Positions 1-12,317 of a stretch of 12,317 bases of DNA are shown here, one piece after another. The stretch is from Cryomorphaceae bacterium (GTDB lineage Bacteria > Bacteroidota > Bacteroidia > Flavobacteriales_G > Salibacteraceae), in contig PXEK01000078.1 of the NCBI GenBank assembly GCA_003564735.1, positions 1 to 12,317 on the forward strand, given 5' to 3'. A program made the position numbers and the translations under genes. Every line of letters starts with the position of its first letter. Position 1 is the stretch's first letter. The notes beneath the pieces are model-generated. The model was not told the origin of the DNA, searched no databases, and was given only the letters and a program-made list of their open reading frames with translations.

Positions 1-737
1 GCGGTTCTTTTATCATTAATGATATCCAAAATATTGCCTGGGCTAAGAAAACTCTCACGAACGGCAGTTTTGAGTTTGAGCCCGGTGCAGTTGCCAAAAT
101 CACATTTAATGAAGACGATCCCGTAAAATTATTTAAATCTGCTCCTGTTCAGGTTCCGTTCACTGTTGACGTTGAACCCGCTGAAGGTGTTCAAGTGACG
201 CTTGTTGCCGACTTTGATGTTGACGGACTCAATGTCACCCTTGATCCGCAAACGGGAAGCGGAAACTTTAGCGGTAACATGCGGGTAAATGCGGGCAATG
301 TAAATGTAGAGGCTTTTAGCGTTACTTTGCGCGCCACTATTGATGGCAGTACCGTTGGCTCGGCGAGTGTAGAGTTTGAAGTTGATGACCACCCGCTTGC
401 GTATCTGGCCGGGAATTTTATCGGTCTCAATCAAGAGCAAAACGATTTGCCGCGCAGTTATTCTGAGATGGTTGTTCCCGACCCCGATGATGATGACGCC
501 GTGTTTTTTAGAGATTTCGGCGGTGAGGAGAATTCCAACTTAAGAGCAGTTTGGACGGGCAGAGAGTTTGAAATTCCGGCCGGACAAAACATTGCCGGTT
601 TGGGCAACAATAATCAGCCGGGGTCAATAACCGTAACCGGTTCTGACGATTTTACAGTGATGGAATTAAACGTTCGTGTAGGAGGAATCTTTGGTTTTGG
701 GGGCACGCAGGTGACGTATATATATGAGAGGCCTTAG
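1..737 (+). CDS. C-terminal part of an acidic, probably exported hypothetical protein (5' end outside window)
   Basis: The reading frame is open from the left edge (first full codon at base 3) to TAG at 735-737, giving 244 residues with no start, so the gene begins upstream. An internal GTG at 195 could be mistaken for a start, but the same frame codes sensibly before it. The visible part has no cysteine, is rich in Asp, Asn, Gly and Val, and alternates hydrophobic and polar residues as beta-sandwich proteins do; there are acidic stretches such as PDPDDDD. It ends in VTYIYERP, an aromatic-rich strand of the kind that often closes Bacteroidota surface lipoproteins. No catalytic motif, transmembrane helix or sorting domain is visible. 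I infer an extracytoplasmic protein; the family is not recognised. A perfect 12-bp palindrome starts 8 nt after the stop codon. Confidence 0.8.
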   Translation, partial: GSFIINDIQNIAWAKKTLTNGSFEFEPGAVAKITFNEDDPVKLFKSAPVQVPFTVDVEPAEGVQVTLVADFDVDGLNVTLDPQTGSGNFSGNMRVNAGNVNVEAFSVTLRATIDGSTVGSASVEFEVDDHPLAYLAGNFIGLNQEQNDLPRSYSEMVVPDPDDDDAVFFRDFGGEENSNLRAVWTGREFEIPAGQNIAGLGNNNQPGSITVTGSDDFTVMELNVRVGGIFGFGGTQVTYIYERP

Positions 738-745
738 GGAGCTTC

Positions 746-757
746 AGACAGCTGTCT
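746..757. repeat. 12-bp perfect palindrome after the first gene
   Basis: AGACAGCTGTCT is its own reverse complement and lies 8 nt after the stop codon of the upstream gene. As RNA it could form only a 4-bp stem with a 4-nt loop, and it is followed by A rather than T residues, so it is not a convincing intrinsic terminator. It may be a protein-binding site or part of the repeat-rich stretch that follows. Confidence 0.5.
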
Positions 758-767
758 AAAAAGTTTC

Positions 768-783
768 ACGCAAAGACGCAAAA
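768..783 (+). repeat. Tandem ACGCAAAG / ACGCAAAA octamers
   Basis: Two adjacent 8-bp units, ACGCAAAG and ACGCAAAA, differ at the last base. They open the repeat-rich part of a gene-free stretch of about 626 bases (738-1363) between the acidic exported protein and atpD. Confidence 0.55.
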
Positions 784-865
784 ACAGAGTGAGAAACAGA
801 GCGACCCGGGAATACGCGGGGGAGGAAGCGGAGAGGATTAAGCCCCGGAGGGGCGTCACCTTTTC

Positions 866-893
866 GTGAAGCGTGAAGTGTAAAGCATGAAGC
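866..893 (+). repeat. Degenerate heptamer tandem array 1 (4 units)
   Basis: Four consecutive 7-bp units fit a GTGAAGC-like consensus: GTGAAGC (866-872), GTGAAGT (873-879), GTAAAGC (880-886) and ATGAAGC (887-893). Each differs from the consensus at no more than one position. It lies in gene-free DNA and is the first of three heptamer arrays there. Confidence 0.75.
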
Positions 894-898
894 GGAAC

Positions 899-1001
899 TC
901 GTTGCGGGTAAGCTGAAGTGGCTTACAAGGAAAAAGGGATGAAAGGTTCGTGAACTGTGAACTGTAAGCAGTGAACCGTTAGCTGAAAAGTCGTTGCGGG
1001 T
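899..1001 (+). repeat. Direct repeat TCGTTGCGGGT (two copies)
   Basis: The 11-bp sequence TCGTTGCGGGT occurs perfectly at 899-909 and again at 991-1001, 92 bp apart. Each copy follows shortly after a heptamer array (866-893 and 950-984), so the region looks like a duplicated and diverged array-plus-spacer unit. A 6-bp hairpin (GTAAGC 908-913, GCTTAC 921-926, loop of 7) overlaps the end of the first copy. Confidence 0.65.
950..984 (+). repeat. Degenerate heptamer tandem array 2 (5 units)
   Basis: Five consecutive 7-bp units: GTGAACT (950-956), GTGAACT (957-963), GTAAGCA (964-970), GTGAACC (971-977) and GTTAGCT (978-984). The first two are identical and the rest drift. The consensus GTGAACY is close to that of array 1. 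Confidence 0.75.
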
Positions 1002-1034
1002 GAAGTCACGAATACTCCAAGGAACGAGAAGGAC

Positions 1035-1058
1035 GAGGTTGAGGCCGAGGATGAGGAG
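1035..1058 (+). repeat. Hexamer tandem array GAGGNN (4 units)
   Basis: Four 6-bp units, GAGGTT, GAGGCC, GAGGAT and GAGGAG, run consecutively. The first four bases are invariant and the last two vary freely, unlike the neighbouring 7-bp arrays. No reading frame on either strand here looks like a protein. Confidence 0.65.
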
Positions 1059-1102
1059 AAAATGCTTCGGATAAGCCGGCTGAATGGTTTTACGGCTGAA
1101 CT

Positions 1103-1137
1103 GCTAAAAGCCAAAGGCCGATGGCTAAATGCTCAGA
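1103..1137 (+). repeat. Degenerate heptamer tandem array 3 (4-5 units)
   Basis: Seven-bp units: GCTAAAA (1103-1109), GCCAAAG (1110-1116), GCCGATG (1117-1123), GCTAAAT (1124-1130) and a weaker GCTCAGA (1131-1137). The consensus GCYAAAN differs from arrays 1 and 2, so the shared feature is the 7-bp period, not one word. The remaining bases up to the atpD promoter (1138-1309) hold no gene that I can see. Confidence 0.65.
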
Positions 1138-1309
1138 AAACCCCTTGTAAAATAAGTTGCCGTGTTTAGTTCTTGAATCCTAAACCGGCGTCGACAGATT
1201 TGGAGAATATGTACCGGCCTTTAACCGGGGTTTTTATGAGTCGAAAAACTTCAAAAAAACACACGTGAAAATTTTAGGATTATTGGCCGTGGGTAATAAA
1301 AAGAAATTC

Positions 1310-1317
1310 TACTTTTG
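1310..1317 (+). promoter_or_regulatory. Bacteroidota -7 promoter element for atpD-atpC
   Basis: TACTTTTG matches the Bacteroidota -7 consensus TAnnTTTG exactly. It predicts a start of transcription near 1323-1325 and a leader of about 40 nt before atpD. The nearest upstream TTG (1283-1285) sits 24 nt away, slightly more than the usual 17-23, so the -33 element is uncertain. Confidence 0.6.
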
Positions 1318-1342
1318 CACCCGAAAAATCGAACTTCATTAG

Positions 1343-2869
<1,527 letters not shown>

Positions 2870-2892
2870 TTCATTTCAAAAACTAAAGAAAT

Positions 2893-3186
2893 ATGATTCT
2901 AGAAGTTCTCACCCCGCAAAAGTTGTTGTATCGCGGTCATGTAAGTCACGTAAGAATGCCCGGTATCGGTGGTTCTTTCGGTGTTTTGCCCAATCACGCA
3001 CCCCTGATTTCTGCTTTGAAAAGAGGTGCCGTTGAGGTAACTCAAAACGATGCCGAAAACAAGACTTACGGCGAATATGACGGAACTCTGCTCGAAGACG
3101 ATGCCTCAAACACAACGTTTAGCTTCATGCTCAACGGTGGTGTGGTTGAAGTACAAAAAGACAAGGTGATTATTTTGGCAGAGTAA
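2893..3186 (+). CDS. atpC: ATP synthase F1 subunit epsilon (short form)
   Basis: Epsilon subunit of the F1 central stalk, which couples rotor rotation to catalysis and can inhibit ATP hydrolysis. The 97 residues hold the N-terminal beta-sandwich: the start ILEVLTPQKLLYRG, the signature GSFGVLPNHAPLISALKRG (about 27-45) and the closing strand GGVVEVQKDKVIIL. The C-terminal two-helix hairpin found in the roughly 139-residue E. coli protein is missing, so inhibition through that hairpin is unlikely; short epsilons are common in Bacteroidota. An acidic loop (YGEYDGTLLEDDASN) sits where other epsilons have a shorter turn. It lies 23 nt after atpD, with no strong ribosome-binding site, and is followed by a terminator 26 nt later. 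Confidence 0.95.
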   Translation: MILEVLTPQKLLYRGHVSHVRMPGIGGSFGVLPNHAPLISALKRGAVEVTQNDAENKTYGEYDGTLLEDDASNTTFSFMLNGGVVEVQKDKVIILAE

Positions 3187-3211
3187 TAACTCTGACTATA
3201 CACGAATACTG

Positions 3212-3243
3212 AAGGGAGTGGCGTAAGTCATTCCCTTTTTTTT
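3212..3243 (+). terminator. Rho-independent terminator of atpD-atpC
   Basis: A 9-bp stem, AAGGGAGTG (3212-3220) with CATTCCCTT (3229-3237) and one G-U pair, encloses an 8-nt loop and runs into eight T (3236-3243). It ends the atp operon before the convergent minus-strand operon. A second hairpin, TTTTGGT (3240-3246) and ACCAAAA (3251-3257), follows directly, but has no T-run for the opposite strand. Confidence 0.9.
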
Positions 3244-3277
3244 GGTTCTGACCAAAAGGAAAAAGAAATAAACGAAC

Positions 3278-4045
3278 CTACGAAGCACCGGCAGCTTTAT
3301 CATACTTTTTCAATCGGGCGGTGCGGACGTCAAATTCCAAAAACGTAAAATCGGTAATCCAGTCGCCGGTATTGAAATAAACGCTGTTTTCACCCACCTC
3401 CAATTCCAAAGGCAAATGGCGGTGCCCAAAGACAAAATAGTCGTAATGTTTTTTTTGCAGTTTTCGCTTGCAGTATTGGAGCAGCCACTCGTTTTCGGGG
3501 CCGTTAAACGTTTTGTCGTTGTTGCCTGTTGACGCTCGACTGCGCCTCGAAAAGAAATCGGCCAGACCTATTCCCACACTCGGATGTAAAAACCCAAAAA
3601 GACGCTGACAAACCTTATAGCGAAATACTTTTTTGATGATTTTGTAACCGCGATCGCCGGGGCCAAGTCCGTCACCGTGACCAATGAGAAACGTTTTGCC
3701 GTTCAATTTTCGCTCAATGGGGTTGCGGTGCACTTTTACCCCCGTTTCTTTGGGCAGGTAGTCAAAGACCCACATATCGTGATTGCCGGTAAAAAAGTGG
3801 ATGGGAATGCCCGCATCGGTGAGTTGAGCCAATTTGCCCAAAACCCTTACAAAGCCCCGCGGTACGGCTTTTTTGTATTCAAACCAAAAGTCGAATAAAT
3901 CGCCCAGTAAGTATATTTCCTCGGCATCTTTTGATACCTCATCAAGCCATTGTACAAAAAGTTTTTCTCGCTGTAAGCTCGACGCGTATTCGGGAGCACC
4001 TAAGTGTTGGTCTGATGCGAAATATACCTTTTTGGCTGTTTCCAT
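3278..4045 (-). CDS. lpxH: UDP-2,3-diacylglucosamine hydrolase-like metallophosphoesterase
   Basis: Calcineurin-like phosphoesterase of the LpxH group, expected to cleave UDP-2,3-diacylglucosamine to lipid X and UMP in lipid A synthesis at the inner membrane. All metal-binding motifs are present in order: SDQHLG (Asp12, His14), GDLFDFW (Asp49), GNHD (88-90), GHGDG (His123) and FGHRH (His208, His210). Length from the chosen start is 255 residues, normal for Bacteroidota homologues. The frame is open upstream to an ATG at 4120, but that lies deep inside queD; ATG 4045 starts 1 nt after the queD stop and places the SDxHLG strand about ten residues in, as usual. ATG at 4060 is an alternative. Last gene of the minus-strand operon; no convincing terminator follows it. 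Substrate assignment is by family resemblance. Confidence 0.9.
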   Translation of the reverse strand: METAKKVYFASDQHLGAPEYASSLQREKLFVQWLDEVSKDAEEIYLLGDLFDFWFEYKKAVPRGFVRVLGKLAQLTDAGIPIHFFTGNHDMWVFDYLPKETGVKVHRNPIERKLNGKTFLIGHGDGLGPGDRGYKIIKKVFRYKVCQRLFGFLHPSVGIGLADFFSRRSRASTGNNDKTFNGPENEWLLQYCKRKLQKKHYDYFVFGHRHLPLELEVGENSVYFNTGDWITDFTFLEFDVRTARLKKYDKAAGAS

Positions 4046-4046
4046 T

Positions 4047-4499
4047 TTAACTGTTGTCATCCGCAAACCATTCGGCATACGATGTTTTGGTTTCGCGCAA
4101 TCGGGCACTGTGCAGTTCAATTCCCTCGTGCTTTTCGAGCTCTTTTAAAATGATTTCCACAAAATCAATGAGCATGTTTTCACAGGTGGGTTGGTATGTT
4201 TTGAGGATGAGTCTTTCGTTGAGGGTGTTGTCCACAACGGGCAAAAAGCGAGAATCGTCTCTCAACACCAATGCGTGGTCATAAACATTTACGATATTCT
4301 TTTTTACGATGGCCTTTATATCGCTAAAATCAATAACCATCCCGTCTTTTGGCATGCTTGGCGCATGTATGGGCTTGCCGATAAAGGTAACCGACAAGCT
4401 GTATGTGTGGCCGTGAATGTTGTGGCACTTACCGTCGTGGCCGTCCGGTGCGTGCGCCATTTCCCAATCAAACTCCTTTGTAACTCTAACCGTATTCAT
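4047..4499 (-). CDS. queD: 6-carboxy-5,6,7,8-tetrahydropterin synthase / 6-pyruvoyltetrahydropterin synthase family
   Basis: QueD-type enzyme that turns 7,8-dihydroneopterin triphosphate into 6-carboxytetrahydropterin, an early step towards the queuosine and 7-deazaguanine bases of tRNA. Seen: zinc ligands His16 (EMAHA), His29 and His31 (HNIHGHTY), the catalytic Cys25 just before them (GKCHN), the YDHALVLRDD segment carrying the Asp-His pair, and the C-terminal ARLRETKTSYAEW motif with the pterin-anchoring Glu. At 150 residues it is slightly longer than the shortest QueD proteins. Its ATG (4499) lies 1 nt after the stop of map, and its stop lies 1 nt before lpxH, which points to co-translation within one transcript. 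No other queuosine gene is in the window, so the QueD role rather than a biopterin role is inferred from the Cys-containing motif and the bacterial setting. Confidence 0.93.
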   Translation of the reverse strand: MNTVRVTKEFDWEMAHAPDGHDGKCHNIHGHTYSLSVTFIGKPIHAPSMPKDGMVIDFSDIKAIVKKNIVNVYDHALVLRDDSRFLPVVDNTLNERLILKTYQPTCENMLIDFVEIILKELEKHEGIELHSARLRETKTSYAEWFADDNS

Positions 4500-4500
4500 T

Positions 4501-5286
4501 CTATCCGTTTCCTTTTTTGTTCAAAGCCTCATCCACATATTTAAAAGTAGAAAGTATATCAGGCTTACCGTCAACAATAGCTACATCGTGTTCAAAATAT
4601 GCTGAGGGTTTACCGTCCAAAGTTTCTATCATCCACCCGTCGTCGAGTTGTTTTACGCGGTGCGTTCCCAAGTTAATCATAGGTTCGATGGCCAAAACGA
4701 GCCCCTAGCGCAGTTGTTTTCCGCGGCCGCGCTTTCCCACGTTGGGCACTTGGGGTTCTTCGTGCATTTTCCTGCCCGGGCCGTGCCCCACCAACTCGCG
4801 CACTACGCCGCAGCCCTCGCTTTCGCATCGGTTCTGAACGGCATAACCTATATCACCTAATCGGTTACCCGTGCGGCATTGTTCAATTCCTTTGTACAAC
4901 GAATCTAAGGTTACATCCAGCAGTTTTTGTACCTTGGGATCAATATTGCCAATTGCAAATGTGTAGGCGTGGTCACCGTAAAAACCCTCGAGTTTGGCAC
5001 CGCAATCGATGGATACTATATCACCCTCTTTGAAGGGGACGTCATCGGGAATGCCGTGAACCACCTGTTGGTTTTTGGAAATGCACAAGGTGTTGGGGAA
5101 ATCGTACAGACCCAAAAATCCGGGCTCGGCATTTTGAGACCGAATGTAATCCTCAGCCATAGCGTCGAGTTCCGGCCCCGTAACACCCGGGCCTATTTTC
5201 TCGGCAATGAGCCCCAACGTTCGAGACACCACTTGCGCGGCATTGCGCATCAACTCAATTTCATCACGCGTTTTGTATATAATCAT
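4501..5286 (-). pseudogene. map: Methionine aminopeptidase type I, interrupted by an in-frame amber codon
   Basis: Type I methionine aminopeptidase removes the initiator Met from new proteins. Read through, the gene gives 261 codons, the normal length, in a single frame. The five metal ligands are visible: Asp94 (SIDCGA), Asp105 (GDHAYTF), His168 (VGHGPGR), Glu201 (AIEPM) and Glu232 (YFEHD); His77 and His175 match the substrate-binding histidines. Codon 194 is TAG (4705-4707 on the plus strand reads CTA), in the segment KQLR-stop-GLVLAIEP where relatives have K/R-E-G-L; one G-to-T change from GAG explains it. Ending at 194 would remove Glu201 and Glu232 and give an inactive protein. TAG terminates several other genes here, so the codon is not reassigned. 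Sequencing error, a true null allele with a second map gene elsewhere, or readthrough are all possible. Its ATG overlaps the upstream stop (ATGA at 5283-5286). Confidence 0.93.
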
Positions 5287-5705
5287 CTTCTCTTATGAAA
5301 TATGGAAAAAATCCCGCCTTTGCGCTCTTCTTTATTTTTGTGCGGATTTTCATCGCCTTCAATCATTTGGTGTACTTCACCCCACCCGGGAAAACCGCCC
5401 AAGTTGCGATCGTCAATAAAAATACCGGCATTTATTTTTCGGCTCGCGCCGTCCAAATCGTCCGGCTCCTCGGGATAACTTTTATTTACGGCGTAAAACT
5501 CTATGCCGTTTTGCTTACAAAACGCCACTGCCTCTTCCAGCGCTCTGCCGTGGCGATACGTCCACAAAATTAATTTGTGGTTTTTATCCTGTAGCATTTT
5601 GAGCGTTTCAAACGCAAACATCATCGGCTTACCTATGTCGGGATAGGCGTCTCGCACAATGGTGCCGTCAAAATCTACGGCTATGGTGAGCTGATTTTCA
5701 AACAT
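5283..5705 (-). CDS. HAD-superfamily hydrolase, BT0820-like
   Basis: Small single-domain haloacid dehalogenase-type phosphatase of unknown substrate, resembling the BT0820-type proteins of Bacteroidota. Motif I is VDFDGTIV, with nucleophile Asp11 and acid/base Asp13; motif II is the ILWT strand with Thr49; motif III is probably Lys90 (SRKIN); motif IV is FIDDRNLGG with Asp98 and Asp99. The core ends near residue 115 and is followed by a charged lysine-rich tail. There is no room for a large cap domain, so substrates could be small or macromolecular. It is the first gene of the four-gene minus-strand operon and its stop overlaps the start of map in ATGA. A perfect TAnnTTTG box sits only 4 nt before the ATG, so the message is probably leaderless. 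Confidence 0.87.
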   Translation of the reverse strand: MFENQLTIAVDFDGTIVRDAYPDIGKPMMFAFETLKMLQDKNHKLILWTYRHGRALEEAVAFCKQNGIEFYAVNKSYPEEPDDLDGASRKINAGIFIDDRNLGGFPGWGEVHQMIEGDENPHKNKEERKGGIFSIFHKRR

Positions 5706-5709
5706 GATG

Positions 5710-5717
5710 CAAAGGTA
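5710..5717 (-). promoter_or_regulatory. -7 promoter element of the HAD-map-queD-lpxH operon
   Basis: On the minus strand TACCTTTG matches TAnnTTTG exactly and ends 4 nt before the ATG of the HAD gene, so transcription should begin at or next to the start codon. No TTG lies at the usual -33 distance. The box is entered by a 13-bp motif shared with the divergent promoter. Confidence 0.6.
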
Positions 5718-5826
5718 TTAACGATTTTAATATTCGGGGTTTTATACGTGTTCGCGTTGCCCGGTTTTTACTTGATACTTGAAGAGGTTATCAAAAGTGA
5801 AAACACAAAAGGAAAAATCGTTAATA
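5716..5826. repeat. Inverted pair of the 13-bp motif AAAATCGTTAATA between divergent genes
   Basis: AAAATCGTTAATA occurs on the minus strand at 5716-5728, upstream of the HAD operon, and perfectly again on the plus strand at 5814-5826, upstream of the divergent exported-protein gene. In each case its last bases run into the -7-like box: TTAATACCTTTGCA on the minus strand and TTAATATTGCA on the plus strand. The two copies point outward and are separated by 85 bp. A shared operator or extended promoter is the simplest reading. Confidence 0.65.
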
Positions 5827-5829
5827 TTG
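5822..5829 (+). promoter_or_regulatory. Probable -7 element of the divergent exported-protein gene
   Basis: TAATATTG fits TAnnTTTG at all but one fixed position and ends 4 nt before the ATG at 5834, mirroring the arrangement on the other strand. No TTG lies at a good -33 distance. Confidence 0.45.
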
Positions 5830-5833
5830 CAAT

Positions 5834-6368
5834 ATGCAAAAAGCAATGGTGCTGCTTACTTGGTTTTTTTTGATGATTTACGGGGGGGGAAGCCGTTGCT
5901 CAATATACTTTGGTATTAGACAAACCGGGCAGAGTTAAAAGGTTGCACTACAACTCGGGCGATTTCATTTTTGTGAAACTCAACAACGGCGAAAAAGTAG
6001 AGGGCAGGATTGGTAAGTTGGACTCTGCACGCTTCGTAATCAATGAGCGCATCATTCAAGTGGCCGATATCGATAAAGTGTACAAGGAGCGGCCCATGTT
6101 CAGTATTTTGGGTCCTTTTATTTTTTTTGGCGGCTTTGTTTACGGGGGTTCCTACGTGCTTAACGACTATACTTTTGGAGAGGGTAGCCCCTTCTCTCGT
6201 CGCAGTTTCATTTACCCAACTGTGGGTTTGGTATCGTCGGGTGCTTTGATGCGTTTTTTGGCTTATCGGCGTTATAAGATTGGCCGCTGTTGTGATGTGA
6301 AAACCATTGATTTGGGTGATTTTGCCAAGCCTGCACCCGGAGTGAAAAGCAAAGGGCAAGAGGAATAG
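5834..6368 (+). CDS. Exported or membrane protein of unknown function, with a one-base frameshift at a G8 tract
   Basis: The downstream frame, open to TAG at 6366-6368, is preceded in its own frame by stop codons (5871-5876), yet directly before the first possible start it reads EAVAQYTL, a typical signal-peptidase site. ATG at 5834 in another frame supplies the missing hydrophobic segment (MQKAMVLLTWFFLMIY). The two join perfectly if the run of eight G at 5882-5889 had seven, giving a 177-residue protein with a signal peptide cut after about Ala22. A T8 run (5864-5871) lies in the same segment. After the cut come a beta-rich start (KPGRVKRLHYNSGDFIFVKL) and two hydrophobic segments near 88-109 and 125-143. 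The beginning resembles a conserved hypothetical family common in Bacteroidota; no enzyme motif is seen. Without the correction only a signal-less 152-residue protein from TTG 5910 could be made. Confidence 0.7.
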
Positions 6369-6471
6369 AAACCTGATTTTAATATGTGAACTCATGCCAA
6401 AGTCACATATACCTACCCAACACCTCACTCAATTGCGGCACATAACCTCCGCCGTATAAATTAGTGCGAAG

Positions 6472-6781
6472 TAAAACAGGGTAAAGATTCTAAGTATCTA
6501 CCTTTTTAGAAAATGATTTTCAACGGGAAACGCATCAAAATAACCTCAGAAAAATCAGTTGAAAATCGACCAAAAAGTTTTGTTGTAGCTAAATCCTGCT
6601 TGCGATAAGCATAAGACGCCGCAGGGTCAATGTTTGAGAACTATATCTCTGCGCACAGTATAACCGGCTTTTTGTGTATTCAAATCACATTTTCGACACT
6701 TATTTGTGTTTTTACCGGTATTCTGTCTGGAAGCAAGAGACAATTATCTGTTATAACACAAGGTGACTTTACCCTGTTAAA
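6472..6781. mobile_element. Possible MITE-like element (302 bp, 11-bp terminal inverted repeats, TAAA flanks)
   Basis: ACAGGGTAAAG (6476-6486) and its perfect reverse complement CTTTACCCTGT (6767-6777) bound 302 bp of gene-free DNA. On both sides the next four bases are TAAA (6472-6475 and 6778-6781), which would be a target-site duplication. Inside are a 10-bp inverted repeat (GATTTTCAAC 6515-6524, GTTGAAAATC 6558-6567) and a small hairpin (TGCTT 6597-6601, AAGCA 6607-6611). No transposase is encoded. With one copy in view and A/T-rich flanks, chance cannot be excluded. The rest of the 560-base gap (6369-6471, 6782-6928) shows no gene. Confidence 0.35.
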
Positions 6782-6805
6782 AGCAACAAAAAAGAAATAC
6801 CGGTA
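6713..6805. repeat. Inverted repeat TACCGGTATT / AATACCGGTA
   Basis: TACCGGTATT (6713-6722) and its reverse complement AATACCGGTA (6796-6805) share the 8-bp palindrome TACCGGTA. The pair straddles the right edge of the possible MITE. It may be a pair of protein-binding sites or a long-loop stem. Confidence 0.4.
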
Positions 6806-6928
6806 GATTTCGTTTACTCGACATAACCCGCACCAACCTTCACCTAACCTTTAAACCGAGCCGTTGAATAATGGTGGACAGCAATACAACACCGTCAAGT
6901 TATCCAATTCCTTGTGAAACCGCCACGA

Positions 6929-7894
6929 TCAATCTAACTCCTTAGGCTTCTTTTTCTGTAAATAAAGTTTATCTCCCGGCTTGGGCTGCTTGCCTTTCGG
7001 AATTCGATTTTTTCGGCGCAATGAGCCGTACTTAATCGCGTGCTCTTGTGAAATATCCCATAAATCCTCTCCCTCCTTCACAATGTGGTATTTTTCGTCG
7101 CCCTTGTAACGTTTGGGTGTCAAATATATACGTTCACCTTCTTCAAATACATAATCCTCTTCAACATCGTTGTAACTTTTAATTTGCCAGCGGCCCATTT
7201 CCATGAGCATCGCCACATCATCAACAGTTTGTTTTTCCTGTGCATTAATGTATTTCACCTTATTAGATGTTCGTTTTACAGCCGGTTTATTACTCAGCAC
7301 CACCTCATCAAACTCTGTTTCTTCATCTTGGTCAGAGCCCTGTTTCCTTTGCTTTTTCTTCGATTTTTTATCCGTCACGCCTCCGGCCAAAACTTCTTCA
7401 TCTATTTTGTATAACTCGTTATCCTCGATAATTTTAATCAGCAGCTGCGGATAACGTGGATTGGTGGCGTACCCCGCCTCACGCAAACCCTTAGCCCAAC
7501 CTTTGTAATCGTCAATATCCAATTCAAAAAGCTTGGAATACCTAGGGCGTTGTAAAAATTTAGCGTGATCGGCATAAGAGTCGTAAACATCTTTATACAC
7601 TCTGAAACACTCTTGGTGAGCATCATCATCATGATATGTTTTTTTACCTTTCCAAGAGCTGTGGCACTTAATACCAAAATGATTATTGGATCGCTTTGCC
7701 AAGTCGCTGTTGCCGTTTGAGCTTTCCAGCAGGGCTTGAGCCAGCGTAATACTCGCGGGAATTTTAAACTCCCGCATACTCTTCACGGCCGTTTCTTTAT
7801 ACTTTTCAATGTACTCCTCTCGCGTGAGATTTTGAGCGTTCATCGCGAAAGCTAAAAACAACGTGAGCGCGGTTATGTAAAGCTTTTTATTCAT
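6929..7894 (-). CDS. Secreted N-acetylglucosaminidase (GH73 type) with C-terminal LysM
   Basis: Predicted peptidoglycan hydrolase acting in the periplasm or at the cell surface. The start at 7894 gives a clean signal peptide (MNKKLYITALTLFLAFAMNA, probable cut at about residue 21); the upstream ATG at 7921 would add nine residues before it and overlap the promoter box. The glucosaminidase domain spans about 24-165, with probable catalytic Glu57 in ALLESSNGNSDLA, followed by NNHFGIKC and the closing GYATNPRYPQLLIKII. A charged linker (about 170-215, rich in Lys, Glu and Asp) leads to a degenerate LysM-like segment (about 217-262) and a clear LysM (about 268-315, YHIVKEGEDLWDIS) that binds peptidoglycan. 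This layout is usual for Bacteroidota homologues. It lies downstream of the PLP enzyme gene, 149 nt away, with its own promoter box. Confidence 0.92.
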   Translation of the reverse strand: MNKKLYITALTLFLAFAMNAQNLTREEYIEKYKETAVKSMREFKIPASITLAQALLESSNGNSDLAKRSNNHFGIKCHSSWKGKKTYHDDDAHQECFRVYKDVYDSYADHAKFLQRPRYSKLFELDIDDYKGWAKGLREAGYATNPRYPQLLIKIIEDNELYKIDEEVLAGGVTDKKSKKKQRKQGSDQDEETEFDEVVLSNKPAVKRTSNKVKYINAQEKQTVDDVAMLMEMGRWQIKSYNDVEEDYVFEEGERIYLTPKRYKGDEKYHIVKEGEDLWDISQEHAIKYGSLRRKNRIPKGKQPKPGDKLYLQKKKPKELD

Positions 7895-7910
7895 TTCTTT
7901 TCTAATCACA

Positions 7911-7918
7911 CAAAAATA
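7911..7918 (-). promoter_or_regulatory. -7 promoter element of the glucosaminidase gene
   Basis: On the minus strand TATTTTTG matches TAnnTTTG exactly, 16 nt before the ATG at 7894, predicting a leader of about 10 nt. No TTG at the usual -33 spacing was found. Confidence 0.5.
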
Positions 7919-8043
7919 CAATTTAGAGCGGTTCCGTTTCTTACACCCCTCACTTTTTCAAACATTCTTATGTTAGTAGCCGGGCGCAGTTCCGGTTAGC
8001 GTTACCTTTTCGAAATTCTAAGTCTTTTATCGCTAGAAACGCT

Positions 8044-11189
<3,146 letters not shown>

Positions 11190-11223
11190 TGTGCCGTTGC
11201 TTGTTTGAGCAGGGCCCTCCCAC

Positions 11224-12027
11224 TTAAGATTTACCCAATTCCGTAGCGCGGTCAAAAGCGGCTTGTGCCGCTTTTTTAATAAGCTCTTTTACGTTGCTGT
11301 CGTCCATAGAATCGAGGGCAGCGCGTGTGGTGCCTCCCTTTGAAGCTACTCGTTCCATCCAATCTTCGGGTGAGATATCGGCGTTTTTGAAAACGGCCAC
11401 TGCCCCGTCAAAAGTGTGAGTGACCAAAACCCGGGCATCGTTCATGGAAAAGCCCATGTCTAAAGCCGCCTCCAACATACTTTGCATAAAGTAAAAAACG
11501 TAGGCAGGTCCGCTGCCCGATATCCCCGTGCTGGCGTTAATAAAATTCTCATTTTCAACATGAATAGCTTCGCCGGTAGTGTCGAGTAAATTACGAATCA
11601 TCAACCGTTCAACCCTTGAAACCGCATCGGTTTCGGTGTATGAAGTCACACCCTTTCCCACTTGAGCGGGGAGGTTGGGCATAGTGCGCACTATTTTTTT
11701 GGCGCCCGTTCCTGCCTGAATAGTTTCCAGCGTAACCCCTGCCATGAGAGAAACCAAAATTTGTTCATCATGAATAAACGGCTTCATCTCGGCAAACAGC
11801 TGCTCGGCGTGGTACGGTTTTACGGCAAGAAAAATTACATCGGCAATTTTTACACCGTCTTCCAACTTTTCAAAGACGTCAAAATGCGGTTGATCACGCA
11901 GTGCATCGCGTTTATCTTGTGAAATATCGTGAATCATTAAATTTCGGCGATCTAATACCGGTGCTTGCGCCATTCCTTCAGCGTAAGTAAGCCCCATATT
12001 TCCCGCTCCAATCATCAATACTTTCAT
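11224..12027 (-). CDS. proC: Pyrroline-5-carboxylate reductase
   Basis: Last enzyme of proline synthesis: reduces 1-pyrroline-5-carboxylate to proline with NAD(P)H in the cytoplasm. Seen: N-terminal Rossmann motif IGAGNMG (6-12), AVKPYH (68-73), RTMPNLPAQVGKG (114-126), the substrate-binding stretch STGISGSGPAYVFYFMQ (166-182) and the C-terminal signature ASKGGTTRAALDSM (228-241). At 267 residues it has the family's normal length and no disruption. ATG at 12027 places the GxGNMG loop correctly. The upstream minus-strand gene ends 113 nt before it; no good TAnnTTTG box was found in that gap, so it may be read from an upstream promoter or a weak one of its own. Confidence 0.97.
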   Translation of the reverse strand: MKVLMIGAGNMGLTYAEGMAQAPVLDRRNLMIHDISQDKRDALRDQPHFDVFEKLEDGVKIADVIFLAVKPYHAEQLFAEMKPFIHDEQILVSLMAGVTLETIQAGTGAKKIVRTMPNLPAQVGKGVTSYTETDAVSRVERLMIRNLLDTTGEAIHVENENFINASTGISGSGPAYVFYFMQSMLEAALDMGFSMNDARVLVTHTFDGAVAVFKNADISPEDWMERVASKGGTTRAALDSMDDSNVKELIKKAAQAAFDRATELGKS

Positions 12028-12140
12028 TTATTCTTTATCTTTTTTAGTGTGTGTTTTTTGGTCAGAACCGACCTCAAGGCTCTGCTCTTCATCCGGAAAA
12101 AAAACCCGGTAGAAAAGTGTACTAACGAGGCTTGTAAAAT

Positions 12141-12317
12141 TTATACATTGAGAGATTCTTCTTTTTCGGCGAGTTTTAGCGGGCTTTCCAAGATTTCATC
12201 TCCCGTTTTAAATTGTTCTAAATGAGGTCTTAGTCGGCCTTTTTTATAAACGTTGCGTTTGGGCTTGCGCTTCCCTTTTCTCAATTTTCGTTGCTCTTCA
12301 ATAGGTAGTTCATTGAA
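12141..12317 (-). CDS. Basic C-terminal tail of an unidentified protein (5' end outside window)
   Basis: On the minus strand a frame is open from the right edge of the window to TAA (12141-12143), giving 58 residues with no start, so the gene begins beyond the window. The tail begins with IEEQRKLRKGKRKPKRN, a very basic stretch, then RLRPHLEQF, and ends in an acidic SLNV terminus. Such Lys/Arg-rich ends are found on cytoplasmic tails of membrane proteins and on nucleic-acid-binding proteins, but I do not recognise the family. Codon use is like that of its neighbours and the frame is unbroken. It runs in the same direction as proC and precedes it by 113 nt. Confidence 0.65.
   Translation of the reverse strand, partial: FNELPIEEQRKLRKGKRKPKRNVYKKGRLRPHLEQFKTGDEILESPLKLAEKEESLNV

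Follow-up and report, generated by a model that had tools for sequence, protein, structure and literature searches.

Two bodies of work bear most closely on the locus described here. The accessible text of a study of Bacillus subtilis reports that map, encoding methionine aminopeptidase, is essential in that organism and that yflG is not (PMC1266368). As far as the available portion of a survey of bacterial pseudogenes goes, many such genes stem from failed horizontal transfer (PMC522871).

The stretch of DNA analysed here (the window, 12,317 nt) is the entire contig C44 of its own draft bin, G000, which comprises 2.29 Mb in 406 contigs and is 83.34% complete with 0.86% stated contamination. 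On the minus strand at 4501..5286, the ORF list, the translation and a match to TIGR00500 identify a type I methionine aminopeptidase frame of 261 codons, codon 194 of which is a stop. A preliminary description of this DNA had noted an amber codon at 4702..4710 within a frame otherwise encoding a full-length type I enzyme, and both observations hold. The TAG, read off the sequence, occupies 4705-4707 (the plus strand reads CTA), and when X is put at the stop, residues 3-246 of the translation align with positions 2-245 of the 247 in the TIGR00500 model at 283.9 bits, for a cut-off of 171.35. The window map also aligns with the solved bacterial methionine aminopeptidases 1o0x (residues 1-246) and 4fo7 (residues 3-245). 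The TAG leaves an upstream ORF of 193 aa (4705-5286) and an in-frame ORF of 64 aa on its 3' side, which begins with TTG (4501..4695, minus strand) and is an entry in the ORF list whose use would be hypothetical.

The metal ligands, which we take from the E. coli enzyme to be D94, D105, H168, E201 and E232 in the window map, are divided by the stop. Counted on the translation, D94, D105 and H168 lie upstream of it and E201 and E232 downstream; the positions of the two glutamates beyond the stop had been given correctly before. Since E201 and E232 are beyond the TAG, the 193-residue product should be inactive, to judge from its sequence. As assembled, the window map has neither an uninterrupted frame nor all five ligands in its translated product, and the TAG at codon 194 is a disabling change in frame such as a pseudogene would have.

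Alignment with relatives, one of the checks proposed in the preliminary description, bears out the oddity of the stop. In 37 of 40 relatives searched, the stretch with map matches query residues 1-193 at no less than 39% identity with no stop inside the match, and all 37 have open frames of at least 258 aa. From two others, G002 and G028, came no more than weak M24-family matches to these residues, at 28%, and G017 gave no match. Glu had been called usual at codon 194; it is indeed common there, but it is not the commonest residue, the 110 homologues having D 62 times, E 28, N 12, K 3, R 2 and three others. The nearest relatives have E (the second map on contig C391, discussed below, and genomes G001 and G009) or N (G020). 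Among the best 80 of 423 matches in a scan of genome contigs, the best named record for map residues 1-193, with 70% identity, comes from an uncultured Flavobacteriales bin, and none of these 80 exceeds 70% identity to the window map, records of near-identical genomes possibly having been excluded. A literature search returned nothing relevant to a nonsense allele of map among the matches listed.

The preliminary description was incomplete in treating the stop as the sole oddity: four unprecedented residues accompany it within 216 bp, and the operon has neighbors that are new with respect to the relatives checked. The residues C159, P170, M219 and Y230 of the window map are absent from all 110 homologues, which have Y (104) or F (6) at 159, L (88), V (17), I (3) or F (2) at 170, T (105) or S (5) at 219, and H in every case at 230. 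Together with the stop they occupy 4597..4812 on the minus strand, and the radical changes fall in the latter half of the gene. The 110 homologues probably count one contig twice (L117, from G020:C52, and L035, both 14,809 bases); a separate comparison with 107 of 109 loci plus C391 (two loci being dropped as identical or by a length and motif filter) agrees. When only low-entropy map columns are considered, never-seen residues number 4 of 112 in the window (8 D, 159 C, 219 M and 230 Y, with P170, in a looser column, and the stop left uncounted), 0 of 91 in C391, 0 of 112 in both G001 and G009, and 2 of 112 in G020. The window's 4/112 against 0/315 for C391, G001 and G009 combined gives p 0.005, with a comparison set chosen afterwards, and some more distant relatives match or exceed the window's rate (L013 has 5/112; per 1000 columns, the median of the others is 9.0 and their maximum 63.1, versus 35.7 for the window).

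Elsewhere on the contig, hutU has 3 never-seen residues in 386 columns, versus 3 in 387 for its counterpart in G002, in a comparison covering 29 of the 38 relatives in which hutU was matched; the hutU of this contig looks normal by this measure, and neither hutU nor atpD has any radical lineage-specific change. As a possible gauge of draft faults, in-frame stops in relatives yielded no usable rate: the hutU matches of G025, G026 and G027 are listed with one stop each, and that of G026 (L185) aligned over residues 1-659 without a stop. We did not use proC as a control because just 5 of 8 loci passed the 35% filter. This gene (window 11224-12027) is 94% identical to that of G002 and at most 62% identical to those of other relatives, with matches in 14 of 41 genomes, its own included.

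The window map belongs to a conserved operon in the order HAD-map-queD-lpxH, an arrangement shared by relatives including G001, G009 and G020. Upstream of map is a gene for a BT0820-type HAD phosphatase (5283..5705, minus strand), assigned on 189.5 bits against a cut-off of 165 and on the conserved order. Downstream are a queD-like gene of the 6-pyruvoyl tetrahydropterin synthase/QueD family (4047..4499, minus strand; 78.4 and 75.1 bits) and, as last member, an lpxH-like gene (3278..4120, minus strand; 90.3 and 82.8 bits), both below curated cut-offs and named for their best matches. We saw no other frame break in the window operon. The neighbors of map do have unusual residues of their own: queD has L18P (4446-4448) at a position that is L in 11 of 11 orthologues, lpxH has N168Y and G265V in columns that are each invariant in 11 of 11 orthologues, and the HAD protein has G at 94 versus D in 72 of 72 and D at 82 versus F or Y in 71 of 72 (window 5424-5426 and 5460-5462). 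Never-seen residues in queD and lpxH number 0 and 1 in C391, 2 and 3 in G002, and 2 and 4 in the window, which puts the two window genes on a par with their G002 counterparts.

What surrounds the operon differs from one genome to another. In the window, lpxH is convergent with atpC (2893..3186, plus strand, identified from the ORF list and the neighborhoods in relatives), whereas in the congener G002 it is convergent with a phoD-like gene, as it is in C391; in G001, lpxH and atpC are both beside other genes. As far as these few genomes tell, C391 has the congener's gene order and the window has another. The lpxH contig of G002 begins inside queD, which puts its map out of view, and its atpD contig ends inside atpC, which likewise hides the lpxH-side neighbor of atpC. 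On the muramidase contig of G002, no match to the HAD gene or to hyp5910 was found up to the contig end.

The preliminary description had reasoned that a real nonsense allele implies a second map gene or readthrough, and had proposed a search for another map. An M24-family search of the bin found three places, the window map, C391 and C109. The second map is on C391, a contig of 3,211 bases with lpxH, queD and a map truncated by the contig end, in the same map-queD-lpxH order as the window; readthrough, the other alternative named, found no support (see below). This map scores 250.5 bits against TIGR00500, its codon 194 specifies Glu, and DNA identity between window 3328-5125 and C391 is 80%. 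A candidate for the intact copy that would be sought beside a pseudogene is present in the same bin, in the form of a gene that is itself incomplete at the contig boundary. There the final 31 bases of C391 (L004:3181-3211) fall outside its match to the window and to relatives, and this may be a chimeric contig end. Contig G002:C197 breaks in queD and G000:C391 in map, which would suit a locus that resists assembly. The third place, C109, was rejected as a second map: its best NCBIfam match is Xaa-Pro aminopeptidase at 164.3 bits (below the cut-off of 465), and it scores only 30.9 bits with the type I methionine aminopeptidase model, in a scan that used a 200-aa piece. In none of the 40 relatives was a second map above 34% identity found.

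On the reading preferred below, C391 and C44 would come from one cell. A low stated contamination of 0.86%, and the finding of one close match each in the bin for atpD, hutU and proC, make a stray contig with exactly this gene unlikely, although the argument is a rough one. Following the next genes of G002 gave no link from C391 to the rest of the bin, the 232-aa neighbor there having no match in G000 or G001, and lepA having none that is close in G000.

To compare rates, we counted replacement and silent changes by branch with G001 and G009 as outgroups. The window branch has 8/9 in map (the stop being among the 8), 5/5 in queD and 9/9 in lpxH, and the C391 branch has 2/5, 3/11 and 3/10, respectively. 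For the three genes together, 22/23 in the window versus 8/26 in C391 gives p 0.034, and the same 22/23 versus 12/62 in the window's own atpD and hutU gives p 0.0003, with genes that differ in constraint. Neither map alone (8/9 versus 2/5 in C391, p 0.65) nor queD plus lpxH (13/14 versus 13/21 in G002, p 0.60) differs significantly, and none of these p values is corrected for the number of tests. Over shared codons, identity in lpxH is 78.7% for window and C391, 75.6% for window and G002, and 79.0% for C391 and G002; in queD the values are 77.0, 73.5 and 83.6%. The three lineages are about equally far apart, which fits an old extra copy and three species alike. In all 6 genes compared outside the operon, GC3 is lower in the window than in G002, whereas lpxH and queD, the two comparable genes inside it, have the higher GC3 in the window, a weak hint that the operon may differ in origin from its flanks, whether by transfer or by chimeric assembly. 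In C391, GC3 relative to G002 is lower in lpxH and higher in queD and phoD (2 of 3 genes), and because this picture is mixed, composition does not mark C391 as native.

The reading we prefer, to which we give an even chance, is that the window operon is an extra or displaced copy with a dead map, and that C391 holds the working copy. The HAD-map-queD-lpxH block next to atpC would then be an extra or displaced copy of the conserved operon, which was duplicated long ago or was acquired from a sister species. Its map would be a young pseudogene, in which the TAG deprives the product of two of the five metal ligands and further conserved positions may have begun to drift, and methionine removal would be carried out by the C391 map, in the gene order of the congener G002. 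Under this reading the base call of the TAG is presumably correct and this copy of map presumably dispensable. Decay needs a second map, and one was found, which favors it over a combination of artefact and contamination. Also in its favor are the gene orders, the never-seen residues, the operon rate (p 0.034) and the GC3 of lpxH and queD. Set against it are the hypothetical linkage of C391, its length of just 3.2 kb and its mixed GC3, the absence of a further frame break in the operon, the never-seen residues of some distant relatives, the clustering of the odd residues, the tests that are not significant, a GC-rich palindrome by the stop, the lack of any second map above 34% in the 40 relatives, and distances like those between separate species.

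We considered the possibility that the cell has an intact map at this locus, that poor coverage or a mixture of strains gave rise to the TAG, and perhaps to some of the odd residues, in the consensus, and that C391 belongs to a sister species and was misbinned. We put this somewhat under an even chance. The bin is a draft of 406 contigs and 83% completeness, composite bins are a known problem, according to the part of PMC6550520 available, and map is normally essential, as it is in B. subtilis, where yflG is not (PMC1266368, accessible text). The odd map residues are confined to the 216 bp, with one in queD at 4446-4448, and a 10-base palindrome, CGCGGCCGCG (4722..4731, on neither strand in particular), is 14 bases away from the stop codon in what could be a miscall context. 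Such a GC-rich palindrome could promote miscalls; the available text of PMC3622629 links Illumina miscalls to inverted repeats and GGC, and it finds GGC to be no reliable predictor of such sites. However, a consensus with five wrong bases in 216 bp would be exceptionally error-prone, the odd bases come without a frameshift, hutU and atpD on the same contig are free of comparable changes, and a low-contamination bin is unlikely to contain, by chance, a stray copy of exactly map.

A more elaborate account is possible but rather doubtful, namely that there are two map-queD-lpxH operons of different ancestry, the atpC-side map being lost while the copy in the congener's order takes over.

Very improbable, in our view, is a real TAG that is read through or suppressed to give the full-length enzyme. 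Read with X at the stop, the frame runs on to a normal C-terminus and clears the type I cut-off by a wide margin, and the gene for release factor 1 (prfA) was not recovered in the bin, where the sole match to the prfA model is prfB. A missing prfA is, however, to be expected at 83% completeness, and lepA is likewise without a close match in G000 (the best, at 51%, is another GTPase); an incomplete genome can explain both absences. The preliminary description argued against codon reassignment from the use of TAG at the end of at least five other genes. Its conclusion stands and its count does not: TAG does serve as a normal stop, terminating 5 of the 13 ORFs taken as window genes (CDS1, lpxH, map, hyp5910 and hutU), but only four of these are besides map, the muramidase-like exported protein (6929-7921) ending in TGA. 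The suppressor tRNA that it suggested looking for did not appear, as no CUA anticodon is present among 18 tRNAs identified by ARAGORN (of 20 tRNA matches, the weaker L143 and L144 being uncalled), which is weak evidence because the search of this incomplete genome turned up no tRNA at all for several amino acids. Readthrough would also leave the four other changed residues at conserved positions of the window map, and recoding or a new genetic code seems unlikely from the sequence. Still less credible is a split enzyme assembled from the 193-aa part and the 64-aa part restarted at the TTG at 4693-4695, for although the in-frame ORF is there, with AGGGG 6 bases before its TTG, that motif is contributed by codons 194 and 195 of the original frame, Bacteroidota rarely use Shine-Dalgarno sites, and the second part is itself altered at residues 219 and 230.

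The explanation is an ordinary one: either a spare copy is decaying or the draft genome is at fault. If the decay is real, the locus would be a clean example of redundancy allowing a copy of an essential gene to die, and a nonsense codon in a draft genome could signal a second copy. If it is an artefact, a stop in an essential gene together with a second copy in the bin would help to flag an assembly as mixed or faulty.

Compared with the type I methionine aminopeptidases (TIGR00500, Pfam PF00557), the window map is a near full-length match above the cut-off, with X at the stop, and shares the HAD-map-queD-lpxH neighborhood with members of the family; it differs in the stop at codon 194 and in the four residues without precedent in 110 homologues. 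Like the bacterial pseudogenes of PMC522871, as characterized in the accessible text, it is a disabled gene copy whose intact relative stands in a different gene order, but it shows one disabling change alone and an artefact is still a rival. In the B. subtilis pair, as described in the available part of PMC1266368, both products are active enzymes, whereas here one copy has a stop and the placement of both in one cell is presumed; what the two cases would have in common is a pair of map genes, one of which is dispensable.
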